Assembly: GCF_900110875.1 (NCBI RefSeq)
Contig: NZ_FOFM01000001.1
Span: forward strand, 434,001-498,000
Length of the DNA: 64,000 nt
Direction: 5' to 3'
Source: Pseudovibrio axinellae
GTDB taxonomy: Bacteria > Pseudomonadota > Alphaproteobacteria > Rhizobiales > Stappiaceae
This document shows, in pieces, positions 1-64,000 of this stretch (positions are counted from its first letter, which is position 1; the number at the start of each line of letters is the position of its first letter). The notes below the pieces were generated by a model that searched no databases, had not been told where the DNA came from, and worked only from the letters and a program-made list of their open reading frames with translations. A program made the position numbers and the translations under genes.

Positions 1-567
1 AATGGTCATCACACGAATACCAGACTTGGACAAGTCACGCGCTACTGGCAACGTCAAAGCGGCAATACCGCCCTTGGACGCAGCATAAGCGGCCTGACCG
101 ATCTGTCCTTCGAACGCTGCAACAGATGCAGTTGAGATAATCACACCGCGTTCACCATCATCCGTGATCGGATCAAGTGTTGCCATGCGCGTGCTTGCAA
201 ATGCAGTACAACGGAAGGTTCCAACCAGGTTCACATTGATGACCGCCTGGAACATGTCCATTGAGTGCGGTTCCCCGCGAGACGTCGTTTTTGCAACAGG
301 AGCAATGCCTGCACAGTTTACGAGAATACGGGCTGGGCCGTGCGCTGCTTCTGCTGCATCCAAACCTGCTTTCACACTGTCATCGCTGGTGACATCAACT
401 TTAACAAACAACGCGCCGATCTCGTCAGCAGTTGCCTTGCCGACTTCTTCGTTTACGTCAAAGAGAGTTACTTTTACGCCGTGGCTGGCCATTTTCCGTG
501 CGGTTGCCGCGCCTAGGCCTGATGAGCCGCCAGTTACAACGGCTGCTATTTCTTTATTAAGTTGCAT
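1..567 (-). CDS. SDR family NAD(P)-dependent dehydrogenase, 3-hydroxyacyl-CoA dehydrogenase type-2-like (3' end cut by window)
   Basis: Reverse-strand translation from the ATG at 567 gives 189 residues with the classical short-chain dehydrogenase signature: the TGGSSGLG nucleotide-binding loop near residue 12, NCAG in the middle, a catalytic Ser in IISTASV and the YAASK active-site motif about 13 residues later. The order and the segment after YAASK (GGIAALTLPVARDLS) resemble type II 3-hydroxyacyl-CoA dehydrogenases, which oxidise short and branched 3-hydroxyacyl-CoAs in fatty acid or amino acid degradation; the exact substrate is inference. The C-terminal part, roughly a quarter of the usual 255 residues, lies outside the window. 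The reading frame is open to the first base. Confidence 0.9.
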   Translation of the reverse strand, partial: MQLNKEIAAVVTGGSSGLGAATARKMASHGVKVTLFDVNEEVGKATADEIGALFVKVDVTSDDSVKAGLDAAEAAHGPARILVNCAGIAPVAKTTSRGEPHSMDMFQAVINVNLVGTFRCTAFASTRMATLDPITDDGERGVIISTASVAAFEGQIGQAAYAASKGGIAALTLPVARDLSKSGIRVMTI

Positions 568-678
568 GGAATCTCATCCCAATTCAATTTGTTTGCCCCG
601 CATCTTTCAAAGCTCCCGCCAAAATTCTTTGAAAGCAACACAATGCCTTATGTACGGGTCGGCAAAAGAAAATGCTCC

Positions 679-2148
679 TTATGCCAAAGCCACAAGGTCT
701 ACTTTTCCATTGATTCCTGCAACACACTCGGACTTTAAATCTAGCATGTTTCCCTTATACCCTTGTCGTAGGGCCATGGAATAAGTCGCCCCATCGGTAA
801 GGAACCTTGTGCTTTGCACTTTGTTGGCAGCTTCAAGCTTTGCAGCACGATTAACGGCATCGCCAATCACCGTAAATTCCAGCCGATCACGCACCCCCAC
901 CACACCAACACTTACTGGCCCGGCCGCAACTCCAACCCCGATTTCAAAACTCCGCGGCCACCCTGCTGCTTCTATATCAGAGCTTTCTTCTTCAAGGATA
1001 TGGGCGAGTTCAACACCTGCACGCAAAGCATCAGCTGCATAGGTTTCACTGTCCGACACGGCACCAAAAGTGGCGAGGATGCCGTCTCCTAGAAACTTAT
1101 CAATTTTGCCACCCTCACCCAAAATCGCCTTTGCTGCCTTCTTTTGATACAGACTCAAAACCCTCATTATAGTTTCAGGGGGGAGCTTGGCGGCGGTTTT
1201 GGTAAAGGACCTGATATCGACGACCAGGATTGCTACTTCACGAATTTCTCCGGTGCCTGCTTTAAGCCTGCTTTCAGATTCAACAATGGAGCTTGCCACT
1301 TCGGGTGTAAAAAAGCGACTCAGATCTTTCACCGCATTCTTCTGGCGAATGGCGGAAAAAAAAGTCCTGCGCGCTCTAAAGATCGAGAGGGCCAGCAGTG
1401 CGGTCACAGAGAGAATAATGATCAACTTATCCAACTCTGCGCCGATCAAAACGGCCTCACCTGTCAGATATTCAACGTAATTGCGTGTGACACGCGTCGC
1501 GCCCCCTTCAAACATGAGCGCATAAAACACCAACCCAACCCAACCCAGAGCCCCAAAAACGCCTGTAAGGATCACGTATCTTGGGTCAAAGCGCAGAGCC
1601 CTGAGCGAAATAAAGAGGAACAGATACATCAAGGTCGGGGCTTTGAGATAAAAGGTGGGGTGCTGCCCGTATTGAATATGAAACGAGAAAATCAACCCGA
1701 CTAACAGCGCCACATCGGCCATAATCGACAAAACCAAATACCAGACAGGCAGGGTGGCTGTGAATGAGACGTATATACGGATAAGAGTGAAAACCAGATA
1801 ACATGAAAAGGCAATGGGGACGAAGTTAAACCCCATGGTGCCCTCAGCACGCGGGGCAAGCGCATACAAAATGGCGAAGAAGATGATCACGCCAAGCTGG
1901 ACGATACCGATAAGGCGTTCAGAAGCTGCTTCCTGACGCGCAACTTCACGCCGCACACGAATTGGCAGGTCTCCTTCAGGAGCTTTTGGACCAAGGACGC
2001 CACGCTTCAGATATTGGATAAAGGTGGGGGCAGGTTTAGTTTGATAAGAGATGCCATGGAACTTCTCACTCAAGTCCACAGTCTGCTTTTTATCTGATCC
2101 GCGCTTTTTTGAAGGATCGGAATTTTCTGGACTGCTTCCAACTGCCAC
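679..2148 (-). CDS. Membrane-bound class III adenylate cyclase
   Basis: 489 residues. After a cytoplasmic N-terminal stretch of about 75 residues come roughly six hydrophobic segments (about residues 78-258), then a class III nucleotide cyclase domain (about 300-489). Both metal-binding aspartates are visible, in VVDIRSFT (D311) and KFLGDGILATFG (D355). Lys348 and the FTVIGDAVNRAAKLE segment (T426, N433, R434) are of the ATP-using type, so cAMP is the expected product. The start is GTG at 2148, with GGGAG seven bases upstream. It is the last gene of a minus-strand run with the MBL hydrolase, the cyclic-nucleotide-binding protein and the ABC exporter, so its product may act on that cAMP-binding partner. 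The membrane part is not a recognised sensor domain. Confidence 0.88.
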   Translation of the reverse strand: MAVGSSPENSDPSKKRGSDKKQTVDLSEKFHGISYQTKPAPTFIQYLKRGVLGPKAPEGDLPIRVRREVARQEAASERLIGIVQLGVIIFFAILYALAPRAEGTMGFNFVPIAFSCYLVFTLIRIYVSFTATLPVWYLVLSIMADVALLVGLIFSFHIQYGQHPTFYLKAPTLMYLFLFISLRALRFDPRYVILTGVFGALGWVGLVFYALMFEGGATRVTRNYVEYLTGEAVLIGAELDKLIIILSVTALLALSIFRARRTFFSAIRQKNAVKDLSRFFTPEVASSIVESESRLKAGTGEIREVAILVVDIRSFTKTAAKLPPETIMRVLSLYQKKAAKAILGEGGKIDKFLGDGILATFGAVSDSETYAADALRAGVELAHILEEESSDIEAAGWPRSFEIGVGVAAGPVSVGVVGVRDRLEFTVIGDAVNRAAKLEAANKVQSTRFLTDGATYSMALRQGYKGNMLDLKSECVAGINGKVDLVALA

Positions 2149-2234
2149 CGCTTATCTCCCGTCACACCACATTTTCGTGGTGCTGGTTTGCTCGCAGTTT
2201 CATCCAATCTATTGCGAGCGACGGGTGGGTGAAC

Positions 2235-3056
2235 TCAGGGTTTGAACACCATCCCTTCAGATGCCACGATTGCTCGCGGGTGCATCTGCTGGGCAACCAG
2301 ACCAATCTCGTCCAATTCATCATCCGTGCGCCGCGGATCATGATGAAAGATCACGGGCGTTTTCACGTTAGCGCGCTGGCACGTACTCACCACATGCTCC
2401 CATGTGGAATGTCCCCACCCCTTATACCTTGGGTATTCGGCGCGGGTGTACATTCCATCCTGGATTACGACGTCTGCATCGCGGATAAACTCCAGAACAG
2501 CTTCATCGTGCGATGCGCTACCCATTTCGTGATCCGTGATGATGCACATGGACTTACCATTATATTCCATCCGGTAACCGCAGGCGCCACCTGGATGGTT
2601 TAGCGCAACAGTCTTGATTATCAGCCCATTGTCTTTCTTCAGCGTGTCACCAGCTTTGAAACTTTTAAAGGAAACCGCACTTAGTGTGTTCGCACCTACT
2701 GGAAAAATCGGGGGGGACATGATCCGGCAGATGATATCTCTCAGGTCGCAGGGATCGTTGAAGTGACCCGCTTTGGCGGTAATCTTGAAACTTGGATCAT
2801 ACGCAGGCTCAAAAAATGGAAGGCCACATATATGGTCCAGATGTGTATGCGTGAAAAGAAGGTCGATATCCCGGGCGGTTCCCTTCATAATTTCATTGCC
2901 CAGATTGCGTGCACCAGACCCACAATCCACCATCAACAGAACATCACCTGCCTGAATTTGAAAACAGGAGGTTTCTCCGCCGTATCTAAGCGTTTCGGGA
3001 CCAGCCGCAGCCGTTGACCCACGCACGCCCCAAATTTTAAGAGAAAACTCGTTCAA
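2235..3056 (-). CDS. MBL-fold metallo-hydrolase
   Basis: 273 residues with the metallo-beta-lactamase metal-binding motif THTHLDH near residue 70, a second ligand region ITDHE and a terminal His in IFHHDP. The opening KIWGVRGST and RYGGETSC are typical of the soluble PhnP/RNase Z-like branch that cleaves phosphodiester or related bonds; no beta-lactamase role is implied. The start is TTG at 3056, 13 bases after the stop of the cyclic-nucleotide-binding gene, with a weak AAGG-type ribosome site. Because a cyclase and a cNMP receptor flank it, a phosphodiesterase role is possible but is inference; the sequence alone does not fix the substrate. Confidence 0.85.
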   Translation of the reverse strand: MNEFSLKIWGVRGSTAAAGPETLRYGGETSCFQIQAGDVLLMVDCGSGARNLGNEIMKGTARDIDLLFTHTHLDHICGLPFFEPAYDPSFKITAKAGHFNDPCDLRDIICRIMSPPIFPVGANTLSAVSFKSFKAGDTLKKDNGLIIKTVALNHPGGACGYRMEYNGKSMCIITDHEMGSASHDEAVLEFIRDADVVIQDGMYTRAEYPRYKGWGHSTWEHVVSTCQRANVKTPVIFHHDPRRTDDELDEIGLVAQQMHPRAIVASEGMVFKP

Positions 3057-3069
3057 GTCTTCAGGCCTT

Positions 3070-3510
3070 TCAACTGGGCGCAGGACGAGCCTGCGCGAGT
3101 TCTCTTGTTGTCTTTTCTAATCGCAACGCCAGCACACGCATGATTTCAAGCGAAACTTTCGGGAACTCTGCGATGAGTTTCAAAAAATCTTCTTTTGAAA
3201 TCGCAAGGATATGAGTTACTCCAACCGACCTCAATGTCGCGGTTCTTGGCACATCACACAAAATCGCGATCTCACCAATGATGGCATATTGTCCAACCCT
3301 TGCAACTTCGTTTCCATCAACGAACACAGCTACTTCACCTGAAAGAACAACAAAAGCACTGTCTCCATCGTCTCCCTGGTGACAAAGGTCCTCACCATCT
3401 TGAAACTCCATGCGATCGCTAATGAATGCAAGAAGGCGGAGTTTGCTGGATTCTAATCCTTCAAACAGAGGAACACGGCTTAAAGCTTGGACTTCTGCAT
3501 CAATAGTCAA
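3070..3510 (-). CDS. Stand-alone cyclic nucleotide-binding domain protein
   Basis: 146 residues, consisting almost wholly of one cNMP-binding (CAP effector) beta-barrel. The phosphate-binding cassette is well kept: GEIAILCDVPRTAT, with the Glu at about 80 and the Arg at about 89 that contact the cyclic phosphate and ribose. There is no helix-turn-helix after it, so it is not a CRP/FNR transcription factor; the C-terminal helix (about 110-135) is the only other element. The start is TTG at 3510, with GAGAGG five bases upstream. It lies between the ABC exporter and the MBL hydrolase in the same operon as a cyclase. A role as cAMP-responsive partner of one of these proteins is inference. Confidence 0.88.
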   Translation of the reverse strand: MTIDAEVQALSRVPLFEGLESSKLRLLAFISDRMEFQDGEDLCHQGDDGDSAFVVLSGEVAVFVDGNEVARVGQYAIIGEIAILCDVPRTATLRSVGVTHILAISKEDFLKLIAEFPKVSLEIMRVLALRLEKTTRELAQARPAPS

Positions 3511-3610
3511 TTTTGCCTCTCAATAACCTTGTGAGCATAACTGAAATGACATCCGCAAACTGTGTTATGGCTCACACCATCTCGCCTTTTTCTCACCATA
3601 GTTCCAAAGT

Positions 3611-6202
3611 CTATCTTTCGATAACCCTCCCATTTTCTAGGTGCACTGCGGTTTCAAACTCCTCTGCGACAGCATCATTACTAACCCCAAACAGAAATAC
3701 TTTCTCTGACATCATCTTTTGCAGGTCTTCTCGCAACGCTTTATCAGCGGCGCTGAGACCGCTTGCCGTTTCATCTAGAATATAGATGTGGGCATTCTTT
3801 AACAAAGCACGGACAAGGCAAATTAACCTGCGCTGATGTGAGGAGAGCTTCGCACCTGCAATCCCAACATGGTAATCGAAGGCAGCCCTGCGGATTGGTA
3901 CGATCAGATCATTATCACGTACAATCTCTTGCAAAATTTTCTGGATTTTTTGTCTTGCATCACGTCGGTCCAACCTTGCGTGGCCGAAAACCAGATTGTC
4001 CTCTATACTCAATGTGGTCAGGTAGGTGTCAGGATCAAAGAATTCGAAGCGTGTGTTTTGCCTGCCGACCGCTTCCATGAATTGGGCCCGAGATGCCACG
4101 ATCTTTTCCTGCATTTCTTCGTCGAGTACACCAAGGCGATGCTTGGCTGGAATGAGCTTCAAAGCCAATGCAATCAAGCGCGCCCTATCTGCAGTTTTAA
4201 TCCGACTGTTTTGCAGGCCACCTTTATGTTCCTTCACGATACGGTCAAACTCCGGCAGGTCCTCCCGGCTGATGAATGAATAGCGGTTGAGCAAGTCACT
4301 GTCTGCGCTCACATCGGCAAACAGCTCAACCATCGTCGTTGCAATTTTCAACCCGATCTCGGTCAAGTGTTCATCCATGCCGCTTTTCTTTAGAAATGCC
4401 GAAACCTGCGGGTCATAAGGAAGATGTTCTATGGTCATAAAATGCTCTTTGGGACTGGCAAAGAACAGGTTTTGCGCAAGATTTGCTGATTGGTTGAACT
4501 TTTTCGGATCCCAAAACTCGACAAGGTTCCTAAGCTGCGCGTCATCTGTAATTTTGTCGCTGAATGCTCTTCGGGCTCTCAGAAGACTTGTCACAAATTC
4601 ACATGCGGGATCCTCGCAGTAGCTCTTAGCAATAACAGTCTCAACCCCAAGCAGGTACAGATCGCGCGAGAAGCCTGCCACATTGCAAAGCTCCAATGCT
4701 TTATCTTCCAGTTCATGAATGGAGCTAACATTGGCTTGCTCTAAATCTTCCCACCGCGCGCTCAGGTCAAAATATGGATTTAGTGTCATCTCAGCTTCTT
4801 TTAGCTGACGCTGTCGTTTCTTCAGGTCACTGCCTTCATATTCAATTTTCTCTTGAGGCCGGTGACGTAAACCATAAAAGAGGTTGTCTCGAATGGTCCC
4901 TGTCCAGACATGTAAATGACCGCCCACATAGGCGATCTGCCGGCCAAGTGTTGCTTCAGCCGTGCTTTCAAAACTGGTCTGATTGACGGATACAGAGCCA
5001 GAAGTTGGACTTAGCAACCCAGCTGCCATTTGTAAAAGCTCAGCGCGTCCTGACCCATCAACACCTGAGATCGCGGTTGGCTTACCTGGCTCAATTGTTA
5101 GGGAGACACCATGCACTTCTTGGCCTGAGCCTACCCCAGACAAACCAAGGTTATCGATTGCAAGAGGGCCAGAGAAGGCGAGAGCTTCATCGTCGAGCAG
5201 TCTTTGTTTTTCGTAAAGGTCTGGTGGATCAAAATTCTCAACGACCGTCTGGTATTTAACTGAGACATCAGCAGTCATCTGATAGTAGGTAAGCAATTCT
5301 CTCCAGGGGCCTGCCAAATCTTTATAGGCTGCGATGACTGCAATGAGCGCCCCAATGCTAAGCTCCCCTTTAATGACCAGATACCCGCCGATAAAGTAGA
5401 AGAAAAACGGAGTGAGCTGGTTCATGAAGTTATTGACAAACTTGATGAAATACTTGCGGTTATAGATATCGAAACGAATTCTGAAGTTGCGGTAGAGGCG
5501 GCTCGACAGATCTGCTGAATGCCATGCGGACGTGTCATTGCCGTGAATTTCAGAGATCCCTGAGATACTCTCCCCAACCTTGTCGGCTATCACCCGCACG
5601 TTCTTTACGCGTTGGCGCGAGAGGCGCACTACCTTCTTTTGGAGCTTGGGAATGATGTAGCCTTGAACCGGATAAAGCGAAACGGCTGCGAGCCCGAGCA
5701 ATGGGTCCTGCATGAAGATAAAGCCAACTTGCACGACCAGCATTCCGCCTTGATAAGCAGGTAACGCAAAAGCTTCTCCGATAAACCCGCCAACATCCTC
5801 GACCTCAGCGGTAATCATTGGTATGATCTCACCGGAGCTTACCTTCTTAAAATGAGGTAAGCGAAAGCGGAGTACACGCTGAAACAGCTCAAACCGCAAC
5901 TGGCGCAGCATCCTCTCACCCAGTCTACCCTTGTAGACATTCAGGTAGAGCTTGATGCAATTGCTCACGACGACAAGTACCAAAAATAAAATGCAGAGCG
6001 CCGCCAGATATTGAATCTGTCCGAGCTGCATCCCGAAGAAATCAACCGGGAAATTGCTACCTTGAATTGCTTCATTGGTAATTTTCTTAGGCAGATCCAG
6101 CAGGATGTAACTCACCGGATAGGACAATAAGGTGACTAGAAGAATCGCCACTTGATAGCGGGCTGAGTTCTTCCAGATGAATTGGAAAAGCGATTTTTCC
6201 AT
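3611..6202 (-). CDS. ABC exporter (TMD-NBD) with degenerate nucleotide-binding domain interrupted by a long insertion
   Basis: 863 residues from the ATG at 6202 (GGAG five bases upstream; a GTG at 6208 would add two). An exporter-type transmembrane domain (about 1-330) is followed by an NBD. The Walker A is GVDGSGRAE near 380: the invariant Lys is Arg and the next Ser/Thr is Ala. The Q-loop position reads YVGGHLH, without Gln. About 340 residues then separate this half from the signature GAKLSSHQRR (about 785) and Walker B IYILDE (about 806-811). The H-loop region VFLFGVSNDA has no His. The first, insertion and last parts each hold a segment like IRDNLFYG / LAQNLFFA / IEDNLVFG. ATPase activity is therefore doubtful. 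The likely substrate is a glycoconjugate or lipid, inferred from the divergent glycosyltransferase operon. Confidence 0.85.
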   Translation of the reverse strand: MEKSLFQFIWKNSARYQVAILLVTLLSYPVSYILLDLPKKITNEAIQGSNFPVDFFGMQLGQIQYLAALCILFLVLVVVSNCIKLYLNVYKGRLGERMLRQLRFELFQRVLRFRLPHFKKVSSGEIIPMITAEVEDVGGFIGEAFALPAYQGGMLVVQVGFIFMQDPLLGLAAVSLYPVQGYIIPKLQKKVVRLSRQRVKNVRVIADKVGESISGISEIHGNDTSAWHSADLSSRLYRNFRIRFDIYNRKYFIKFVNNFMNQLTPFFFYFIGGYLVIKGELSIGALIAVIAAYKDLAGPWRELLTYYQMTADVSVKYQTVVENFDPPDLYEKQRLLDDEALAFSGPLAIDNLGLSGVGSGQEVHGVSLTIEPGKPTAISGVDGSGRAELLQMAAGLLSPTSGSVSVNQTSFESTAEATLGRQIAYVGGHLHVWTGTIRDNLFYGLRHRPQEKIEYEGSDLKKRQRQLKEAEMTLNPYFDLSARWEDLEQANVSSIHELEDKALELCNVAGFSRDLYLLGVETVIAKSYCEDPACEFVTSLLRARRAFSDKITDDAQLRNLVEFWDPKKFNQSANLAQNLFFASPKEHFMTIEHLPYDPQVSAFLKKSGMDEHLTEIGLKIATTMVELFADVSADSDLLNRYSFISREDLPEFDRIVKEHKGGLQNSRIKTADRARLIALALKLIPAKHRLGVLDEEMQEKIVASRAQFMEAVGRQNTRFEFFDPDTYLTTLSIEDNLVFGHARLDRRDARQKIQKILQEIVRDNDLIVPIRRAAFDYHVGIAGAKLSSHQRRLICLVRALLKNAHIYILDETASGLSAADKALREDLQKMMSEKVFLFGVSNDAVAEEFETAVHLENGRVIER

Positions 6203-6455
6203 ATCCACTCCGAAAAGGCCCAGCTCTGGCTCTCTTGAACTGAGGCGATACGATTTAAACTCTAACTAACGCAAAGGAACTTTAAGCTTCTAGATCTTAA
6301 AAAATCGGCACAAAACCTCATTTTCTTGGAAAATATGGGGTTCTGTTCTGACGTTTTAGCGTGGATGAGCAGTTTTCGCGGAAAATCGGGCAGAGCCACG
6401 TTTGTGTCCAGGTCTAATGCTGAGTCTTGAGCGCAGCGCATGGAATCAAAAGCGT

Positions 6456-7700
6456 ATGACGGTAGTGACGCCCAAAATTCTGATTTACAGCCACGACACG
6501 TTCGGGTTGGGGCATTTGCGGCGATGCCAGACTATCGCCCAGTCTCTGGTAGGCGCATTTCCGGAAATGTCCGTTCTCATCCTTTCCGGCTCCCCTATTA
6601 TCGGCAGCTTCGAATTCCGTTCCCGCGTTGATTTTGTGCGCATTCCCGGTGTGATCAAGCTGCGCAGTGGTGAATACACCTCGCTTTCTTTGCAGCTGGA
6701 CATCAATGAGACGATCGCTATTCGTTCCTCCATCATTGAGCACACTGCAAAAGTCTTTAAGCCAGACATCTTTATCGTTGATAAGGAACCTCTTGGGTTG
6801 CGCGGCGAGGTCCTGCCCACACTTCAATATCTTAAGGGACAAAAAACCCGCCTTGTACTTGGCCTGCGCGATATCATGGACGATCCGTTGGTGCTGAAGG
6901 AGGAGTGGCTTCGAAAACGCGTCTACCCGGCTGTGAACGACCTTTACGATGAGATCTGGATTTATGGTCCCTCAGTGATGCACAATCCGCTGGATGGTCT
7001 GGGGTTTGACCCATCGGTGATGGGCAAAATTCTATTTACCGGATACTTGCGCCGCTCCATGCCCAGCTCGGCTCAAGACTTTACAGCGCCGTTTGACGGT
7101 GCCCCCTATGTACTCGTAACACCGGGTGGTGGTGGTGATGGAGTGGAACTGGTGGACTGGGTGATACGTGCTTATGAAGCACGGCTGCGCCCTTTATTCC
7201 CAGCACTGATCGTACTTGGACCGTTTATGAGTAAGGTCGACGTCGAGGCGTTCACAACACGCGCCTCACATCTGCGCGATGTTGAGGTACTTCGCTTTAC
7301 ACCAGAGATTGAACCTTACATTGCTAATGCCACAGCCGTGGTTGGTATGGGAGGATACAATACCTTCTGCGAGATCTTATCGTTCAACAACCCTGCTCTT
7401 CTTGTTCCCCGCGTTGTACCGCGCAGAGAACAAGCCATTCGCGCAGAGCAAGCACAAAAACTGGGGCTTGCACAAATGCTTCCAATCGATTCCTACCCTA
7501 GCGTTGAGCTGATGGTGAAGGCTTTGGCAAACCTTCCTTTTGCCTCTCCTCCTTCACACGCTCATTCGGAGAACTATTTAGGAGGATTAGACGTAATCAA
7601 CCTAAGAACCGCTGAAATTATTGGGATGTGTGAGAAGCTTCTCTCCCAGCGACCGAGTAGCGCGGGAGATCCCACATTGACACGTCAAACGGGGTCATGA
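6456..7700 (+). CDS. GT-B glycosyltransferase, MurG/GT28-like
   Basis: 414 residues from the ATG at 6456, chosen because homology-like sequence begins at PKILIYSHDTFGLGHLRR; an upstream in-frame ATG at 6402 adds 18 residues without domain character. The N-terminal HDTFGLGHLRR is the acceptor-side glycine loop of MurG-like enzymes; the C-terminal half has VTPGGGGDG and MGGYNTFCEILSF, the nucleotide-sugar-binding site. It is a soluble or membrane-associated cytoplasmic enzyme that would transfer a sugar from a UDP-sugar; donor and acceptor are unknown. First gene of a five-gene operon in which neighbours overlap by 4 to 11 bases, so translation is probably coupled. A similar enzyme is encoded at 10065-11267. 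Confidence 0.85.
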   Translation: MTVVTPKILIYSHDTFGLGHLRRCQTIAQSLVGAFPEMSVLILSGSPIIGSFEFRSRVDFVRIPGVIKLRSGEYTSLSLQLDINETIAIRSSIIEHTAKVFKPDIFIVDKEPLGLRGEVLPTLQYLKGQKTRLVLGLRDIMDDPLVLKEEWLRKRVYPAVNDLYDEIWIYGPSVMHNPLDGLGFDPSVMGKILFTGYLRRSMPSSAQDFTAPFDGAPYVLVTPGGGGDGVELVDWVIRAYEARLRPLFPALIVLGPFMSKVDVEAFTTRASHLRDVEVLRFTPEIEPYIANATAVVGMGGYNTFCEILSFNNPALLVPRVVPRREQAIRAEQAQKLGLAQMLPIDSYPSVELMVKALANLPFASPPSHAHSENYLGGLDVINLRTAEIIGMCEKLLSQRPSSAGDPTLTRQTGS

Positions 7701-8941
7701 TGAAAGCTGGTCGCATAGCGGTAGTTGTCAAAGGCTACCCTCGCCTTTCTGAGACCTTTATCGCGCAAGAGCTCTTTGGCTTGCAGGAGCGAGGGCTGCG
7801 CCAACTTATTGTGGCGTTGCGTCGTCCCTATGATCCTTACATTCATGAGGTTCATGAAAAGATCACTTCTGAGGTCCTGTATCTAACAGAATATTTAAAA
7901 GATGATCGTCCTCGCGTGGAACGCGCTGTTGCGTGGGCAAAAAAACAATCAGGTTATGTTGCTGCAAGAAGTCGTTTTGAGGCTGGTCTGAAGCACAAGC
8001 GTAATTCTGAACGATTCCGCAGATGGGGGCAAGCATGTGTTTTGGCGCACGAGCTTCCAGAGGACGTGACCTGGATCCATTCACATTACCTCCATAGCCC
8101 ATGCACGGTCGCGCGCTACGCAGCAATACTTTCTGGTCGGCAGTGGTCTTTTTCTGCGCATGCAAAAGACATCTGGACCACTGAGCGCTGGGAGCTTGAG
8201 GCAAAGCTGGCCGATGCTGATTGGGGGGTGACCTGCACCAGGGCGAACCTGCTGTACCTACGCTCCCTATGTAAAACACCAGACAAGATCAGCCTCGTTT
8301 ATCATGGTCTAGATTTTTGCGGCTTTCCCACTGTCCCTCGGCCTGCGACGCTACGTGATGGAACGAAGAGTGATTGCGTCCAGATAATCTCTGTAGGGCG
8401 ACTGGTAGATAAGAAGGGCTATGATAACTTGTTACGAGCGTTCAGCACATTGCCGAAGGACATCAACTGGCACCTTACCCATATTGGCGGAGGCGAACTT
8501 TCTCAGCCTCTCAAAAAGCTTGGTGAGGACTTGGGGCTTGATGATCAGATTTCCTGGCTCGGCCCTCAACCAAGGGCCGTTGTGCTGGAAGCGCTGAAAA
8601 ACGCGGACCTATTTGCTCTTGCGTGCCGGGTTTCTAAGACCGGTGATCGCGACGGACTGCCCAATGTTGTTATGGAGGCTCAGGCAATGTCGTTGCCTTG
8701 TATTTCCACACGCGTGTCCGCCCTTCCTGAGGTCATAAAGGATAGTGAGACAGGCGTGCTGTGCGCTCCTGACAATGTGAGTTCGCTTGCAAATGCACTG
8801 TTGTTGCTCATTACTCAACCCAGTGAGCGAGAGCGAATTGGAATGAATGCCTTTCACAGTGTTCATGACAACTTCAGCGCATCCCCTGGCTTGGATTTTC
8901 TGGAAGAAAGATTCTCACAAAGTCTGGAGCCTTGCTCATGA
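7697..8941 (+). CDS. Glycosyltransferase family 4 (WcaL-like)
   Basis: 414 residues. The start GYPRLSETFIAQEL is characteristic of the WcaL/AmsK branch of GT4 enzymes that add sugars to lipid-linked repeat units. The retaining-GT4 C-terminal signature is present: SVGRLVDKKG, then RDGLPNVVMEAQAMSLP with the E-x7-E-type glutamates, then STRVSALPEVI. The ATG at 7697 overlaps the previous stop; a second ATG follows directly at 7700. It works with the three other glycosyltransferases of the operon, probably sequentially on one glycan (inference). The donor sugar cannot be read from sequence. Confidence 0.88.
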   Translation: MMKAGRIAVVVKGYPRLSETFIAQELFGLQERGLRQLIVALRRPYDPYIHEVHEKITSEVLYLTEYLKDDRPRVERAVAWAKKQSGYVAARSRFEAGLKHKRNSERFRRWGQACVLAHELPEDVTWIHSHYLHSPCTVARYAAILSGRQWSFSAHAKDIWTTERWELEAKLADADWGVTCTRANLLYLRSLCKTPDKISLVYHGLDFCGFPTVPRPATLRDGTKSDCVQIISVGRLVDKKGYDNLLRAFSTLPKDINWHLTHIGGGELSQPLKKLGEDLGLDDQISWLGPQPRAVVLEALKNADLFALACRVSKTGDRDGLPNVVMEAQAMSLPCISTRVSALPEVIKDSETGVLCAPDNVSSLANALLLLITQPSERERIGMNAFHSVHDNFSASPGLDFLEERFSQSLEPCS

Positions 8942-10068
8942 AAGTCGCCTTTACTGCTCCCATGAAACCGCTCGATCATCCAGTTCCTTCAGGTGATCGA
9001 ACTATGGGACGACTGATTGTGCGGGCACTGGAATTGGCTGGACATAAAGTGGAGGTTGCCTCCACTTTTCGCAGCTGGCGCGCAGAAGGGGGCGAAGATG
9101 TAACACGGGAAGTAAAAAAGCTCGCGCTTACTCATGCTCAGGAAATCTCAGAGCAGTGGATTGAACGTGGTGACGTGCCAGATGTGTTTCTCACATATCA
9201 CCTATACCACAAAGCGCCCGACTGGATCGGCCCGTACCTTTGCGCTAAATTCAACATTCCATATGTTGTGGTTGAAGCCAGCCGTGCTCCCAAAAGACAG
9301 TCTGGAAACTGGGCACTTGGTTTTAATGCTGCAGATGCTGCTCTGGCTCAAGCAGATCAAGTGGTCGCACTCACCAATTCGGATGCTCAATGCCTTTCAC
9401 AGGTGCTGAGCAAGGATGTCTTAACCGTCCTGCCTCCGTTTTTGGAAGAAGCCCGGTTCGAGATCAGCCAAAGCGTCACCAAGGGATCGGCAGACGGGAC
9501 CATTCGGCTTTTGTGTGCCGGTATGATGCGTGCGGGAGACAAACAGTTTTCTTATATGGTGCTTGCAGCAGCCCTAAAGCAAATTGCAGATTTACCTTGG
9601 CGTTTAACAATTGCAGGCGATGGTCCAGCTAGAGCAGAGATCGAGCCATTATTTGATAGGAAGCGCACCGAGTTTATTGGCCTTATCCCATGGCAAGAAA
9701 TGCCGCGCCTTTACCGTTCTCACGAAATCTTTGTATGGCCAGCTATTCGAGAGGCCTTTGGGTTTGTGTTTTTGGAAGCACAGTCCTGCGGTTTGCCTGT
9801 GGTTGGCGGGCGTGTTTTTGGGGTTCCTGATATCGTTGAAGAGGGCACAAGTGGCTTGTTGTCTGACGAAGGTGATGCTTCAGCATTGGCTCAAAACCTT
9901 ATGTCTCTCATAAAGAACCCGCATAAACGCGAGAACATGGCGGCTGCTGCAGTTGAAAATATTCGCAAAAACCACAGTCTTGAAGCTGGTGCAAGAGGGT
10001 TGGACAAAGTGCTTCACGCGGCTTTGGAACGCCACCAGTTTAAGCGAAAAGCGCACGGGGGCAGATGA
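8938..10068 (+). CDS. Glycosyltransferase family 4
   Basis: 376 residues from the ATG at 8938, which overlaps the preceding stop as ATGA; a TTG six bases upstream is also in frame but less likely. Rossmann-type GT-B fold: the N-terminus MKVAFTAPMKPLDHPVPSGDR resembles the acceptor domain. The C-terminal domain shows LTIAGDGPARAEIE, then REAFGFVFLEAQSCGLP with the conserved glutamates, then GGRVFGVPDIVEEG. Retaining glycosyltransferase of unknown donor and acceptor. Middle gene of the glycosyltransferase operon, with four-base overlaps on both sides. Confidence 0.87.
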   Translation: MKVAFTAPMKPLDHPVPSGDRTMGRLIVRALELAGHKVEVASTFRSWRAEGGEDVTREVKKLALTHAQEISEQWIERGDVPDVFLTYHLYHKAPDWIGPYLCAKFNIPYVVVEASRAPKRQSGNWALGFNAADAALAQADQVVALTNSDAQCLSQVLSKDVLTVLPPFLEEARFEISQSVTKGSADGTIRLLCAGMMRAGDKQFSYMVLAAALKQIADLPWRLTIAGDGPARAEIEPLFDRKRTEFIGLIPWQEMPRLYRSHEIFVWPAIREAFGFVFLEAQSCGLPVVGGRVFGVPDIVEEGTSGLLSDEGDASALAQNLMSLIKNPHKRENMAAAAVENIRKNHSLEAGARGLDKVLHAALERHQFKRKAHGGR

Positions 10069-11267
10069 TGAAAGCCTTCATCCATGTTCAGCACCTGTTG
10101 GGATCCGGGCATATTGTCAGGGCAGTCGCGCTTGGAAAAGCCCTTGTTCGCCGCGGTATTGCAGTAACGCTGGCGACAGGGAATGTTATTCCCGAAACAG
10201 TGGACTGCGAAGGTATGACCGTGGTCAAGCTGCCAGCTGTGCGTGCAGCAAGCGCCAAATTTGATGCTTTACTGGATGCAAATGGCACGCTCATTAATGA
10301 AGCTTGGTGGGAAGGGCGTATTGCAGCGACGTTGTCTGCCTTCTCATCGCAGCATTTTGATCTTTTGATCACTGAGACATATCCGTTTGGACGTAGAATG
10401 TTCTCTGCAGAGATGACACGCCTGTTGGAACAGGCAAGCGCTGAGCCCAAGCCCCCTTGGGTTGTGTGTTCGGTTCGCGATCTCCTCGTACGTAAAGATG
10501 AAAGTTGGAAAGAAGAATGGATGGCCTCGCAGGCTCTTGCGTTTTATGACCGCATTCTCGTCCACTCAGACCCACAACTCATTACCTTTGAAGAGAGCTT
10601 TCCCTATGAGCACAGAGTGAGTTCGCAAATTCGCTATACCGGTTACATCAGCGATGACCGGGCAACCAGTACCACCTCCTGTGATGGCAAAGACGAGATC
10701 ATCGTCTCATGCGGGGGCGGGGCTGTTGGCTCTGCCCTCTTGCGCGCAGCACTTTCCGCTTCAAACCATATGCCAGCAAACCTAAGCCATAAGTGGCGTA
10801 TTCTGGTTGGGCAAGACATCCCAGAGGAGGAGTTTGGCGAGCTCTCCAAAAGCTCGTCTTCCCAGCTTATCATTGAACGTGCCCGGAAGGACTTTCCAGC
10901 TTTATTGAGGAATGCAAAGCTGTCGATCTCCCAGGCTGGCTACAACACTGTGGTTGATATCCTGCGTGCTGGTATTCCTTCTGTATTGGTTCCCTTTGCA
11001 CAAGAAGCAGAGACAGAACAAACACAGCGCTCGCTTAGCTTGATGAAGCATCAACGCGCCGTGGCTGTTCCGGAAAAAGTGCTCAACGCGAAGACCCTTG
11101 CGCAAGCTGCACAAAAAGCTCTTTCACTCCCTGTTGCTAACCTTCACGTTGCCCTCAATGGGGCCGAGATTTCTGCTCAGGTTTTAGCAGCCGACCTTGG
11201 AATACAAACTCCAACAGATCATACACTTGGGATCATCTGGGAAAGGAACATTTCTCGTGACCTCTAG
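10065..11267 (+). CDS. GT-B glycosyltransferase, MurG/GT28-like
   Basis: 400 residues. It is built like the first enzyme of the operon: the N-terminal HVQHLLGSGHIVRAVALGKAL is the MurG-type glycine loop, and the C-terminal ISQAGYNTVVDILRAGIPS is the donor-binding segment, with VSCGGGAVG before it. The two may be ancient paralogues that add successive sugars (inference). The start ATGATG at 10065 overlaps the previous stop. The 3' end overlaps the deacetylase gene by 11 bases. Confidence 0.85.
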   Translation: MMKAFIHVQHLLGSGHIVRAVALGKALVRRGIAVTLATGNVIPETVDCEGMTVVKLPAVRAASAKFDALLDANGTLINEAWWEGRIAATLSAFSSQHFDLLITETYPFGRRMFSAEMTRLLEQASAEPKPPWVVCSVRDLLVRKDESWKEEWMASQALAFYDRILVHSDPQLITFEESFPYEHRVSSQIRYTGYISDDRATSTTSCDGKDEIIVSCGGGAVGSALLRAALSASNHMPANLSHKWRILVGQDIPEEEFGELSKSSSSQLIIERARKDFPALLRNAKLSISQAGYNTVVDILRAGIPSVLVPFAQEAETEQTQRSLSLMKHQRAVAVPEKVLNAKTLAQAAQKALSLPVANLHVALNGAEISAQVLAADLGIQTPTDHTLGIIWERNISRDL

Positions 11268-12108
11268 TATCGCCCCCCAATCAGATTTTTATCGGGATGT
11301 GTATTTTCAGCCTATTCAAAGACGAACAGATTTTGAGAATAACCTTACAAAACACCTCGACTGGTTTGCCGAACGCGGGCAAACTGTGAATATGTGGTGG
11401 CGTGATGATGATGCCGTCTCCCCCAGCCCTGAGCTAGAAGAACTGCTTGTTTTTTCAGAAAAGTTCAACGTTCCTATCTCACTCGCTGTTATTCCAAAAT
11501 TTGCGACACAAGCTCTCGCCCAGCGGCTCAAATCAATGCAGACCGTTCATGTTGTTCATCATGGTTGGCAACACGTGAACTATCAGGACAAGGGGCGCGG
11601 AGAAAAGGCGAGCGAATTTGGGCGGCGGCGATCTTCTCATGACATGCAGGTGGAGTTGCTGGACGGGGAAGAGATATTGCGCGACTTGTTCGGCGCACTA
11701 TTTGTCCCACTATTTGTGCCGCCATGGAACCGTATTGCCCCGCTAGCTGTGCAACTTCTCAAACAACAGCGAGGCTATGGTCTTTCTGCTTTTACTTGGA
11801 TCAACCCTTTCAGAATTCCGCAAGTACAAAGCCATATTGATATTATCAAGTGGAAAAAGAATAAGCAGTTTTGTGGATGGGGAGCGGCAAAAAAGCGGTT
11901 TGACCTGCAACTGTGCCGACGCCGTACCAATGCTAAGGAACCTCTTGGATTACTCACCCATCATCTGGATCATGGCGAGGGATGCTCTGAGTTTTTGGAA
12001 GTCTTTTTGAAATTGACTTGCGAACACCCCGCAGTTGTTTGGCGTAGTTCCTATGAGCTTTTAGAGGAAGCGCGGCGCGAGGTCAGCCTTTCCTTCGGGC
12101 AGGTGTAA
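11257..12108 (+). CDS. Polysaccharide deacetylase-like protein
   Basis: 283 residues from GTG at 11257, chosen because AAAGGA lies nine bases upstream and the longer frame would overlap the preceding gene by 71 bases. Motifs of the carbohydrate esterase 4/NodB-like fold are visible in order: WWRDDDA (catalytic and metal Asp pair), HGWQH (metal His pair), PPWNRI, and THHLDHG near the end. Members remove N-acetyl groups from amino sugars. No signal peptide is present, which suits a cytoplasmic enzyme acting on a lipid-linked precursor before export (inference). Its 3' end overlaps the convergent methyltransferase gene by 26 bases. Confidence 0.8.
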   Translation: MTSSIAPQSDFYRDVYFQPIQRRTDFENNLTKHLDWFAERGQTVNMWWRDDDAVSPSPELEELLVFSEKFNVPISLAVIPKFATQALAQRLKSMQTVHVVHHGWQHVNYQDKGRGEKASEFGRRRSSHDMQVELLDGEEILRDLFGALFVPLFVPPWNRIAPLAVQLLKQQRGYGLSAFTWINPFRIPQVQSHIDIIKWKKNKQFCGWGAAKKRFDLQLCRRRTNAKEPLGLLTHHLDHGEGCSEFLEVFLKLTCEHPAVVWRSSYELLEEARREVSLSFGQV

Positions 12109-12676
12109 CAAGGCGAAGTTTCCAGCCAATGTTCTTAGAAAAAGAGGTTAACTCCAGATCATCCAGCACCTGCCAACGTTCTTTGATGTCGGTCTCCTCC
12201 CAGATCCTTTTTATAGTCCTGTTCGCCCCAGAGCCTTTCCGCGCTGGGGAATACATTGAGATTACAATCACCCCATTATCTTCAAGAAATTCAGCGTATC
12301 GATTGAGCTGACCCTCGGGCTCCTCACAAAAATAAAGAACCTCGTTAAAAACAATCGCAGAGTAATTTGCGCCGACTTGGGGCAAGAAGCTCTCAAGGTC
12401 ACATTGTTGGAGCTGCGCCTTTGTCTGCTTTAATGCTGTTTGTGACAGCGCGGCTTCAGAAAGGTCAACGCCACAATATTTGCCCAGTCCACGGGCCTTT
12501 AAGTGATGATACAAGATTGCTTCACCACAGCCAACATCAAGTACAGAACGCAGTGCAGCCGTATGCGTAAGCCAGGCAGTGAGTATGCCGTAGCGTGCAG
12601 CCTCCTTAACATCATTTAGGAAGTGCCAGCGACCTTCACCACATTGATGATCCCAATCCTCGGATGTTTCTTGCAT
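12083..12676 (-). CDS. Class I SAM-dependent methyltransferase
   Basis: 197 residues with the SAM-binding motif I VLDVGCGEAILYHHL near residue 45, an acidic motif II GVDLSEAA, and the motif IV region SAIVFNEVLYFCEEP. This is a NodS/Tellurite-resistance-like small methyltransferase; in sugar loci such enzymes methylate nucleotide sugars or amino groups, but the target is not evident. It lies on the opposite strand to the glycosyltransferase operon and overlaps it tail to tail by 26 bases. It starts 17 bases after the stop of the peptide transporter permease, so it may be read through from that operon. Confidence 0.82.
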   Translation of the reverse strand: MQETSEDWDHQCGEGRWHFLNDVKEAARYGILTAWLTHTAALRSVLDVGCGEAILYHHLKARGLGKYCGVDLSEAALSQTALKQTKAQLQQCDLESFLPQVGANYSAIVFNEVLYFCEEPEGQLNRYAEFLEDNGVIVISMYSPARKGSGANRTIKRIWEETDIKERWQVLDDLELTSFSKNIGWKLRLVTPARRKG

Positions 12677-12693
12677 TTAAGTGTATACTCCAA

Positions 12694-13866
12694 TTACTTA
12701 TAGGGATCAGCGGCATCACGCAGTCCGTCTCCCAAGAAGTTGAATGCCAGCACGACAATGATGATTGGGATGACGGGAGCCATTAGCCATGGGTAGATCG
12801 TCACAACCGAGATATTTTGAGCTTCATTCAGCAAAACACCCCATGATACAGCTGGTCGACGCAGCCCAAGGTTAAGAAAAGACAAGGCCGTTTCGCCAAG
12901 GATCATGGCGGGGACCGACAAGGTTGCAGATGCAACCAGATGACTCGTGAAACCAGGAAGAAGATGTTTGAAGATGATACGGCTCGGGCTGGCTCCCATG
13001 AGGGCTGCTGCCTTTGCGTACTCTTCTTCGCGCAAGGAAAGCAGCTTGGACCTAACCGCGCGTGCGAGACCAGGCCAATCCAGCAAACCAAGGATGACCG
13101 TCAAGCCAAAGTAAATCCAGACGGGAGACCATGTTACGGGTAGTGCAGCTGATAAGGCCATCCAAAGCGGTAGCTCAGGCAGCGATCGCATGATCTCGAT
13201 AACGCGTTGGATTGAGTTATCAACCCAGCCACCGAAGAAGCCTGCTAGCCCACCCAGCAAGACACCAAGCACCATCGATATGCTCACCCCAATAAGGCCA
13301 ATGGTGAGTGAAAGCCGAGCACCGTACACCAATCCTGAGTATTGGTCTCTCCCCAGCCTGTCCGTTCCTGCAATAAACAGTGTGCCCTCTTTTGCAGGAC
13401 AAACGACATGTAAACTGGCAGAGAACAGGCCCCAGAACTTGTAGGGTTCCCCTTTACAAAAAAAACGTAGTTTATGGATTTGCGTGGTGTCAGTTTCATA
13501 AGACCACTTAAGATTTTCCAAATCCACAGAAGAACTTAGACCGTAAACATATGGCCCAACAAACCTTCCGTCATGGAATAAGTGAATGGCTTGTGGCGGT
13601 GCAAATAGGAAGTCAACGTTGCGTTTGGCCACGGGGTAAGGGGCAATTATTTCTGCGAAGGGCACGCACAAGTAAAAGAAGAAAAGGATGATAGCTGATA
13701 CAACGGCTAGTTTATGCTTGCGAAACTTCCACCAGATAATTTTCCATTGTGGTGCCTGATAGTACCTCTCCTGCTCTTTGGTTAGAACCTCCACCTCGCG
13801 CGGGTTGAATCCCTTGGGGTTGACGTAATGCTCAACCTTATTTTTGTCGTGCTTATCGGGGCTCAT
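12694..13866 (-). CDS. Oligopeptide ABC transporter permease (OppC/YejE type)
   Basis: 390 residues. A 40-residue cytoplasmic N-terminus, first membrane helix at about 54-75, then a large periplasmic segment (about 76-175) including GTDRLGRDQYSGLVYGARLS, the usual DppC/OppC entry to the permease domain. About five more helices follow, and the coupling loop contains the EEEYAKAAALMGAS motif that contacts the ATPase. The long periplasmic stretch resembles YejE-like permeases. It forms the translocation pore with the preceding permease, whose last four bases it overlaps. Last transporter gene of the operon. Confidence 0.9.
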   Translation of the reverse strand: MSPDKHDKNKVEHYVNPKGFNPREVEVLTKEQERYYQAPQWKIIWWKFRKHKLAVVSAIILFFFYLCVPFAEIIAPYPVAKRNVDFLFAPPQAIHLFHDGRFVGPYVYGLSSSVDLENLKWSYETDTTQIHKLRFFCKGEPYKFWGLFSASLHVVCPAKEGTLFIAGTDRLGRDQYSGLVYGARLSLTIGLIGVSISMVLGVLLGGLAGFFGGWVDNSIQRVIEIMRSLPELPLWMALSAALPVTWSPVWIYFGLTVILGLLDWPGLARAVRSKLLSLREEEYAKAAALMGASPSRIIFKHLLPGFTSHLVASATLSVPAMILGETALSFLNLGLRRPAVSWGVLLNEAQNISVVTIYPWLMAPVIPIIIVVLAFNFLGDGLRDAADPYK

Positions 13867-14891
13867 TGCCGCCCCCCTTCTTTACCAAGGCGAATGCGAG
13901 GATCGAGGTATCCAAGCAAAATGTCTGAGACCCACATGCCTATCAAAGTCAGAATGGAAACGAAAAGAAGGATGAAACCTGCAAGGAATTGGTCCTGAGA
14001 TTGTAGCGCACCTAAAAGCACTGGCCCTACGGTGGGGAGATTCAAAACAACAGAAACGATCACCGAACCTGAAACGAGTGAGGGGATTAAGTTCCCTATA
14101 TCTGCAATGAATGGATTGAGCGCAACGCGAAGAGGGTATTTGATGAGGAGTTTACTTTCCCTCATCCCTTTGGAGCGAGCTGTGGTGACGTATTGTTTAT
14201 ATAGCTCATCCAACAAGTTAGCACGTAACCTCCTGATCATTGCTGCAGTGCCGGCGGTTCCTATAACGATCACTGGTACGACCAGATGGGCCAGCACGGA
14301 CAGCGCTTTTCCTCCGCTCATGGATTTGCCGATATACTGCTCTTGCATGATCCCGCCCACTGACAGACCAAACCAGCTGTTCGCCAAGTACATTAAGACC
14401 AATGCAAGCAAAAAGTTAGGCGTCGCGAGTCCTAGATAACCAATAAGCGTAAAGGTGTAGTCCCCGACCGAGTATTGATGGGTGGCGGAATAAATTCCGA
14501 TTGGAAAGGCAACACAATAGATAAAGACGATCGTTGCGAGGTTTAGCGCGATTGTGAGCGGTATTGTTGGACCGACGACCTCTCCCACTGGCTGGTCATA
14601 CTCAAAAGACCACCCCCAGTTGCCTTGTAATAACCCGTCAAACCCATTGGGGCCGGGCCAGGCTCCGATCCATATGCCATAACGTTCAACAAATGGGCGA
14701 TCGAGTGCGAACTCTTTGCGAAGAAATTCAAGCCGACCTATGGAGGCGCTTTCTCCCGTTGAGCGCAGCATTGAGATTTGGTTGGAGATATAGTCTCCTT
14801 CCGGCAGTTCTATGATGAAGAATATTAGGAAACTGATAGCGAACAGCGTTGGTATCATCACCAATAGCCGCCGCACCATGTAATCGAGCAC
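13863..14891 (-). CDS. Oligopeptide ABC transporter permease (OppB/YejB type)
   Basis: 342 residues. The N-terminus MVRRLLVMIPTLFAISFLIF is typical of OppB/DppB permeases. Six membrane helices are predicted, and the coupling loop near residue 225 reads KQYVTTARSKGMRE, the EAA-type ATPase contact. The GTG start at 14891 is preferred because AGAGAGG lies seven bases upstream; an ATG four codons later (14879) lacks such a site. It overlaps the YejE-type permease by four bases and would form a heterodimeric pore with it. Confidence 0.9.
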   Translation of the reverse strand: MLDYMVRRLLVMIPTLFAISFLIFFIIELPEGDYISNQISMLRSTGESASIGRLEFLRKEFALDRPFVERYGIWIGAWPGPNGFDGLLQGNWGWSFEYDQPVGEVVGPTIPLTIALNLATIVFIYCVAFPIGIYSATHQYSVGDYTFTLIGYLGLATPNFLLALVLMYLANSWFGLSVGGIMQEQYIGKSMSGGKALSVLAHLVVPVIVIGTAGTAAMIRRLRANLLDELYKQYVTTARSKGMRESKLLIKYPLRVALNPFIADIGNLIPSLVSGSVIVSVVLNLPTVGPVLLGALQSQDQFLAGFILLFVSILTLIGMWVSDILLGYLDPRIRLGKEGGRQ

Positions 14892-15023
14892 CCGCTTGCC
14901 TCTCTTTTCTCACACCATTCCTGACAAATGTAATGGAGCACTCTTGGGTTTCCCTGAGAAAATCTAATCAGGTTTGAGAGGCTCAATTAGCGGCTGTTTA
15001 ACAGTAGGCCTGCAGCAATGAGT

Positions 15024-16931
15024 TTACTCGTCTTTATGAGGCAGCTGATCAGTAAAAAAGAACAAGTCCATACGATGGATGCCAAACTGGGCTCCAGGGT
15101 CCCAGCCGTAGATGCCTTCTTCAGGCACATTGCGGAGGCCCTTCACCACCACAGGCTGACGTACTCCATTAACCAGGCCAATATGGATGGTTTCTTCAGC
15201 ATGGATCTGTAGCATTTCCTCCCAGATCTTTTCACGTTCGTTGAAACTGCCACTGACCAGCCAGCCGTCAAATAAGTCAATAAGCTGAATTGCAGGTGGC
15301 CAGTCCGGCTTCACGCCCGCTTGTCCGTCACTCACATAGTAGTTGCCCCAAGGTGCCCAGGAGAGGAAATCCTCACGTGTTGGTGCATAATCGAGCGGAG
15401 GCATATCAGCCGTTGGCACCCCGTTTTCAAAACCAGACCAAACAGACATCATCAGCATCCCAGAGAGCGCACGTGCTCGAATGGTATCTCGCTGGCTGGG
15501 GCGAATGAAGGCTGAGACTCCGATCTCCTTCCAGGTTTCGGCAACCAGTTCCAACGCATCGTCTTGCTCTGATCGTTCACCTGTGATTTCGATAATCAGC
15601 TGCAATGGACGGCCATCGTCCAAGAGGCGGATTCCATCCCCTCTGCGTTCGGTCAGACCAATGTCGTCCAGCAGTTTATTGGCCAGTTCTGGATTAAATT
15701 CAGCCCAAGCTGTTCTGAAGTGCGGCCGGTAGAGCGGAGATATGTCGAGGACTGTATCATTTCCTGGACGTCCTAATCCTAGATAGAGCACTTTGTTGAC
15801 CAGCTCTCGATCAATTCCCAATGAGAGAGCATGACGGAACCTTCGGTCCTGCATAAGTTTTCGCCAAGCTGGGTCTTTAATGCTGAGGTTTGGAAGTATA
15901 GAAATCTCAGAGCCTTTTGAATTAAGCCACAACCTGGTTTCATAATCCTGCGTTTGCTCTCCGCGCTTTAGAACCGAGATATCGGAGAACCCCAGCCCCT
16001 GTGCCTGAAGGTCACTTTCGCCAGCCAGCGTCTTTGCCGGTATGAGCTTTCCATCCGCCACATTCATGATAACGCGATCTATGTAAGGGAGTTGCTGGCC
16101 GGCGTTGTCGATGCGATGGAAGAAGGGGTTGCGTTCCATCACGGCACGGCGCTCACCTGAATCAGATCGTGGGACCCATGGCTGCAACGTGGGGATGGTT
16201 GGGTTTGTTGCTCCATACATGTCATCAAGCCGGTTGAACAAAGGAGCCCAGCCTCTCACCTTTTCGATGCGTGCGATTTGTCTGATAAACTCGGGGTTTC
16301 CATAGTTTATATGGAACTGTTTTAGATAGGCTGCCGGCCGGTAGATGAAAGGTGGTCTTGCTTTTGCCAGAGTTTGTAAAAAGAGTGGATTTGGGGTATC
16401 CCAAACAAAGCGAACGGTGGTGTCATCAATAACGGTGAACGTCGGTCCCTCCCCATCAACGAGCATAAAACCAGGCAAGCCAATTGGGTTGAGTGCTAAG
16501 TTGAGTGCAACATCTTCGTACCAGAACCTAAAGTCTTCAGCTGTAAAGGCGTTGCCGTCTGACCACTTGTGCCCTTCACGAATATTAAGCGTAAAGGCCT
16601 TGTCGTCTTGATTGTCTACACTTTCCAAAATATCTGGCTTCAATTGCAAATTGGTGTCGTAGCCAACCAGTCGGGCATACCCCCATACGTTAATAAGGCG
16701 CACGTCTTTGGGCCGCGCAATGAGTGTGTGAAGTGAACCGCCCTGCACTCCAATCTCGCGTCCTATTTTTTCAGGATAAGTGATGAGGGGCTCTTTGGGA
16801 ACACGCTCAGCAACGGGAGGCAGACCAGGTGGAATATCCGGAGTTTCTTTCAAAACGATCGCGGAGGACTGCGCAGAAGAGAGCAGTATACTTGCCAAAC
16901 AAATGAAAGGAAGCAGGCCAAGGGGCTTCAT
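15024..16931 (-). CDS. Peptide ABC transporter substrate-binding protein (SBP_bac_5)
   Basis: 635 residues with an N-terminal signal peptide (MKPLGLLPFICLASILL, cleavage probably after SSA near 24). Features of the family 5 binding proteins: LRPDILES-like text (LKPDILESVDNQ), the hallmark LNIREGHKWSDGNAFTAEDF, and RFRHALSLGIDRELV in the second lobe. The size and domain arrangement match YejA/OppA-type long binding proteins for oligopeptides or peptide-nucleotides. It binds the ligand in the periplasm and hands it to the two permeases downstream. Its start overlaps the ATPase stop by four bases; 132 bases separate it from the first permease. Confidence 0.9.
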   Translation of the reverse strand: MKPLGLLPFICLASILLSSAQSSAIVLKETPDIPPGLPPVAERVPKEPLITYPEKIGREIGVQGGSLHTLIARPKDVRLINVWGYARLVGYDTNLQLKPDILESVDNQDDKAFTLNIREGHKWSDGNAFTAEDFRFWYEDVALNLALNPIGLPGFMLVDGEGPTFTVIDDTTVRFVWDTPNPLFLQTLAKARPPFIYRPAAYLKQFHINYGNPEFIRQIARIEKVRGWAPLFNRLDDMYGATNPTIPTLQPWVPRSDSGERRAVMERNPFFHRIDNAGQQLPYIDRVIMNVADGKLIPAKTLAGESDLQAQGLGFSDISVLKRGEQTQDYETRLWLNSKGSEISILPNLSIKDPAWRKLMQDRRFRHALSLGIDRELVNKVLYLGLGRPGNDTVLDISPLYRPHFRTAWAEFNPELANKLLDDIGLTERRGDGIRLLDDGRPLQLIIEITGERSEQDDALELVAETWKEIGVSAFIRPSQRDTIRARALSGMLMMSVWSGFENGVPTADMPPLDYAPTREDFLSWAPWGNYYVSDGQAGVKPDWPPAIQLIDLFDGWLVSGSFNEREKIWEEMLQIHAEETIHIGLVNGVRQPVVVKGLRNVPEEGIYGWDPGAQFGIHRMDLFFFTDQLPHKDE

Positions 16932-18829
16932 ATGTGGCCTCCCCCCCAGCTCTCTGCGTCACGCATCGCTTCCATACCCGGTGCACAGACCCAATGATCC
17001 GTCTCCATTTCAATCAAAAATGGTATGATTGAGTATTGGATACGGAACGGTGAAGGCCATTGTGCAGGGTCAGAACTACCAGCGCCCTCCAATGCGTTGA
17101 AGTCCAATTTGTGCTCCAATGAAGGTTCAGGTACTGCTTTGAGTAATGCACGTGTATAGGGGTGAAGCGGGTTGTCTATGACTTGCCGTGTTGGCCCCAC
17201 TTCAACAACTTTGCCCTTACACATGACTGCAACGCGGTCAGATATATAATCAACAACGGCAAGGTTATGGCTGACAAAAACATAGGTCAGCCCCAGTTCA
17301 TCCTTCAGGTCTTTCAGCAGGTTTAGAATCTGCGCTTGTACAGAGACGTCGAGAGCCGAAGTAGGCTCATCGCAGATCAGGAACTCGGGATAAAGCGCCA
17401 ATGCTCTGGCGATCCCGATGCGTTGGCGTTGACCACCAGAAAAGGAGTGCGGATAGCGGCGCAAATACCGCGGAGACAATCCGACAAGATCAATAAGCTC
17501 TCTGATGCGCGCAGCCTGACTTACGCTGTCTCCCATACTATGAATAATTAGTGGTTCCTGCAGGATCTCATTGAGCGTGCGGCGTGGGTTTAACGAGGAA
17601 AACGGGTCTTGAAAGATGATTTGCGCACGTTTTCTGTATTGAAAGAGTTCAGCCTCTGAAAAATCCCGTATATCGCGTGGACCATCTTTTGTGGTGTAGG
17701 TGATTTTGCCTCGCGTTAGAGGAAAGGCTCTCAGCATCGCAAGGGAGGCAGTGGTTTTTCCTGACCCAGATTCCCCAACCAGCCCAAGACACTCGACGCG
17801 GCGAACTGTAAGGGCCACGTTGTCGAGCGCGGCTGTCATGCCTCGCTTCTTCCTGCCGCGCTGGTTCTTGAAGGCAAAGCTTTTACAGACCCCTTCTAGC
17901 TCAATGAGAGGAGTACCCCGGAATGCTTGAGTTTTGCCGTTAGAGTGAGTTGGAAGGTCTATTGGATGGGTGCGCGGCTTGATCGGGCGGATGGGAACGA
18001 GCCGATCTTCTGGGTCCATGGAGAGCGATGGCACTGCGTTGAGCAGCGCTTTCAAGTAGGGATGTTGCGGGTGTAAAAACAGGTCTTCGACGCTGCCTTT
18101 TTCCATGATCTCGCCATTGTAAACGACAACCACTTCATCAGCCATATTGGTGACAACACCAAAGTCATGAGTGATCATCAACAAAGTCATGTTCAACTCT
18201 GCTTGCACTTCTTTGATTAGTTTCAGGATCTCCGCCTGAATGGTGACATCAAGTGCCGTTGTCGGTTCATCAGCAATCAGCAGCGAGGGCCGGCAGATAA
18301 GTGCCATTGCAATAAGCGCGCGTTGTCTTAGTCCGCCAGAAAGCTCAAAAGGGTAAGCGCGGATAGCACGCTCTGGCTCTGGAAAATGAACCAGCCTCAG
18401 CATGTCCTTTGTCAGTTCAAAAGCTTCTTTTGAGCCAACATCGCGGTGCAGCCGCGCGGCCTCGCTAATCTGATCGCCTATGGTGTGGAGGGGGGACAAG
18501 GACACCATGGGCTCTTGAAAGATCATTGCAATTTGTTCGCCGCGGATCGCGCGCATGGACGAGCCTGCCGGGTCTTGCTTTGCAATGTCTATAATTTCGC
18601 CATTTGGCCGGTTATCGCGAAAGAGAATTTGGCCAGCGGTGATTTTTGCCTTGGTTGGCAAGATGCCCATCACAGCCCTTGATATGACAGTCTTGCCCGA
18701 CCCAGACTCGCCGACGAGTGCCACACACTTGCTCTCAGGCACGGTGAAGGACACGTCTCGAACAACGTTTTGGTGCCCTTCATCTCCTCGAAACTCTACC
18801 GTCAATCCTCTGACGTCAAGCAGGTTCAC
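16928..18829 (-). CDS. Fused double ATP-binding protein of peptide ABC transporter (YejF/DppDF type)
   Basis: 633 residues containing two complete ABC ATPase domains in one chain. NBD1 has Walker A GESGSGKTV, signature LSGGLRQR and Walker B LLIADEPT; NBD2 has GESGSGKTT, FSGGQRQR and FLICDEPT. Each is followed by the oligopeptide-transporter C-terminal extension (HPYLKALLNAVPS and HPYTRALLKAVPE). It powers the importer encoded downstream. First gene of the operon, which is unusual in that the ATPase precedes the binding protein. A C-terminal tail of about 60 residues extends past NBD2. Confidence 0.92.
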   Translation of the reverse strand: MNLLDVRGLTVEFRGDEGHQNVVRDVSFTVPESKCVALVGESGSGKTVISRAVMGILPTKAKITAGQILFRDNRPNGEIIDIAKQDPAGSSMRAIRGEQIAMIFQEPMVSLSPLHTIGDQISEAARLHRDVGSKEAFELTKDMLRLVHFPEPERAIRAYPFELSGGLRQRALIAMALICRPSLLIADEPTTALDVTIQAEILKLIKEVQAELNMTLLMITHDFGVVTNMADEVVVVYNGEIMEKGSVEDLFLHPQHPYLKALLNAVPSLSMDPEDRLVPIRPIKPRTHPIDLPTHSNGKTQAFRGTPLIELEGVCKSFAFKNQRGRKKRGMTAALDNVALTVRRVECLGLVGESGSGKTTASLAMLRAFPLTRGKITYTTKDGPRDIRDFSEAELFQYRKRAQIIFQDPFSSLNPRRTLNEILQEPLIIHSMGDSVSQAARIRELIDLVGLSPRYLRRYPHSFSGGQRQRIGIARALALYPEFLICDEPTSALDVSVQAQILNLLKDLKDELGLTYVFVSHNLAVVDYISDRVAVMCKGKVVEVGPTRQVIDNPLHPYTRALLKAVPEPSLEHKLDFNALEGAGSSDPAQWPSPFRIQYSIIPFLIEMETDHWVCAPGMEAMRDAESWGGGHI

Positions 18830-18966
18830 GAGTGTCCCTTCCTCATTGATCTATTGCAGGTATGCGCAAGCTAATATTTTGCGGCTGTTACAATAAAACA
18901 GGGCTTTCTTTCAATGAGGTTGGGATTCCAGACACACTTAAATTAAACTAGAAAACAATGACGATA

Positions 18967-20835
18967 TTATTCTTCGTCGCACATGGTTGAGTTGAGTTGC
19001 CATACCTCAACTTTCCCTTTACGCCCTCGAATTTCGTAGCGGCCACGGCACGTCAGGCTGTCAGGGTGATGTGCCTTTTCAACTGTTTCACCGCTCACCA
19101 GAACGCACGCACCCTTAAGCGAGGTCATTGATGACCCCAGAACTTGCAGACGGTTACAAACGTTCACAGCGTCGCCAACGATGGTATAGTTCCAACGCTC
19201 TACCGCACCTACATTGCCAACAATGACCGGGCCTGTGTGAATTGCAATGCGAACGTGCAGCGCATTTTCCGGCTCGGCCTTGTTTGCCTCATGAACTGCC
19301 TTCACAATATCCTCAGCTGCCGCGATTGCTCGCTCTGCATGGTCTTCCATCTCATTTGGCGCACCCCAAAAGGCGAGCATCCCATCTCCGATGAATTTAT
19401 CAACCGTGCCCTTATGAGCTTCAACGGCAGACACCAGTAGCTTGAAGTGCTCGTTCAAAAGATTGGCAACCTCCCCTGCACTTCGGTGCTCTGAAATGGA
19501 GGTGAACCCTTCAATGTCGGTGAAGAGGATCGTAAGTTCCGCTTCCTTTGCTTTGGCAGCCTGATCAATACCCAATACCATCAACTTGGAATACAGCGAC
19601 TTTGGAATGTAGCGGCTCATTGCCCGCAGGCCGTTGATACTTGTATTCATTGCAGTGGTTATCTGATCAACTTCGCGGATATGACTGCGCGGTAAAGGTT
19701 CAAGGTGATCGAACTCCAGTGCACCAAATTTTTCAGCCCTTCTGGCGATGGCTTTCAGGGGCGACGACAAGCGGCGTGCAAAGAAAATTGCCACGAGTGC
19801 CGAGAGGAAAACGACAGCAATACCTGCAAAAATTGAGTTACTCAGACGTGAAAATTCATCATAACGCGAGTTGGCAAGCTGGTACTCACCAACATAATAC
19901 ACTCTTCCATCCTCTGATGTGAGGCGTTGTAAAACGAGCACATATATATCTTCCCCGTCATTGATCAGGCGCAGTTCGACCCCTTGTTTGCGGGCACGCT
20001 GACTAAACGGTTGAGGTTTACTTTCCTCAAGCTTGGCCAGCACCGGGTCACCAAACGTGGACACATGAGAAAGAAGATTATGTTGTTGCAGCTCGTTTAT
20101 GGGAGACGCGTAGGCTAGCACGTTGTTCTGACTGGTTAGGATGAATCTGGTGACGTCTTCATCAACACCTGGAGGGCCGAGGTTATCTGCGTTTGATGAT
20201 GAGAGAATTGCGCCAACTCCCTTCATCGTGATGATTGCAGAGACATAGGCTATTGTCTCGCCCTCAAACTTTATTGCACTGCTGATAGTCGAAAACGGAT
20301 CTTCGCTACCTGCAAAGAACTCTCCCCAAAAGGGGTCTGTCTGGCTTTTCGTATATCTGACTTGCAGATTGGTAAATTGAAAGAGAGGCTGCTCGGGTTT
20401 GAAAGAGACCAGCTCTTTCTTATCTGCATCGTGTTTCAGGCCCCACAGAGTTCCATCGGGTAGGGAAAGCACCAGTCCATCGATGCTTTTCACCCCGAAC
20501 AACACACCTCGGAAGGTCTGTTTTGCACGAAAGATAGCGTTTTTCGCACTGGGCTGTTCTTCCGCGTAGGTTTTGATTGCATAGACCGAAGAAAAAGCCG
20601 GATTGAAATAGGCGCCCAACGCATTGTTAATTGCCTTGGTTGACATAATCGATGCTTTTTCGACTAAACTACGCGTTGTCTTTAAGTTCGTCAGAACCGA
20701 CATGTACAGCACTATGCCGCCACACAACGTTACGACCGTAACGAATGTAATCGCGACAAGCCATGTCAGCGATAATTTGTAGTAGCAACGCAGAAGGCTG
20801 ACGATACTGCGCTTTATCCTGAACCAGAGTTTCAA
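18967..20835 (-). CDS. Adenylate cyclase with periplasmic sensor, HAMP and class III catalytic domain
   Basis: 622 residues: first membrane helix at about 24-48, a periplasmic region of about 270 residues that looks like a Cache-type sensor, a second helix near 335-352 (FAGIAVVFLSALVAIFF), a HAMP linker beginning ARRLSSPLKAIARRAEKFG, then the cyclase domain. Metal aspartates are in LFTDIEGFTSIS and DKFIGDGMLAFWG; the purine and transition-state region reads WNYTIVGDAVNVCNRL. It would make cAMP in response to an external ligand. It stands alone: 137 bases lie before the peptide transporter operon downstream, and no terminator is visible there, so weak co-transcription is possible. Second cyclase of the window. 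Confidence 0.9.
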   Translation of the reverse strand: MKLWFRIKRSIVSLLRCYYKLSLTWLVAITFVTVVTLCGGIVLYMSVLTNLKTTRSLVEKASIMSTKAINNALGAYFNPAFSSVYAIKTYAEEQPSAKNAIFRAKQTFRGVLFGVKSIDGLVLSLPDGTLWGLKHDADKKELVSFKPEQPLFQFTNLQVRYTKSQTDPFWGEFFAGSEDPFSTISSAIKFEGETIAYVSAIITMKGVGAILSSSNADNLGPPGVDEDVTRFILTSQNNVLAYASPINELQQHNLLSHVSTFGDPVLAKLEESKPQPFSQRARKQGVELRLINDGEDIYVLVLQRLTSEDGRVYYVGEYQLANSRYDEFSRLSNSIFAGIAVVFLSALVAIFFARRLSSPLKAIARRAEKFGALEFDHLEPLPRSHIREVDQITTAMNTSINGLRAMSRYIPKSLYSKLMVLGIDQAAKAKEAELTILFTDIEGFTSISEHRSAGEVANLLNEHFKLLVSAVEAHKGTVDKFIGDGMLAFWGAPNEMEDHAERAIAAAEDIVKAVHEANKAEPENALHVRIAIHTGPVIVGNVGAVERWNYTIVGDAVNVCNRLQVLGSSMTSLKGACVLVSGETVEKAHHPDSLTCRGRYEIRGRKGKVEVWQLNSTMCDEE

Positions 20836-20929
20836 GCTGTGTTTCCACCTGTACTAGGAATGCAAATGCGTTAAACCACTCTCCTGACTAAGCGTCAAAC
20901 TGCCTGCCTCCTCATGGTGTAGATAGCCT

Positions 20930-22093
20930 TTATACTCCGGTTTCCTTGCCTAATTCTCTCAATATCTCATCTCTGTGCTCATCAAGTGCTGGCGCCCCCT
21001 TATCCAACTTCAGATTTGCGTTTGTGAACTTAATCGGCGTTCGGACATAAGTTTGGTCGTTTGCAGTCGGCAAATTGACTTTCATCTCACGATGTTCAAT
21101 TTGCGGGTCGCTCATGACATCTGCCACTGTGTTTATCGGACCGGCAGGGACACCGAACTCTTCCATTTTCTTGAGAAGATCATCTCGATTAAATTTGACG
21201 ACCAGAGCCTCAAGTCGATCCGTTAAACTTTCCCGGTGCTGGACTCGTGAAGGGTTCGTTGCGTAACGCTGGTCTTGGGACAGTTCTGGCACGCCCAAAA
21301 TCTTACAGAAATTTGCAAACTGCTGATCATTACCAACAGCGACAATCAGATGGCCATCATTCACTTCAAACACCTGATAGGGAACAATGTTGGGGTGAGC
21401 GTTTCCCATCCGCGTCGGGGCGACGCCACTGCTGAGATAGTTCATGGCCTGATTTGCCAAAACGCCGACCTGCGCATCAAGCAAGGCCATATCAACCCAT
21501 TCGCCCTGACCTGTGAGATCGCGGCGGCGCAGTGCTGCCTGAATACCGATCACACCATACAGGCCAGTGAAAATATCAGCGAAGGCAACGCCAACTTTTT
21601 GTGGCTCGCCCCCTTTGGGGCCGGTCAAATCCATGATGCCACCCATGCCCTGAATCATGAAATCATACCCGGCGCGATGTGCATATGGCCCGCTTTGACC
21701 AAAGCCGGTCACTGAGCAATAAACTAATTTCGGATTGATCTTTCTTAAGCTCTCATAATCAAGCCCAAACTTAGCGAGCCCACCGACTTTAAAGTTCTCG
21801 ATCAAAACATCACTTTGGCGCACCAGATCATAGATCAATTCAAGGTCTTCCGGTTTGCTAAAGTCTGCGGTTATGGAACGTTTACCCCGATTGCAGGCAT
21901 GAAAATATGCAGCGCTTTTAGTGCCGTTTTCGTCCTCAATGAATGGCGGTCCCCAGGTGCGGGTATCATCGCCGCGAGGGCTTTCCACCTTGATGACATC
22001 GGCCCCAAGATCAGCAAGGGTTTGCCCGATCCACGGCCCTGCCAATATACGCGCTAGTTCTAATACTCTAATATTTTCAAGGGGAGCCGTCAC
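20930..22093 (-). CDS. CaiB/BaiF family class III CoA-transferase
   Basis: 387 residues, close to the family norm of about 400. The opening LENIRVLELARILAGPWIGQ, KVESPRGDDTR and NRGKRSITADF are family hallmarks. The catalytic aspartate is expected in VGVAFADIFTGLYG near residue 170. Enzymes of this family (formyl-CoA:oxalate, carnitine, succinyl-CoA:dicarboxylate transferases) swap CoA between carboxylates by ordered anhydride chemistry; the substrates are not evident here. Divergent from pepN with a 278-base intergenic region. Confidence 0.92.
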   Translation of the reverse strand: MTAPLENIRVLELARILAGPWIGQTLADLGADVIKVESPRGDDTRTWGPPFIEDENGTKSAAYFHACNRGKRSITADFSKPEDLELIYDLVRQSDVLIENFKVGGLAKFGLDYESLRKINPKLVYCSVTGFGQSGPYAHRAGYDFMIQGMGGIMDLTGPKGGEPQKVGVAFADIFTGLYGVIGIQAALRRRDLTGQGEWVDMALLDAQVGVLANQAMNYLSSGVAPTRMGNAHPNIVPYQVFEVNDGHLIVAVGNDQQFANFCKILGVPELSQDQRYATNPSRVQHRESLTDRLEALVVKFNRDDLLKKMEEFGVPAGPINTVADVMSDPQIEHREMKVNLPTANDQTYVRTPIKFTNANLKLDKGAPALDEHRDEILRELGKETGV

Positions 22094-22371
22094 AGAAGCA
22101 ACCTCAGTGTCGTTTTGTACAGATGTGTTTGAGGCCCAGTGCTACCTGTTTTTTCTAATCAGGTCCTGTGAGGATCTGTCATGACTTTCTTCCAGTCCCT
22201 CCCACCCACTGGAATCCTTGCTTATTTTAGTTTTGGGTGCAAAAGTGAGCAAGTTTTCATTCCTTGTATTTGACCGGCTCTCATTTCAGAGGTACCGCCA
22301 ATCTACACCGAAATTTATAAGCGCTGCGCCGGGAGGCGAAAAGCTGCTTCAATACTTTTAGGAGAACAGTC

Positions 22372-25008
22372 ATGCAATCCAACACCGCGCAGCTTATCAA
22401 ACTGACAGACTACGAAGAAACGCCTTATGTCATTGAAACAGTTTCATTGGTCTTTAAGCTGCATGCAGAAGCCACTGAGGTTGTCTCTACGCTTTCTCTT
22501 CACCCGCGTGCGCGCACACCTGCTGGCACTGCATTAGAACTGGATGGCGACGAGCTGAAACTGCTGAGTATAAAGCTGAACGGCACCCCGCTTGAAGACG
22601 ACGCCTATGACGCTGCTCCTGACAAACTGGTGGTTCATAATCCCCCAACAGAGCCGTTTAAGCTAGAGATCACCACTCAAATCAATCCGGCAGCAAACAC
22701 GCGGCTGATGGGACTTTATTTATCTGACGGGATTTACTGCACGCAGTGCGAGGCTGAGGGCTTCCGCCGGATCACATATTACTATGACCGTCCAGACGCA
22801 CTTTCTGTATTTACGACCCGCATTGAAGCTGACAAAGCGAGCAATCCAATCCTGCTTGGCAACGGTAATCCGCAGGAAACTGGCCGTATCGATGGCACTG
22901 ATCGTCACTTTGCGGTTTGGCATGACCCTCATCCAAAACCTGCGTACCTGTTTGCGCTTGTTGCTGGTGACCTCACCTGTATTTCAGAGAAGTACACGAC
23001 TGCGTCTGGCAAGCCTGTCGATTTGAATATCTATGTTGAGAAGGGCAATGAACAACGCGCGGGGTGGTCTATGGACAGCCTTGTTCGCTCTATGCGCTGG
23101 GATGAAAAAACGTTTGGCCGAGAGTACGATCTTGATGTGTTCAACATTGTCGCTGTTTCTGCGTTCAATATGGGCGCTATGGAGAACAAAGGCCTCAATA
23201 TTTTCAACGACAAATACATTTTGGCCAACAGCGAGACAGCGACTGACTTGGATTATGAGGGCATTGAAACAGTCGTTGCACACGAATACTTCCATAACTG
23301 GACCGGAAACCGGATCACGTGCCGCGAATGGTTTCAGCTGTGTTTGAAGGAAGGGCTGACCGTTTTCCGCGATCAAGAATTCTCATCTGATGAGCGCTCC
23401 CGTCCAGTGAAACGCATTGCTGATGTGGTGCGCCTTAAATCCCGTCAGTTTCCTGAGGATCAGGGGCCGCTTTCGCATCCTGTGCGACCTACAGAATACA
23501 AAGAGATCAATAATTTTTACACGGCAACTGTTTATGACAAGGGCGCTGAGCTTGTTCGTATGATCAAGACCATCCTTGGAGCAGACGGATTTCGCAAGGG
23601 TATGGACCTATACTTTGAACGCCATGATGGAGATGCTTCTACGATCGAGGACTTCATTAAATGCTTTGAAGAGGCCAATGACACCGATCTTTCGCACTTT
23701 TCTTTATGGTACCACCAGTCCGGCACCCCTCACCTGAAAGCAAGCAGTTCTTACGATGAGGCTGCTAAGACGTTTACGCTGGAGCTGGAGCAAACAACAC
23801 CAGCTACGCCGGGGCAGCCTGAAAAGGAGCCATTCTTCATTCCAGTTCGATTTGGTCTGGTTGGTCCCAATGGTGAGGACATTGCTTATTCAAAGGCAGA
23901 AGGTGCTCGCGTAGACGGTGACCTATTGTGCCTGACTGAGCGCAAACAAACCGTTGTGTTCCACGGCATCGGCAGCAAGCCGGTACCATCGCTCCTACGC
24001 GAGTTTTCAGCGCCGGTTAAGCTTGAAGCTGGGCTCAATCGCCATGAACAGATTTTCCTGATGCGTCATGACATCGACCCGTTCAACCGTTGGCAAGCTG
24101 CACAAACGTTGATGAGCGAGATGCTCATCGAAATGACCAATGGCGACATACCTGCTGGCAAAGACGCCTTTATCTCTGCGCTTGCAAACATGGCGGAAGA
24201 TGAAAACCTCGACCATGCCTTCCGAGGGTTTGGCTTAATGTTGCCAAGCGAGAAGGACATCGCTCTGGAAATTGGCAAGGATGTAGATACAGATGCAATT
24301 GGTGCTGCACGTGATGCATTTGCCAAGGAAATCGGCGCATCGCTTTATGACACATTCGAGCGCATTTATTCTGCAATCGAGGTTTCTGAAACCTTTAGCC
24401 CTGACGCCGCATCTGCTGGCAAACGTTCACTGAAATTGCGTTGCCTCTATTACATGGCTGCCAGTGGCATTGAGGGTAGCGCAGCTTTGACAAAGGCTCA
24501 CTTTGATGCCGCGGACAATATGACAGACCGTATGGGCGCGCTGAACTTGCTCGTGACATGGAATCTTGAAGGCGCGAAAGATGGCTTGCAAGCCTTTGAA
24601 AAACGTCATCAAGGCACCGCACTTGCAATGGATAAATGGCTGAGTATTGCTGCAGGGGCACCAAATGAGGATGCCGTTTCTACGATACGTACTCTTACCG
24701 AACACCCTGCATTTTCTTGGGATATTCCAAATCGCGTCTACTCACTCATTGGCGGCTTCCTTGGCAGCAACACGCGAGGTTTTCACAAGGCTGATGGATC
24801 TGGTTACGACTATCTTGCTGAAATCACACTCCATTTGGATAAGAATAATCCTCAGGTTGCTTCCAGATTGGTCAAAAGTTTCGGATCCTGGAAGAATATG
24901 AATGCGGAACGCAGAGTAAAGGCGAAAGCTGCATTGGAGCGAATTCTTAACGCTGATCAGCAACTCTCCACCGATGTCAAGGAAATAGTTGAGCGCTGTT
25001 TAGACTAG
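22372..25008 (+). CDS. pepN: Aminopeptidase N (M1 zinc metallopeptidase)
   Basis: 878 residues, the usual length of proteobacterial PepN. The exopeptidase motif GAMEN occurs in NMGAMENKGLNIF, and the zinc site is HEYFH (H304, E305, H308) with the third ligand Glu 19 residues after the second His in CLKEGLTVF. It trims N-terminal residues from peptides in the cytoplasm. The start ATG at 22372 has AGGAG eight bases upstream. A strong intrinsic terminator follows at 25056, so it is probably monocistronic. Confidence 0.97.
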   Translation: MQSNTAQLIKLTDYEETPYVIETVSLVFKLHAEATEVVSTLSLHPRARTPAGTALELDGDELKLLSIKLNGTPLEDDAYDAAPDKLVVHNPPTEPFKLEITTQINPAANTRLMGLYLSDGIYCTQCEAEGFRRITYYYDRPDALSVFTTRIEADKASNPILLGNGNPQETGRIDGTDRHFAVWHDPHPKPAYLFALVAGDLTCISEKYTTASGKPVDLNIYVEKGNEQRAGWSMDSLVRSMRWDEKTFGREYDLDVFNIVAVSAFNMGAMENKGLNIFNDKYILANSETATDLDYEGIETVVAHEYFHNWTGNRITCREWFQLCLKEGLTVFRDQEFSSDERSRPVKRIADVVRLKSRQFPEDQGPLSHPVRPTEYKEINNFYTATVYDKGAELVRMIKTILGADGFRKGMDLYFERHDGDASTIEDFIKCFEEANDTDLSHFSLWYHQSGTPHLKASSSYDEAAKTFTLELEQTTPATPGQPEKEPFFIPVRFGLVGPNGEDIAYSKAEGARVDGDLLCLTERKQTVVFHGIGSKPVPSLLREFSAPVKLEAGLNRHEQIFLMRHDIDPFNRWQAAQTLMSEMLIEMTNGDIPAGKDAFISALANMAEDENLDHAFRGFGLMLPSEKDIALEIGKDVDTDAIGAARDAFAKEIGASLYDTFERIYSAIEVSETFSPDAASAGKRSLKLRCLYYMAASGIEGSAALTKAHFDAADNMTDRMGALNLLVTWNLEGAKDGLQAFEKRHQGTALAMDKWLSIAAGAPNEDAVSTIRTLTEHPAFSWDIPNRVYSLIGGFLGSNTRGFHKADGSGYDYLAEITLHLDKNNPQVASRLVKSFGSWKNMNAERRVKAKAALERILNADQQLSTDVKEIVERCLD

Positions 25009-25055
25009 CAAAGTCTACTTCACTCATATCGAAGTCTCTGAGAGTCCTACCAAAA

Positions 25056-25093
25056 TTAACGGCAGCAAAAATAGCTGCCGTTAACCATTTTTT
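25056..25093 (+). terminator. Rho-independent terminator of pepN
   Basis: Perfect 11-base-pair inverted repeat TTAACGGCAGC / GCTGCCGTTAA (25056-25066 and 25074-25084) with a seven-base A-rich loop, followed by CCA and a run of seven T. It lies 47 bases after the pepN stop. Confidence 0.9.
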
Positions 25094-25188
25094 TGTGTCT
25101 AGACACTGGACAAGTTGATTCGGATAGATTCAAATGAATGTGATTCGGGTAAATTGCAACCTGAGTTATTTGCGGTGGAATCTGACAC

Positions 25189-27576
25189 ATGGGGGCATTC
25201 ATGGCACGAGCCTTTGCGGGGGGCGCGACAGCTCGACGATTCTTAAATTCGACCAAACGCGCAGGCAAGAAAGACGCCTTGACCGGGCATATCAAACTGC
25301 TTGCGCAACCGGCCTATCAACGTTTGTTAACTACCGAGCCCATGATGCGCCGGATTATTCCTGCTCTTTGCATCATCTTCATTGCATGCACTGCCATCTT
25401 TCGTGGTTTAGAAATTGCCTACAACTATGAAAACGTGAGCCAGAAAGCTCAAGATGATCTCACTCTCATCGCAACCGCTCTGACCGCAAGTATTGAAATT
25501 TCCGAGCAAGAGAAAGACAGCGCAGGCCTAACCTCAGCTTTGCAACGCGCCCTGTCTGAAGCCCTTCCCCCACGGGCGACAAGTAAAAGCCGACAAATCC
25601 TTTTAACTGATCCCAATGGCACCATCGTTGCCAGCGCGCCGACCCGTCCAGATATGGAGGGGTTGAAGATCACAAGTCTGCTTGGCGACACTCAGCCAAT
25701 GACCTTCTTTGGTAAGCGCGCAGGTGTTTTAACCCTTAATCAGGGCACTAAAGATGCCACACGTGCAACGGTTCACCACTTACCAAACAAACTTGGCATG
25801 GTTGCTATCATGCAGCCTGAAGACGCAGTCTTTGCGTCCTGGCGCGCTGAGCTATCTGCCAATGTGACCATATTTGTTGCCACCTCCATGGTTCTGCTCG
25901 TGATCATTTATGCGTACTTTGCACAAGCAACACGCGCCCAGCAAGCAGACGGCATTTATGCTGCAACGCGCTCGCGTATTGATGCAGCGCTGAATCGTGG
26001 CCGGTGTGGCCTGTTTGACTGGGACCTTTCCCGTGGCCGTGTGTTCTGGTCTGCTTCGCTCTATGAGATGCTTGGCATGGACCCACGTAACGATATTATG
26101 GGCTTTGCCGAAATTCAAAGCCTGACCCATGCCGATGATGTAGACCTTTATGATCTGGCCAAGAGCCTGTTAGATACCGGTAAGAGCAATGTGGACCGAC
26201 AGTGGCGTATGCGCCACGTTGATGGTTCATGGGTTTGGCTGCGTGTGCGTGCAGAAGTCCAAACGGACGCAGGAACTAATGAACCGCACCTGATCGGCAT
26301 CTGTATGGATGTGACCGAACAAAAGAAACTCGCCGAGCAAAGCCGCACCGCTGATTTGCGCTTGCGTGATGCGATCGAGAACATCTCTGAGGCATTCGTT
26401 TTGTGGGACGCTGACAACCACCTTGTCATGTGCAACTCCAACTACCGCCGCCTCCACGAGCTTCCTGACCACGTTGTCAAATCAGGCACCCCTTATTCGA
26501 CTGTAATGTCCTCTGCCAGTCAGCCCATCATTTCCGAACCTGAAGAAGGCGACCATATCGATAGTGATATGGGAAGTTCTTACAAGGTAGAGATGGAAGG
26601 TGGCCGTTGGTTGCAGGTCTCAGAGCGCCGCACGAAAGACGGCGGCTTTGTTTCCGTTGGCACTGATATTACCGAACTGAAGCGCAAAGAAGAGAAGCTG
26701 CTTGAATCTGAGCGCGGACATATGGCCACAATCGCAGATTTACGTCAGTCCCGCCAAAAGCTGGAGTTACAAGCACAGCAACTTGTTGAGCTGACAGAAA
26801 AATACGCAGACGAAAAGACACGCGCAGAAGATGCCAACCAGGCAAAGTCAGAATTCCTTGCCAACATTTCTCATGAACTGAGAACACCACTCAATGCGAT
26901 TATTGGTTTTTCTGAAATCATGGATCAAGGCATGTTTGGCGACCTTGGCTCTGATAAATACAAGGAATACTGCAAAGACATTCATTCCTCTGGAAATTAC
27001 CTGCTGAACGTGATCAACGATATTCTGGACATGTCCAAGATTGAGGCTGGCAGAATTGAACTCTCTGTTGAAGATGTTCAAATTCAGCAAATCGTTCAGG
27101 ATGCTACCCGGATCATCTCTGCCACGGCTGCAGAAAAGAGCATCACAGTGGTTAGCGAAAACCTGCCACATATGCACCTGCAGGCTGACCGACGCGCCGT
27201 TAAACAAATTCTTCTTAACCTGCTTGCCAACTCCATCAAGTTTACACCTGATCACGGCGAGGTTCGTGTTTCAGCACGCAAGGTCGGTGCATTCGCAGAA
27301 CTCACAATTTCCGACAATGGCATCGGCATTGCCAAGAAAGATATCGAGCGCCTCGCCAAGCCATTTGTTCAGGTCGAGAACCAGTTCACCAAGACACACA
27401 AAGGCTCGGGCCTTGGTCTGGCAATTGCACGTTCGTTGAGTGAGCTTCATGGCGGGTACATGGAAATCTCTTCAGAGGTCGGCAAGGGCACTGAAGTCAC
27501 CATCAAATTGCCTCTCAAAGCCAAAGGCCGCGAAAAAGGCCGTTTCTCAGCTCTAAGCGAATTAAACGCTGCTTAA
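25189..27576 (+). CDS. pleC: PleC-like PAS-domain sensor histidine kinase
   Basis: 795 residues. Membrane helix at about 55-75, a periplasmic region to about 228, a second helix (about 229-248), then two PAS folds (about 262-385, beginning ALNRGRCGLFDWDLS, and about 390-500, beginning ENISEAFVLWDADN), a coiled coil, and the kinase core: H-box FLANISHELRTPLNAIIGF, N-box LNLLANSIKFTP, G1 ISDNGIGIA, G2 KGSGLGLAIARSL. The layout matches PleC, the DivK phosphatase/kinase controlling polarity and cell cycle in Alphaproteobacteria; the symbol rests on architecture and on its place beside glnE. The start could be the ATG at 25189 or 25201; the latter has a purine-rich GGGGG upstream. Confidence 0.75.
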   Translation: MGAFMARAFAGGATARRFLNSTKRAGKKDALTGHIKLLAQPAYQRLLTTEPMMRRIIPALCIIFIACTAIFRGLEIAYNYENVSQKAQDDLTLIATALTASIEISEQEKDSAGLTSALQRALSEALPPRATSKSRQILLTDPNGTIVASAPTRPDMEGLKITSLLGDTQPMTFFGKRAGVLTLNQGTKDATRATVHHLPNKLGMVAIMQPEDAVFASWRAELSANVTIFVATSMVLLVIIYAYFAQATRAQQADGIYAATRSRIDAALNRGRCGLFDWDLSRGRVFWSASLYEMLGMDPRNDIMGFAEIQSLTHADDVDLYDLAKSLLDTGKSNVDRQWRMRHVDGSWVWLRVRAEVQTDAGTNEPHLIGICMDVTEQKKLAEQSRTADLRLRDAIENISEAFVLWDADNHLVMCNSNYRRLHELPDHVVKSGTPYSTVMSSASQPIISEPEEGDHIDSDMGSSYKVEMEGGRWLQVSERRTKDGGFVSVGTDITELKRKEEKLLESERGHMATIADLRQSRQKLELQAQQLVELTEKYADEKTRAEDANQAKSEFLANISHELRTPLNAIIGFSEIMDQGMFGDLGSDKYKEYCKDIHSSGNYLLNVINDILDMSKIEAGRIELSVEDVQIQQIVQDATRIISATAAEKSITVVSENLPHMHLQADRRAVKQILLNLLANSIKFTPDHGEVRVSARKVGAFAELTISDNGIGIAKKDIERLAKPFVQVENQFTKTHKGSGLGLAIARSLSELHGGYMEISSEVGKGTEVTIKLPLKAKGREKGRFSALSELNAA

Positions 27577-27612
27577 AAACACTTAGTTGCTTATCCAGAA
27601 ACTGATTTGATC

Positions 27613-27631
27613 AACCAGCTTTAAGCTGGTT
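27613..27631. terminator. Short palindromic hairpin after the PleC-like gene
   Basis: AACCAGCT and AGCTGGTT (27613-27620, 27624-27631) form an eight-base-pair stem with a three-base loop, followed by TT and AAAA. It sits directly before the stronger bidirectional hairpin and may add to termination from the left. Confidence 0.45.
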
Positions 27632-27633
27632 TT

Positions 27634-27660
27634 AAAAGGCCGCGATCTGGGCGGCCTTTT
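27634..27660. terminator. Bidirectional terminator between the PleC-like gene and glnE
   Basis: AAAAGGCCGC / GCGGCCTTTT (27634-27643, 27651-27660) form a ten-base-pair stem with a seven-base loop; both strands end in a T-run (TTTTGCATT rightward, TTTTAAAA leftward). It lies between two convergent genes and can stop both transcripts. Confidence 0.85.
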
Positions 27661-27681
27661 GCATTGGGGAGCGTTTTCGGT

Positions 27682-30600
27682 TCATGCGGTTTTGGGGGCG
27701 ACCTCCACTTTGCCGATCAAGCGCTCGAACGTGCTGCGCACCATGACCTGCTGTTCTTGCATGTAGATCGTTAGGCGCTCAAAGTCCGGTTCACTTCCAG
27801 CACTCACCAAAAGCTCAAGAAGCCCGGCTGGTGCTTCGTCAGGTTCAAAGTGACCTGTCAAGGCGAGCTTCAGGATCTGTGTCAGATCTTCATAATGTCG
27901 CAAAGTGGGGATGAGCGTTTCTGCATCTTCTTCTGACAAAAGCCCAACCTCACGCGCTTTGATAAGTACGTTTTCGGTGCGGGTCTGAAAGATTTGCGGA
28001 TATTGCGAGCCATGAGCGAGCTGAAGGAATTGAGCAATGAACTCAATATCGATCAGGCCACCTGGGATACCTTTGATCTGCCATGGGCTCTTTGCCGGTT
28101 TTTCCTTTTGGATACGAGCGCGCATATCGCTAACATCTTGCGATAGTTTTTTGACGTCTCGTTTTTCTTCCAAAAGTGCTGAAACAACCGATTTAATCTG
28201 CTGGGAGAACTCTGGACTAGAGCTGGTAACGATGCGAGCTCGTGTTAGCGCCATGTGCTCCCACGTCCATGCGTCCTTAGCCTGATACTCCTTAAAGGAT
28301 GTAAAGCGCGTTGCAAGCGGCCCTGAGTTGCCTGAAGGGCGCAATCGCAAGTCGACCTCGTACAACACGCCTTCTGCTGTCGGCGCCGTGAGGGCCGAAA
28401 CAAGACGCTGTGTCAGGCGGCTGTAATATTGGCTCGGAGCAAGCGGGCGTTTGCCGTCGCTCTGCACCACATCCTCTGGAAAGTCATAAAGAAGGATCAA
28501 ATCCAGATCAGACGCACAAGTGATCTCTTGCCCACCCAGCTTACCCATAGCAATCAGGCTAAGCTGTGCTCCGGGTATTTTGCCGTGCGTCTCCTCAAGC
28601 TCTTCTTGAACACGCGGAAGAAGCTGGCACAAAACGGCATCGGCGAGAGTGGAAAGCCCCTGCCCCAATTCGGCGGCTGTGATGGTGCCGGTAATCAGCC
28701 GCAAGCCGAGCAGGAATTGCTGTTCCTGAACGAAGATGCGTGTCCGATCCAAAGCCTCTTCATAGTACCCAGCCTGTTCAAGCGTGACTTCCAAGGCCGT
28801 TTCAATCTGCTCTGCGGTTGGCGCTCCGCCAAAAAAAGCCGGATCAAGAAGCGCATCAAGCACATGTACACGCCTTGAGACGATCTCCGCCATGCGTGGT
28901 GCGTTTCCCATCACCATTGTCAGCAGTTTGAGCAGGTGTGGGTTGGACTTTAGAAGCCCAAACAGCTGGACACCCATTGGTAACCTGGACAGGAACGCGT
29001 CAAACGTGAGCAGAGCCTTGTCCGCATTCTCAGTACGCGCCAAGGCATCCAGCAGGATTGGAGTACATTCGGTCAGCCGCTCGCGGGCTTTGGGTGCTCG
29101 TACAGCGGGGTAGCGCCCGTAATGCCATTGACGAATGGTACGAATTGCGTCCACTGGCCGTTTGAACCCCATCTGCACAAGTGTTTCCAATGTGCTTGGG
29201 TCTTCATCATCACCTGTTAGCACCAGATTACCAAGGTCGAGAGCAAGATCAGGTTCATGTTCAAACAGACCTGAATAGTGGTTCTGCACCAGTTCAAATT
29301 TGCTTCGTATCTGCGCAGAAAATTCGGATAGCTCTGCAAAGCCCATGAGGTTGTAAATGCGGGCCAAAGCTGCATCATCTTTTGGCAAGATATGTGTCTG
29401 CTCGTCGTTGATCATCTGGATGCGGTGCTCAACTAAACGCAGGTAGCGATAAGCCTCTTCCATTTCCTCAGCAGCAGAAAGGTCAATCCAGCCGCAATCG
29501 GCCAGCCGTTCCAAAGTAATAAGCGTGCGCCGATCTCGCAACTGTGGATTCCGGCCACCTGCGATCAATTGCTGTGTCTGGGCGAAAAATTCAATTTCCC
29601 GAATACCGCCGCGCCCAAGCTTCACATTATGACCAGCGACGGAGATTTTCCCGAAGCCTTTATGGGCGTGAATTTGGCGTTTGATGGAATGTACATCTGA
29701 GATTGCGGCATAGTCTAAGTATTTACGCCAAATAAACGGTCGGATCTCTTCAAGGAAAATTTCACCTGCCTCTATGTCACCAGCACAAGGCCGCGCTTTT
29801 ATGAGCGCAGCTCTTTCCCAGTTTTGCCCCAGGCTTTCGTAGTAAACCAGCGCAGCAGGAACCGAAATCGCCAGTGGTGTCGCCCCCGGGTCAGGGCGCA
29901 AGCGCAAGTCAGTTCTAAAGACGTAACCATCACCAGTGCGTTCATTCATCAGCTTTACAAGACGACGGGTAATACGAACAAACTCGACAGGTGCTTCAGC
30001 TCCGCCTGTCAATCGGGAGCGCTCAGGGTCAAAAAGAACAATCAGGTCTATATCTGAAGAGTAATTCAGTTCACCCGCACCATGTTTGCCCATCGCAAGA
30101 ATGAAGAAACCTGCGTTTTTTTCCGGTGCCTCATGATCGAGTGGACTAAACTTGCCTCGCTTTTCCAGTTCACGTAGGCAAAAACGGACACACGCGGTGA
30201 GCGATGCATCAGCAAACTTTGTGAGCGCTCCTGTCACCTTCTCCAGCGGCCATGTACCAGCAATATCTGAGAGTGCAACTGTGAGTGCAAGTTCTTGCTT
30301 GGCCAACCGCAGAGACTGCATCAGCTCGGCTTCGCTTGCAGGCCTGGCGCTCAGGCACTCTTGCAAGAGGGTCGCAATGGTCTCTTCTGGTGGCGTTCTG
30401 AGGACGCGCAAAAAACGTTGTACATCGCGAATTATCGTTTCTCGCAGGAACGTCGCGTTCACCATCACCCCTTTGATGAAGGGGTGCAGGTGCGGAGCTT
30501 CCTGACACAACTGTTCGAACTGAGAAATGAGGTCTTTGCGCTCCAGCTTCTCAGTCAAATCTTTTAGATGCAACTCGCCCAGTTCATCATCGGCACAAAC

Positions 30601-30711
30601 GGGCTGGCACTTTAAGCGTTCAAACAGGGGAGCAGTTCCATCCTCCAAATTATCGCGCTGTTGCGTTTCGCTGACTAGTTGTCGACATTCTTCTTTTGAG
30701 CCATGTGCCAT
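27682..30711 (-). CDS. glnE: Bifunctional glutamine-synthetase adenylyltransferase/deadenylase
   Basis: 1009 residues from the ATG at 30711, which has GGGAGAGGG eight bases upstream; the frame is open further 5' but overlaps the kinase gene. Two nucleotidyltransferase domains are clear: the N-terminal deadenylase with ELNYSSDIDLIVLFDPE and the C-terminal adenylylase with CASDLDLILLYDFPED, joined by the regulatory helical middle. It adds or removes AMP on glutamine synthetase in response to PII. The start codon lies inside the end of the upstream histidine kinase gene (37-base overlap), so glnE is probably co-transcribed and translationally coupled with the two-component pair. Confidence 0.97.
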   Translation of the reverse strand: MAHGSKEECRQLVSETQQRDNLEDGTAPLFERLKCQPVCADDELGELHLKDLTEKLERKDLISQFEQLCQEAPHLHPFIKGVMVNATFLRETIIRDVQRFLRVLRTPPEETIATLLQECLSARPASEAELMQSLRLAKQELALTVALSDIAGTWPLEKVTGALTKFADASLTACVRFCLRELEKRGKFSPLDHEAPEKNAGFFILAMGKHGAGELNYSSDIDLIVLFDPERSRLTGGAEAPVEFVRITRRLVKLMNERTGDGYVFRTDLRLRPDPGATPLAISVPAALVYYESLGQNWERAALIKARPCAGDIEAGEIFLEEIRPFIWRKYLDYAAISDVHSIKRQIHAHKGFGKISVAGHNVKLGRGGIREIEFFAQTQQLIAGGRNPQLRDRRTLITLERLADCGWIDLSAAEEMEEAYRYLRLVEHRIQMINDEQTHILPKDDAALARIYNLMGFAELSEFSAQIRSKFELVQNHYSGLFEHEPDLALDLGNLVLTGDDEDPSTLETLVQMGFKRPVDAIRTIRQWHYGRYPAVRAPKARERLTECTPILLDALARTENADKALLTFDAFLSRLPMGVQLFGLLKSNPHLLKLLTMVMGNAPRMAEIVSRRVHVLDALLDPAFFGGAPTAEQIETALEVTLEQAGYYEEALDRTRIFVQEQQFLLGLRLITGTITAAELGQGLSTLADAVLCQLLPRVQEELEETHGKIPGAQLSLIAMGKLGGQEITCASDLDLILLYDFPEDVVQSDGKRPLAPSQYYSRLTQRLVSALTAPTAEGVLYEVDLRLRPSGNSGPLATRFTSFKEYQAKDAWTWEHMALTRARIVTSSSPEFSQQIKSVVSALLEEKRDVKKLSQDVSDMRARIQKEKPAKSPWQIKGIPGGLIDIEFIAQFLQLAHGSQYPQIFQTRTENVLIKAREVGLLSEEDAETLIPTLRHYEDLTQILKLALTGHFEPDEAPAGLLELLVSAGSEPDFERLTIYMQEQQVMVRSTFERLIGKVEVAPKTA

Positions 30712-32183
30712 GCTTCGTTGCCCTCTCCCTCGCCCCGTTGTTCCTTGCTCAAAGGCAGAACAATCCTTGCACACAGGCCGGTTTGCTCGTCTTCTGCAGA
30801 ATCATCAAGGCCACACGCAGATGTTAATTCCAATTCTCCATGATGAAGAGTTACCACCGCCTTGATAAGTGACAAGCCAAGGCCTGATCCTGGTGCATGG
30901 CGGGAACTGTCTAGACGAACGAAGCGATTACACACCCGCTCGCGGTCAGCTTCTGTGATTCCTGCACCATTGTCTTCAACACTCAGTATAGCCTGATCGT
31001 CTTTTCCTGAGAGGACTACTTTGATTGCGGGTCTGACATCCTTATCAATCGGGCGCCCGTATTTCAAAGCGTTCTCAATCAGGTTTGCCAAAGCCTGTGC
31101 CATAAGCTCCCGGTCACCTTCAATCACCGGCTTGGCTTCCACACACACAGAAAACGTTACCCCGCCATCTTCTGCAACTGGCTCATAGAGCTCGCATACA
31201 TCATTGACGATTTCTGCCAGCTTAATGGGTTCTAGCTTTGCGCCTGTGGAATCGGCCTCGACCCGCGCAATGCGAAGGAGTGCGTTGAACGTTTTGATTA
31301 ACTCGTCGATCTCAACAATTGTGTCTTCAAGGCATTCCTGCCCTTCTTGTGCACTCAAACCTCTGCGCAAAGCAGATTCAACACGCCCGCGCATACGTGT
31401 CAGCGGGGTTTTAAGGTCGTGCGCGATGTTATCAGAGACCTCATTGAGGCCTTGCATCAGCGCTTCAATACGATCGAGCATCACATTGAGATTACTTGCC
31501 AGGCGGTCAAACTCATCGCCATTGCCAGTCACATCAAGACGGCCTGCCAAATCCCCTTCCATAATCTGCCGAGAGCTCATGGACAGGTTATCGATCCGCT
31601 TCAAAATACGGCGATTAAGAAAGAACCATGTGATGCCTGCCAGTACGACCATGCCCACCAACCACAGGGTCAAAGCGTCACCCAGCAAGCTTTTTAAGTG
31701 AACCTGATCTTCCAGATCACGTCCGACCAAAAACTTAAAGTTTCCTGGCAACTCGAAAATACGAACGATGGCACTGTCTTTTTTCTGGCCTTCACCTTGC
31801 TCTGCCCCAGGTCGTCCAAGTGGTGTGTAAGAGACGAACTGAATTCGTCCATCAGTCTCCGATAGAACCTTCTCGGGCAGGTAGGCAATGTTGCCGGCAA
31901 TCACATTACCGGCATAATCCAGAATGAGGTATAGGTTTGAATTTGGGCTTCTTATGCGCCGTTCCACGCCAATCACCAGCCCGGAGATACCCCTTTGCGC
32001 ATACTGCTCTGCAAGGCCTTGAATCTCGGCATCTACGGTTTGCACCACCTGCTTATTCATCAAGTCGTCAGTGCTTAGCGAAATATAGATGAACAAAAAC
32101 ACAGAGAGCGCCGTAAACGACGTCAGGTAGATTGCAGCCAGCTTGAAGGCAGTGGTTGAGAAAATTCTAGTTAGAGCTGTCAC
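30675..32183 (-). CDS. HAMP-domain sensor histidine kinase
   Basis: 502 residues from GTG at 32183, which overlaps the regulator stop by 17 bases; the frame extends to 32276 but that part lies within the regulator gene. Membrane helix near residues 9-32, a short periplasmic region, a second helix around 180-200 ending in WFFLNRRIL, HAMP, then H-box DNIAHDLKTPLTRMRGR, N-box LANLIENALKYGRP, G1 EDNGAGI, G2 GSGLGLSLIKAV. Cognate of the OmpR-type regulator immediately upstream. The signal is unknown. Adjacent degP might suggest envelope monitoring, but a terminator separates the two. Confidence 0.9.
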   Translation of the reverse strand: MTALTRIFSTTAFKLAAIYLTSFTALSVFLFIYISLSTDDLMNKQVVQTVDAEIQGLAEQYAQRGISGLVIGVERRIRSPNSNLYLILDYAGNVIAGNIAYLPEKVLSETDGRIQFVSYTPLGRPGAEQGEGQKKDSAIVRIFELPGNFKFLVGRDLEDQVHLKSLLGDALTLWLVGMVVLAGITWFFLNRRILKRIDNLSMSSRQIMEGDLAGRLDVTGNGDEFDRLASNLNVMLDRIEALMQGLNEVSDNIAHDLKTPLTRMRGRVESALRRGLSAQEGQECLEDTIVEIDELIKTFNALLRIARVEADSTGAKLEPIKLAEIVNDVCELYEPVAEDGGVTFSVCVEAKPVIEGDRELMAQALANLIENALKYGRPIDKDVRPAIKVVLSGKDDQAILSVEDNGAGITEADRERVCNRFVRLDSSRHAPGSGLGLSLIKAVVTLHHGELELTSACGLDDSAEDEQTGLCARIVLPLSKEQRGEGEGNEAWHMAQKKNVDN

Positions 32184-32847
32184 GGATGGAATACCCTGCA
32201 CCACGGACGGTGTGTAGCAACGGGAAATCGAAGCCTTTATCGATCTTAGAACGTAGCCGTGAAATATGAACATCAATCACATTTGTCTGCGGATCAAAGT
32301 GATAATCCCAAACGTTTTCCAGGAGCATGGTGCGCGTCACCACCTGCCCTGTGTGCTTCATAAGGTATTCAAGCAACCGGAACTCACGGGGTTGCAGCAC
32401 GATCTCCAATCCTGCTCGAACAACCGAATGCGCCAGACGATCCATCACAAGATCGGCGACCTGTAACTTCGTTTCCACCTGCGGGCCCGCTTTGCGGCGG
32501 CTTAGCACCTCAACCCGTGCAAGTAACTCAGAAAAAGCATAGGGTTTGGGCAGATAGTCATCTCCACCGGCGCGCAACCCTGTGACGCGGTCATCCACCT
32601 GGGACAGCGCTGAGAGGATCAGAACCGGAGTTTCATCACCTGAAGCTCGCAAAGTCTCAATAATAGAAAGGCCATCGCGCTTGGGCAGCATACGGTCAAC
32701 AACCAAAACATCCCAATTATGAGAGATGGCAAGTTCCAAACCATCTTCGCCATTGTCGGCATGATCAGGGGAATGCCCTGCTTCTTTTAGCGCTTTCAGC
32801 AGATATTCAGCGGCTTCCCGATCATCTTCAATAATCAAGATTCTCAT
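32167..32847 (-). CDS. OmpR/PhoB-type response regulator
   Basis: 226 residues from the ATG at 32847 (GGGAA upstream). Receiver domain with the acidic pair in IIEDDREA, phospho-acceptor Asp in VLVVDRMLPKRDG, conserved Lys in YLPKPYAF; C-terminal winged-helix DNA-binding domain with REFRLLEYLMKHTGQVV and RLRSKIDKGF. DNA-binding transcription factor activated by the kinase encoded immediately downstream, which it overlaps. First gene of the regulator-kinase-glnE unit. Confidence 0.93.
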   Translation of the reverse strand: MRILIIEDDREAAEYLLKALKEAGHSPDHADNGEDGLELAISHNWDVLVVDRMLPKRDGLSIIETLRASGDETPVLILSALSQVDDRVTGLRAGGDDYLPKPYAFSELLARVEVLSRRKAGPQVETKLQVADLVMDRLAHSVVRAGLEIVLQPREFRLLEYLMKHTGQVVTRTMLLENVWDYHFDPQTNVIDVHISRLRSKIDKGFDFPLLHTVRGAGYSIRDSSN

Positions 32848-32903
32848 ATTTGATTCCCAGCAAACGGCAATTTCGTTGCCACACATTTCGTGGAACTGAA
32901 CGG

Positions 32904-32943
32904 AAAAAGCAAATGCTGCGGGGGGGCACCCACCAGCATTTGC
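32904..32943 (-). terminator. Intrinsic terminator downstream of degP
   Basis: GCAAATGCTG / CAGCATTTGC (32909-32918 and 32934-32943) form a ten-base-pair stem around a GC-rich loop; on the minus strand it is followed by TTTTTCCG. It lies about 200 bases after the degP stop and about 55 bases before the response regulator start, so it separates the two units. The rest of the 295-base gap (32848-33142) shows no supported gene; the regulator promoter must lie near its left end. Confidence 0.75.
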
Positions 32944-33142
32944 AGAAGTTATATGGCTGAAGTTGGCAAAAGTTCAGATTTCACCGTCTTCTCCATTCTT
33001 GTCTTGGGGGCTGACATCGGGTTGAGGGCAAAGCCTGATATCAGCCTCCCAAACAATGAAAGCACGTGTGAGACCTTCTCGCATGCTTTCCAAGCGGACC
33101 ACAGGAGAGACATTTCCTGTGATCCGTGTGCTTATTCGTGCT

Positions 33143-34693
33143 TTAGTTATCGCCGTTTTCCAATGGGATGGCCACAAACAGTGTGTTGTCGCCGCGTGTC
33201 ACACGAAGCAAAACTGCTTTGCGCCCTTGCTCTCTGGCTTTTTCTACCTGCTCGGCAACATCAGTTGGCGTTACAACCTTAATGCCGGCGACCTCGGTGA
33301 TCACGGAACCGGGTGTGATGCCCTTGTCAGCGGCAGGTCCATCTGGATCTACTTGAGTGACAACGACACCTTCCACATCTGCTCCAGCCTGTTCAGCTGT
33401 TGCAAGTTCGATACCAAGGCTATCAACCAGTGCGGTGTTTGCATCCTTGCTCTTGGTTGCAGAAGCCTGATTTTTCTCTTCGGGAATGGCGCCTAGTTTG
33501 ACCGTTGTTGTATCAATATCGCCATTGCGCCAATACGTGATCTCAACTTCCGTATTTGGTGAGTAACCAGCAATTACCTTTGCCAGTTCGCGCGGACCAT
33601 TGACCTCTTCATCGTTCACTTTGAGGATAATGTCGCCAGCTTGGAAGCCTGCAGCTTTTGCTGGGGTATCTCCCTGAACTTCCGCCACCAATGTGCCGTT
33701 TTCACTATCAAGGCCCAGGGATTCTGCAATGTCCTTCGTCACTGGCTGGATCTGAACACCAAGCCAACCACGCGTTACAGAACCGTCTTCTTTCAGGTCG
33801 GAAATGATTTTCTTGGCCGTTTGTGCAGGGATCGCAAATGCAATGCCCACATTGCCACCACTTGGAGAAACAATTGCTGAGTTCACACCAACCACTTCAC
33901 CCTTCACATTGAAGGCAGGGCCACCGGAGTTACCGCGGTTTACAGAAGCGTCAATCTGGAGAAAATCGTCATAAATGCCGGCACCGATATCACGACCACG
34001 GGCAGAGACAATACCAGAGGTTACAGTGCCGCCCAGACCGAACGGGTTCCCGACGGCAACAACCCATTCTCCAACCAGTGGTGCCTCTTCAGCAAATGCA
34101 ACATACTGAAACTTCTCTTTGCCTTCGACCTTAAGAAGCGCCAGGTCAGAGCGCTTATCTGAACCAACCAGCGTTGCTTCCAATTCATCGCCTTCGCTGG
34201 TTACGATGGTGAACTCTGTACCACCGTTTACAACATGCTCATTTGTTACGACGAAGCCATCATCAGAGATAAAGAAACCGGATCCTTGAGACTGATCAAA
34301 ACGCTTGCGTGGTGCTTTCTTTTGCTGGCTTTCGCCGTGTGGGATCCCAAATTCGCGGAAGAATTTTTGCAGCGGATGATCCTCAGGCATATCGCGGAAC
34401 ATCGGCGGAATACCGCTCATTCTGTCATCTTCTTTGACTTCTGAGCGCACTCTAACAGACACAACAGTTGGACGTACCGCATCCACCAAGCCAACGAAGT
34501 TTGGCATGGCAGGTGCTTTGACACGTACAGGTTCAGCTTGAGCGGATGCTGGAACAAGTGTCAGCGGAGCAACCATCGCACCAGCAATTGCAAGTGCCAT
34601 AGTTCCATTGAGAAGACGGGAGCGACGTTTGGATGTAGTTTTTGCTGCAGATAAGGAAACAACATTGGAATTTGTGTTCTTGGTCAACTTCAT
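33143..34693 (-). CDS. degP: Do family periplasmic serine protease/chaperone (DegP/HtrA)
   Basis: 516 residues from the ATG at 34693, chosen for GGAG nine bases upstream; an in-frame ATG at 34750 has no ribosome site. A signal-anchor-like hydrophobic region (LLNGTMALAIAGAMVAP) ends in ASAQA, a likely cleavage site. The trypsin-like domain has the triad in NEHVVNGG (His), SDLALLKV (Asp) and RGNSGGPAF (Ser); two PDZ domains follow (GWLGVQIQPV and the C-terminal one with VTQVDPDGPAADKGI). It degrades or refolds misfolded envelope proteins. In rhizobia degP also sits beside the cytochrome c maturation operon. Confidence 0.95.
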   Translation of the reverse strand: MKLTKNTNSNVVSLSAAKTTSKRRSRLLNGTMALAIAGAMVAPLTLVPASAQAEPVRVKAPAMPNFVGLVDAVRPTVVSVRVRSEVKEDDRMSGIPPMFRDMPEDHPLQKFFREFGIPHGESQQKKAPRKRFDQSQGSGFFISDDGFVVTNEHVVNGGTEFTIVTSEGDELEATLVGSDKRSDLALLKVEGKEKFQYVAFAEEAPLVGEWVVAVGNPFGLGGTVTSGIVSARGRDIGAGIYDDFLQIDASVNRGNSGGPAFNVKGEVVGVNSAIVSPSGGNVGIAFAIPAQTAKKIISDLKEDGSVTRGWLGVQIQPVTKDIAESLGLDSENGTLVAEVQGDTPAKAAGFQAGDIILKVNDEEVNGPRELAKVIAGYSPNTEVEITYWRNGDIDTTTVKLGAIPEEKNQASATKSKDANTALVDSLGIELATAEQAGADVEGVVVTQVDPDGPAADKGITPGSVITEVAGIKVVTPTDVAEQVEKAREQGRKAVLLRVTRGDNTLFVAIPLENGDN

Positions 34694-34855
34694 TTGGTTC
34701 AACTCCATTAAGTCAATCTCAGCCCGCGGGGGAAGCTCTGGGTTTTTCATTGGTTGAGCGCGACTATGACAGAGCGAACCTTACAAACACCTATCTGTTT
34801 CATTAATCTTCTGTAATAATAGGATAACTTAAGCGCCTCGTGTTAACGCCTTTTC

Positions 34856-35641
34856 TTAGTCCTTTATGTAGCGGCTGGTCCACGCTGCAATCACTTGCGC
34901 GGCATAATCTGCATCCTTGTATTTGTAGAGCAAATGGTCAGCATCATCTAAAGACACAAACGATTTTGGATGCTTAGCGGCTTGAAAAATTTGAGCAGCA
35001 TTATCGATGCCCACAGTCTCATCTACTGGCGAGTGAAGGATCAACACCGCTTTGTTGAGCAGTGCAACGCGCGATTGCACATCCTGACTTTCCAGATCCT
35101 CTACAAACTGACGTTTTATCTTAAACGGGCGCTCACCAAGGTGAACAGTGGCTTCACCCTTTTCTTTAATCTCACGGAGCGATGCGCCGAAGTTATGGAC
35201 CACATGGCCGGCCGATGCTGGCGCACCAATCGTGGCTACGGCTTTAACCTCTGGCACCTGGGAGGCAGCGGCAAGCACGGCAGCACCGCCAAGCGAGTGG
35301 CCTACCATCAATCTGGGCGCCTGCAAGTGCGTGCGCAAATAATTAGCTGCCAGAACGAGGTCCTGAAGGTTTGATGAAAAATTAGTGGACGCAAAGTCGC
35401 CGCCGCTATTTCCAAGCCCCGTGAAGTCGAACCGAAGAACTGCAATTCCGTTCTTTGTTAAAGCCGCGGCAATCCGGCGGGCGGCTGACAGGTCTTTTGA
35501 GCACGTGAAACAATGTGCAAACAAGGCATAGGCTGTGGGCGTGCCTTCAGGGTTATCTAGACGCGCAGCAAGTTGCGCACCTTGGGAACCTTCAAACTCC
35601 AATTTTAAGGGATCACTTGTCATTTGAATTGTTCCCGTCAT
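34856..35641 (-). CDS. Alpha/beta hydrolase (OsmC-less member of the hydrolase-OsmC family)
   Basis: 261 residues. Alpha/beta hydrolase fold with [11 protein letters not shown], the nucleophile elbow [10 protein letters not shown], the acid region [10 protein letters not shown] and a terminal His in [10 protein letters not shown]. The text closely resembles the N-terminal half of the widespread bifunctional alpha/beta hydrolase/OsmC proteins of about 400 residues, but here the gene stops after the hydrolase part and no OsmC domain follows in any frame. The reaction is unknown; an esterase or thioesterase role is likely. An ATG at 35623 with GGGA upstream is an alternative start. Confidence 0.82.
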
Positions 35642-35743
35642 TTGTGCTTAGCCAGCACGTTCTGATTATAATCTAATCGACAGGGTTCTAGTGTGCGCTT
35701 ACAAGCGCCTTTACAATTCAACTGTTAGCTAAAACATTTAGTT

Positions 35744-35782
35744 AAACCGGGCCCTGCGAATGACGTTTGCAGGGCCCGGTTT
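35744..35782 (-). terminator. Hairpin terminator at the end of the ccm operon
   Basis: AAACCGGGCCCTGC / GCAGGGCCCGGTTT (35744-35757, 35769-35782) is a perfect 14-base-pair stem with an 11-base loop. On the minus strand it follows the ccmH stop by about ten bases; the T-tract is short (TTTAAC) but the stem is very stable. On the plus strand it ends in five T. Confidence 0.7.
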
Positions 35783-35791
35783 TTGTAGGTC

Positions 35792-36271
35792 TTATTCTGA
35801 AGACATGAGCTTATCGAGTGCAGCTTTTTCTTCTGCAGAAAGAGGTTTAATGCCAGCTGCGCTTTTAAGCGGTGCGTCCTTTTTTTTCCTGGAAGAACGC
35901 CACAGGAAGAAGCCGCCCAGCAAAAGCACTATTGGACCACCACCCCACAAGAATAAGGTGTGAAGCGCAAAGCGAGGCTTCAGCAGAACAAACTCTCCAT
36001 ACCTGGCGACCAGATAATCCATGACTTCGGCGTCGCTGTCGCCTTCCACCAGACGCTCGCGTACGAGCAAGCGCAAATCCTTTGCCAATTGAGCGTTTGA
36101 ATCGTCAATCGACTGGTTCTGGCAGACCACACAACGAACCTCCTTAGAGATTTCGCGTGCGCGCTCTTCCAGCACAGGGTCTTTGAGCACTTCATCCGGG
36201 TTGACCGCAAAGGCAGCTGGTGTTCCCAGAAAAATGGAGGACATTACTACCAGAACGAACTTCATCTTCAT
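35792..36271 (-). CDS. ccmH: Cytochrome c maturation protein CcmH (CycL)
   Basis: 159 residues. Signal peptide ending near AAFA, then the redox motif in VRCVVCQNQ that reduces apocytochrome heme-binding cysteines, and a membrane anchor (LFLWGGGPIVLLLGGFFLW) near residue 107. It starts five bases after the ccmF stop with GGAG eight bases upstream, so it is the last gene of the ccmI-ccmE-ccmF-ccmH operon. It acts in the periplasm with CcmF and CcmI in heme ligation. Confidence 0.95.
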   Translation of the reverse strand: MKMKFVLVVMSSIFLGTPAAFAVNPDEVLKDPVLEERAREISKEVRCVVCQNQSIDDSNAQLAKDLRLLVRERLVEGDSDAEVMDYLVARYGEFVLLKPRFALHTLFLWGGGPIVLLLGGFFLWRSSRKKKDAPLKSAAGIKPLSAEEKAALDKLMSSE

Positions 36272-36276
36272 GGTCT

Positions 36277-38292
36277 TTACTCCGCCGGCGTCGGTGTTGC
36301 TGCAGTTACGCTGGCTGTTTTGCTCTTACGTTTGCGAGCAGATACAGGCGCACCAACACGCAAGCGACGGTCTAAGAGAGCAATAACACCGCCCAGAGAC
36401 ATAAACAACGTACCGATCCAGATCAGAGTGATCAATGGCTTAAAGTAGATGCGTGTGACGATACCGCCATTTGCATCGGTATCGCCTGTTGCAAAATACA
36501 CCTGCGAGAAGCCAAAGGTTGCGATAGACGTCTCACTCATCGGCATACCACTTGCCTTATAAGCGCGCTTGGACGGCTCCATGATATCGACAACGTTTCC
36601 GCCTTTGCGAAGAGTGTAACGAGAGACCAATTCTTCATAGTTCGGTCCGTTCTGTGTCCAGCTCTTCTCATAGGTTATGTGGTAGCCATTCTGCTCAAGC
36701 GTATCGCCGGGACGCATCACTTCAACACGTTCAGACTCAAAAGCCAGCGTCGTAACAATACCGAGGACGGTTACTCCAAGGCCAGCATGCCCTAATACAG
36801 AGGACCAGACCGTTGGCGCAAAGCCTTTGACACGTGCCAAGGACCGACCAAGGCTAACCTTGAAGAGCTGGGAGCGGTCAACGATTTCCCATAGGGATCC
36901 GAAGATTGCCCAGAACGCGAGGCCAAAGCCAAAGGCTGTCATGATACTTGTTGTGCTGACACCCATGAACCAGACCAACGCAACCGTCGCTAAAACCGAA
37001 AGAATGAAAGCAGTGGTCAGACGCTGACTCACACCCAATGCATCACCACGCTTCCACGCCAGGAGCTGGCCAAATGGCATCAAGATGAGCACAGGCACCA
37101 TGATCGGGCCAAATGTGAGGTTAAAGAAGGGGGCCCCAACTGAAATTTTGTCGCCAGAGAACGCTTCCAATACCAGCGGGTACAACGTGCCAACAAAAAC
37201 CGCTGCACATGCTGTGGTAAGGAACAGGTTATTGAGAACCAATGCGCCTTCGCGGCTGATTGGGGCGAACAGACCGCCCTGTCTTAGCAAAGGTGCCCGC
37301 CATGCAAACAGGGTCAACGATCCACCGACAAAGATCAGAAGGATCGCAAGGATAAACAGGCCGCGAGCGGGATCAACTGCGAATGCATGAACTGACGTTA
37401 AAACGCCAGAACGTACGAGGAAAGTACCCAATAGCGATAAAGAGAAGGTCAGGAGCGCGAGAAATACGGTCCAAACTTTCAATGCATCACGTCGTTCCAT
37501 CACGATCGCGGAATGCAGCAGCGCTGTACCGGTAAGCCAAGGCATGAAGGAGGCATTTTCAACTGGATCCCAGAACCACCAGCCGCCCCAACCCAGCTCG
37601 TAGTAAGCCCAGTAAGAGCCCATCGCGATACCAAGTGTGAGGAAGATCCAGCTTACAAGGATCCAGGGACGTACCCAGCGTGCCCAAGCAGCATCAAGTT
37701 TGCCGAGAATAAGTGCGGCTGCAGCAAATGCGAAAACGATAGAGAAACCAACATAACCGATATAGAGAATTGGCGGGTGTATCGCCAGTCCTACGTCCTG
37801 TAACATTGGGTTCAAGCCCGTGCCCTGTAACGGGGCTGGGCTGATACGCGTGAAGGGGTTGGATGCAACAATGACGAACAAAAGGAACGCGAATGATACC
37901 CAGCCCTGAGCGCCAAGTGTGGCTGCTCTTAAACGCTGAGGAATGTTGCGAGAAAACACTGCGACAAGCGCGCCAAACAGCACCAGAATAAGCACCCAAA
38001 GAAGGATGGAGCCTTCATGGTTACCCCAAACGCCTGAGATCTTATAGATCAAGGGTTTGTCACTATGTGAGTTTTGATAGGTGTTGAGCAGCGAGAAGTC
38101 TGAATTCAGATAAGCCCAGGTCAATGCGCCAAAAGAAACGCAGGTCAAAAGGAACATCAATACGGCAAGACCAGGTGCCATGCCCATCAGACGATGATCT
38201 GAATGAACTGCGCCCCACACCGGGAACACGGACTGAATTGCCGCGACTACCAGTGCCAAGATGAGCGCATAGTGGCCAATTTCAATTATCAT
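36277..38292 (-). CDS. ccmF: Cytochrome c heme lyase subunit CcmF (CycK)
   Basis: 671 residues, the usual CcmF size, with about 14 to 15 membrane helices. The periplasmic tryptophan-rich heme-handling motif is present as GWGGWWFWDPVENASFMPWL around residue 230. Conserved helix text such as NHEGSILLWVLIL and the large periplasmic loop before the last helix are typical. It takes heme from holo-CcmE and joins it to apocytochrome c. Sixty bases follow ccmE, and the stop is five bases before ccmH. Confidence 0.96.
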   Translation of the reverse strand: MIIEIGHYALILALVVAAIQSVFPVWGAVHSDHRLMGMAPGLAVLMFLLTCVSFGALTWAYLNSDFSLLNTYQNSHSDKPLIYKISGVWGNHEGSILLWVLILVLFGALVAVFSRNIPQRLRAATLGAQGWVSFAFLLFVIVASNPFTRISPAPLQGTGLNPMLQDVGLAIHPPILYIGYVGFSIVFAFAAAALILGKLDAAWARWVRPWILVSWIFLTLGIAMGSYWAYYELGWGGWWFWDPVENASFMPWLTGTALLHSAIVMERRDALKVWTVFLALLTFSLSLLGTFLVRSGVLTSVHAFAVDPARGLFILAILLIFVGGSLTLFAWRAPLLRQGGLFAPISREGALVLNNLFLTTACAAVFVGTLYPLVLEAFSGDKISVGAPFFNLTFGPIMVPVLILMPFGQLLAWKRGDALGVSQRLTTAFILSVLATVALVWFMGVSTTSIMTAFGFGLAFWAIFGSLWEIVDRSQLFKVSLGRSLARVKGFAPTVWSSVLGHAGLGVTVLGIVTTLAFESERVEVMRPGDTLEQNGYHITYEKSWTQNGPNYEELVSRYTLRKGGNVVDIMEPSKRAYKASGMPMSETSIATFGFSQVYFATGDTDANGGIVTRIYFKPLITLIWIGTLFMSLGGVIALLDRRLRVGAPVSARKRKSKTASVTAATPTPAE

Positions 38293-38352
38293 TGCGTTTT
38301 CCTACAGTCCATTTCAGGTGCTGTACTTCCGGAGGTTGCTGGCTGATTTTGA

Positions 38353-38823
38353 TTAGTTAACTTTGGACGTTTGTTCAGCTGCAGCCTGTTCCTCTTCCAT
38401 CCAATGGCCCTCATCCTTGAGTGACTCATAGACTTCTTTTGGCATATAGCTTTCATCGTGTTTAGCTAAAACAGTGTCTGCGTTAAAGACACCTTTTTCG
38501 TCCATGTACCCTTCAGCGATGATGCCCTGCCCTTCGCGGAACAAGTCTGGCAAAATGCCTTTGTAGGAAACTGGAACGGTTTCAGCCTGATCGGTTACAC
38601 GAAACAGAATAACGGAACCGGCACTTTTATCGACGGAGTTGTCTTCGACCAACCCACCAAGACGAATTCTCTGTCCAACGGCAACTTGCTGCTCTGCAAT
38701 ATCGCTTGGGCTTTGGAAATAAGTCACACTGCTGGAGAGCCCATAAAGAACCAAGCCGACTGCTGACCCCAGCACCAATCCTGCAAGACCAATAAGCCCG
38801 AGTCGTTTCTGTTTACGTGTCAT
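38353..38823 (-). CDS. ccmE: Cytochrome c maturation heme chaperone CcmE (CycJ)
   Basis: 156 residues. An N-terminal signal anchor (LGLIGLAGLVLGSAVGLVLY) is followed by the OB-fold heme-binding domain; the covalent heme ligand is the His of VLAKHDESYMP, with the conserved Tyr four residues later. It carries heme from CcmABCD to CcmF in the periplasm. The N-terminus MTRKQKRLGLIG is the standard family start. Member of the cycHJKL-type operon. Confidence 0.96.
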   Translation of the reverse strand: MTRKQKRLGLIGLAGLVLGSAVGLVLYGLSSSVTYFQSPSDIAEQQVAVGQRIRLGGLVEDNSVDKSAGSVILFRVTDQAETVPVSYKGILPDLFREGQGIIAEGYMDEKGVFNADTVLAKHDESYMPKEVYESLKDEGHWMEEEQAAAEQTSKVN

Positions 38824-38905
38824 TTTCGCCAGTTCCGTAGATACGCTTCCAACCTTTTTGTCCTGAAACAGCTTAGGTTGGAGCGCAGCACTTATGCTAT
38901 CTGCC

Positions 38906-40069
38906 TCATTCGGCAGGAGTTAATTTCAAACTTGCCGCCAGCTGATTGATCTGCTCAAGCGCAACAGCGTCGTCCTTCAGGTTTTCCTTGGCACGTGCAA
39001 CTGTCTTACTTGCTTCAGCCTGCTCGCCAAGAATAATCCGCGACTGGATCAATCTTGCCCACTCAGCTGCAGATCCACCTTCTTCAGTCAAACGTTCATC
39101 CAGCTGCAAAACCATCTGGTTGATCATGTCCTTGCGGTCATCCGCGTTCATTTGCGCGGCTGCATTGACATCATCAGCAGTTGGGCTTGCCAGCTGCGGA
39201 GCTGAAGCAGGCAGCTTTGAAGCATTGGAAGAGGCAACGGCACCTCTTGCGATCAACTCGTCACGCTGTGTTTTTGCAGCCTCAACCCAAGGCGCATTGG
39301 CATCTGCAACATTCAGCAGTGCATTCCATGCACCAAGCGCTTCGTTGATCTGGCCCTTTTGCCCCATGGCCATAGCCAGGTAGTAGTAAGGTTGAAGCAT
39401 TTCAGGCTGCGCGAGATTGACCCTGCGCAATACCTTTTCAATTTCTTCGCTGACCTGACCGTTATTGGCGAAAATGCTTGCTTCGGCCCAACCAACCTTC
39501 AAGTCGGTATTATCAGAAAACTGCTGTAGTGCATTTGCATAAGCGCTGCGGGCTTTTTCAAACTGGCCTGTGCGCATATAAACCGGTGCGATCACCGCCC
39601 AACCTTGGCCATCTTGAGGATTTTCCTTCAGATGGTCTTCTGTGCGTGCAATCAGCACTTCCAGATCCGCTTGCCCAGATTGTGCCGCCATGCGCTCTGC
39701 ACGCGGTTGATCCGGTATTTGCGGGGAGCCAACTTGCAAATACAGCCCAAGGGCCGCCAAAGGCATCAACACAATAGCTGAAAGCTGTACTACACGCAGA
39801 CGGACTTTCGAGGGAGCAGATGTTTGATCTCCCTCATTTTGCTTATGTGCTGCCAACAAACGGCGTGACACTTCAATTTTGGCGGCTTCTGCCATGTCCG
39901 GCGCGATGACACCGCGCTCAAGATCTTTTTGTATTTCTTCGAGCTGAGCGCGAAACACAGCTTCATCATTGCGTTCATCAGGGTGGACCTTAGGTGAACG
40001 GGCCAATGGAACGAGTACGGCCAATGCGACCGCCGCCGTCAAAATTGCGAGAACTAACCAGAATGTCAT
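38906..40069 (-). CDS. ccmI: Cytochrome c maturation protein CcmI (CycH)
   Basis: 387 residues. Two membrane helices bracket a cytoplasmic leucine-zipper-like loop (first at 1-23, second near 92-112), followed by a periplasmic TPR region (EDHLKENPQDGQGWAVIAPVY). It binds the C-termini of apocytochromes and presents them to the CcmF/CcmH ligation complex. First gene of the operon; 82 bases separate it from ccmE. Confidence 0.93.
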   Translation of the reverse strand: MTFWLVLAILTAAVALAVLVPLARSPKVHPDERNDEAVFRAQLEEIQKDLERGVIAPDMAEAAKIEVSRRLLAAHKQNEGDQTSAPSKVRLRVVQLSAIVLMPLAALGLYLQVGSPQIPDQPRAERMAAQSGQADLEVLIARTEDHLKENPQDGQGWAVIAPVYMRTGQFEKARSAYANALQQFSDNTDLKVGWAEASIFANNGQVSEEIEKVLRRVNLAQPEMLQPYYYLAMAMGQKGQINEALGAWNALLNVADANAPWVEAAKTQRDELIARGAVASSNASKLPASAPQLASPTADDVNAAAQMNADDRKDMINQMVLQLDERLTEEGGSAAEWARLIQSRIILGEQAEASKTVARAKENLKDDAVALEQINQLAASLKLTPAE

Positions 40070-40207
40070 AGTAGCTTGAATAGACAGGTTCTAATTGTGA
40101 AAGGCAACAGTTGCCCCCCTGCGACGGGCAGTCGCACGACCCATATACCCACAGAATACCTATGAAGTAGCACTTATTTTAAGAAAGACGTAGGCACTGC
40201 CATGGGG

Positions 40208-41674
40208 TTAGGCGGCATTCCTGAAATACATATTGTGCCTGCGGATGAGGTTGGCCGTATCTTCTGGTTCAAGTGAAATCTCACTCATGGAGATTAAACA
40301 GCTCAATTTCCTCGAAATTTCGCCATAATTGAGAGGGTTTTTTGCCTCAGCTTGCCCAAGTTGCGCCGGGGTTAGAAGCTTTTCAGAGTTGCGATCAATG
40401 AAACGTTCTACATGAATGCGCGTGGTATTTTGCAATTCATTCAGCCCCAGCACGCCAGCATATTGAGAGGCGAGCCTTGCCAGCTTTAATCCCCTCAAAC
40501 ATTTGTGATAGGCACGCTGAACCTGCTTTAACTGATCACTGCTTTGTAAAACCGCTGTATCGGGTTTGGTCTGTGAAGCGATTGCCTCTTCGAGCAACTT
40601 TGGGAGGTTGCGCATTTCATCACGGAGCAGATTACACAAACGATTCTTTAGCTGCATTGCGCGTTGGTGCCATTGCTCACAGGACGCCAACTCTTCTAAC
40701 TCATCAAGCTCAACGAAATGTATCAGGCTCGCGTTGACTGCTTCTGGCAGCCCGATCACAGCACCCTCTTCTCTTTTCCAGCCTTCCACCACCTGAACGC
40801 TCTGTTCAAGCGCGGATAATGCGTACTCTACAAAAGCGGCGTATGGGGTGTTTGCCACCTCTTTCAATTTTGGCGCTGCAGCTAGTGCTTGGGCAAGTCT
40901 TATCAGTTCTGTCGGGGCTTCTCCGAGCCGGACATACGATAGGGCGGCCAGATAATTGACCTCACCCGCGTGATGTTCAACATGCTTGCGCAAGCGCTCC
41001 AGACTCTCACCGTTTGACATGGACAAAATATCCTCTTCAAACGGCTTCGTACCTGACATCACCTCTTCCCAGGCTAACGCCCTATCAAGAATGACAAGAG
41101 CGTCGCACAGGAAGTCGAAATTAACGTGCCCACCAACTTTTCGTCTCAGCTTTGTCTTAATGTGGATGTCGTGGTCGGCGGCGGCCAGTGCTTTTTTGGC
41201 AGCAGCAACCAAACGCATGCGAAGACCATCTGCCACGGTGGAAAGCGCTTTTTGGATGGTTTCGTGGTTTGCTGGCAGGTCTTGCTGTTCACACCGCTGC
41301 TCTAAGGCAGCCAGCGCTTCATTGAACTCATCGCTCAACAACTCCTCACGCATGTAAGCCCAAAGAGTATCGATCACGGCTGGGTCAATTCGGCCTTGCT
41401 GCTGTACCTTGAGCGGAACCGGATTTAGGAATGGCTGAAGGGGGCTGAGAATTGCGCGTTTAAGCGGCATTTCCAGCGAGAGCTTTTGATCTGGAATAAA
41501 GGAAGCCTCACCAAGCAATCTGCGAATTGTGTGAACCATCAGCTCTGCGTTTGGAACAGGCTTGCCCGATTGCAGTGTATCTTCAACCGAGCGCTCCAGC
41601 ATACGCAGCGCAGTTGGAGATAAGGCGCCTAACACCTTTTCCATTTGCAGTGCTTTGTGGTTGATCTCGTGCAT
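40208..41674 (-). CDS. Unrecognised alpha-helical protein of 488 residues
   Basis: 488 residues from the ATG at 41674, which has AGAGAG six to seven bases upstream; a TTG at 41710 is in frame. I do not recognise the family. There is no signal peptide or membrane helix; predicted content is nearly all alpha-helix, rich in Leu, Ala and Glu, with regularly spaced LxxL-type segments (for example EELLSDEFNEALAALEQRCE) and a basic patch KTKLRRKVGG in the middle. Composition and codon use match the neighbours, so it looks like a resident gene. It lies upstream of ccmI on the same strand with a 138-base gap, so a shared transcript is possible but not shown. Confidence 0.75.
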   Translation of the reverse strand: MHEINHKALQMEKVLGALSPTALRMLERSVEDTLQSGKPVPNAELMVHTIRRLLGEASFIPDQKLSLEMPLKRAILSPLQPFLNPVPLKVQQQGRIDPAVIDTLWAYMREELLSDEFNEALAALEQRCEQQDLPANHETIQKALSTVADGLRMRLVAAAKKALAAADHDIHIKTKLRRKVGGHVNFDFLCDALVILDRALAWEEVMSGTKPFEEDILSMSNGESLERLRKHVEHHAGEVNYLAALSYVRLGEAPTELIRLAQALAAAPKLKEVANTPYAAFVEYALSALEQSVQVVEGWKREEGAVIGLPEAVNASLIHFVELDELEELASCEQWHQRAMQLKNRLCNLLRDEMRNLPKLLEEAIASQTKPDTAVLQSSDQLKQVQRAYHKCLRGLKLARLASQYAGVLGLNELQNTTRIHVERFIDRNSEKLLTPAQLGQAEAKNPLNYGEISRKLSCLISMSEISLEPEDTANLIRRHNMYFRNAA

Positions 41675-41880
41675 CCAAATCTCTCTGGTACTCAGCCTTA
41701 CACTGGTCAAGCCAGATCAGCTCAACCCTCAAAACGCGCAGTGAAACAAACTGCCCAAATTGTATTGGTGGATTGAAACTATCGATGGAATTGCTTAATC
41801 AAATCTTGATGAACGCGACATTCTATATGCGAAAAACGCGTTTCCTTCTGCAAAACCATCCAGAAGCGTGGGTCTTGGCC

Positions 41881-42339
41881 TTAGTTTAAGGCCGCCCAGC
41901 GCTGGCCCTCTTCACAGGCAGAGCCTTTTATCACCTGCGTTTTCTCATCATACCCGATGGTATGTTTGAAATCGCGGCAACGGCGGTCGTTAACATAATA
42001 AACCGGCCCAGACTTCACTGTTCCATGCGCACCAGAGAATCGGTTGCGCCAGACAACTTTGTTGCCTGCATCTGCCGCATTGAGGGCTTTGCTCTGTGCT
42101 TTGTAGACAGTATCCAGATCACTGCTGTTAAGCAGCTGCTTCAGTTCGCCAGCGGTCGCGCTGTCGATTGCCGCATGTGCAGCTGTATCTTGTTCGCTAT
42201 CAGAAGACCAAAACCCAAAAATCGAGGTTGAGGACGCCTCTGACGCCGCGCTGGTGCTTTGGTCAGATGTAGCACAGCTGACAAGGCTTCCAACAACAAC
42301 TGGCAGGATCAAGAATTTTTTCCAGTTTTGCACCAACAT
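41881..42339 (-). CDS. RT0821/Lpp0805-type surface lipoprotein
   Basis: 152 residues. The N-terminal LPVVVGSLVSCATSD is a lipobox signal (LVSC), so the mature protein is lipid-anchored. A Ser/Ala/Thr-rich spacer is followed by a C-terminal domain of about 60 residues with VVWRNRFSGAHGTVKSG, CRDFKHTIGY and GSACEEGQRW, the pattern of the RT0821/Lpp0805 (17-kDa surface antigen-like) family in Alphaproteobacteria, often paired with a cysteine bridge. Exact function is unknown; an envelope structural role is likely. Confidence 0.82.
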   Translation of the reverse strand: MLVQNWKKFLILPVVVGSLVSCATSDQSTSAASEASSTSIFGFWSSDSEQDTAAHAAIDSATAGELKQLLNSSDLDTVYKAQSKALNAADAGNKVVWRNRFSGAHGTVKSGPVYYVNDRRCRDFKHTIGYDEKTQVIKGSACEEGQRWAALN

Positions 42340-42537
42340 GCATCCTCATTGTCGCTTTTGCGACTTATCAGTTTTTTGGAACAGGTCACAGACCCGTCCC
42401 TGGGATCCCCCAGAGGTTTCAAACAAAAAGCAGCGCCATTAGCTTGAAAACCTAGTTATGGAGCAACCCCTCAAAACACAGTTACATTTACTATCAATAG
42501 TGTTTGAAACAGAAGCAACCCCTGCCCCAAAACACGT

Positions 42538-43953
42538 TTAGATCGCCAGCGAGGGCAAGAGGACGGTTGCTTTCAGTCCGCCCAGCTCGCTATCACCAAG
42601 TTCGAATGAACCACCGTAAATACCTGCTATGTCAACTATAATAGACAGTCCCAAACCAGTTCCCGGTACGGTTTCATCCAGTCTTTGACCTCTGCGCAGT
42701 GCACGTTTTTTCTCTTCATCACCCAGTCCAGGGCCATCATCTTCGATAATCAAACTTATAAGCGACGCAGAGGAACTGTTGTTTTTCAGCGTCACTGACA
42801 CTTTTTTATCACACCATTTGCAGGCGTTATCCAACAAATTACCCAGAATTTCTTCTAGGTCTTGCTGTTCACCACGGAACAACAGAGCATCATCCATCTC
42901 AACGGTAATTTCTGGTGCCTTTTCGCGATAGATCTTTTCCATTGCTCTTGCCATACGCGAGACAACAGGTGCTGCTTCGCATGACACACCAATCACACGG
43001 CGCTGCGCCGACATCCGCGCTTTTTCCAGATAATGCTGAACCTGCCCTCTCATTATATCGGCTTGTTCAGAAACCTTCAGTGCTAACGGCTCATCACTGC
43101 TGCGTGCCTCGTTTGTAATAACCGAAAGCGGCGTTTTCAAAGCATGGGCTAGGTTTCCGACCTGCGTTCTGGAGTGCTCTACCACTTCCCGGTTGGAGTG
43201 AATGAGCGCGTTCAGTTCCACAGCCAGTGGCTTCAACTCTTTTGGCAGCGCTTCCTGCACCTCTTCTTCTTTTCCTTGCCGAACGCGGCCAAGACTTTCT
43301 TGAAGCTCAGTGAGGGGCCTGAGACCAAAACGGACCTGAAGAAAGATAGCTGCCACGAGCCCAAGGCCAAGAATGCCCAGTGTGATGGCAGCCTGCCAAG
43401 CAAAGGATACTGTGCTTTCTCCAAGTTCCCTCGTGCTTCCTGCAACAGCAATTGTGACAGGCTGTTGCCCCCCGAACTGGATGCGCTTTTCTAGCAAACG
43501 TAGATTTCGACCTGCCGGACCGGTGATGTTACGCCGGTTTACCAAAACACCATTCAACGGTGGCAGGTGGAGTTTGTCTCCGAAAAGAGATTCGCTTTCA
43601 AACAGGACATTGCCATTACGTTGCACAGTCCAATACCAACCAGACAGCGGCATACTAAAACGCGGGTCGCCAATGCGCTGTAGGTTGGGTTTGTTTTCTT
43701 CACCGTCGCCCTCATTGGCAAGAAGGCTAACAATTGCTGTCATATGGACATCAAGACGCTCATCAAGCGCCTTTTCACCAGCCTCTCGGAAAAGGGCAAC
43801 CAAAATGGCGCCAGCAACCACGAGACTGACAAGTGCCCAAAGCCCCGCAACAAAGATCAGCCGCCATGCAAGGGATGCATGTTGCTGCTTTTTGACAAAA
43901 CGAATGGGGTTCCAGCTGCCGCCAACCGGTGAGGTGCTCTTGTTGTCAGACAT
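42538..43953 (-). CDS. FeuQ/PhoQ-type sensor histidine kinase
   Basis: 471 residues: helix at about 30-52, a periplasmic domain of about 125 residues including FSMPLSGWYWTVQ, a second helix (about 183-205), HAMP, then H-box NLAHALKTPLSVITNEA, N-box LGNLLDNACKWCDK, G1 IEDDGPGLG, G2 GTGLGLSIIVDI. The periplasmic GWYWTVQ segment and the regulator partner match the alphaproteobacterial FeuQ/PhoQ-like kinases. It overlaps the regulator by eight bases. With the PepSY-like gene upstream, the set resembles rhizobial feuNPQ; the identity is likely but not certain. Confidence 0.85.
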   Translation of the reverse strand: MSDNKSTSPVGGSWNPIRFVKKQQHASLAWRLIFVAGLWALVSLVVAGAILVALFREAGEKALDERLDVHMTAIVSLLANEGDGEENKPNLQRIGDPRFSMPLSGWYWTVQRNGNVLFESESLFGDKLHLPPLNGVLVNRRNITGPAGRNLRLLEKRIQFGGQQPVTIAVAGSTRELGESTVSFAWQAAITLGILGLGLVAAIFLQVRFGLRPLTELQESLGRVRQGKEEEVQEALPKELKPLAVELNALIHSNREVVEHSRTQVGNLAHALKTPLSVITNEARSSDEPLALKVSEQADIMRGQVQHYLEKARMSAQRRVIGVSCEAAPVVSRMARAMEKIYREKAPEITVEMDDALLFRGEQQDLEEILGNLLDNACKWCDKKVSVTLKNNSSSASLISLIIEDDGPGLGDEEKKRALRRGQRLDETVPGTGLGLSIIVDIAGIYGGSFELGDSELGGLKATVLLPSLAI

Positions 43954-44611
43954 CTTCTTCGTGCAGCCTGTAACCCAGTCCGCGTACAGTCTCGATTAAA
44001 GAGCTGCTAAACTTCTTCCGCAGCCTTCCAACAAACACCTCAATGGTATTGGAATCGCGATCAAAGTCCTGATCATACAAGTGCTCGACAAGTTCGGTTC
44101 TGGAAATAACCCTGCCCTTGTGATGCATTAAATAGGACAACAAGCGGAATTCATGAGAGGTGAGTTTTACGGACATGCCGCTTTTGGTGACTTTTCCGGC
44201 TTTGGTATCTAACACAATATCGCCGATGGAAATCTCATTTGAAGCCAGTCCCGCAGCGCGCCTCACCAAAGCTCTGACACGCGCCAATACTTCTTCCATA
44301 TGAAACGGCTTAGCAACGTAATCATCAGCGCCGGCATCGATGCCAGCTACTTTGTCACTCCAGCGATCACGGGCGGTCAGGATAAGAACAGGCATGGAAT
44401 GCCCTGCACGGCGCCAGCGTTCAAGAACGCTCAATCCATCCAGTTGCGGCAGGCCAAGGTCAAGAATAACGGCATCATAAGGTTCTGTATCACCGAGAAA
44501 ATGACCTTCCTCGCCATCAAACGCTTTGTCGACAACATAGCCTGCATCTTCCAATGCTTCGCAAAGCTGTCTGTTCAAATCATGATCATCCTCGACGACC
44601 AACATTCGCAT
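43946..44611 (-). CDS. FeuP/PhoP-type OmpR-family response regulator
   Basis: 221 residues. Receiver with acidic residues in VVEDDHDL, acceptor Asp in VILDLGLPQLDG, and Lys in VAKPFHME; winged-helix effector with EFRLLSYLMHHKG and VFVGRLRKKF. Length and text are typical of the PhoP/FeuP/QseB group. Partner of the kinase that follows with an eight-base overlap. In rhizobia FeuP controls envelope and osmotic genes; transfer of that role is inference. Confidence 0.9.
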   Translation of the reverse strand: MRMLVVEDDHDLNRQLCEALEDAGYVVDKAFDGEEGHFLGDTEPYDAVILDLGLPQLDGLSVLERWRRAGHSMPVLILTARDRWSDKVAGIDAGADDYVAKPFHMEEVLARVRALVRRAAGLASNEISIGDIVLDTKAGKVTKSGMSVKLTSHEFRLLSYLMHHKGRVISRTELVEHLYDQDFDRDSNTIEVFVGRLRKKFSSSLIETVRGLGYRLHEEDV

Positions 44612-44716
44612 ATGAAATATCCCACATCAAAATTTAGGCTTATATCGCCTCATATCGCGTTCAAATTTCGTTCAAAATCAGGCAAGAAAGCTCTTTCCAA
44701 AGGTCTTTCACCTATC

Positions 44717-45010
44717 TCACAGCCGACGACCAGTGCGCGCATCAAGTGTGACCCTCGAAACCTTGCCATTGTTCAGCACGGATAGCGTATAGACCAACCC
44801 ACCACCACGCTTACAAAGTTTGGCCGAAAGTATCTGTCCTTTGACGCGCAAAGAGCCAAGCGGACGGGCCTGGCCATTGGCAACAGCACTTCGTGTGGCA
44901 CTGGAGGACAAACAGGCAGCTTGTGCAGGCACTGACCATGCAAAAGCTGTTATCACCAGAGCCAATGCCATCAAGGAGCGAAGCAGGAGTTTGTGGAGTT
45001 GGTATTTCAT
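44717..45010 (-). CDS. Small periplasmic PepSY-like protein (FeuN-like)
   Basis: 97 residues. A signal peptide (LMALALVITAFAWSVPAQA) would leave a mature protein of about 65 residues beginning ACLSS. The remainder follows the PepSY pattern: VKGQILSAKLCKRGG, LVYTLSVLNNG, VTLDARTGRRL. It sits 105 bases upstream of the response regulator gene on the same strand. In Sinorhizobium a small periplasmic protein, FeuN, encoded at this place restrains the FeuQ kinase; a similar role is inferred from size, location and export signal. Confidence 0.8.
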   Translation of the reverse strand: MKYQLHKLLLRSLMALALVITAFAWSVPAQAACLSSSATRSAVANGQARPLGSLRVKGQILSAKLCKRGGGLVYTLSVLNNGKVSRVTLDARTGRRL

Positions 45011-45146
45011 AATGCGTTTTCTAACCGGAACGGGCTGAACCTTACATGAACGAGGTGTTATTTATTTCAAAACAAAGACCTAGCAGATTCTTTTAAAACT
45101 GAGGCGTTTCTTGACCTGCTTTACAGTATTCCAGCAAAAGCAATTA

Positions 45147-48100
45147 TTAAAGTGTTACAGTAAGCGCGCAGTTTGAAGTTGTCCCCAAACCGTATTTGGC
45201 TGAGAATTGAGCAACTTCGAAGACCAGATCATGGACACCGGGTCCTAAGTCTCCAAGCAGGTCAGCGGATGGTACGGTTACGCTCTCCTGAATACATTGG
45301 TAGTCACGCAGGGCCACGTACTCGTTTCCATTAGAGGTGCGGTGGGAGAGCTTAACCGTGAATTGAAGTTTTTCTTCCTGCAGTGGCACATCTGGTGTTT
45401 CCCAGCTGTCACCCTCCCATCTGGTTCTGCGTATCCAAGACAGTTGAATATCACCGCTCTCATGCAGCTGTGCTTTGGTATGGGCAGGGGCAAACGGTTT
45501 GAGCGATATCTGTTGTCCTAGATGGTTTGTGTCAACGGCCCATGTATAGCCAATTGACTTGCCTGCAGGCACAACACGGTATGAAAGTGGAATGCCCGCT
45601 TTGTCGCTGGTCCACGGCAGTTTGGGCAAAGACTGATCTAAAAGGATAAACTGGGCACCCGCAGCTGCCACCACTTCAACTTGATGTTCTGTTCCAAGTT
45701 GCCCTCTGAGTAGTTTGGTAAGTTTATAAGTCATGGGTGCGATCAGTTCTGCGTTACAAAACTGTATCACTTCCCATTCCTCCCCCTTACTCACAGCGCA
45801 TGTATTTGCCCCTGCAAGCACATCCAACAGTTTCCTGCTTTGTAGTTGCCCACCATGGAGCTGCAGGGTGATTTCATTGTTTTCATCAAAGCGCCAAAGC
45901 GGTCCTGAGATGAGTGGTTCCAAAAGCCTGCCCATGGTTGCTGGCTCCGTTACCTGCATCAGGGGTGTAAACTCCTCACCGGAACTTGAGGTGTAAAGCT
46001 GATAGGCACCCGGCCAGTTTGCATTATATACGGCAAGGACCGGGCTACCATCATCGGCAGCATCACCGTGAAATCTGGGCAGGTCCAGGAACTGAACCAG
46101 TGGGGGCGTTGGTGCTGCATTGGAATAGGTCGGCTGGGCTGTATCTTGGGGCATCACCAACTGTGTTGGCACCGGGTAGCCACTCAGCCGTGTTGCTATG
46201 ATCTCCAGATGAGACCCAGAAGACACCTCATCAATGCGACATTGAACCGGTGTTGTTTCGTCCTGGAGCAATACACCAGGCAGCTCAATCACATCTCCGG
46301 GTTTCAACCCAATACAGCTCAAAGCAAGCTGCAATTGAATGGTCTCCCTGTCCAGCCACATGGACTGATGCATTTTTTGAACCAATTTTGTTGCACAAGG
46401 CAAAGATGTGGTGATGGGTAGTTGTATGCCTGAGGTTCTCCGGTCCCGCCCTTCCAACCTGCGTGATGCGACGACAATGGTCTCATAGTCGTTGTTCGGG
46501 TTCATTCCGCTAAGGCGCAGTTCAGCAGGCAGCTCCGTGCCATCATTGCGCGCGATGGACACGTATGCTTCGCCATCCTCATTTCCTTCAAGAATCTGCG
46601 AGGTCTCCAGTTTACCGCCTTCAGCCACGGCACCTAACCGGTGTTTTGCCACAACAGCAAGGTGTGTTCCCCGGTCTACTGCCATACCATCAACCAATTG
46701 CAGAACCGCCGACAGCGCAGCACGCAGCGACGTTGGCCCGGGAACAATCAGACCCTCGATGGTCTCTCCTAACTCTGCGATCTCACTCAGGTCCTGAGCA
46801 TGACCAAAGTCATCACACATGGTGCGGATCAGGCCTGAGGCGGAGGTTGCGCCAAGACGTCCTGTCAACCAGTGCCCAAGCTGCCAATTTTGACCGTCAG
46901 ACCATTCGCTTGTGTAGGTTGGAAAGTCCGGGAACGGGCGTGCATCCCATGTCCATAAGAAGGTGTTATCGGCCGCCACCATATGACCATCGTAAACACT
47001 TGAAATCGGATTATCGCCCTGTGGCCAGTCTGGATGGTCCGTGCCCCAATAGCTGAGGCTGGCTTCCAGAGCGCGTCGTTGAATCAAATCGTCCTGTTGG
47101 CCTCTGGAGAAATGAGGCAAGGCACTCTCTGCAGATTTTGGGTCCACAAACACATTGGGCTGGTTTGTTCCCTTATCGACGGCAGGAAATCCCAGCTCGG
47201 TGAACCAGAACGGTTTGGACTGCGCAACCCACGGGGTCGGTAGGTTTTGTTCGACGCCTTCAATCCGCTCAAAGTGCTGATTTAACCACCAGCTCTTCAG
47301 GTCCTTTTGCCGGTATACCCAAGGTTTGTCGTAGGCCCCATCGGTGATAGGGCTTCGTTTTTTGGCCACCCGGTCAGCAGTGCTTTGATAATACCAGTCA
47401 TAATATTCTCCTGCTGCCACTCCCTCTCTAATGCCCGCCAAATCATATGCACTTTGGGGGTCGTCCTCCTCGCGCAGGTCGGTCAGGGGCAAGTAATTAT
47501 CGATGCCGACAAAGTCGATATCAGCATGAGCCCAGAGGGGATCAAGCGGGAAACGCAGTTCGTCTGAGCGTGGGCTAAAGACTGCATATTCACTCCAGTC
47601 CGCTGCGTAGGAAATCTTTGTCTGGTTTCCCACGATCTGACGAACCTGCTCTGCAAGAGATTGCAGATGATCAACAAAGGGAAACTCACCACCGCCTGCC
47701 CAACACTGACTGAGGCCGCGCATTTCGGAACCGATGAGGAAGGCGTCTACGCCGCCAGCCTCTTTCACCAAATTAGCATAGTGCAAAATAAAGCGGCGAA
47801 AACGCCAATCGCTTCCAGTACCCACAAACGCCTCAATTTGCGGCAGCACCCCAGTGGTTCCCTGCTGTGTGCCAGGGCGGTCAATGGCAATATCGGAGGT
47901 GATACGACCCCGCCAAGGGTAACTTGCCTGTGAAGCTCCACCATAGGGGTCTGGAAGTCCACTGTTTGCTGGAACATCCATCATTATAAAGGGATAGAAC
48001 ATCACCGAGAGACCGCGGCTTTTCAGCTCTTTGATGGCTTCTCGTACCGTCGCATCAGACGGCGTTCCTCCGTAAGCTGGCCTCTCGTTTATGCGGGAGA

Positions 48101-49037
48101 CCTGCAGCGCCTGTGTGCGGGTCAAACCGGCAACACTCCAGTCTTCCGGCAAATTCTGAGTGGATTGGTAGGTCACCTTTGGCTGGATCGTGCACTGCGA
48201 GGCGCGCAGATCATCAGCAAACCACGATACGACAAGTGCGACGGATTTCAGGTTTGGGCATACCGCCTGCAACTCATCCAGCGAGCGCACGATGTCTGTC
48301 TCTTCGCCAATACCGTGCCTGTTGACGGACTTGGCATTTCCCGGCGAGATTTCTTCCAATACCTCTTGCGGATGATAAACGAACTCACCTGCACCGGGGA
48401 TGAGTGTGACGGCTTTGATCTGCCGTTCCAGCGGCTCGATTGATCGCAGGACTTCAAACGCAAACTGAGGGATACGATTGCCGAACTCTTCCAATGGCAA
48501 TCGCTCAAAGACAAGGTAGGCCGTTTTTTTATAGGCTGGGGCTACTCCCTGTTTTGCCTCTATCAGCGGGTCGGGTTGCTGATCTTGTGTTCCCAAATAA
48601 ACGCGCATGTTTACGGTGCTGGTGTCCAATTCCTTCCCGTTGGCCCAAACCCTGCGCACAGCGGTGATCGGGCCTTCGCATAGTGCCACTGCAAAGTTTG
48701 CATAATAGCTGTGACTGGTGAGTGTGGAGGAGGATCCGGTGGCCTTGCCGCCCTGCTTTTCCTCCTTCACCACTTCCTCCAGGCGCGTTGCCCATATGAT
48801 GTTTCCGCTCACCCGCACACGGCCATAAACGAAGGGCAGTGATGCCCCTTCAGCTGCGGTTTGCAATTGTAGATCCCCGAGCTTTCCGACGGAGACTTGC
48901 GAGGTTTCGCCGAAAATCTGTTGGTCAATCCACGCCCCGCCCAGCGCACCTAAGGCCTGACCAGCCATTGCGCCGATGGGACCACCGATTGCGCCGCCAA
49001 CTGCTGCGCCAACACTTGAGAGCACCATTGTTGCCAT
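45147..49037 (-). CDS. GTA host-specificity/baseplate megaprotein (RcGTA g15-like)
   Basis: 1296 residues, the expected size for the last structural gene of RcGTA-type clusters. The Ala/Gly-rich N-terminus (SVGAAVGGAIGGPIGAMAGQ) is characteristic. A TIM-barrel-like region at about 400-620 contains EAGGVDAFLIGSEMRGLS, ISYAADWSEY and DIDFVGIDNYLPL; after it come the phage tail 3 and receptor-binding-like regions. It forms the tail fibre/hub that contacts the recipient cell. Eighteen bases follow the g14 stop. The last 100 residues (EDIQLSW-type beta-sandwich) probably form the distal domain. Confidence 0.95.
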   Translation of the reverse strand: MATMVLSSVGAAVGGAIGGPIGAMAGQALGALGGAWIDQQIFGETSQVSVGKLGDLQLQTAAEGASLPFVYGRVRVSGNIIWATRLEEVVKEEKQGGKATGSSSTLTSHSYYANFAVALCEGPITAVRRVWANGKELDTSTVNMRVYLGTQDQQPDPLIEAKQGVAPAYKKTAYLVFERLPLEEFGNRIPQFAFEVLRSIEPLERQIKAVTLIPGAGEFVYHPQEVLEEISPGNAKSVNRHGIGEETDIVRSLDELQAVCPNLKSVALVVSWFADDLRASQCTIQPKVTYQSTQNLPEDWSVAGLTRTQALQVSRINERPAYGGTPSDATVREAIKELKSRGLSVMFYPFIMMDVPANSGLPDPYGGASQASYPWRGRITSDIAIDRPGTQQGTTGVLPQIEAFVGTGSDWRFRRFILHYANLVKEAGGVDAFLIGSEMRGLSQCWAGGGEFPFVDHLQSLAEQVRQIVGNQTKISYAADWSEYAVFSPRSDELRFPLDPLWAHADIDFVGIDNYLPLTDLREEDDPQSAYDLAGIREGVAAGEYYDWYYQSTADRVAKKRSPITDGAYDKPWVYRQKDLKSWWLNQHFERIEGVEQNLPTPWVAQSKPFWFTELGFPAVDKGTNQPNVFVDPKSAESALPHFSRGQQDDLIQRRALEASLSYWGTDHPDWPQGDNPISSVYDGHMVAADNTFLWTWDARPFPDFPTYTSEWSDGQNWQLGHWLTGRLGATSASGLIRTMCDDFGHAQDLSEIAELGETIEGLIVPGPTSLRAALSAVLQLVDGMAVDRGTHLAVVAKHRLGAVAEGGKLETSQILEGNEDGEAYVSIARNDGTELPAELRLSGMNPNNDYETIVVASRRLEGRDRRTSGIQLPITTSLPCATKLVQKMHQSMWLDRETIQLQLALSCIGLKPGDVIELPGVLLQDETTPVQCRIDEVSSGSHLEIIATRLSGYPVPTQLVMPQDTAQPTYSNAAPTPPLVQFLDLPRFHGDAADDGSPVLAVYNANWPGAYQLYTSSSGEEFTPLMQVTEPATMGRLLEPLISGPLWRFDENNEITLQLHGGQLQSRKLLDVLAGANTCAVSKGEEWEVIQFCNAELIAPMTYKLTKLLRGQLGTEHQVEVVAAAGAQFILLDQSLPKLPWTSDKAGIPLSYRVVPAGKSIGYTWAVDTNHLGQQISLKPFAPAHTKAQLHESGDIQLSWIRRTRWEGDSWETPDVPLQEEKLQFTVKLSHRTSNGNEYVALRDYQCIQESVTVPSADLLGDLGPGVHDLVFEVAQFSAKYGLGTTSNCALTVTL

Positions 49038-49055
49038 GGCTCTGTCCTTTCTGGG

Positions 49056-49496
49056 TCAATCAATTGGGAAAAATGAAAACCTGCCTGCGATCTTTCTGCG
49101 CCACATTGGCACCATGGGGCTCTCGACCACCCCGACCGCCTCATAGGCATGGATAAAGTGGTCGCGTGTGCTCATGAGACCCAAGTGCTTGCAGGGAGAT
49201 TGCGGTGCCCAGCGAAACAGGACGAGTTCTGCCGGTTTGGGAGCTTGCAATGGACCCTGTACTTGATGAAGGTAACGGTGCGCTGCATTTAGAAGCTGGT
49301 CTTCGCCATTCAGCTCTGCCCATTCGGGGGCATAATCAACGGGAACCTGAGGCTCATTGTTATGGAGAAGACGGAAGAGGCCGCGAATGAGCCCAAGACA
49401 ATCGCAGCCGGCCCCCTTGCGTGAGGCTTGATGTTGATAGGGCGTTCCAATCCAGTCGCGCGCTTCGGTGATAATATCTTGCCGGGTGTAAACCAT
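49056..49496 (-). CDS. GTA NlpC/P60 cell-wall peptidase (g14-like)
   Basis: 146 residues from the ATG at 49496, preceded by GGGG seven bases upstream; a GTG at 49502 overlaps the g13 stop and is also possible. NlpC/P60 fold: the catalytic Cys in GAGCDCLGLIRG near residue 32, the His in SPCKHLGLMSTRDHFIHAY. It cleaves peptidoglycan peptides during DNA delivery by the GTA particle. Fixed position between g13 and g15. Confidence 0.93.
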   Translation of the reverse strand: MVYTRQDIITEARDWIGTPYQHQASRKGAGCDCLGLIRGLFRLLHNNEPQVPVDYAPEWAELNGEDQLLNAAHRYLHQVQGPLQAPKPAELVLFRWAPQSPCKHLGLMSTRDHFIHAYEAVGVVESPMVPMWRRKIAGRFSFFPID

Positions 49497-49498
49497 GC

Positions 49499-50386
49499 TC
49501 ACCCCACCAGCTTTTCGCCATTGTTGGCCGCAGATTGCGTGTCCGGTCCTGCAAGAATGAAATCATTGCCCGGCATATGCGGAAAGCCTTTGAAGTTGAG
49601 CGCGTTTTGAAACTTCTCCTGACAAGCACCCCAACTCTTATCGCAGCCCGTACTCAGCGTGGCTGCAAGCGGGTAGGTTAGCTCCAGCACCAAGGGTGAC
49701 CACAACGATAACTTATGCGCGCCTTGCTCTATCGTGTGGCTGGCAATGCGAAGTGGGTGATTGGCATAGGGACCACTATGAAACGTGAGCGTGCCGAAGG
49801 ACCACCACCCAGAGTTTTCGTCCCGCTCTCCTTCAACAACAAGACGCTTGGCTGCATCCAGCTCGGTGATGCTCAGTGTTTGCGTGTATGCCGCGTTGCT
49901 CAGGTCAATCCCACAGCTCACATCGCCAAGGTCTGCATGGCACTGATGGGAGAGTTGCCTGCCTTTGTTTTGAGAAAGGCGTGTTGCCAGCGAGCGAAAC
50001 TCTGTTCGAAAGACATTGGCATCTCTCGTCACTTCTCCAAGGGAGCCACGCCTTAAAAGCTCACGCTCCTCGGGATTTTGCCAGTTCACCAAGAAGACCT
50101 GCACCTGGGCGTTGTCCCACAAACCCGCATTCAGGTCTTTCTCGCTTAAGCTTTCTGAGGAGAGGAAACCCAGTGTTTCTTCCTGCCCAGCCTGAAAGTC
50201 AGCCTGAACCGTTGCTTGCGTGGCATCCAACCCAAAGCCTGGTTCAAACGTAATTCCAAGAAACGTGATGGGATGGTCGTGGGTGGTAAACCCAAGAGTG
50301 CGACCTGCTGGAGAGGTAAGCTGCCAGCAATAGGCAACAGTTGTCCCTTCACCGTCCAGGTGTTCTTTTAATGCAGCATTTAACAT
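49499..50386 (-). CDS. GTA baseplate hub protein, DUF2163 (g13-like)
   Basis: 295 residues. Typical DUF2163 text: YCWQLTSPAGRTLGFTTHDH at the start, GEVTRDANVFRTEFRSLATRL in the middle and the cysteine-containing CHADLGDVSCGIDL and STGCDKSWGACQEKF segments; the spaced cysteines may bind an iron-sulphur cluster, as reported for the RcGTA hub. The last visible stretch KFQNALNFKGFPHMPGNDF is the family C-terminus. Part of the tail baseplate. Confidence 0.92.
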   Translation of the reverse strand: MLNAALKEHLDGEGTTVAYCWQLTSPAGRTLGFTTHDHPITFLGITFEPGFGLDATQATVQADFQAGQEETLGFLSSESLSEKDLNAGLWDNAQVQVFLVNWQNPEERELLRRGSLGEVTRDANVFRTEFRSLATRLSQNKGRQLSHQCHADLGDVSCGIDLSNAAYTQTLSITELDAAKRLVVEGERDENSGWWSFGTLTFHSGPYANHPLRIASHTIEQGAHKLSLWSPLVLELTYPLAATLSTGCDKSWGACQEKFQNALNFKGFPHMPGNDFILAGPDTQSAANNGEKLVG

Positions 50387-50420
50387 GGTTGTGTATCCCG
50401 GTTATTCAGGGGGAACAGAG

Positions 50421-51065
50421 TCAGGCAAGCAACTCAACAAGGGGAATGGACGGCACCTGCCCTGCTTCAAAATGCAAGAGATTGATTTCCAGATGGTCGT
50501 TCTCAAAGCGCACGGGCGTATCAAATAGGAAACCTGCGGTGATCACGGCCTCATTGGCAGGCGTGTGCTCCTCGTGAAACTCAAGAATGCCGGTTGAAAG
50601 GTCTATTAAGACCTCGCTGCCAACTGTTTTAGCCTGCCCGTCAACTGCAACACTGACAGTTCCTTCAAGGGGTTTTGTGATCGTGCGTTGCCAGACGTGA
50701 TCAAGAGTTCCGACAGATTTAACCAGTTGGAAGAGTTTGGTTGTGCCATCGCCTTTTGCCAAAACAACATCGGTTGGCGAGGGAGACTGAGAAAACTCAC
50801 AGGATTTATGGTCCATAGGGTCCCTAAACCGAAATCCACAAATGCGCCCACCTACTTTTTCATAAAACGCCAGAACATTATGCAGATCAGCTGCACTTCG
50901 TAATCCGGTGCCCACATCAAAGTGCCGTCGCGTTCCCTTCCAGATTGCGTTCCGCTTCTCCGCACCATTCAGTAAGGTCGTGACATGACTACGTTTTTCC
51001 ACCCTGACAGAAGCCCCTAGGGAAATTCCCAGGGGGAATGATTCATCAACAAAACATAGCGTCAA
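50421..51065 (-). CDS. GTA distal tail protein, DUF2460 (g12-like)
   Basis: 214 residues from TTG at 51065, with AGGAG six bases upstream. DUF2460 hallmarks: FPLGISLGAS, AEKRNAIWKGTRRHFDVGTG, KVGGRICGFRFRDPMDHKS, and ITAGFLFDTPVRFENDHLE at the end. It forms the hexameric distal tail ring. It is the first gene after an unusual 210-base gap containing a terminator-like hairpin, so its translation does not depend on coupling to g11. Confidence 0.92.
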   Translation of the reverse strand: MTLCFVDESFPLGISLGASVRVEKRSHVTTLLNGAEKRNAIWKGTRRHFDVGTGLRSAADLHNVLAFYEKVGGRICGFRFRDPMDHKSCEFSQSPSPTDVVLAKGDGTTKLFQLVKSVGTLDHVWQRTITKPLEGTVSVAVDGQAKTVGSEVLIDLSTGILEFHEEHTPANEAVITAGFLFDTPVRFENDHLEINLLHFEAGQVPSIPLVELLA

Positions 51066-51204
51066 TTGCCTCTCCTATTTGACTTGGCTCAAGGTTAGCC
51101 TCTCGCGAAGCATCTAAGAGGTTTGCCATGGGAAAATTGTTTGCATGTTTTATGCAGACCCGTTGTCCATGCTCCTCCCTCTTTGCAAAACAACGGTTTT
51201 TCCT

Positions 51205-51235
51205 AAAAAGTTTGCTGCCACCGTCCGGCAGCAAA
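51205..51235 (-). terminator. Terminator-like hairpin between GTA g11 and g12
   Basis: TTTGCTGCC / GGCAGCAAA (51211-51219, 51227-51235) form a nine-base-pair stem with a seven-base loop; on the minus strand the stem is followed by CTTTTTAGG. It begins about 40 bases after the g11 stop. It could end or attenuate the head-side transcript before the baseplate genes. Confidence 0.6.
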
Positions 51236-51275
51236 ATCGCGTCGGTCCTTGAGTCCCTCCTCTTCAATGCCGACG

Positions 51276-51821
51276 TCATAGCCCGCGTCGCCCCCGTCCG
51301 GTGGCGCGGGCCATTATCATCGCAATCTGTCCCTGAGATTTTTCAAAGCTGCGTACATCTTGTGTCGCAACATTAATTGTAACGCCCGGCTGCGCACTTC
51401 CTCCAGCCATCATGACACCCAGCTGTCCGTTGCTCCCACGCTGTAAAGGAAGAATTGCCTCTGCTCCGGCCTCCCCCATGAGGCCCAGTCCCGTTCCCCC
51501 TGCTGCAAACAAAGTTGGGCTGGACACCACTCCCCCTTTTGCAAAGGGTGTTACACCCGGCGCACTGCCGAGTGCTGTTGACAGGCCTGTACTTATCAAA
51601 TTTTCAATCGGTTTCAGTGCGCTGCTGAGTGCGGAACTGGACATACTAAGGGCGACTTGCGACAAGATCGATTGCAGGTCTTTGCCCGATGTGACTGCAT
51701 TTTGAAGCCCCTTACTCAACTCAGAGGAAAACTCTCTTGCAAGGGAGTTGACCTCTTGCATGATAGTCTCCAGCTCGCGGCCCTCATTTAGATCGAGGCT
51801 ATCATTGTAATCATCTGTCAT
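51276..51821 (-). CDS. GTA short tail tape measure protein (g11-like)
   Basis: 181 residues, somewhat shorter than the roughly 220 of RcGTA g11. The Gly/Ala-rich middle (LSTALGSAPGVTPFAKGGVVS, split by helices) and GEAGAEAILPLQRGSNGQLG are the conserved tape-measure end of GTA tails, and the C-terminus ARATGRGRRGL is the normal family end, so the gene is complete. Its start overlaps the g10.1 stop as ATGA. The short length agrees with the very short tail of GTA particles. Confidence 0.88.
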   Translation of the reverse strand: MTDDYNDSLDLNEGRELETIMQEVNSLAREFSSELSKGLQNAVTSGKDLQSILSQVALSMSSSALSSALKPIENLISTGLSTALGSAPGVTPFAKGGVVSSPTLFAAGGTGLGLMGEAGAEAILPLQRGSNGQLGVMMAGGSAQPGVTINVATQDVRSFEKSQGQIAMIMARATGRGRRGL

Positions 51822-52027
51822 GAGTTTGCTTTCTTACCACGATCGGGAAATCTGGAGAGGAGGTCATCCAAGGTCTGGCGCGAGATATTGTGTGCGCTGT
51901 ATTTGTGCGGCGGCTTTAAAGCCATTTCCAGCTCCTTCGCCGTTGCCTGCCAAAATGTGCGAGGCGACCACCCAAGTTCCCGGCAGGCTTTGTGCAAAAG
52001 ATCGTGCCAGGGAAAGGGCTGTGTTAT
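51818..52027 (-). CDS. GTA tail assembly chaperone 2 (g10.1-like) lacking a standard start codon
   Basis: Reading the -1 frame relative to g10 gives 69 residues from an ATA at 52027: the beginning TQPFPWHDLLHKACRELGWS, then RTFWQATAKELEMALKPP, and the end SRQTLDDLLSRFPDRGKKA. This is the small phage tail assembly chaperone (DUF2376-type) that always sits between g10 and g11 in RcGTA clusters. No ATG, GTG or TTG occurs in frame near the expected start; a TTG at 51997 would remove the conserved FPW. The ATA overlaps the g10 stop (CTATAA). Expression is either from a rare ATA start or by -1 frameshift from g10, whose frame is open across the junction. Confidence 0.82.
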   Translation of the reverse strand: MTQPFPWHDLLHKACRELGWSPRTFWQATAKELEMALKPPHKYSAHNISRQTLDDLLSRFPDRGKKANS

Positions 52028-52422
52028 AGATCGCTCGCTTTTTGCGGGTGAGATGCGGCCTTTTTGAGTGGCGCTTGCGTGCTCGCTTGCTGGGGCGAAA
52101 AGGTTGCAACCAAAAGGTCTCCCACCACTTGGACCAGCGCAGCAATGCCGCCAACATGGGAAAACGCCGCAACCTCTTCATCTTCGATGAGCAGACCGCC
52201 ACCGCGCAGACCTGCACCCAATACCTTAATAATATCGGTTGCACTCAATTGCCCCGATGAGAAGCGTTCGGTCAGATCCTGAAGCGTATTGCACGCCAGC
52301 GCTGTTTCTAATTCGGCAAGAGCGCCCAGTGTCAGCACCAAAATATGTTTTTGCCCTAAGAGCTCTGCCTCAATTTCACCGCGCTGCGCGTTCACGCCGC
52401 TGGTGTGGGTTTGTCTCGTCAT
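52024..52422 (-). CDS. GTA tail assembly chaperone 1 (g10-like)
   Basis: 132 residues. Conserved text: NAQRGEIEAELLGQKHILVL, TLGALAELETALACNTLQDL, and DIIKVLGAGLRGGG. It helps load the major tail protein around the tape measure, a role inferred from position and size. The 3' end carries an AAAAAG slippery run at codons for Lys-Lys (52060-52066) and a second A-run at 52039-52043 before the stop. The ATG at 52422 lies nine bases after the g9 stop. Confidence 0.9.
   Translation of the reverse strand: MTRQTHTSGVNAQRGEIEAELLGQKHILVLTLGALAELETALACNTLQDLTERFSSGQLSATDIIKVLGAGLRGGGLLIEDEEVAAFSHVGGIAALVQVVGDLLVATFSPQQASTQAPLKKAASHPQKASDL
52060..52066 (-). promoter_or_regulatory. Candidate -1 ribosomal frameshift site in GTA g10
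   Basis: The heptamer C AAA AAG lies at codons Leu-Lys-Lys of g10, in the zero frame required for slippage. A -1 shift here enters an open frame (Gly-Arg-Ile-Ser-Pro and on) that runs without a stop into g10.1. Tail assembly chaperone pairs of many tailed phages use this mechanism. The match is by pattern only; no downstream structure was evaluated. Confidence 0.5.
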
Positions 52423-52431
52423 CGTGTTGTC

Positions 52432-52848
52432 CTAGCTCAGCTGCGTGAATGTGAGTGCCCCGGCAGATTCCAGCGAAATCTCAAAGGTCACTTCGGACCG
52501 GTAGTCGCCCGAATACTCCAATGCGGACAGGTGAAATGGGCCTTCCAGCGTTCCAAATCCGGGTAAAATGATCTGCCAATTGCACAGCGCGCCAGCAAAG
52601 AAGGCCGCACGTACTTCCTCTGCTGAGGCTTTGTCTCTAAACAATCCGCTCCCGGACAAGGACGCATGACGCGTTGAGGCACCGGCTAACAGCTCTCGCC
52701 AGCGCCCCGTACTTTCAGCATCCGTGATATCAATCGGGTTGGCATTGAGTGCAAAGCGCCTGCTGCGCAATCCCGCCACGCTTACAAACGTTCCATCACC
52801 TGCCCTATCCAATTTCAGCAACAGGTCTTTTCCGGCCTGAGCGACCAT
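52432..52848 (-). CDS. GTA major tail protein (g9-like)
   Basis: 138 residues from the ATG at 52848, with AAAGGA about seven bases upstream. TP901-1-like major tail protein: VAQAGKDLLLKL, SRRFALNANPIDITDAESTG, FRDKASAEEVRAAFFAG, and TFEISLESAGALTFT at the end. It polymerises into the tail tube. It follows g8 with a 68-base gap, which is long for this cluster. Confidence 0.93.
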   Translation of the reverse strand: MVAQAGKDLLLKLDRAGDGTFVSVAGLRSRRFALNANPIDITDAESTGRWRELLAGASTRHASLSGSGLFRDKASAEEVRAAFFAGALCNWQIILPGFGTLEGPFHLSALEYSGDYRSEVTFEISLESAGALTFTQLS

Positions 52849-52916
52849 CTGTTTTCCTTTCTGACGTTTAAAACGCATGTCAGTTATGAGAGCGCACTCT
52901 CGTGCAATGCTGGCGC

Positions 52917-53327
52917 TTATGGCTCAACAGACTGAAGGAGCACGGAGAACTTAACGCGCCCGTACCAGGTACGCCCGTCTGCCAGACGCCGACAACTGGT
53001 CTCAGTCAGTGTCAGACCCGCCACTTGCAGGCCACTTGGCGGCGTGATGCCAGCCTCCAGAACCTCATTAAGGAGAGACAGGGTCTCCAGTGTTTGCGAG
53101 CGGTCTGAGTGGCGGGAATAAATGCCAAGAGACCCATTGAGCCTGCCTCCTTCCTCCAGATGTCCAGTTAAAAGCTGGGTTGTGAGCGTTTCCAAAGTGG
53201 CATAGGGCAACTGCGCTCCGCGCGGGACGCCGTCAAAAACGCGCAGTGGGTCACCCAGATATGGTTTTAAAGAGCTCTTGGCGTGGATCGCCTGAAACAG
53301 AGCTTTCCTGAACTCAAGTTCCACCAT
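52917..53327 (-). CDS. GTA tail terminator, DUF3168 (g8-like)
   Basis: 136 residues from the ATG at 53327, which has GGAGGAGG just upstream and overlaps the g7 stop by 14 bases. DUF3168 hallmarks: FRKALFQAIHAKSSLKPYLG, VFDGVPRGAQLPYATLE, and the Ser/Asp-rich IYSRHSDRSQTLETLSLL. It closes the tail tube at the head-proximal end. Confidence 0.92.
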   Translation of the reverse strand: MVELEFRKALFQAIHAKSSLKPYLGDPLRVFDGVPRGAQLPYATLETLTTQLLTGHLEEGGRLNGSLGIYSRHSDRSQTLETLSLLNEVLEAGITPPSGLQVAGLTLTETSCRRLADGRTWYGRVKFSVLLQSVEP

Positions 53328-53652
53328 CACCCTCCTCCTCCAGCTCACAAAGCACCTGCATCAATGGGGTTTGCGGCGCGGCGGGTACAACTGCCGTCAC
53401 CCTGAGGCTTTGTCCGTCCAGCTCTACGCGCCACCCTTCTGCAATGTCGGTGCGGCGACGCATCAAGAGCGTAAGCAGATAGGAGCTGGCGAGCCTGCCG
53501 GCCACTGCCCCTTCTGTGCCTGTGGAGGATTGTACCTGCCCCCAGACCATGGCGACCTGCTGGTAGCTCTTAATCACAGAGCCATCAGTCTCGTTTGTCG
53601 TCTGGGGCCGCAGCAAAAGCAGCGGCTGGTTGAGTGTGCCTGCCGCTTTCAT
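53314..53652 (-). CDS. GTA head-tail adaptor/head closure protein (g7-like)
   Basis: 112 residues. Phage head-tail joining protein fold: PQTTNETDGSVIKSYQQVA, VWGQVQSSTGTEGAVAGRLA, and RRRTDIAEGWRVELDGQSLR. It seals the portal/adaptor ring and connects to the tail. Start overlaps the g6 stop by four bases. Confidence 0.9.
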   Translation of the reverse strand: MKAAGTLNQPLLLLRPQTTNETDGSVIKSYQQVAMVWGQVQSSTGTEGAVAGRLASSYLLTLLMRRRTDIAEGWRVELDGQSLRVTAVVPAAPQTPLMQVLCELEEEGDGGT

Positions 53653-54221
53653 ATTCTAAGCACCTTGTATGGTGAAAGAGCTGCTTCAAAACCATGAGGC
53701 ATGAGCCCTGTGAGGCGCTGTTCCTCCAACATGGTTCGCCGTTCATACCAAAACCCGACAAGCATCAAGATCGCCGTTTGCAGGCCAGCTGGGACAGACG
53801 TTGCCGCCGCCCCATACCCTGCTTTGAAGTCAACCTCGATGCCGTTGAGGTCCCGCAGGGGGCCAATCGCCCCTGCCTTGAAACGCAGCCTTGCCGGGTT
53901 GCCCGCCAAGGCCACTTGGAACTGCGTTTGCGGGACCTGATATTGATTGCCATCCAGATCATAGGTGTAGATCTGGAGGACCTGTACAACAGGGGCCACG
54001 GGCAACCGGATCAGCCGATCCTGGGGCAACTCATCTAAAAGCAGCCGCCACTCCTGATGGATCAGAGCACGCCGTGTAAATGTCTCCACCTGTTCACGTG
54101 CTGCACGGATCAACCGCTCGATCAGATCGTCCTCATAAGTGTGAGAGACCCTTAACTGCACATGAGCCTGGGCGAGCGAAACCGGCTCCAGAGCCGGTGG
54201 CACTGTGAGTATAGCCGTCAA
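53649..54221 (-). CDS. GTA head-tail connector (g6-like, phiE125 gp8 family)
   Basis: 190 residues. Family text: VSLAQAHVQLRVSHTYEDDL, LIRAAREQVETFTRRALIHQ, and VEVDFKAGYG-like EVDFKAGYGAAATSVPAGLQ. It forms the 12-fold ring attached to the portal. Starts 45 bases after the capsid stop; overlaps g7 by four bases. Confidence 0.92.
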   Translation of the reverse strand: MTAILTVPPALEPVSLAQAHVQLRVSHTYEDDLIERLIRAAREQVETFTRRALIHQEWRLLLDELPQDRLIRLPVAPVVQVLQIYTYDLDGNQYQVPQTQFQVALAGNPARLRFKAGAIGPLRDLNGIEVDFKAGYGAAATSVPAGLQTAILMLVGFWYERRTMLEEQRLTGLMPHGFEAALSPYKVLRI

Positions 54222-54265
54222 GGCGGCTCCTCCTCATCTTTGAAGGTTGTTGGGTTTGGCGAGGT

Positions 54266-55606
54266 TTAAGCGCTGAAGCTCAGCAGTTTATAGGCATCAA
54301 AATCCATGATGCCGCCGCCAACGCGTTTGGTGATGTAAAACAAGACATTGGGTTTGCTGGTGTATGGATCACGCAGCATTGAGATACCGACCCGGTCGAC
54401 CACCATATAACCTCGGTGGAAGTCACCAAACGCAATGGCAAAGGGATCAGAGCCAGCCGTCATGTCGGGCATGTGCTCGGCTTCTGTAACCGGAAAGCCC
54501 ATCAGGCTTGGCTCAGCGCCGGAAGCAGCAGGTGGTTGCCAGAGGTAGTTGCCCTGCCCGTCCTTCAGTTTGCGGATTGCCGACTGCGTTCTGCGATTGA
54601 ACAAAAAACGAGCGTTGCGCCTAAATGGAGTTTTGACCCCGTAAATCAGCGAGATCAGCAGGTCACCGGGATTTTCCGAGGGGAATACACCGGCCGCGCC
54701 TGTTTTAATGTAGCCGATGGATAAGCCCGTATCATCCAGTGCGCCATGAGTGAGCCCTGATAACAGACCTTGCGGCTGACTGGTTCCATTTCCAGTGATG
54801 AAAGCAGCCGACTCCTTTTCTGCAAAAACCGTTTCCACTTCTTCGGCTAGAATTTCGCCGATATTGACCGCAGCATCATCCAGCAACGTCTGGGTCACCG
54901 CTGGCAGAGCGGCGAGTTCAAAGATCTTCACGTCCCGCAGTTCAAACTTCATGCCATTTGTGGGCGTGCTCCGCGCATCTGTTTCGCCTTCCCAGTCCGC
55001 ATCCGGGTTTATGGTGACAACTGGGCGGCGATAGGATGCGCCGGAGATCTTGCGATTTGATGCAATGGAGCGGATAGGTGAGAGCGTGGTAATCCGGCGC
55101 AAAATATCAGTTTCCAGCAATTCTGGTACCAAATACCCGCCATCGGCTGCCGCCCCAGAGGACATTGCCTTTTGCTCCAGTCCTTTCAGTCGGGCTTCCT
55201 GACCATCGCGCATGTAGGTATCAAACGCCGATTTGTGTTCAACCTCAACACTTCGCCCACCCGGCGCTTCCTGCTTGGAGCGCGGCAACCGCTGCGATTT
55301 CAGCTGGATTTCATTCAGATGACGCATTTGCCCATCAATGATCTCATCAAGGCGCGCCAGCTTTTCGTCTAGCAAGACATCTGCGCTGGATTTTTGCTCC
55401 AGTTCGGCCAGTCGCGTGTCATTGGTTTGGGTGTACTGTGTATGGGCATTATGCAGCTGCTCAAGAGCCCCAGCAGCATCCGGGCTGCCCATGGGGGAGG
55501 CAAACTGTCCTGAGACCCTCCCAGAAATTGTTTGCTGAGCCGACTGACTTGCCGCCTCTCGTGCGAAGTCTTTGGTCTCCAAATTTGGAATACATGTGCT
55601 TTTCAT
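54266..55606 (-). CDS. GTA HK97-type major capsid protein (g5-like)
   Basis: 446 residues from the ATG at 55606, with AGGA about nine bases upstream; the frame remains open to 55678 but the added 24 residues lack family character. The N-terminal delta/scaffold region (about 1-140) is coiled-coil, then the HK97 fold begins near GGYLVPELLETDILRRI, with LSPIRSIASNRKISG, PAVTQTLLDDAAVNIGE, and ending GGGIMDFDAYKLLSFSA. It builds the GTA head after removal of the N-terminal region by the g4 protease. Confidence 0.95.
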   Translation of the reverse strand: MKSTCIPNLETKDFAREAASQSAQQTISGRVSGQFASPMGSPDAAGALEQLHNAHTQYTQTNDTRLAELEQKSSADVLLDEKLARLDEIIDGQMRHLNEIQLKSQRLPRSKQEAPGGRSVEVEHKSAFDTYMRDGQEARLKGLEQKAMSSGAAADGGYLVPELLETDILRRITTLSPIRSIASNRKISGASYRRPVVTINPDADWEGETDARSTPTNGMKFELRDVKIFELAALPAVTQTLLDDAAVNIGEILAEEVETVFAEKESAAFITGNGTSQPQGLLSGLTHGALDDTGLSIGYIKTGAAGVFPSENPGDLLISLIYGVKTPFRRNARFLFNRRTQSAIRKLKDGQGNYLWQPPAASGAEPSLMGFPVTEAEHMPDMTAGSDPFAIAFGDFHRGYMVVDRVGISMLRDPYTSKPNVLFYITKRVGGGIMDFDAYKLLSFSA

Positions 55607-55690
55607 AGGATTTTTTTCCTCACAAGACGCATAAAAAAACTGCGGTACCGAACAGACACCACAGGCAGGTCGTTTCAAATATTTGAGTGT

Positions 55691-56116
55691 TCAGGCAACC
55701 ACGCTTAATCGCGCTGAGGGCAGCAACGGGAATGTGACCAGCGAGATCTCCCAGAGATCGACTGCAAGCACATTGCGCCCTCCGGTCTTGCCATCACGAT
55801 GAGCACGGCGGGTTTTAAAGCCGATCGACAAGCCATCCAAAATGCCAGCCTGAACCAAAGCAATGGCCTGCCTTCCCTGAGCTATACCAGGATAGAGCAG
55901 TCCCTTAGCGAACAGGCCGATACTGTCCTCTTGTAAATGCAACCATTTACCGATCGGGTGGGAGGGGTCGTGTTGCCAGAGCATTTTTACATCGGATAGT
56001 TTTTGCATCCGCAACGTGTTGTCGAATGCACCTTTGCGCATGATGTCTCCGCCTTGATCGCTCAGCTCAAACCGGCTGGCATACCCTTCAATGGCGATGG
56101 GGTGATCTGTGTTCAC
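55691..56116 (-). CDS. GTA HK97-type prohead protease (g4-like)
   Basis: 141 residues from GTG at 56116, chosen because GGAG lies nine bases upstream and the conserved part begins IAIEGYASRFELSDQGGD; a longer frame reaches 56230. Catalytic His in MLWQHDPSHPIGKW and Ser in AGILDGLSIGFKTRRA are as in U35/S78 prohead proteases. It matures the capsid shell. Choosing the GTG start leaves room for the small ORF upstream, 25 bases away. Confidence 0.9.
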   Translation of the reverse strand: MNTDHPIAIEGYASRFELSDQGGDIMRKGAFDNTLRMQKLSDVKMLWQHDPSHPIGKWLHLQEDSIGLFAKGLLYPGIAQGRQAIALVQAGILDGLSIGFKTRRAHRDGKTGGRNVLAVDLWEISLVTFPLLPSARLSVVA

Positions 56117-56141
56117 GTTGATCGTCTCCGTTTGCGAGCTT

Positions 56142-56330
56142 TCAGTCTTTCTTGCTGGAATTTGCAGCCTCCCTTTTTGAAGCGCGCCGCTCCACCAAAA
56201 CGCCAGCCAGCGCTTGCGCAAAATTTGCAAAGGTCTGAGCTGGGGCTGTGTTATTTCGGCCAGGCAGCATTTGTTCCCGCCCCTTCATGGACGGAAAAAC
56301 TGCGTATTTATTTTGCTGAGTAGTATTCAC
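56142..56330 (-). CDS. Small hypothetical GTA-cluster protein (62 residues)
   Basis: 62 residues from GTG at 56330, with AGG seven bases upstream; ends 25 bases before the preferred protease start. The sequence (from TTQQNKYAVFPSMKG to RASKREAANSSKKD) is hydrophilic with one helix QTFANFAQALAGVLVERR and a basic tail. I recognise no family. It fits neatly between the neighbours, which favours a real gene, but it is short and the alternative is that the protease frame starts earlier and this ORF is not used. Confidence 0.4.
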   Translation of the reverse strand: MNTTQQNKYAVFPSMKGREQMLPGRNNTAPAQTFANFAQALAGVLVERRASKREAANSSKKD

Positions 56331-56374
56331 GAGCACACCTAAATTATTTCGTTAATCTCAATATTGAACCAACG

Positions 56375-56569
56375 CTAATCTGACAGATCCATGCGCAAGA
56401 TATGGTTGAGTTTTTCCAACTCGCACATGAACTCTTCGAAGCGTTTATTGAATTGGATGAGCTGTTTTAAGGCCCACAACAAGAGCGATGTGGACGTGCC
56501 CGCCCATGCGCCAAGTGCGACATGAGCAAGGTCCCCTCGCTCTGCCAGAACAGACAGCACTTCACTCAT
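56375..56569 (-). CDS. Small GTA-cluster protein (g3.5-like)
   Basis: 64 residues from the ATG at 56569, overlapping the portal stop by eight bases (ATGAGTGA). It has one hydrophobic helix (LGAWAGTSTSLLLWALKQLI) followed by an amphipathic tail NKRFEEFMCELEKLNHILRM. RcGTA has a comparable small gene, orfg3.5, at this place. Function unknown; single membrane span possible. Confidence 0.65.
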   Translation of the reverse strand: MSEVLSVLAERGDLAHVALGAWAGTSTSLLLWALKQLIQFNKRFEEFMCELEKLNHILRMDLSD

Positions 56570-57740
56570 GCGTGGGGTCCACACCGTAACCAACTGCACT
56601 GCGCTTCTCATTTCGGGTGAGAAATTCCGCCGCTGTTATGCGCTCCCACAACGCTTTACGTTCCTGCGAAAGCGCTTCAACTGAGTCCAAATCGGGCTCT
56701 AAGGTGAGCTGCTCACCATATGCATGAGACAACCAACTGGAGAGCTCTGCAAGAACCCGCGCAGCAAGTGGCACAACCGTAAGGCGCCAGAAAGCACGGT
56801 TAGCCTCCTGGTAGTTGGCGTAGGTTAAATCACCTGGTATCCCGAGCAACATAGGGGGCACCCCGAAGGCCAGTGCTATCTCGCGCGCGGCTACATTCTT
56901 CAGCTCAATGAAGTCCATGTCTTTGGGTGACATGCCCATTTGCTTCCAGTCCAGCCCCCCTTCCAGAAGCATCGGGCGACCCGCATTTTGCGCACCTTGA
57001 TAGGAGCTCTCCAGCTCTTCTTTCAAACGATGGAACTGGTCATCTGTCATATTCATGGCATCGCCTGCACCATAGACCAGCGCGCCGGTTGGACACGCGG
57101 CATTGTCGAGCAATGACTTGTTCCATTCACCAGCGGCGTTGTGAATATCAAGTGCAATTTGCGCCGCTTCAATGGGCGCAAAACCATAGTGATCATTGAG
57201 CGGGTTGAAGAGCTTGATGTGCAGCACTGGCTCCACTTTGTCGCCTTCAGCTCTTCGCAGTTCAACTTTGCGGCCTGCCACCTGGTACTCGTAGCCATCG
57301 ACCCAACCGGCATCATCGACAAGCACTTTCATTCGATCTGGGCGCAGTGCATGAAGCTCTCGCGGGGTGCCATCCAATGAAACCACCTCCACATATGCAT
57401 TGCCAGAAACCAGCAGATAGCCATAAAGCTCTTCCAAAAAAGAGCGTCTGGTTTGCATTGGCGCTGGCTGGCTGAGCAGATCCAGAAAGGGATGCGCAGC
57501 AACTTCGTGATCCCCAGACTTGAGTGAAAGAGAGACGTTTGCCGCGGCCTCTGAGATCAAACGTACGCACCTGTAAACGATCGCGTTTCTCAGATACCCT
57601 TGGTTTATGAGTGTTTCATAATTACGTGTGGTCCAGACAGCGCCTTCGCCAAACCGCATCAGCGCCACAGATTTTGCACGTGACGCCTTTTGCTCTTGGA
57701 CCGGTGAAAAAATAGAGTCAAAAACCTTCCGTAACACCAT
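56562..57740 (-). CDS. GTA phage portal protein, HK97 family (g3-like)
   Basis: 392 residues, the standard size. HK97 portal text: LRNAIVYRCVRLISEAAANV, LYGYLLVSGNAYVEVV, DHYGFAPIEAAQIALDIHN, and FGVPPMLLGIPGDLTYANYQ. It makes the dodecameric DNA entry channel and anchors the terminase. It is separated from the terminase gene by a 175-base AT-rich gap instead of the usual overlap. Confidence 0.95.
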   Translation of the reverse strand: MVLRKVFDSIFSPVQEQKASRAKSVALMRFGEGAVWTTRNYETLINQGYLRNAIVYRCVRLISEAAANVSLSLKSGDHEVAAHPFLDLLSQPAPMQTRRSFLEELYGYLLVSGNAYVEVVSLDGTPRELHALRPDRMKVLVDDAGWVDGYEYQVAGRKVELRRAEGDKVEPVLHIKLFNPLNDHYGFAPIEAAQIALDIHNAAGEWNKSLLDNAACPTGALVYGAGDAMNMTDDQFHRLKEELESSYQGAQNAGRPMLLEGGLDWKQMGMSPKDMDFIELKNVAAREIALAFGVPPMLLGIPGDLTYANYQEANRAFWRLTVVPLAARVLAELSSWLSHAYGEQLTLEPDLDSVEALSQERKALWERITAAEFLTRNEKRSAVGYGVDPTHE

Positions 57741-57915
57741 GATATTAAATCGCTTTCCAGATATATCTAATGTATTTAATGAGGCAGCCGCATTCGCTAA
57801 TCCATTCTTGTTTAAATGGATTATAAAAACTACGTATCATATTGAATTTAATTACTTATCTTAGACAGGATGCACTCGTGCGCAAAACACATCTTAAAGT
57901 AGTACATGAAGCGCT
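57741..57915 (-). promoter_or_regulatory. AT-rich gap between GTA terminase and portal genes
   Basis: A 175-base non-coding stretch, visibly more AT-rich than its surroundings, containing the inverted repeat TCCATT/AATGGA (57801-57820 area) and runs such as TTATAAAAAC. No ORF is supported. It could hold an internal promoter or a regulator site, or be the remains of a lost gene; no clear -35/-10 pair was fixed. Confidence 0.35.
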
Positions 57916-59250
57916 TTACAGGTTGCGCAGGCGCGGGTTCGCCTGTGGGCGGCGGGTCAGCTCAGTGATTGCCCAGACCAGTGCATCAAGACGGTCCGGT
58001 GATTTTCCATTACTCAAACCCTTGGGTCCGAAGTCGGCCATTTCATCTTCCAGTTCTGGAAACACACCGCAATGATGGACGCGACCTTGTTCATATAATA
58101 ATGCGACGGGTTCGGACCTGCGGCGTTTGCTTCGTGTTGCATGGACGGACCTGACCGGTACACTTGCATCACAACTCTCGATAACCTCACGCACCATCTC
58201 CCCACCCTGATTGACCTCTGCAAGCAAACAGTCAGCTTCCAGTTCGTGATAAAGCTTGATCGCCTGATCCGCCCATCCCGAAGGGCGTAGACCTTGAGTT
58301 GTTCTGTCTCTTAAAACAAAGAGCTCTGCTTGGTGCGTAATACCCGCTGCAATGAGCCCGCATGAATCTGCATTCTTGCCAGAGGTCGCAGGTGGATCGA
58401 CCGCCACAACAACGCGCTTTAATTCCGGCACCTGCCGCACTCGGCCAGCTTCAAACCACTTGCGTACGAACAATGCATCTTCACGGTCCTCAATAAGCTC
58501 TCCATCCAGCTCCTGACGCCCCAACCGTGTGCCACCATAACGCTCTGCCATTTGCTCCAAAAAGGCCTGTGCCAGAAACGCAGCATTTTCTCTTGTTCCC
58601 GCCTTCGTCAATACGGTCGCTTTGTCGTGAAGCAACATCTTAAGCAAGGGTGTAGATTTAGGTGTGGTTGTCATCAACTGCTGCGGCTGCGTTCCAAGAC
58701 GCAAACCAAACTGAAGCATATCAAAGGTCTCAGTCGCATTGCTCCACTTTCCAATCTCATCGCACCAGGCTGCATCAAACTGCGGACCACGCAGCGCCTC
58801 TGGGTCTTCTGAGGAGAAGGCCCTTGCAACAGCACCGTTGGACCACTCCAATCGGCGGCGCGAAGGATTCCACTGTGGCTTGCTGTGTTCAGGGTGCGCT
58901 GCCAGCACACCGGAGATGCCTTCAATCATCACCTCGCGAACATCTGCATAGGTCTGACCTATCAGCGCAATATTCCCAGCCGAGGGACCAGACCACTGAG
59001 CGCCGGACACCTTCGCGCGCACCCACTCCGCACCTGCTCTGGTCTTTCCGCATCCGCGACCGCCCATAAGCAACCACGTGGCCCATACGCCAGTGGGTGG
59101 GCGTTGATGGGGGTGAGAGAATGCATCCCAATCATATTGAAGATAGCTCAATTCATCTACTGAAAGAGAGGCGACAAACTCATGAATTTTTCCCTGCCTC
59201 ACACAGGCTTTCAATGCGCTGCGAAAGCTGTTGTCGCATCTGTTCATCAT
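57916..59250 (-). CDS. GTA large terminase subunit (g2-like)
   Basis: 444 residues. ATPase Walker A LLMGGRGCGKTRAGAEW near residue 62, Walker B FDAAWCDEIGKW near 170, and a C-terminal RNase H-type nuclease with acidic residues in VVVAVDPPATSG, LLAEVNQGG and SPDRLDALVWA. It packages random host DNA into GTA heads. The ATG pair at 59250/59247 has GAGG six bases before the second; overlap with g1 is 71 bases, and a GTG at 59202 is an alternative. Downstream lies the AT-rich gap before the portal gene. Confidence 0.95.
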   Translation of the reverse strand: MMNRCDNSFRSALKACVRQGKIHEFVASLSVDELSYLQYDWDAFSHPHQRPPTGVWATWLLMGGRGCGKTRAGAEWVRAKVSGAQWSGPSAGNIALIGQTYADVREVMIEGISGVLAAHPEHSKPQWNPSRRRLEWSNGAVARAFSSEDPEALRGPQFDAAWCDEIGKWSNATETFDMLQFGLRLGTQPQQLMTTTPKSTPLLKMLLHDKATVLTKAGTRENAAFLAQAFLEQMAERYGGTRLGRQELDGELIEDREDALFVRKWFEAGRVRQVPELKRVVVAVDPPATSGKNADSCGLIAAGITHQAELFVLRDRTTQGLRPSGWADQAIKLYHELEADCLLAEVNQGGEMVREVIESCDASVPVRSVHATRSKRRRSEPVALLYEQGRVHHCGVFPELEDEMADFGPKGLSNGKSPDRLDALVWAITELTRRPQANPRLRNL

Positions 59251-59692
59251 CCACCTCTTTAGCTGTGTCTATGCCATGCGTTTCTTGCAGGTCGATAAGC
59301 ATATCAAGCGTCTTGGCAAGACTGGTGAGTGCCTTGGCCGTGGCATCCATCTCCCCGGCTCCCACTTCGCCGGCACCGCTCAGCTTTTTTAGCTTTGCCT
59401 CTAAAGCGCCCACTTGTTTTTCAAAGGCAGCGTAAAGACGAGCGATCAAGCGCTTGCGTTCATCTGGCTGAGATCTGGCCAGCTCGTGGGCAAGTTGCCA
59501 CTTTCGCAGCCAGCCCTCCCGCTTTATCTTTGTGCTGATCGTACTTTCTGGCAGTCCAGTCTGGCGTGCGATATCTGCAATGGAAATTGCCTCTTCCTCC
59601 ACCATGCGCTGCACAACCGCCCAAACCTCAACAGGGACCCGAATTCGCCGGGCCAGTTCATCTGCACTTTGAGGCTCCTGCTCTTTTACCAT
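59180..59692 (-). CDS. GTA small terminase subunit (g1-like)
   Basis: 170 residues from the ATG at 59692 (AAAGG seven to eight bases upstream; ATGs at 59707 and 59710 are in frame). N-terminal helix-turn-helix: ISIADIARQTGLPESTISTK; then a coiled-coil centre (LYAAFEKQVGALEAKLKKL) and an acidic C-terminal helix that should contact the large subunit. Size and place before g2 match RcGTA gp1, recognised as TerS. First gene of the cluster. Confidence 0.82.
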   Translation of the reverse strand: MVKEQEPQSADELARRIRVPVEVWAVVQRMVEEEAISIADIARQTGLPESTISTKIKREGWLRKWQLAHELARSQPDERKRLIARLYAAFEKQVGALEAKLKKLSGAGEVGAGEMDATAKALTSLAKTLDMLIDLQETHGIDTAKEVDDEQMRQQLSQRIESLCEAGKNS

Positions 59693-59832
59693 GGCACCGC
59701 CTTTCATCATTCAGGCATAAAAAAAGCCGCCCGTCGAAACAAAGGCAGCTGAAAAGACATGTAATGTATGTGCGATAAGAATGTATCGGCCCAATGTGTT
59801 GAGCACCGTTACACTTTCTCTATCATGCCAAA

Positions 59833-59861
59833 ACCCTATCAAAACAGCGCAACACTGTCAA
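59833..59861 (-). promoter_or_regulatory. Candidate sigma-70 promoter upstream of the GTA cluster
   Basis: On the minus strand TTGACA (59861-59856) is followed after 17 bases by TAGGGT (59838-59833). It lies about 140 bases upstream of the g1 start. The -35 is perfect, the -10 matches only three positions. This is the only pair seen in the 399-base region 59693-60091, which otherwise holds the ycgN terminator and no supported gene. Confidence 0.4.
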
Positions 59862-59978
59862 GATTATATTCCTAGCTTTGACCGCCCAATGGAGCATGGA
59901 CACTTGTCCCCATACCGCATTAGGATTGTGTCAGGTTTAGTAATTGATAAAGAAAGCTGTAAGACTTTGATGCGACAC

Positions 59979-60008
59979 TAAAAAAGCGCAGGGCAATGTG
60001 CGCTGCGC
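59979..60008 (-). terminator. Intrinsic terminator after the YcgN-family gene
   Basis: AGCGCAG / CTGCGCT (59984-59990, 60002-60008) form a seven-base-pair stem; on the minus strand it is followed by TTTTTTAG. It begins about 85 bases after the stop at 60092 and precedes the GTA leader, insulating the GTA genes from upstream reading. Confidence 0.7.
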
Positions 60009-60091
60009 TGACTTTATCGCTCTTTAGAATTTCACGTTATTCCCGCTTCTCTCTGTGGAGAAGCAGTTTTAAATAAACATTTTTTGCAAGG

Positions 60092-60571
60092 TCAGTCTGT
60101 GGGGTTTTCGTCATCGAGCCAGTCGACAAGATGATTTTCGAAGTCTTCCGGCTCCATACCATCTTCACTGATGGTTTTGTCTTTCACAGAGATTCCGGCG
60201 TCATGAACGCTTTGCGGATCTTTTGAGACAAGCGGGTGCCACCAGTACAGATCCTTGCCCTCACGGATAAGACGATACGCACATGTTGGCGGTAACCATT
60301 TCAAAGTTCTTACTGTTTCTGGCGAAAGCTGTACGCAATCAGGCACAGTTTCAAAGCGTTGTTCATAGTTTTTGCACCTACATGTGGTTCCATCCAGCAG
60401 TGTGCATGCAACGTTTGTCCAGTAGATCGCGCCTGTGTCCCAGTCTTCGAGCTTGTTCAAACAGCAGCGCCCACAACCATCGCAGAGACTTTCCCATTCT
60501 TCATGGGTCATCTCGTCAAGGGTTTTGGTTTGCCAGAAAGGGCGGTGACTCTCAGAGTTTACGGATACCAT
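60092..60571 (-). CDS. YcgN family cysteine-cluster protein
   Basis: 159 residues, the usual length. Cysteine cluster: [14 protein letters not shown] near residue 31, then [18 protein letters not shown], and the later [20 protein letters not shown], all hallmarks of the YcgN/YkgJ zinc- or iron-chelating family. Function is not established. Divergent from the penicillin-binding protein gene with about 130 bases between them. Confidence 0.93.
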
Positions 60572-60698
60572 TTATATCATTCTCATTGCAAAATTCCGAA
60601 AGGAATGTCGCGAGGATCTCGCTTTAGTTGGTTCTTCTGTTTGGTTCATTGTCCCCCTTGCGTACTCAGGGGTGTGACCGGCACTACGGGTAGTCAGT

Positions 60699-62936
60699 TT
60701 GGAAGAGAACTCTGATAACAGCGAAAAGCAGAATGTCACTGAAAATTCTGCGAAAAACGTGAAAAAAAAGGGTAAGGATCGCTCTTTTACCCGTCAGGAT
60801 CTGTCTCAGCGCATGCTTGCAACTGATGCATGGCTGGATTCTGCGCTTTTTTATATCTCCCAATATCTCGGTGTATTCTTTCGCGAGTACTCCGCTTTCA
60901 TGCGCCATTTCGCGCTGCGCGGCCCTTCCAAGCTGATTGCCGGGCTCGCTTCAGAAGGCTTGACCTATTGTGCATTCGGCTTTTTGATCCTTCTGGCATT
61001 TGCACAGCCCGCGTTCAAAGCCTCTGACCGCTCTGACTGGAGGACGACTTCCGACTTTTCTGTGAACTTTTTTGATCGATTCGGAAACCCTATCGGCAAA
61101 CGCGGAATATTGCTGAACGATAAAATTCCGCTCGATGAGATTCCTGATCATTTGATCCAGGCAACATTGGCAACAGAGGACAGACGGTTTTTCTATCACC
61201 TTGGAATCGACGTGGTCGGCACCTTCCGTGCGATGGTTGCCAACGTGAAAGCCCGCTCAGTGGTGCAAGGTGGCTCCTCAATTACACAGCAGCTGGCAAA
61301 AAACCTGTTCCTTTCAAACGAACGCACATTGCAACGCAAAATCAAAGAGGCCTACCTCGCCATCTGGCTTGAGATGAACCTCACAAAGCGAGAAATCCTC
61401 AAACTTTATCTCGACCGCGCCTACATGGGAGCGGGAACATTTGGTGTGGCAGCAGCCGCTGAGTATTATTTCGGGAAAGACGTTCGTGAGATTTCCCTAG
61501 CAGAAGCTGCAATGCTGGCAGGGCTTTACAAGGCCCCTTCTAAGTACGCTCCACACAGAAACCTCCCTTCTGCACGCGCCAGAGCCAACGAGGTGCTGAC
61601 GAATATCGTTCAGGCTGGCTTCATGACAGAGGGTCAGGTTATCGGCGCACGGCGCAATCCTGCTTCTCCTATCGACCGGACAAAAAGCCAGGCACCGGAC
61701 CATTTCCTTGACTGGGCGTTTGAAGAGGTGAAAGACCTTGCCGCTCAACACCCTAAGTTCAGCAAGGATCGGGTTATTTCCGTTCGCACCACTCTTGACC
61801 CAGGCTTCCAAAAGGAAGCTGCAAGTCAGGTAGAAAGTACTTTGCGCCAATACGGCGACCGCTACGGCGTCAAAGAAGCCGCGATAGCAGTTATCACCAT
61901 TGATGGTGCTGTGCGTAGCATGATTGGTGGACGCGATTATGATGAAAGCCAGTTCAACCGAGCAACAGATGCGCTCAGGCAACCCGGCTCGTCTTTTAAG
62001 CCATTTGTGTACATAACAGCCTTTATGAATGGCTATGAATTGGAGAGCGTTGTTCCTGACCGTCCAATCAATATCGGAGGTTGGAGCCCACGTAATTATG
62101 GCCGCGGATATGCAGGACCAGTAACGCTAAGAACAGCCCTAACCAAGTCGATTAACACCATTCCCGTACGGCTGGCCCAAGCAATTGGACGTGATAAGAT
62201 CGCGACCACCGCTTACATGATGGGCATCAACAGTGAGCTGAAAATCACGCGCGCGATGCCACTTGGTGTCGCTGAGGTGACCGTATTGGACATGGTGAGC
62301 TCTTATGCCTCATTTGGTGCCGGGGGGAAGAAAGTTGACCCCTATGCGATCCTGGAGCTGCGTAATTCCAAAGGCGAGCTGCTTTATAGCCACGACCGCG
62401 ATGCGGGCCCGCCCTTAAGGATCCTGCCATTTGACAAGGTCTCGATGATGAACGAAGTGCTTGTGAACGTGGTGGAGCGCGGCACAGGACGACGCGCACG
62501 GCTTGAGGGAGTAACTGCGGCTGGCAAGACCGGCACCACGCAAGCCTATCGTGATGCCTGGTTTGTTGGTTACACGGGCAACCTTGCAGCTGCCGTTTGG
62601 TTTGGCAACGACGACTTTTCCTCTACACGCAGAATGACCGGCGGCAGCCTGCCTGCAATGACGTGGGGTAATTTCATGAAGTACGCGCATCAGGGATTGG
62701 AATTGAAAGCTATGCCCGGTGTTGATGCACCTGAAGGCAAGGATGTAATCGCTGCAAACGGCCTGAGCGACCTCGAAATTACCGGCCCGCCTGAGCTGCT
62801 CAACAGGACCTCACAGCAGGTGCTGGAGGCACTTGGCGAACGGTTACGGACCCTTCCATTCAATAATATTTCTAAGTCAAACGTTCAGGCTCATCTGGGT
62901 TCTGGCGCAAAGGCGGACGTGACTTATACCCAATGA
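60699..62936 (+). CDS. Class A penicillin-binding protein (bifunctional transglycosylase/transpeptidase, PBP1A family)
   Basis: 745 residues from TTG at 60699; the ribosome site is poor and an ATG at 60813 is a possible start. A basic cytoplasmic N-terminus of about 80 residues precedes the single membrane helix (about 88-105). The GT51 domain has the catalytic Glu in LATEDRRFFYHLGID (E160) and GGSSITQQLAKNLFLS. The transpeptidase has SSFK (S431, K434), the SxN motif KSINT and KTGTTQAYRDAW. It makes and cross-links peptidoglycan in the periplasm. The stop overlaps the next start as ATGA, so a three-gene operon is likely. Confidence 0.93.
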   Translation: MEENSDNSEKQNVTENSAKNVKKKGKDRSFTRQDLSQRMLATDAWLDSALFYISQYLGVFFREYSAFMRHFALRGPSKLIAGLASEGLTYCAFGFLILLAFAQPAFKASDRSDWRTTSDFSVNFFDRFGNPIGKRGILLNDKIPLDEIPDHLIQATLATEDRRFFYHLGIDVVGTFRAMVANVKARSVVQGGSSITQQLAKNLFLSNERTLQRKIKEAYLAIWLEMNLTKREILKLYLDRAYMGAGTFGVAAAAEYYFGKDVREISLAEAAMLAGLYKAPSKYAPHRNLPSARARANEVLTNIVQAGFMTEGQVIGARRNPASPIDRTKSQAPDHFLDWAFEEVKDLAAQHPKFSKDRVISVRTTLDPGFQKEAASQVESTLRQYGDRYGVKEAAIAVITIDGAVRSMIGGRDYDESQFNRATDALRQPGSSFKPFVYITAFMNGYELESVVPDRPINIGGWSPRNYGRGYAGPVTLRTALTKSINTIPVRLAQAIGRDKIATTAYMMGINSELKITRAMPLGVAEVTVLDMVSSYASFGAGGKKVDPYAILELRNSKGELLYSHDRDAGPPLRILPFDKVSMMNEVLVNVVERGTGRRARLEGVTAAGKTGTTQAYRDAWFVGYTGNLAAAVWFGNDDFSSTRRMTGGSLPAMTWGNFMKYAHQGLELKAMPGVDAPEGKDVIAANGLSDLEITGPPELLNRTSQQVLEALGERLRTLPFNNISKSNVQAHLGSGAKADVTYTQ

Positions 62937-63634
62937 CACAAGCCCATAACATGCCTTTGGTGGCGGTTCCAGAACCAGAAACGAACCAGGTTTTTGACAG
63001 AGAAACATCCTGGCAAAAGCCGTGGCCACACATTTCTCCGCTGCTTTTTAAAGCGCCGTTCTTTTCGTTTGGCCCATTCTTATTCTCCATCGCCATTGCT
63101 CTGATTGTGGGCATAGGCAGTGCATACATGTCACTTAACCGAGGCTCTCCCTTTAGCGCGCTTGAAAGCGGGGTTTGGGTTACCCACCCTCATGCAGGCA
63201 CAGTGGACAGCGACCCATACAGTACTGCAATTTTTGCACGAACGGGGCGCGTTCCTCTTGGCAGCGGCGAAGGGATTGCATTTTATGCCGCCTTTGACGA
63301 CAGCGGACGTGCGCTAGACCCGCAATGCAACTACAGAATTTCTGGAAAGGTGCCAGCAACACGTTTGTGGACGCTCACGGCTTTAAACAATGCCCTTGAG
63401 TTGTTGGCCACAGATGCAGGACGCGCCTCGTTACATAGCCACGGCATTTTGCTGGACGACAAAGGCAGGTTCGCCATTCAGGTTTCGCCCCATGCCCGCC
63501 CTGGCAACTGGCTGCCTACCGGCGGGGATAACGGCCTCGTCCTGTCCATGCGGCTCTACGATATCCCCTATACGACCGGCGCGGGCACGAGCGCTCCTGT
63601 CATGCCTGCTGTTGAACAGGTGAGCTGCAAATGA
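62933..63634 (+). CDS. DUF1214 domain protein
   Basis: 233 residues. One membrane helix (FSFGPFLFSIAIALIVGIGS) at about 43-63, then an extracytoplasmic domain with the DUF1214 pattern: DPYSTAIFARTGRVPLGSGE, LWTLTALNNALELL, RFAIQVSPHARPGNWLPTGG and VLSMRLYDIPY near the end. Members occur beside DUF1254 proteins; the function is unknown. It overlaps both neighbours by four bases and is probably translated together with them. Confidence 0.88.
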   Translation: MTQAHNMPLVAVPEPETNQVFDRETSWQKPWPHISPLLFKAPFFSFGPFLFSIAIALIVGIGSAYMSLNRGSPFSALESGVWVTHPHAGTVDSDPYSTAIFARTGRVPLGSGEGIAFYAAFDDSGRALDPQCNYRISGKVPATRLWTLTALNNALELLATDAGRASLHSHGILLDDKGRFAIQVSPHARPGNWLPTGGDNGLVLSMRLYDIPYTTGAGTSAPVMPAVEQVSCK

Positions 63635-64000
63635 ACGAAGTCATCAAGATACTACAAAACCTTTATATCTCCCCACGCTGGATTCTTTGGGGAGCTGGCG
63701 GTTTGCTCATTGCAGGCATCATTCACATTGTTATTGTTCTAAGCGTCCCATCCTACGTCCCTCACTCCCCTTTTGAGCGTGTTGGAGGCTTTGGTGCCGA
63801 CCGAAGCTTTCAGCTGCTACCGCCTATTCTCCCGCGCAGTGAACCTTTGCCTGATCTAGACCCATCTATGCGCCATGCGATCTGTCGTTATTCCCTCGAA
63901 AACGGTCCGCTCATCATAAGCGCCTTTGCACCATCTCCGTTTTGGTCACTCGGGCTGTTTAATGAAAAGGGACAGGTTACCTATAGCCTGAACGACAAAA
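63631..64000 (+). CDS. DUF1254 domain protein (3' end cut by window)
   Basis: Starts at the ATG at 63631, overlapping the previous stop. The 123 visible codons show a membrane helix (ILWGAGGLLIAGIIHIVIVL) at about 18-38 and then DPSMRHAICRYSLENGPLII and SPFWSLGLFNEKG, as in short alphaproteobacterial DUF1254 proteins that pair with DUF1214. The C-terminal part lies outside the window. Function unknown. Confidence 0.82.
   Translation, partial: MNEVIKILQNLYISPRWILWGAGGLLIAGIIHIVIVLSVPSYVPHSPFERVGGFGADRSFQLLPPILPRSEPLPDLDPSMRHAICRYSLENGPLIISAFAPSPFWSLGLFNEKGQVTYSLNDK

Follow-up and report, generated by a model that had tools for sequence, protein, structure and literature searches.

Probable -1 frameshifting between the tail assembly chaperone genes g10 and g10.1 of RcGTA-type GTAs, and a junction in Pseudovibrio axinellae that has probably lost its old stop and has no recognised start

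Results

The g10-g10.1 junction in Pseudovibrio axinellae

How a tail assembly chaperone gene can be translated when its reading frame offers no recognised start codon is the question raised by a GTA cluster of Pseudovibrio axinellae. The stretch analysed, hereafter the window, comprises 64,000 nucleotides (contig NZ_FOFM01000001.1, positions 434,001 to 498,000), and its minus strand carries an RcGTA-type head-tail cluster with long ORFs from 59250 to 45147. Matches to Pfam and NCBIfam models cover g8, g9, g10, g10.1 and g11; g2-g7 and g12-g15 were identified by visual inspection of the listed ORFs. The features that define the junction are:

52432..52878, minus strand: g9, major tail tube protein, the upstream neighbour (PF06199, E 8.9e-42)
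52024..52422, minus strand: g10, tail assembly chaperone 1 (G-like), zero frame (PF11836, E 7.8e-23; gene order g9-g10-g10.1-g11)
51818..52027, minus strand: g10.1, tail assembly chaperone 2 (T-like), in the -1 frame of g10 (PF09550, E 6.9e-15)
52024..52027, minus strand: ATAA, in which a -1-frame ATA (52027-52025), the rival start codon, overlaps the g10 stop TAA
52007..52018, minus strand: CCC TTT CCC TGG, the conserved PFPW that opens the g10.1 domain
51276..51821, minus strand: g11, tape measure protein, the downstream neighbour (NF058675, E 1.8e-40, below the cut-off of that model)

Direct reading of the minus strand bears out the preliminary description of this DNA, which had placed g10.1 in the -1 frame without a normal start, and its coordinates proved exact, including the ATA at 52027-52025 and the end of g10.1 at 51818. 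The g10 frame closes with TAA at 52026-52024 and that of g10.1 with TGA at 51820-51818, a stop overlapped by the ATG of g11; g10.1 also matches TIGR02216 (E 4.5e-10, under that model's own cut-off). No stop interrupts the -1 frame for 151 bases upstream of the g10 stop, as far as 52177, and between that point and the conserved PFPW it holds no ATG, GTG or TTG in the window, its first TTG lying 29 bases past the g10 stop and within the g10.1 domain. Over 5924 bases the window matches an IMG/VR contig (L311) exactly; as this contig may come from the same strain, its independent support for these bases is weak. A structure search with g10 returned nothing useful in the PDB and modest matches in a viral set. 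A further ORF of 77 aa lies between g11 and g12 (51046-51279, minus strand), its ATG overlapping the g11 stop.

As in a G/T-type pair, the genes for tail tube and tape measure enclose two short genes, of which the second is in the -1 frame of the first; g10 and g10.1 probably represent the tail assembly chaperone pair of an RcGTA-type GTA, the counterpart of lambda G and T. Gene order and Pfam families are the same as those of g10 and the second tail chaperone of RcGTA, which is named g10.1 in the available text of PMC9765227 and g10.5 in that of PMC11409702.

Reading frames and start codons across the family

Junctions were collected with PF09550, which matched in 49 of 61 relatives, in all 16 genomes of the genus, in 59 of 87 genomes of the family and, in drawn samples, in 158 of 249 from the order and 41 of 289 from the class. 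These sets overlap; further stretches were fetched, and 80 named loci found with g10 were added. The resulting 308 loci gave 283 distinct usable junctions after three loci with no usable pair (L038, L125, L247) and 22 duplicates had been left out, and 282 after removal of L059, a spurious weak match. Relative to g10, g10.1 occupies the -1 frame in 261 of the 282 junctions and another frame in the remaining 21. A junction was termed start-less if no ATG, GTG or TTG occurs in the interval that begins 60 bases ahead of the g10 stop and ends just within the domain. This applies to 124 of the 261 -1-frame junctions versus one of the 21 others (Fisher p 5.5e-5).

The 261 -1-frame junctions fall into 202 in which the g10 frame stops short of the g10.1 domain and 59 in which it runs over the domain start; 58 of the latter are start-less (the 124 minus 66 in the former set). 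The C CCT TTY heptamers of these 59 loci were not counted on their own because they partly code for PFPW. Over the g10 stop of start-less loci stand the codons GTA (22), CTG (21), CTA (9), TTA (8) and ATA (6); a preference for ATA at this place was considered and rejected family-wide. Two loci (L005 and L270) show a g10 frame reaching 73 bases into the g10.1 domain, with no g10.1 start near the junction. Four relatives from the same family as the window's species (L222, L223, L225, L227) display a separate-start solution, in which g10.1 begins within TAATG, overlapping the g10 stop TAA.

Slip motifs at the end of g10

Motifs of the form X_XXY_YYZ were counted in that part of the g10 tail where the -1 frame is open. 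In the 202 loci there are 108 such heptamers in frame versus 6 and 6 in the other two phases, the commonest in-frame forms being A AAC CCT (47), G GGA AAG (14) and A AAC CCC (10). In 28 of 58 loci with A AAC CCN the g10 stop follows the motif directly. The motifs are concentrated where g10.1 lacks a start: a heptamer is present in 48 of 66 start-less loci versus 14 of 59 ATG loci (p 4.6e-8, without correction for kinship). If C_CCN tetramers are admitted, a slip motif is found in all 66 start-less loci (a heptamer in 48, C_CCN alone in 18, none with neither) versus 22 of the 59 ATG loci (14, 8 and 37, respectively), C_CCN being a loose criterion, as its occurrence without a heptamer in those 8 ATG loci illustrates. 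Loci whose only candidate start is TTG resemble the start-less group (19 heptamer, 23 C_CCN, none with neither), these TTG codons arising mostly from CCT TGA; among GTG loci the corresponding counts are 11, 8 and 16.

A first clustering by single linkage at 70% lumped 182 of the 282 loci into one cluster, and greedy thinning was therefore used to reduce redundancy. Below 80% identity there remain 79 heptamers in frame versus 6 and 5, with a heptamer in 69 of 148 loci versus a mean of 23.3 and a maximum of 36 in 500 codon shuffles; below 60% the counts are 20 versus 2 and 2, and 17 of 47 loci versus a codon-shuffle mean of 6.3 and a maximum of 15. As controls, 355 g9 tails gave 16 heptamers in frame and 12 and 4 out of frame, and the same count over an internal part of the g10 domain, in 283 loci, gave 8 in frame and 7 and 20 out of frame. 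A further set, mainly from IMG/VR, comprised 100 loci and yielded 78 new junctions once 20 duplicates and the loci L356 and L378 had been dropped. Of these, 76 have g10.1 in the -1 frame; heptamers number 30 in frame versus 2 and 1, a heptamer or C_CCN is present in 19 of 19 start-less loci, and 15 of 18 ATG loci have neither. This set amounts to a replication rather than a blind test, because the same models were used and related species are included.

The in-frame excess of heptamers and the presence of a slip motif in every start-less locus whose g10 stops short of the domain make -1 frameshifting between GTA tail chaperones appear widespread. It is very probably real, and at the level of the family it is by far the best account of these sequence comparisons. 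In much of the family g10.1, without a start of its own, would be reached by ribosomes slipping back one base at X_XXY_YYZ or C_CCN; a slip at the end of g10 is predicted from the comparison to yield a g10-g10.1 fusion beside plain g10. This pattern does not prove the mechanism in the species of the window.

Downstream hairpins were also considered as a general feature and rejected: in the 50-base stretches after heptamers, structure is not stronger than at loci without a slip motif (92 versus 53, p 0.46). One group of six loci (L198, L201, L202, L207, L208, L215) does have strong hairpins after A AAC CCC (z -2.6 to -4.9), in which one pair, compared by eye, appears as A-U, G-U or G-C.

History of the junction in Pseudovibrio

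Comparison within the genus offers a view of how the window came to lack a start. In ten of the 16 genus loci the g10 stop stands exactly 26 bases before the g10.1 domain, and the aligned place in the window is occupied by CAA (52044-52042). In an alignment of 11 junctions, CCG precedes the stop in five of the ten relatives (P. japonicus L018, L043, L010, L020, L046), four of which (L043, L010, L020, L046) have the form C_CCG. The window keeps CAC CCG, its CCG now being followed by CAA (52047-52042), and L017, with CAC CCC GCC, represents a parallel loss of the stop. As CAA stands where the stop is found in ten of the genus loci, the old g10 stop behind CCG was most likely lost in this Pseudovibrio; g10 would then be extended by six codons and end at a TAA that forms ATAA by coincidence. 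The CCG is partly conserved among close relatives and is lost in the clade with GTG starts.

The sisters of the window mostly have recognised starts. GTG lies over the g10 stop in seven genus genomes (counting L032) and ATG in L021, and the IMG/VR Pseudovibrio contigs L312-L321 include eight with GTG and two with ATG; L312 is the next IMG/VR relative after L311, with 77% of matched g10 residues. Thus, an overlap of the stop with a recognised start is present in sister species, whereas the window has ATAA. These start codons align with 52045-52043 of the window, now GCA, and not with the ATA, which is not their heir. The preliminary description had regarded close relatives with an ATG at 52027 and no slippery run as evidence against slippage; this expectation is borne out in part, as relatives with GTG or ATG over the g10 stop do exist, their start aligning with 52045-52043. 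L018 and L045 have a stop in the -1 frame 7 and 13 bases, respectively, ahead of the g10 stop, which precludes a slip upstream of the latter; together with the GTGA and ATGA overlaps this indicates that separate initiation works in the clade. A tree joins the window to the GTG clade with L021 excluded (support 93), and the GTG clade without the window has support 46, which concerns the place of the window relative to P. japonicus. Parsimony favours neither mode as ancestral for the lineage of the window and does not decide between them. L032 (genome G009) and L316 each contain two copies of the GTGA overlap, owing to a tandem duplication that runs from the end of g10 into the start of g10.1.

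Candidate slip sites and competing explanations in the window

The end of g10 in the window has no in-frame X_XXY_YYZ heptamer. What it has, with the -1 frame open to g10.1, are three in-frame tetramers of the Z_ZZN type (A_AAG, C_CCG and A_AAA), located as follows:

52060..52066, minus strand: C AAA AAG, with the in-frame tetramer A_AAG, without conservation in the genus
52045..52048, minus strand: C_CCG tetramer, the preferred putative slip site, from alignment with Pseudovibrio relatives
52042..52044, minus strand: CAA at the aligned place of the g10 stop, 26 bases before the g10.1 domain, which reads as a lost stop
52039..52043, minus strand: A-run, in frame CAA AAA with the tetramer A_AAA, the second site of the preliminary description

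Tetramers of this kind alone can act as shift sites in the -1 frameshifting of IS1/IS3-family elements, as reported in PMC4066793. According to the same source the order of efficiency in E. coli is A_AAG, then U_UUC, U_UUU, C_CCU = C_CCC and A_AAA, all measured with a stimulator, and tetramers do little without one. There C_CCG and A_AAA are weak, the value for C_CCG being at best 1.8 to 3.6 times background, a range that refers to a group of four motifs with a stimulator (PMC4066793). Structure after the three tetramers of the window is unconvincing, with z between 0.7 and -1.7. Of the 64 tRNA gene matches in the own genome of this strain, 56 could be typed; these include three tRNA-Lys with UUU and one with CUU, and three tRNA-Pro with UGG and one with GGG, CGG not being seen among them. 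If CGG is truly absent, CCG would be read by the UGG tRNA, which may help a slip at C_CCG. Runs of five A are short for transcriptional slippage.

The site put forward first in the preliminary description was C AAA AAG. It does lie at 52066-52060 with AAA AAG in the zero frame, and the -1 frame is indeed open from there through to the end of g10.1; moreover, its A_AAG is the most slippery tetramer of the E. coli series (PMC4066793). It does not, however, fit the form X_XXY_YYZ, of which only the tetramer A_AAG is present, and in the P-site AAA would have to re-pair with CAA. In the alignment the run has no counterpart in the genus, A_AAG being found among near relatives only in L027 and L021 and at other places, no structure follows it (z -0.25 to -0.89), and the tRNA-Lys(CUU) gene may make A_AAG less slippery than in E. 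coli. A single A_AAG in a g10 tail is unremarkable, and it is the family-wide pattern that exceeds chance. Thus, the proposal of -1 frameshifting is strongly supported by comparative sequence across the family, but a slip at this particular place is improbable and less likely than one at C_CCG or A_AAA. Better suited is the place beside the second A-run (52043-52039), where C_CCG (52048-52045), a third tetramer missing from that description, is found; the A-run itself covers the lost stop codon. Production of g10.1 by a low-level -1 slip at the retained C_CCG or the adjoining A_AAA is the reading we prefer for the window, with a likelihood that we would put only slightly above even.

The alternative is that ribosomes terminating at the TAA at 52026 reinitiate at the overlapping ATA (52027-52025). 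Such coupling would have parallels in the GTGA or ATGA overlaps of sister species and in L018 and L045, which leave no room for a slip, and L043, the other start-less species of the clade, has an ATA two bases into its stop region (TAATA). AUA is, nevertheless, a poor start codon, and the starts of the sisters occupy a different place. Being the rarest codon over the stop in start-less loci (6), ATA does not appear to be selected there, and at least four of the other five loci with it have an upstream slip heptamer (L077, L164, L187, L273), the remaining one (L277) having C_CCT. Reinitiation at ATA is a less likely explanation than a slip at C_CCG or A_AAA, but a serious rival to it.

It is also conceivable that g10.1 is no longer usefully expressed, the loss of stop and start being a recent lesion in a decaying GTA, as several changes at one junction with neither a canonical heptamer nor a start might suggest. 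The g10.1 frame is, however, intact and appears to be kept by selection, given a dN/dS of 0.09-0.25 in seven of nine pairs with Pseudovibrio relatives (two pairs were not computable, and synonymous substitutions approach saturation), and the window's ORFs, terminase through g15, look full length. A very recent loss would stay invisible to such measures. Decay is given little credence, the least of the explanations considered for this junction.

Relation to known systems and implications

The arrangement of these genes resembles that of the lambda G/GT and HK97-type pairs: they lie between the tail tube and tape measure genes, the downstream one is in the -1 frame and lacks a start, and a slip motif is found close to where the upstream one ends. 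The slip sequence of lambda G/GT is G GGA AAG, and the same heptamer occupies 14 of the in-frame sites in the 202 GTA loci. The GTA family differs from lambda in that it most often has A AAC CCT, in many cases immediately followed by the g10 stop; the window differs further in having tetramers only, and the element is a domesticated GTA rather than a phage. In lambda itself the tail assembly chaperones G and GT are related by a programmed -1 frameshift, as described in PMC5009743. IS1/IS3 elements mostly use A_AAG and U_UUY and depend on a stimulator (PMC4066793), unlike the GTA loci with their C_CCN.

The junction of the window would represent a new member of the known phage G/GT class, found here in a GTA. 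As the preliminary description had supposed, this appears to be undescribed for GTAs: no report of g10/g10.1 frameshifting was found in the full-text GTA and RcGTA literature searched, most subscription papers lying outside that scope, and the word frameshift has no occurrences in the available text of PMC9765227 and PMC11409702. Taken together, the comparisons make it probable that RcGTA-type GTAs across Hyphomicrobiales and some other alphaproteobacterial lineages produce their second tail chaperone by -1 frameshifting at a favoured site of their own (A AAC CCY or C_CCN, often right before the g10 stop), that lineages like Pseudovibrio have switched between the fusion and separate start-stop initiation, and that the species of the window stands in between, with its stop lost and no start.

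If this is correct, GTAs would, long after being domesticated, still possess a finely tuned phage device that sets the G to GT ratio, an argument for continued selection on tail assembly. The switches between frameshift fusion and two separate proteins would constitute a natural series for testing whether the fusion is needed. Frameshifting would also account for the frequent absence of g10.1 from annotation or its inner start there, as in two database records. Among the loci surveyed are two filed as phages, L309 (MW091529.1) and L310 (MW462191.1), which have GTA-like g9-g11 genes with A AAC CCT TGA; their annotation treats g10.1 as a gene of its own, with a start 69 and 45 bases, respectively, past the g10 CDS.
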